In this document: positions 1 to 7,309 of the stretch, in pieces
Numbering within the stretch: position 1 is the stretch's first letter
How the letters are laid out: the number at the start of each line of letters is the position of its first letter
Source: Treponema sp.
Lineage (GTDB): Bacteria; Spirochaetota; Spirochaetia; Treponematales; Treponemataceae
Length of the DNA: 7,309 nucleotides
Assembly (NCBI GenBank): GCA_021442965.1
Contig: JABUUX010000414.1
Span: forward strand, 1-7,309
Direction: 5' to 3'
Program-made: the position numbers and the translations under genes
The notes under the pieces: generated by a model
Database searches by the model: none
Seen by the model: the letters and a program-made list of their open reading frames with translations, nothing else
Told to the model about the DNA's origin: nothing

Positions 1-197
1 GTTCCTTTTACGGCAGTTGCTTTCAGTCCGTATTTTTTTGCTGCAATTATCAGCCCGTTTATGTTCGTGCCTATTACATCTGTTCCAGCATAAATTCGGG
101 TTTCAGATATACTAATCTTTTTTCCGAAATTTGATGCCATCATAGCAAGGCAAGCTGCCCCACAGTCTGTGATATCCAGTTGCTGATAGTATTTCAT
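1..197 (-). CDS. C39-peptidase ABC exporter for double-glycine peptides, N-terminal part only (runs off window)
   Basis: Reading leftward from an ATG at 197, 65 codons are present before the window ends. The protein opens with MKYYQQLDITDCGAACLAMM, the start of a peptidase C39 domain: Gln6 fits the oxyanion glutamine and Cys12 in the Asp-Cys-Gly motif fits the catalytic cysteine; the His and Asp of the triad and the membrane and ATPase parts would lie outside. In the family this domain cuts leader peptides after Gly-Gly while the transporter moves the core across the inner membrane. It starts 11 bases after the glycosyltransferase stop, on the same strand, so it probably belongs to the same transcript and serves the peptide at 5705-5890. 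Codon use here looks less AT-rich than in the genes upstream. A stand-alone C39 peptidase or a transporter without ATPase cannot be excluded from this fragment. Confidence 0.88.
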   Translation of the reverse strand, partial: MKYYQQLDITDCGAACLAMMASNFGKKISISETRIYAGTDVIGTNINGLIIAAKKYGLKATAVKG

Positions 198-208
198 AAA
201 TATAATTT

Positions 209-2506
209 TTACTCATTAAACTTTCTATTTTGTATTTTCGCATAAAAATCTGAGATACTTGTTTCTAATCGCTTTTTGGTAAAATCGTCTATGGAATTTT
301 GCCTCAGATTATCTTCAGCCATCATATAAAATAATTGTTCTGTTTCTACTTTCCCAACCAGCAATTGATAATTCTCTGAAACTTTTGCAAATTCCATTTC
401 TTCTGAAATATGTACCATATTTGACGGTATTTCTATACAAAACGAATTAAACGGAGGTATTAATTTATAATGTTTTGGCACAATTGTAGTCTTACCCAAA
501 TATATAGACATAAATACTTGCGGAGTTGCACAGCAAGTCCTAGAAGCAAATATAATTTTCTTTGATTGAGAGATTATTTCTCCTATCTCTTCTATTTTCC
601 CACTTCTTTCTAGAACCTTTACATATTTTTCTAAGCCATTATTATTTATAAAATCTTTTAAAATCTTTAAATCTTCTTTATGTTTTTTTATGCATGTAAG
701 AAGTTTATTGTTTATAGAAGTCTTATTATGACGCGGATAGCAATTCTTAAACTGTTTTTCAGTTTCATACGTTTTTATAATCATAGTTTTTTCTTTTCCA
801 GATTTTATAATTTCCAGAAATGACCTTAATATTAAATCAATGCCATCTTCTTTAAAACCATTCTCCATAAAACAGCAATAATCATATTGTATCGCTTTGA
901 ATGCTACCTTCTTTGCAACCTCCACTATACTGGAATAAGATAATAAGTAATAACAACTTCTGTCAAAAAAATTACACTTTTCATATCCTCTTATCGATAT
1001 TTTCTTGTTTTTATAAATAACATCCTCATCCTCAATTACATATGTATCAGGAAAATTTTTAATTCCAGACATTGATTCAGTTTTTAATAAACTCAAGGAA
1101 TTTATTGTTTTAAATGGAACTTTTCCATAGGAAATATCAAATATATTATGAAGTATCTGATTCTCATCTTCACTTAAAGAAAAATCTTCATCATTATAAT
1201 ACTCTATTCTCCTAAGTTCATGTGTGTTAATCAAAACACCATCTTTTTTTAATTTACACACAAGCCATTTATAAACATAACGCCTTTCAGGTTGAGTAAT
1301 ATCAGGTAGCAATACATTAAAAGCAGTTTTATTTGATACTCCTTTTCTTGTTACCACTGAATATTTATCAAAATTTTTTATCTCTAAAATTAAATTTATA
1401 TCAAAAGCTATTTTTTTTATTTCTTCTTTTGCCAAATCATTCAGATTTTTAAACACAAGAGTATTTGTCACTCTGAACGCCTCTCCTAAAATTGCTCGTT
1501 TCATTCTAAATGAAAAAGAAAAATACATTTCTTCAACATAAATCCTTTTTAGTTTTTTATCTTCAAATGGTAGAGCCAATCCTAAAAAACAGTTCTTCTG
1601 ATTTTTCTCGGAATTCATAAATTGAATACAACCGATAACAATATCCTGTTTATTAGTGCTCAAGGTATTTTTCTTTCGTGAAATTTCAATAATCTCTTTG
1701 TAAAATTTTTCAAACTCCCAATAAAAGCAAATAGAAATTTCCATTTCTACAGAGTTATGTTTTTTCATCATAAGTTTTCTGTTTATACCCGATGCCATTT
1801 GCTCTGAACTGCTTTGTGAAAAATGTGGCTGGTGATAATCAAAACAATCTTTTATAAATATAAATTGACAACCAGATAATGCTAATTTATAACCTAAATC
1901 AATATCCTCATATCCCCAGTTCTTACCATATTCTTTATCAAAACCATTTACATTAAAATAGTTTTTACGGTCAATACCTAATGTATGTGAATAAGTAAAT
2001 CTCCATTCATTTGTTTCAATCCTTTCTTTAAGCCTTTCATCTTCATACCATGGGAATTTTTCTAATTCTTCAAAATTATATGAAAGAAAATCTTCACCAA
2101 GAAAATTAAAATTAAAAGTTGTTAATAACCTTCGTAAACCAAGAAGAACACAATTTTTATTCTTAGAAAATTCGTAATAGAATCTTTCCAAAAATGAATT
2201 TGGAGTCAGCATATCATTATCAAGAAATAATAAATATTCAAACTTTGCTAGCTTTGCACCACAATGTCTTAATAAAGATCTGTTTGTATTATTTCTGATT
2301 CTCTTATATCTGATTCTAACAGTCTTTCCCGCTAATAGAGCAACCATTTCATTTGTTGTATCTGTTCCAGAATCAACTATTATTATTTCAAAGTCAAAAT
2401 TACTTTTTATTTCTTGGTTTAACAAACACAATAAAGTTGGATATAAATAATTCTGTCGGTTAAAAGTCGGAATTATTACTGAAATCCCGTTTTCACTTTT
2501 TTTCAT
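209..2506 (-). CDS. two-part glycosyltransferase: GT2 (GT-A) domain followed by a possible GT4-like C-terminal domain
   Basis: 765 residues. Residues 7-250 are a family 2 glycosyltransferase: ISVIIPTFNR at 8-17, a metal/nucleotide-sugar motif Asp-Asn-Asp at 96-98 (FLDND), and the acceptor-side block GFDKEYG...NWGYEDIDLGYKL at 188-207, typical of GT2 enzymes with a galactosyltransferase-type C-terminal segment. Residues 280-480 match nothing I recognise. Residues 520-690 have the rhythm of a GT-B second half (GFKEDGIDLILRSFLEI, then SQSKKIIFASR and a G-K-T strand end), so a GT4-like second transferase is inferred, not proven. No signal peptide or membrane helix is visible, so it is probably cytoplasmic. 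It overlaps the upstream DUF1796 gene by 14 bases, with AAAGG before its ATG, implying translational coupling. Position between the peptide genes and the exporter suggests it sugars the peptide core before export; a surface-polysaccharide role is the alternative. Confidence 0.8.
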   Translation of the reverse strand: MKKSENGISVIIPTFNRQNYLYPTLLCLLNQEIKSNFDFEIIIVDSGTDTTNEMVALLAGKTVRIRYKRIRNNTNRSLLRHCGAKLAKFEYLLFLDNDMLTPNSFLERFYYEFSKNKNCVLLGLRRLLTTFNFNFLGEDFLSYNFEELEKFPWYEDERLKERIETNEWRFTYSHTLGIDRKNYFNVNGFDKEYGKNWGYEDIDLGYKLALSGCQFIFIKDCFDYHQPHFSQSSSEQMASGINRKLMMKKHNSVEMEISICFYWEFEKFYKEIIEISRKKNTLSTNKQDIVIGCIQFMNSEKNQKNCFLGLALPFEDKKLKRIYVEEMYFSFSFRMKRAILGEAFRVTNTLVFKNLNDLAKEEIKKIAFDINLILEIKNFDKYSVVTRKGVSNKTAFNVLLPDITQPERRYVYKWLVCKLKKDGVLINTHELRRIEYYNDEDFSLSEDENQILHNIFDISYGKVPFKTINSLSLLKTESMSGIKNFPDTYVIEDEDVIYKNKKISIRGYEKCNFFDRSCYYLLSYSSIVEVAKKVAFKAIQYDYCCFMENGFKEDGIDLILRSFLEIIKSGKEKTMIIKTYETEKQFKNCYPRHNKTSINNKLLTCIKKHKEDLKILKDFINNNGLEKYVKVLERSGKIEEIGEIISQSKKIIFASRTCCATPQVFMSIYLGKTTIVPKHYKLIPPFNSFCIEIPSNMVHISEEMEFAKVSENYQLLVGKVETEQLFYMMAEDNLRQNSIDDFTKKRLETSISDFYAKIQNRKFNE

Positions 2507-3125
2507 ACAATACCTTTATTTGATATTTTTTTTCTATTTCATTAGCTAATTCCTTTGCAAATTGCTTATTACCCCATTTATAGTTTTCTTCTCCATCGAG
2601 TTCTAAATAGTATTTGAAAACGTTTTCAAAGTTTTTGTTTTTTCCTCTGATTCCTAAGCAAATTAATTTGTCTGAACAACTTTTAGGTAAACTGTTTTTT
2701 ATTCTGTATAACTGTGATTCTGTTAGATTTTCATCGTTATAATTCAAACTATAAACAAACCATAAATCATCATCTTTCTCACTTCTTTTTACATATTTCT
2801 TAAAACTTTTAATTCTTCTTTTTAACTCTCTTTGAAATCTTCTGCTATCAAAATCTCCATGAACAATTTGAAATCCTTCATTAAATAGATATACATAAGA
2901 ACGGTATTTATAATCTTTAATTTCTTTTTCTGTTGAAGGTCTTTTTGAATGTGGATATTTAAATATTAATTTTTCAAATCTTTCGGTAAATAAAGATGAA
3001 GATTTCCATATTTGAAATTCTGCAAAATTATCTACAGGACTTTTTTCTCTAATTCCTAAAAAATGAGCCCAATCTGTTGCTATACAATTTGATCCAATAC
3101 TTATAATTTTTTTTATTTGTCTCAT
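2493..3125 (-). CDS. DUF1796-like protein (putative papain-like cysteine peptidase family)
   Basis: 210 residues, no signal peptide or membrane helix. The N-terminus reads IISIGSNC with Cys14, then H21 and a PVDNFAEF segment, which resembles the opening of DUF1796 proteins (hydrophobic-G-x-N-C, then a P-[FV]-D-[WN] block). A later stretch, DLWFVYSLNY around residue 120, fits the second core strand of that family. The family is annotated as putative papain-like cysteine peptidase from fold prediction; I know of no demonstrated reaction, and members are often found next to glycosyltransferase and polysaccharide genes. The gene starts 14 bases after the aspartic peptidase stop with a weak AGAAAG site, and overlaps the glycosyltransferase, so all three are probably co-translated. 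A part in modifying or trimming the exported peptide is inference from position. The residue following Asp (Asn instead of the usual Trp) is a deviation. Confidence 0.62.
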   Translation of the reverse strand: MRQIKKIISIGSNCIATDWAHFLGIREKSPVDNFAEFQIWKSSSLFTERFEKLIFKYPHSKRPSTEKEIKDYKYRSYVYLFNEGFQIVHGDFDSRRFQRELKRRIKSFKKYVKRSEKDDDLWFVYSLNYNDENLTESQLYRIKNSLPKSCSDKLICLGIRGKNKNFENVFKYYLELDGEENYKWGNKQFAKELANEIEKKYQIKVLYEKK

Positions 3126-3139
3126 AATTCTTTCTAAAA

Positions 3140-4426
3140 CTAAATTTCAGGACCACCTATAAAATCTTTTGTAAAAATTTCTTCAATAAATTCCTCTCCA
3201 TCTCTTGATAATAAAAAAATTTTATGTTTTTCTGTATTGCCTCTACCAGACTCTATATATTTTTCAACATCTAGACCGTTTATTTTTAATACTTCGTCTC
3301 CCAAATGTATGTTCTCATAAACATATTTTCCATTAACCCGAAATACTCCATCTATATATCGTTTCCCATTCTGGCTTGGAGAAATCACTATTCCATCAAA
3401 TTCTCTACCATTATTAATGAATTTCATAAACGATGTCTGTTGTATTTCAATATCATTAGGCTTCATTACATATATTCCTGTTTTTACATCAATGTATAAT
3501 TCAAAATTTCTTAGTAGATAATTTCCTAAAGTACTATTACTTGTTTTAAAAAAATAACCATTTCCATATGTAGTATGATAAAATGGAGCATTTTCAAATC
3601 TTCTTTCCCCAATACTTACTTCTGAAAATATAAAATAACTGTTTGTAATTTTTTCTCGTACATCTTCAACTATTGTTGTAATATTTTTTTTGTTTTTTCT
3701 ATATTGTTTATCATTTATTACTGAAAACTTTGCTCCAGTATCTAAATAAGCCCAATCTGTTTTTCCGTTGGGATATGTTACTTCTATTTCTATTCTGTCT
3801 GGCAATTTCTTTTTATTCAATTCTTTTCCTTGTTTTGGAAACCCTGTATTGTCATTAAAGAAAGTCAAAGCGTTATTCTTATAGGAAAACAAAAATGGTT
3901 TTTTTCTTAAAAACTCCATTCCCAATATCCCATCTATATTTCTTCCATCTGGGGTCTGTGTTAGATATTCTGCTCCATAAGTTTGAAATAGTACTTTATC
4001 CATTTCAAATCCATCAGAAACAATTTTATCAAAATAAACTCCTATACTTTTATAATGTGGAGGTTGAGGTGTTGATGCATAATAAAATCTTGCTTTTAAA
4101 AACCTATACGGTGTTTTATTACCGTAATCTAATTCTGTTAAAGCCCTCTGACATATTAAATTCCCTATAGAGCCCGTATCTATTAAAAAATTCGCTTTAT
4201 AACTTTTTTCTTTGTTTTGTAATTTAACTTCGATAATGTAATTCTGGTTTAAGCAGTTAATTAATTCCACTTTTCCAGAATTTAAAATTTTTAAATCTCC
4301 TGAAAAATCTCTTACATCTTCCCAGCCATTAACTTTATCAATTCCGTAATACATAATCTTATTTGATGTGCATGCTGAAAAAAAACAACATATTAATGAT
4401 ATTGCTATATATTCTACTTTTTTCAT
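3140..4426 (-). CDS. lipoprotein aspartic peptidase (clan AA, two DTG lobes) with C-terminal PDZ-like domain
   Basis: 428 residues from the chosen ATG at 4426. An upstream GTG at 4453 would add nine residues before the signal peptide and lies inside a hairpin, so it is unlikely. Residues 1-19 form a lipoprotein signal: MKK, a hydrophobic stretch, then FSAC with lipidated Cys19. Lobe one carries Asp83-Thr-Gly (FLIDTG) and the paired GILGMEFL at 166-173; lobe two carries Asp229-Thr-Gly (YLDTG) and a GNYLLRNFELYID block near 301-313. This two-lobed pattern is that of retropepsin/pepsin-like bacterial aspartyl proteases. Residues about 343-421 look like a PDZ domain (LGDEVLKINGLDVEKY). It should be membrane-anchored and act outside the cytoplasm. 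It directly follows the headless peptide core at 4470-4700. Substrate unknown; trimming of the exported peptide is inference. Confidence 0.82.
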   Translation of the reverse strand: MKKVEYIAISLICCFFSACTSNKIMYYGIDKVNGWEDVRDFSGDLKILNSGKVELINCLNQNYIIEVKLQNKEKSYKANFLIDTGSIGNLICQRALTELDYGNKTPYRFLKARFYYASTPQPPHYKSIGVYFDKIVSDGFEMDKVLFQTYGAEYLTQTPDGRNIDGILGMEFLRKKPFLFSYKNNALTFFNDNTGFPKQGKELNKKKLPDRIEIEVTYPNGKTDWAYLDTGAKFSVINDKQYRKNKKNITTIVEDVREKITNSYFIFSEVSIGERRFENAPFYHTTYGNGYFFKTSNSTLGNYLLRNFELYIDVKTGIYVMKPNDIEIQQTSFMKFINNGREFDGIVISPSQNGKRYIDGVFRVNGKYVYENIHLGDEVLKINGLDVEKYIESGRGNTEKHKIFLLSRDGEEFIEEIFTKDFIGGPEI

Positions 4427-4439
4427 ACTTTTATAAAAT

Positions 4440-4458
4440 GGGCAGTTTAACACTGCCC
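4440..4458 (-). promoter_or_regulatory. intercistronic hairpin between peptide core 2 and the PDZ-type peptidase
   Basis: A perfect 7-bp stem (GGGCAGT/ACTGCCC) closes a 5-base loop. On the minus strand it lies 11 bases after the stop of the headless core and 13 bases before the peptidase ATG, and is followed by ATTTTAT, a weak U-run. On the plus strand a better T-run (ATTTTTT) follows, so it would be a stronger terminator for plus-strand transcription, though no plus-strand gene precedes it. It may partly terminate transcription or protect the upstream message, leaving less peptidase than peptide. Confidence 0.55.
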
Positions 4459-4469
4459 GTATTTTTTAC

Positions 4470-4700
4470 TTAATTATACTCGTACGGATAATACTTTGCT
4501 TCTCCGGTCCATGTACCATCTTCTCGGCCCACTTCCCAATGATGATATCCCCCTTTCCCTGGAACATCCAAAGTCACTTCCCAATTCCGTGTATCTTTAA
4601 ATTCTCCTCCTAAACCATATCCACTTGGAGCATTAGTAGGAGTTCCACTTGGTGCAAATGGAGCTCCATAGCCACCATTACATAATATATAAATATTTAT
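4470..4700 (-). pseudogene. second double-glycine peptide core lacking a start codon and most of the leader
   Basis: An open frame of 76 codons with no ATG, GTG or TTG in a usable place follows an in-frame TGA at 4701-4703. It begins INIYILCNGG and continues YGAPFAPSGTP..., then 66 residues in all after the Gly-Gly, ending YYPYEYN. IYILCNGGYGAP aligns with LYVINGGYGAP of the intact peptide at 5705-5890, so the last leader residues survive while the first fifteen or so are gone. The frame overlaps the stop of the upstream peptidase (4697-4699) in another register, and no ribosome binding site is visible. The core itself has no stop or frameshift, is rich in Gly, Tyr and Trp (GKGGYHHWEVG), and is visibly less AT-rich than its neighbours. 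It is either a decapitated copy, a silent donor cassette, or a gene using a rare start; I favour a non-expressed copy. Confidence 0.7.
4649..4680. repeat. direct repeat at the leader/core junction, copy 2
   Basis: This 32-base stretch matches 5806-5837 at 31 of 32 positions (single A/G difference at 4657/5814). It codes for NGGYGAP[FS]AP in both peptide genes. Identity stops abruptly on both sides, while the rest of the two genes cannot be aligned beyond scattered prolines. Confidence 0.9.
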
Positions 4701-5647
4701 TCAAATCTAAACTTATCATTTTTAAAATCCAATTGAATCTTTCGATTTTTCCAAATCTCGTATCCCAATGAACTGCAATATTTATTGAAATATCTTGCTT
4801 TCAAATTTGTATCACCAATTTCAGAATCATAAGGAATTGAAAAAAAGTCTATTATAGTTTTTTCATTTATCTTAATTTCAGAAACAGAAAATTCTTTATC
4901 AAAATCTTTATCTTTATAAAACTCCACTTCATTATAATAATCCTCATAACTTGGAATTTTTTGTTCTGCGACACCCATCCCTTTTCGAGTAACAAAAAAA
5001 GGACAGCCTGTATCAATTAAACCAATCTCCGTATACTTGTTTACAGAAAATTCAACTCCACATACATTGTTATCTAAAAGCCAAATCAATTCTGTTTCAT
5101 TTTCAGAAAAAAAATTCTCATCAAAATAAAGTTTAGTGTTTTTGTAGTCAAAGGTAACTGAACTATAAAGTTGTAAAAATGGAAGACCCAAAATTCCATC
5201 AAATGGTAAATCTGAATATGTCAGAATAAATTTAGATTTCATCTCTTCTCCATTTTCATTTTCACCAACTATATAGTCCATCAAACTAAAATCTAATAAA
5301 AAGGTATCTATTTCTTTTTGAGAAATATCTGTCTTCCCTGTTTTTTTTTGTATTCCCTGTTTCAAATAATCTACATAAACATCATAGTGGATAAATTCAT
5401 CTATATATTTCTTAAAAAGATAATTTCTATTACAACCTGTATCTATCATAAGGGTAAAATCTTTTCCATTTATTTTTCTTTTTACAAAAGATACTCCTTT
5501 ATATTCAGGAGAAAAATCTAATATTAAATCTGCCTCTTTATAAAAAAGATTTGTAAGACCAGATGTGTCATTTTCTATTTTTACAGATGAACAGCTTAAA
5601 GGGAGAATGCAGAATACACAAAATAAAACTTTTTTTAATAAACTCAT
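4697..5647 (-). CDS. lipoprotein aspartic peptidase (clan AA, two DTG lobes), no PDZ domain
   Basis: 316 residues starting at the ATG at 5647, preceded by AGAGG four bases upstream. The N-terminus has MSLLKK, a hydrophobic run and LPLSC, giving a lipidated Cys19 with a relaxed lipobox. Lobe one has Asp69-Thr-Gly (LMIDTG) and FDGILGLPFL at 149-158; lobe two has Asp212-Thr-Gly (GLIDTG) and LGYEIWKNRKIQLDF at 294-308. Both catalytic aspartates are therefore present, as expected for a monomeric two-lobed enzyme. It resembles the peptidase at 3140-4426 in plan but not closely in sequence and lacks the PDZ-like tail. It sits 57 bases after the intact peptide gene, behind a 13-bp hairpin, and its last codons run into the headless core. 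Expected location is the periplasmic or outer surface; the substrate is unknown, with the exported peptide the obvious candidate. Confidence 0.82.
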   Translation of the reverse strand: MSLLKKVLFCVFCILPLSCSSVKIENDTSGLTNLFYKEADLILDFSPEYKGVSFVKRKINGKDFTLMIDTGCNRNYLFKKYIDEFIHYDVYVDYLKQGIQKKTGKTDISQKEIDTFLLDFSLMDYIVGENENGEEMKSKFILTYSDLPFDGILGLPFLQLYSSVTFDYKNTKLYFDENFFSENETELIWLLDNNVCGVEFSVNKYTEIGLIDTGCPFFVTRKGMGVAEQKIPSYEDYYNEVEFYKDKDFDKEFSVSEIKINEKTIIDFFSIPYDSEIGDTNLKARYFNKYCSSLGYEIWKNRKIQLDFKNDKFRFE

Positions 5648-5655
5648 AATACCTC

Positions 5656-5688
5656 TAAATCGACCATAATAAAACTATGGTCGATTTA
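5656..5688 (-). promoter_or_regulatory. intercistronic hairpin between the intact peptide gene and its peptidase
   Basis: A perfect 13-bp inverted repeat (TAAATCGACCATA/TATGGTCGATTTA) closes a 7-base loop, 16 bases after the peptide stop. Its end is immediately followed on the minus strand by the GAGG ribosome binding site of the peptidase, with no U-run, so it is not a classical terminator. It may block 3' decay of the short peptide message or hold down peptidase translation. The same arrangement (peptide, hairpin, peptidase) recurs at 4440-4458. Confidence 0.7.
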
Positions 5689-5704
5689 ATAAAATTAATT
5701 AATT

Positions 5705-5890
5705 TTAAAATCTCCACTTCCAACCAAATGAAATTGTACCTTTTTCGGCATCAGCTTCAATAAATGGTCCTGACTTTGCAGTTGGATTTGATTGAGAAGG
5801 TGAAGTTGGTGCAGATGGAGCTCCATAGCCACCATTAATAACGTAAAGCTCATCTGCACTCATTACAGCAAATCCATATGTTTCTAACAT
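5705..5890 (-). CDS. double-glycine-leader peptide precursor (secreted peptide, bacteriocin-like class)
   Basis: 61 residues. The start is the ATG at 5890, fixed by GGAGGT seven bases upstream; an open frame reaches to 6001 but has no such site. Residues 1-21 are a leader, MLETYGFAVMSADELYVINGG, read here as MLETYGFAVM then SADELYVINGG; the E-L-x-x-I-x-G-G end matches the consensus for leaders cut by C39 exporters. The 40-residue core begins YGAPSAPTSPSQSNP, rich in Ser, Thr and Pro, then an acidic patch (FIEADAEKG), and ends with aromatic, cationic ISFGWKWRF. It contains no cysteine, so no lanthionine, disulfide or S-linked sugar is possible; O-linked modification is conceivable and a glycosyltransferase lies in the same row. 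It is the first gene after the promoter at 6035-6060. Activity (toxin, signal or surface peptide) cannot be told from sequence. Confidence 0.85.
   Translation of the reverse strand: MLETYGFAVMSADELYVINGGYGAPSAPTSPSQSNPTAKSGPFIEADAEKGTISFGWKWRF
5806..5837. repeat. direct repeat at the leader/core junction, copy 1
   Basis: Partner of 4649-4680 (31 of 32 identical). It spans the codons for the final leader residues Asn-Gly-Gly and the first core residues Tyr-Gly-Ala-Pro-Ser-Ala-Pro. Confidence 0.9.
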
Positions 5891-5897
5891 TGAATTT

Positions 5898-5903
5898 ACC
5901 TCC
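5898..5903 (-). promoter_or_regulatory. ribosome binding site GGAGGT of the peptide gene
   Basis: GGAGGT seven bases before the ATG at 5890 is the strongest site in the whole gene row, which fits high production of the peptide and rules out the upstream ATGs at 5905 and 5920. Confidence 0.85.
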
Positions 5904-5935
5904 ATTTCTCTGATTTTCATCAGTTTAACTTTTTT

Positions 5936-5956
5936 AAAAAGGATGTCAGCCTTTTT
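5936..5956 (-). promoter_or_regulatory. small hairpin with U-run in the peptide mRNA leader
   Basis: AAAAAGG and CCTTTTT pair over a 7-base loop. The stem has only two G-C pairs but ends in five T on either strand, as in a weak intrinsic terminator. It lies about 45 bases before the peptide start, downstream of the larger dyad at 5962-5997, so together they could form an attenuator. No regulator is known. Confidence 0.4.
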
Positions 5957-5961
5957 AATTA

Positions 5962-5997
5962 TTTTAAGTATATAGTCTGACTCCCATATACTTAAAA
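5962..5997. promoter_or_regulatory. 12-bp inverted repeat in the peptide leader region (operator or RNA hairpin)
   Basis: TTTTAAGTATAT and ATATACTTAAAA are perfect reverse complements separated by 12 bases. The dyad lies 38-73 bases downstream of the -10 box at 6035-6040, so within the predicted transcript. It could be bound as DNA by a dimeric repressor or fold in RNA; the all-AT stem (one G-C pair) makes a stable RNA hairpin less likely than a protein site. Confidence 0.5.
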
Positions 5998-6034
5998 ACA
6001 ATCAACGACTGTTTGGTGCACTATCCTTAAGTCT

Positions 6035-6060
6035 ATTTTATTTTTTTTTTTTTTTGTCAA
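6035..6060 (-). promoter_or_regulatory. promoter of the peptide operon with poly(A) spacer
   Basis: On the minus strand TTGACA (6060-6055) is followed by 14 A (6054-6041) and TAAAAT (6040-6035). Both boxes are good sigma-70 matches, and the same TAAAAT is used at 6460-6465 with a 17-base spacer. Here the spacer is only 14, too short for good activity unless the A run gains about three bases. AT-rich sequence upstream of -35 could act as an UP element. Transcription would start near 6028, giving an untranslated leader of about 138 bases. Confidence 0.6.
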
Positions 6061-6121
6061 TCTTTTTATTTCTTATTCTTATTTAACTCTCAAGAAATGG
6101 TGTAACTCAGACCTTGTTCTT

Positions 6122-6129
6122 CCCCCCCC
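6122..6129. repeat. homopolymer of eight C (eight G on the minus strand)
   Basis: Eight consecutive C in an otherwise very AT-rich stretch between the small membrane protein and the operon promoter, about 60 bases upstream of the -35 box. Runs of this length are slippage-prone. Confidence 0.85.
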
Positions 6130-6147
6130 TAAAACCCCATTTTGTAT

Positions 6148-6432
6148 TTACATTCTAATTACATTATTAACTAATAACATTAATCTCGTTGTCCACAAAA
6201 TTGTAGGAAGTGCAACAAAAACTGCAAAAATTATTATTGCAGCTGTCAGACACTTTTTTCTGCTTTTTACCTGCTTTTGATCAGTTTTGTCTGCATTTAC
6301 CATTCTTACAATAGAAATAATAAAAAAAAATACAATTGAACCTATAACCAGTGCAATTAAACTCGGAATAATTAATAAACGTAAAAACGGAAAAAACGAT
6401 GTCATTAAACCTGGGGCTGCTGCTGCTTCCAT
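6148..6432 (-). CDS. small membrane protein with two hydrophobic helices, function unknown
   Basis: 94 residues from the ATG at 6432, which has AGGAGG at 6442-6447 nine bases upstream; a TTG at 6456 opens the same frame but lacks a site. The protein has a short N-terminus (MEAAAAPGLM), a long hydrophobic stretch at about 12-42, a basic linker at 43-60 (ADKTDQKQVKSRKK) and a second helix at about 62-88. I do not recognise the family. Helix-basic loop-helix is seen in small holin-like, pilin-like (VirB2/TrbC-shaped) and bacteriocin immunity proteins, and none can be singled out. It is transcribed from its own promoter (6460-6488) and lies 257 bases upstream of the peptide gene on the same strand; no clear terminator separates them, so read-through into the peptide operon is possible. 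A self-protection role is an inference from position alone. Confidence 0.6.
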   Translation of the reverse strand: MEAAAAPGLMTSFFPFLRLLIIPSLIALVIGSIVFFFIISIVRMVNADKTDQKQVKSRKKCLTAAIIIFAVFVALPTILWTTRLMLLVNNVIRM

Positions 6433-6441
6433 AAAACTTAA

Positions 6442-6447
6442 TCCTCC
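6442..6447 (-). promoter_or_regulatory. ribosome binding site AGGAGG-type of the small membrane protein
   Basis: GGAGGA lies nine bases before the ATG at 6432 and decides that start over the upstream TTG. Confidence 0.75.
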
Positions 6448-6459
6448 TATTATCAATTC

Positions 6460-6488
6460 ATTTTACAAATTTTCTCACTTTTTGACAA
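6460..6488 (-). promoter_or_regulatory. sigma-70-type promoter of the small membrane protein
   Basis: Minus strand TTGTCA (6488-6483), exactly 17 bases, then TAAAAT (6465-6460). Transcription would begin near 6453, a few bases before the ribosome binding site at 6442-6447. A plus-strand TTGACA at 6482-6487 overlaps the -35 box but has no convincing -10 partner for the GH31 gene. Confidence 0.65.
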
Positions 6489-6545
6489 AAAAATTTCCAC
6501 TACAAAAATAAAAAATCTCATACTAAAATAGGAATAATACAGTGC

Positions 6546-6734
6546 GTTAGGGCTTGTAGGGGCGCCGAAGGCGTTCTGCAAGGTGGTTCGCACATTGATT
6601 GAGCATGTCGAAATCATCGTATGTAAAAGTGGTTTCGATAAACTCAACCACCGATTGATAAACCCACCTTGCAGAATGGAGCGCGAAGACGCGTAACCCC
6701 GAAAAACCCGACGGCGCCTGCGCCGGAACGCCCA
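6546..6734. repeat. GC-rich imperfect palindromic element (MITE- or REP-like) between divergent genes
   Basis: About 190 bases of much higher GC than the DNA to its left. Nested arms: TTCTGCAAGGTGG at 6574-6586 pairs perfectly with 6664-6676; inside, TGAG...TCGAAA pairs with TTTCGA...CTCA; at the right end CGGCGC/GCGCCG (6712-6725) makes a tight hairpin, and GGCGCC occurs near both ends. Open frames across it on the minus strand (rich in Arg or low complexity) have no ribosome binding site and are not genes. It fills most of the 326-base gap between 6433 and 6758; the remainder holds the promoter at 6460-6488. Whether it is multicopy in the genome cannot be seen here. Confidence 0.65.
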
Positions 6735-6758
6735 AAAAAATTTATTCATGAGGTACTT

Positions 6759-7309
6759 ATGTTCGTACAGGAAGAAAATGCCCTTATTCTAAAAAAGGGA
6801 AACGAAACAGTCAGAATTGAACCGTGGGGAAAAGATGCTCTCCGCGTACGCTCAACTCTGGAACCACATTTTACCGGAAACGTTTGGGGGCTTACAGAAG
6901 AAGTAAAACCCTGCAAGGCAAAAATCAAAATTACCCGAGAAGGGGCCGAAATTACAAACGGAAAAATGACTGCCCGCTTTAACGGAAACGGTGTTCTTTC
7001 TTTTTGGAAAGGGAACACACGCATTCTTCATGAATATTTCCGCGCTTACGACCCGAATGCTACAAAAGAGACCTGCTGTACAAAAATTATTGCCCGTGAA
7101 TGGAAAGGACTTCGCGGTGGTTATGACTATAAACTGACTGTCCGATTTGAACCAAACGACGGCGAAAAACTTTACGGTATGGGTCAGTATCAGATGCCTT
7201 ACCTGGATGTTAAAGGCTGCCAGCTGGAACTGGCTCAGAGAAACGGTCAGGTTTCTGTTCCTTTTGCTGTTTCTTCTTTAGGTTACGGATTTATGTGGAA
7301 CAACCCTGG
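6759..7309 (+). CDS. glycoside hydrolase family 31, probably alpha-xylosidase or alpha-glucosidase (N-terminal part, runs off window)
   Basis: 183 codons plus two bases are present. The start ATG at 6759 has GAGG about five bases upstream; an ATG at 6748 is out of frame. The visible part is the N-terminal beta-sandwich of GH31 enzymes: FVQEENALILKKGNETVRIE, then GYDYKLTVRFEPNDGEKLYG near 121-140, GMGQ at 140-143, and the long conserved block from LDVKGCQLELAQRNGQ through SVPFAVSSLGYGFMWNNP at 149-183. The catalytic barrel with the Asp nucleophile would lie beyond the window. No signal peptide is seen, so it is probably cytoplasmic and acts on imported oligosaccharides such as isoprimeverose-type xyloglucan fragments; the substrate is inferred from similarity to alpha-xylosidases. 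It is oriented away from the peptide operon, has higher GC, and is probably unrelated to it. Confidence 0.87.
   Translation, partial: MFVQEENALILKKGNETVRIEPWGKDALRVRSTLEPHFTGNVWGLTEEVKPCKAKIKITREGAEITNGKMTARFNGNGVLSFWKGNTRILHEYFRAYDPNATKETCCTKIIAREWKGLRGGYDYKLTVRFEPNDGEKLYGMGQYQMPYLDVKGCQLELAQRNGQVSVPFAVSSLGYGFMWNNP

Follow-up and report, generated by a model that had tools for sequence, protein, structure and literature searches.

We describe a gene cluster, probably from a Treponema-type spirochaete, for making and exporting small, highly variable peptides. The window, that is, the whole stretch of DNA analysed (7,309 nt), carries on one strand (minus) a double-glycine precursor gene, two aspartic peptidase genes, a DUF1796 gene, a two-part glycosyltransferase gene and the start of a C39 exporter gene. 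We hold, with somewhat more belief than doubt, that such loci consist of microcin-like cassettes of a precursor and its partner, and that the pepsin-like partner gives cognate, probably proteolytic, immunity. The features of the window are as follows.

5705..5890, minus strand: double-glycine precursor, 61 aa (open reading frame with GGAGG ribosome-binding site)
5890-5828, minus strand: leader MLETYGFAVMSADELYVINGG (GGAGG upstream)
5827-5708, minus strand: precursor core, 40 aa (open reading frame)
5806..5837, minus strand: 32-nt box, copy 1, at the leader/core junction (31/32 identical to 4649-4680)
5656..5688, minus strand: strong RNA hairpin in the gap from the precursor stop to the start of peptidase A (z -6.2, 0/200 shuffles as stable)
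4697..5647, minus strand: peptidase A, pepsin-like bilobal aspartic peptidase, exported, probable lipoprotein, 316 aa (motif, profile, fold)
4649..4680, minus strand: 32-nt box, copy 2, at the leader/core junction in the headless unit (31/32 identical to 5806-5837)
4470..4679, minus strand: headless second core, NGG (at 4679) plus 66 aa, stop at 4470 (translation; no leader, no in-frame start codon upstream)
4440..4458, minus strand: RNA hairpin in the gap from the headless core stop to the start of peptidase B (z -3.9, 0/200 shuffles as stable)
3140..4426, minus strand: peptidase B, aspartic peptidase with two DTG motifs and a PDZ-like tail, 428 aa (PF13650, two DTG)
2493..3125, minus strand: DUF1796 protein, putative papain-like, 210 aa (PF08795, 24.6 bits; cut-off 23)
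209..2506, minus strand: two-part glycosyltransferase, GT-A (DND, WGYED) then GT-B, 765 aa (PF00535, fold)
3..197, minus strand: start of a C39 peptidase/ABC exporter, cut at the window end (PF03412, 54.8 bits; cut-off 22)

The original prediction of a secreted-peptide locus is supported, and every element that it had named (leader, peptidases, DUF1796, glycosyltransferase, C39 start and headless core) lies where it had been placed. The precursor and peptidase A are separated by 57 nt, peptidase B and DUF1796 by 14 nt, and the glycosyltransferase and C39 by 11 nt; the DUF1796 and glycosyltransferase genes overlap by 14 nt. The sole large gap in the row (270 nt) lies between the peptidases and contains the headless core. 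Since the precursor and the headless core have the box in common (31 of 32 nt; BLAST E 1e-12) and comparable gene sets turn up again in other genomes, the locus is more than a chance arrangement. Loci of a related kind were found in Treponema and in further genomes of the same order. Precursor, glycosyltransferase, peptidase and C39 are found together again in other genomes, and neither of the two outcomes named as refuting the prediction was seen. A fixed set is not supported: the glycosyltransferase and DUF1796 are often missing, and the peptidases are mostly found away from C39.

The window leader ends in Gly-Gly, has conserved hydrophobic and acidic positions and is itself among the sequences from which the leader profiles A2 and A5 were built. 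These profiles find the family in other genomes, namely in 9 of 390 genomes of the order (E<=1e-6) and in 11 of 274 genomes of the family (E<=1e-8). The leader family was present in six of the seven genomes with the glycosyltransferase and in 3 of 383 without it, an association that is partly circular because the leader profile was built from such loci. Leaders are conserved and cores hypervariable: DNA identity in 27 unit pairs was 84-98% for leaders versus 24-74% for cores, with the break at GG, and G067 and G152 have unrelated cores behind near-identical leaders. No curated family (Pfam, NCBIfam) matched the window precursor at E<=1, and protein searches that used the precursor or peptidase B as query recovered the window's own proteins alone. 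The peptidase genes of L218 and L220 each directly follow a precursor whose double-glycine leader is a different one.

The C39 fragment of the window is identical to C39-ABC exporters at 48 (L001) and 49 (L002) of 65 residues. A row lacking transmembrane and ATPase domains beyond base 1 would speak against the original prediction; the L001 exporter has both domains and C39 is also present in further relatives, from which alone the window's own row is judged. HlyD was found in 13 of 62 stretches (L002, L005, L094, L097, L128, L130, L132, L147, L148, L150, L151, L196 and L229) and is absent within the window itself.

Peptidase A has a two-lobed fold spanning residues 31-316. Its nearest solved relative is the bilobal aspartic peptidase 9iy9 of Bacteroides fragilis, with pepsins next; it has two DTG motifs and the fold in common with these, but the identity is about 14% and the peptidases described here are linked to peptide loci. 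Both window peptidases contain two DTG motifs. With PF13650 (cut-off 24.3 bits), peptidase B passed at 32.4 bits and peptidase A stayed under at 18.0 bits, and PDZ_4 matched peptidase B weakly (14.6 bits, under cut-off). The catalytic Asp pair is present in 19 of 19 aligned proteins, both window peptidases included, most pairs of which are 11-36% identical. The window peptidases are putatively proteolytic, and they would be located on the periplasmic side. The claim that they are lipoproteins is likely to be correct, although the lipoboxes (PLSC and FSAC, judged by eye) are non-canonical.

The window peptidases are remote from the rest of their family (best identities 28% and 23%), which was matched in 52 of 274 genomes. 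Among 40 further peptidase regions, three had C39 (one a fragment), four had a double-glycine precursor before the peptidase and 34 had neither, so this wide family may have other jobs, which argues against immunity as its function. No relative of the L130 peptidase was found in viral contigs. The peptidases of peptide loci did not form one clade, as the 67-member tree required 15 label changes versus 22 with shuffled labels. Only 0 or 1 of 500 shuffles gave as few changes, indicating that these peptidases are clustered but mixed on the tree, which has many long branches.

We classified the gene directly after the precursor for the first 26 precursors and four later leader matches (two in L150, one in L151, one in L215), leaving out L127a, which has no downstream sequence (n=29). 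A pepsin-like peptidase occupied this slot in 17 cases, a small transmembrane protein in four and a CAAX/Abi-type (CPBP) protease in one (L147); seven had none of these. The small transmembrane partner occurred with four of five membrane-type cores and with 0 of 24 other cores (Fisher 2e-4); three of these four are paralogues, and L150b has a membrane-type core without this partner. In this small sample, the partner is chosen by core class. The peptidases of L128 and L096 are 81% identical beside unrelated cores, which counts against cognate immunity; L128 has a transmembrane protein in between. L219 carries a peptidase and a CPBP gene without C39 or a leader match.

A natural deletion was found in G447 (L200), which compared with G025 (L130) has lost HlyD, C39, a GNAT-like gene, the leader and most of the core. 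The core tail, the hairpin and the peptidase are retained, the peptidase being 98.6% identical to that of G025 (dN/dS 0.24), and the flanks of the deletion are 90 and 94% identical. G447 is a draft assembly, and two further C39 exporters, accompanied by different precursors, occur at other places in its genome. Its headless core tail and retained peptidase resemble the second unit of the window. The peptidases are partners of single precursors, probably with a role in immunity, which the original prediction had not recognized.

The predicted two-part GT2/GT-B enzyme indeed comprises a GT-A and a GT-B domain (PF00535, 75.5 bits), and the locus thereby has the family 2 glycosyltransferase expected of glycocins. 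The enzyme represents a dedicated family, with 11 matches in 7 of 390 genomes. It is very improbable that surface polysaccharide synthesis is the role of the glycosyltransferase and DUF1796 and that they stand here by chance, even though the closest matches are chondroitin polymerase for the GT-A half and PimA, BshA and HepE for the GT-B half, and 3 of the 11 matches have no precursor of the leader family nearby. The composition of the cores, which is independent of the presence of the enzyme, also fits polysaccharide synthesis: their mean S/T/G/N/P content was 0.46 with the glycosyltransferase (15 cores) versus 0.52 in other genomes (11 cores), and on these values we set aside a mucin-like substrate. 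However, 8 of the 11 matches lie within about 2 kb of a precursor with a leader of the same family, only 7 other full-length homologues were found among 7993 candidates scored, and among the matches listed from named genomes all six near-full-length ones are from Treponema. Leaders occur without the glycosyltransferase in the stretches L126, L127, L130, L131, L132, L147, L148 and L149, and the enzyme was absent genome-wide in the genomes so tested (G051, G363, G025, G387 and G377). Viral contigs contained no full-length glycosyltransferase, and no plasmid record covered 80% of it. WGxED was discarded as a fixed motif: it was invariant in 8 sequences, but among 14 only E200 and D201 were, the W being lost in L003 and L006. 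A DUF1796 homologue was present in one of 61 other stretches scanned (L002).

A hairpin was found in 12 of 15 folded gaps between core and peptidase and was absent from three; this set leaves out L093. We rejected a programmed frameshift that would lead out of peptidase A into the headless core, as the core frame contains stops shortly before peptidase A ends and no slippery site was seen. We consider it improbable that the headless core and peptidase B form a silent cassette, in which recombination at the 32-nt box would join leader 1 to core 2 and so switch product and partner together. Such switching would be consistent with a direct repeat of 31/32 nt in the same orientation at the leader/core junction, with G067 and G152, where unrelated cores follow leaders that are nearly the same, and with the 22% identity of the two window peptidases, which indicates that the whole unit was not recently duplicated. 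On the other hand, no other headless-core array was noticed in reading the relatives, what is left of the core in G447, likewise headless, is clearly the remnant of a deletion, and no recombinase gene was seen in the window by eye. According to the explanation that we prefer, the second cassette would have lost its leader, and with it the product, while the partner peptidase B is intact.

In this cassette model, the C39 exporter would recognize the leader and cleave behind Gly-Gly; together with an HlyD adaptor and an outer-membrane channel, it would move the core out of the cell. In the window's lineage, the two-part glycosyltransferase, and perhaps DUF1796, may modify the core before export, presumably by glycosylation. 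For hydrophilic, strand-like cores, the partner would usually be a pepsin-like aspartic peptidase at the periplasmic side; it may shield the producer from its own peptide by cleaving or binding it. The peptides are predicted to be antimicrobial or toxic, and the peptidase would act in immunity. It is rather unlikely that the pepsin-like proteins are instead maturation proteases trimming or activating the core after export. They belong to the production locus and their catalytic Asp pair is intact, and CAAX proteases next to bacteriocin genes can take part in processing (PMC9298176); yet the peptidase has stayed intact in G447, where exporter, leader and the greater part of the core are gone, there is often one peptidase per precursor rather than per locus, and a transmembrane protein or CPBP fills the slot after some other cores. 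The same source also bears on immunity: a protease adjoining a bacteriocin gene can have another role, SilX being no immunity protein.

The peptides might also be non-toxic secreted signals or surface glycopeptides that the peptidase clears or regulates, which we regard as unlikely. Several strand-like cores contain very much Ser/Thr/Gly, one precursor matches OMP_b-brl under cut-off, and double-glycine proteins of the Treponema denticola cousin were secreted without detectable killing (PMC11879956), which argues against immunity as well. However, hypervariable cores with changing partner classes resemble arms-race toxins, and a precursor of L002, from the same kind of locus, scored 21.4 bits with the class IIb bacteriocin family TIGR03949 (cut-off 21.5).

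We only tentatively, and with slightly more doubt than belief, extend cognate immunity to a new class of bacteriocin self-immunity, whose pepsin-like peptidases would be periplasmic, provided one per peptide by core class and left as orphan resistance genes after toxin loss; in some members of the family, a GT-A/GT-B fusion would first glycosylate the toxin. In such a class, the transmembrane protein would go with helical cores and the pepsin-like peptidase with strand-like cores. Few parts of a bacteriocin locus are harder to predict than self-protection, and a pepsin-like enzyme protecting the producer from its own peptide would, if proven, be a new kind of it. Should single-chain pepsin-like peptidases indeed confer cognate immunity, many aspartic peptidases that have no assigned role in this bacterial family could be interpreted, and competition by peptides between spirochaetes could be put to the test. 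A peptide-modifying glycosyltransferase of new build would be a further gain from the locus.

Class II microcins and class IIb bacteriocins have a double-glycine leader and a C39-ABC exporter. The loci described here share these with them, as well as HlyD (in relatives of the window) and a partner gene after most precursors, but have a pepsin-like aspartic peptidase in the partner slot and a dedicated GT-A/GT-B fusion, and no curated precursor family fits the window precursor. Glycocins such as sublancin combine a double-glycine precursor, a family 2 glycosyltransferase and a C39 exporter, all of which are found here. In contrast to them, the enzyme has two domains, no thiol oxidoreductase is among the window genes and the window core contains no cysteine for S-glycosylation and disulfides, in agreement with the mismatch originally proposed.

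CAAX/Abi proteases are linked to bacteriocin immunity (Kjos 2010, as cited in PMC9298176). They resemble our case as proteases partnering bacteriocins, and L147 has such a gene in the slot, but they are membrane metalloproteases rather than aspartic peptidases. Judged by titles and abstract openings, with subscription journals mostly outside the scope, no literature on aspartic peptidases in bacteriocin immunity or on such Treponema loci was apparent beyond the T. denticola papers. The statement that no class II bacteriocin locus matches was too strong, since T. denticola tepA1 has pairs of lipoprotein and double-glycine precursor (PMC11879956). That locus is the closest studied case, with unrelated lipoproteins: as homologues of the peptidases these were rejected, the best profile E being 0.0023 (within stretch L239) and no ORF shown having two DTG motifs. 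The tepA1-tepB1 locus (PMC11879956, PMC4947327) differs in that the lipoprotein is 5' of the precursor and is not a two-DTG peptidase, precursors reach 614 aa and, in the parts of the reports examined, a glycosyltransferase is not mentioned. Like the loci described here, it has C39-ABC and HlyD, tandem pairs of exported lipoprotein and double-glycine precursor, and a secreted product with a barrel-like stretch.

Re-reading of the window sequence bore out the gene row and the gap sizes of the original prediction: within the 7309 bases, a minus-strand row runs from a precursor to the start of a C39 exporter.

5890-5705, minus strand: precursor of 61 aa; leader MLETYGFAVMSADELYVINGG, core of 40 aa at 5827-5708
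5647-4697, minus strand: peptidase A, 316 aa, a pepsin-like two-DTG aspartic peptidase
4679-4470, minus strand: headless (leaderless) core, after peptidase A
4426-3140, minus strand: peptidase B, 428 aa, also a pepsin-like two-DTG aspartic peptidase
After peptidase B, minus strand: DUF1796 gene
After the DUF1796 gene, minus strand: two-part GT-A/GT-B glycosyltransferase, 765 aa
End of the row, minus strand: C39 exporter, first 65 codons within the window
Other side of the row, divergent: family 31 glycoside hydrolase-like gene, named by eye

In the protein collection search the precursor and peptidase B matched only themselves, so the evidence must rest on the glycosyltransferase and on relatives, whose loci show that the proposed secreted-peptide locus is real and recurring. 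A profile of eight leaders, taken from these same loci, had matches at E<=0.01 in 15 of the 390 order genomes and at E<=1e-6 in nine. With a profile of 17 leaders, 13 of the 274 family genomes matched at E<=0.001, and 11 among these 13 also at E<=1e-8. The leader (E<=1e-6) occurred in 6/7 genomes with the glycosyltransferase vs 3/383 without (Fisher 1e-10), an association that is partly circular because the first profile was built from such loci. For 8 of 11 glycosyltransferase matches, a precursor of this leader family lay within about 2 kb; the others were second copies in genomes G003 (stretch L003) and G005 (L006), and the copy in G004 (L005), which has precursors of another type. That glycosyltransferase-bearing stretch (L005 6877-11433) carries two SPASM/radical-SAM-like genes (by eye) and a Gly/Cys-rich precursor instead of the usual precursor and peptidase. 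Glycosylation of the core is a plausible, putative modification.

In 27 unit pairs, from two sets of units out of genomes G067, G152 and G051, identity was 84-98% in leader DNA and, by global alignment, 24-74% in cores, and the break fell at the Gly-Gly codons. The precursors share the leader and little else. In G152 (L095, L096), several precursor units with near-identical leaders, a tandem family expansion, occur together with three glycosyltransferase gene pieces at contig ends.

Most precursors have a partner gene. We examined 30 leader-bearing precursors and counted 29 (L127a has no downstream sequence), with partner classes assigned by hand. A DTG peptidase directly followed 17 of them (window, L001, L093, L094 twice, L095c, L096 twice, L097, L098, L127b, L129, L130, L147b, L148a, L150a, L215), including L093, where the contig ends within the peptidase gene. 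A small membrane protein followed four (L002, L095a, where its gene is broken, L095b, L128) and a CAAX/Abi-type protease one (L147a; PF02517 29.9 bits, cut-off 22.4). The remaining seven (L126, L131, L132, L148b, L149, L150b, L151 7918-8097) had none of these next; precursor and peptidase are separated by a small outer-membrane-like protein in L131, such a protein alone follows in L126 and L132, and in L149 the peptidase precedes the precursor. Membrane-type cores (a 19-residue window with hydropathy 1.6 or more; five with downstream sequence) had the small membrane partner in 4/5 cases vs 0/24 for other cores (Fisher 2e-4), L150b being the exception among counted precursors, and a peptidase next in 0/5 vs 17/24 (Fisher 0.007); these values are a guide only, since the four include three paralogues and the hydropathy threshold was set with the values already in view. 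Several precursors whose double-glycine leaders are of other types stand in a row upstream of a pepsin-like peptidase in L220 (3338-5103). One of them has a Gly-rich core of the membrane type, and a membrane protein of 64 aa comes after it; this row seems to repeat the partner rule beyond the leader family.

The pepsin-like partner is likely an immunity enzyme, and the strongest evidence for immunity over maturation is a natural deletion. Genome G025 (L130) has HlyD, C39-ABC, a GNAT-like gene, peptidase and precursor between flanks that are 90 and 94% identical to those in genome G447 (L200). Two parts are missing from G447: the exporter side (L130 2958-6864), and a block with the leader, most of the core and the gene that follows (L130 8260-9629). 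It retains a leaderless core tail, the hairpin and an intact peptidase; DNA identity over the kept block is 98.6%, and dN/dS is 0.24. With exporter, leader and most of the core gone, a maturation enzyme would seem useless there. The G447 peptidase may have a second job, as the assembly is a draft and contains two other C39 exporters at other places, both next to a protein whose Gly-Gly leader belongs to another type. Seven other peptidase pairs gave dN/dS values of 0.10-0.22 (dS exceeds 1 in three of them, and one comparison spans just 93 codons); for L001 vs L196 the value was 0.47, based on very few substitutions. L219 groups a peptidase with a GNAT-like gene remnant, a CPBP protein and what by eye is an outer-membrane-like protein, and shows neither C39 nor a leader match. 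The peptidase family was present in 52/274 genomes. Among 40 further peptidase regions, C39 occurred in three (L196, L229 and, as a fragment, L224), and four had a double-glycine precursor before the peptidase (L215 by the leader profile; L218, L220 and L229 with other leaders); 34 had neither. When 67 peptidases were placed on a tree, those from loci that have peptide genes and those from loci that lack them were intermixed (15 label changes vs 22 shuffled). Such a wide, intermixed family fits orphan immunity genes, but also a family with several jobs.

The headless unit of the window matches the G447 pattern of product lost and partner kept: it has neither leader nor ribosome site, peptidase A ends at a stop codon 16 nt ahead of the shared 32-nt box, and peptidase B is intact. 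At the leader/core junction, headless core and precursor are identical in 31/32 nt (5806-5837 and 4649-4680), whereas peptidases A and B share 22% identity, which rules out a recent whole-unit duplication. Exchange or copying at the junction, as with the G067 and G152 leaders, is likely; on a bolder reading, the unit may be a silent cassette, joinable to leader 1 via recombination at the box. The 32-nt box contains a perfect 12-nt palindrome, ATGGAGCTCCAT (5815-5826 and 4658-4669); a rough calculation puts the chance expectation at about two palindromes of this kind in 7309 bases. Fifteen gaps from core stop to peptidase start were folded, four of them trimmed to 150 nt; 12 had structure with z <= -2.26 and three did not, and both window gaps were structured (z -6.2 and -3.9).

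A family of ~175 aa starting MSYSIEPA was also seen in peptide loci (L147 7862-8398, L148, L130, L131, L150, L151), with six full-length copies among 62 stretches. It weakly resembles GNAT (E 0.02, far below cut-off) and is possibly a core-modifying acyltransferase. Several cores (window 5827-5708, L001, L095, L096, L132, L220) have a strand-like end with a terminal aromatic residue or Leu (for example GTISFGWKWRF, VSLGITAKISF, GITVGWIFHF), resembling the end signal of outer-membrane barrels. L148 6818-7195 matches OMP_b-brl at 7e-5, below its cut-off.

Across the 274 genomes in the family to which G002, a Treponema record, belongs, the glycoside hydrolase flank was closest to G225, G304, G325, G232 and G286 (81-84%), then G203 (79%), and the window would thus be 'Treponema-type'. 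The leader profile search did not find the leader in these six genomes, and they appear to be absent among the glycosyltransferase-bearing genomes. The 8-16 kb around their glycoside hydrolase had no match to window 1-6460, so the locus is absent at that place in the nearest relatives compared. G304 has a family peptidase about 10 kb off, without C39 or leader (L204). Ahead of the glycoside hydrolase gene lies a G+C-rich spacer (6463-6740), perhaps a repeat element; five of the six genomes have ~90 bases of it, 74-75% conserved, in the corresponding position. A 102-aa ORF with membrane segments (6148-6456) weakly resembles pilin proteins of conjugative elements (PF18895, below cut-off at E 0.003).

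The T. denticola tepA1 locus has tandem pairs of lipoprotein and double-glycine precursor ahead of C39-ABC and HlyD (PMC11879956, PMC4947327); its products are secreted, killing of seven oral strains was not observed, and deletion of one lipoprotein-precursor pair was not obtained (PMC11879956). Unlike the partners in the window, the tepA1 lipoproteins are not two-DTG peptidases. CAAX/Abi proteases reportedly confer immunity in some cases and are excluded from it in another (PMC9298176); our literature search turned up no paper that links aspartic peptidases to bacteriocin immunity.
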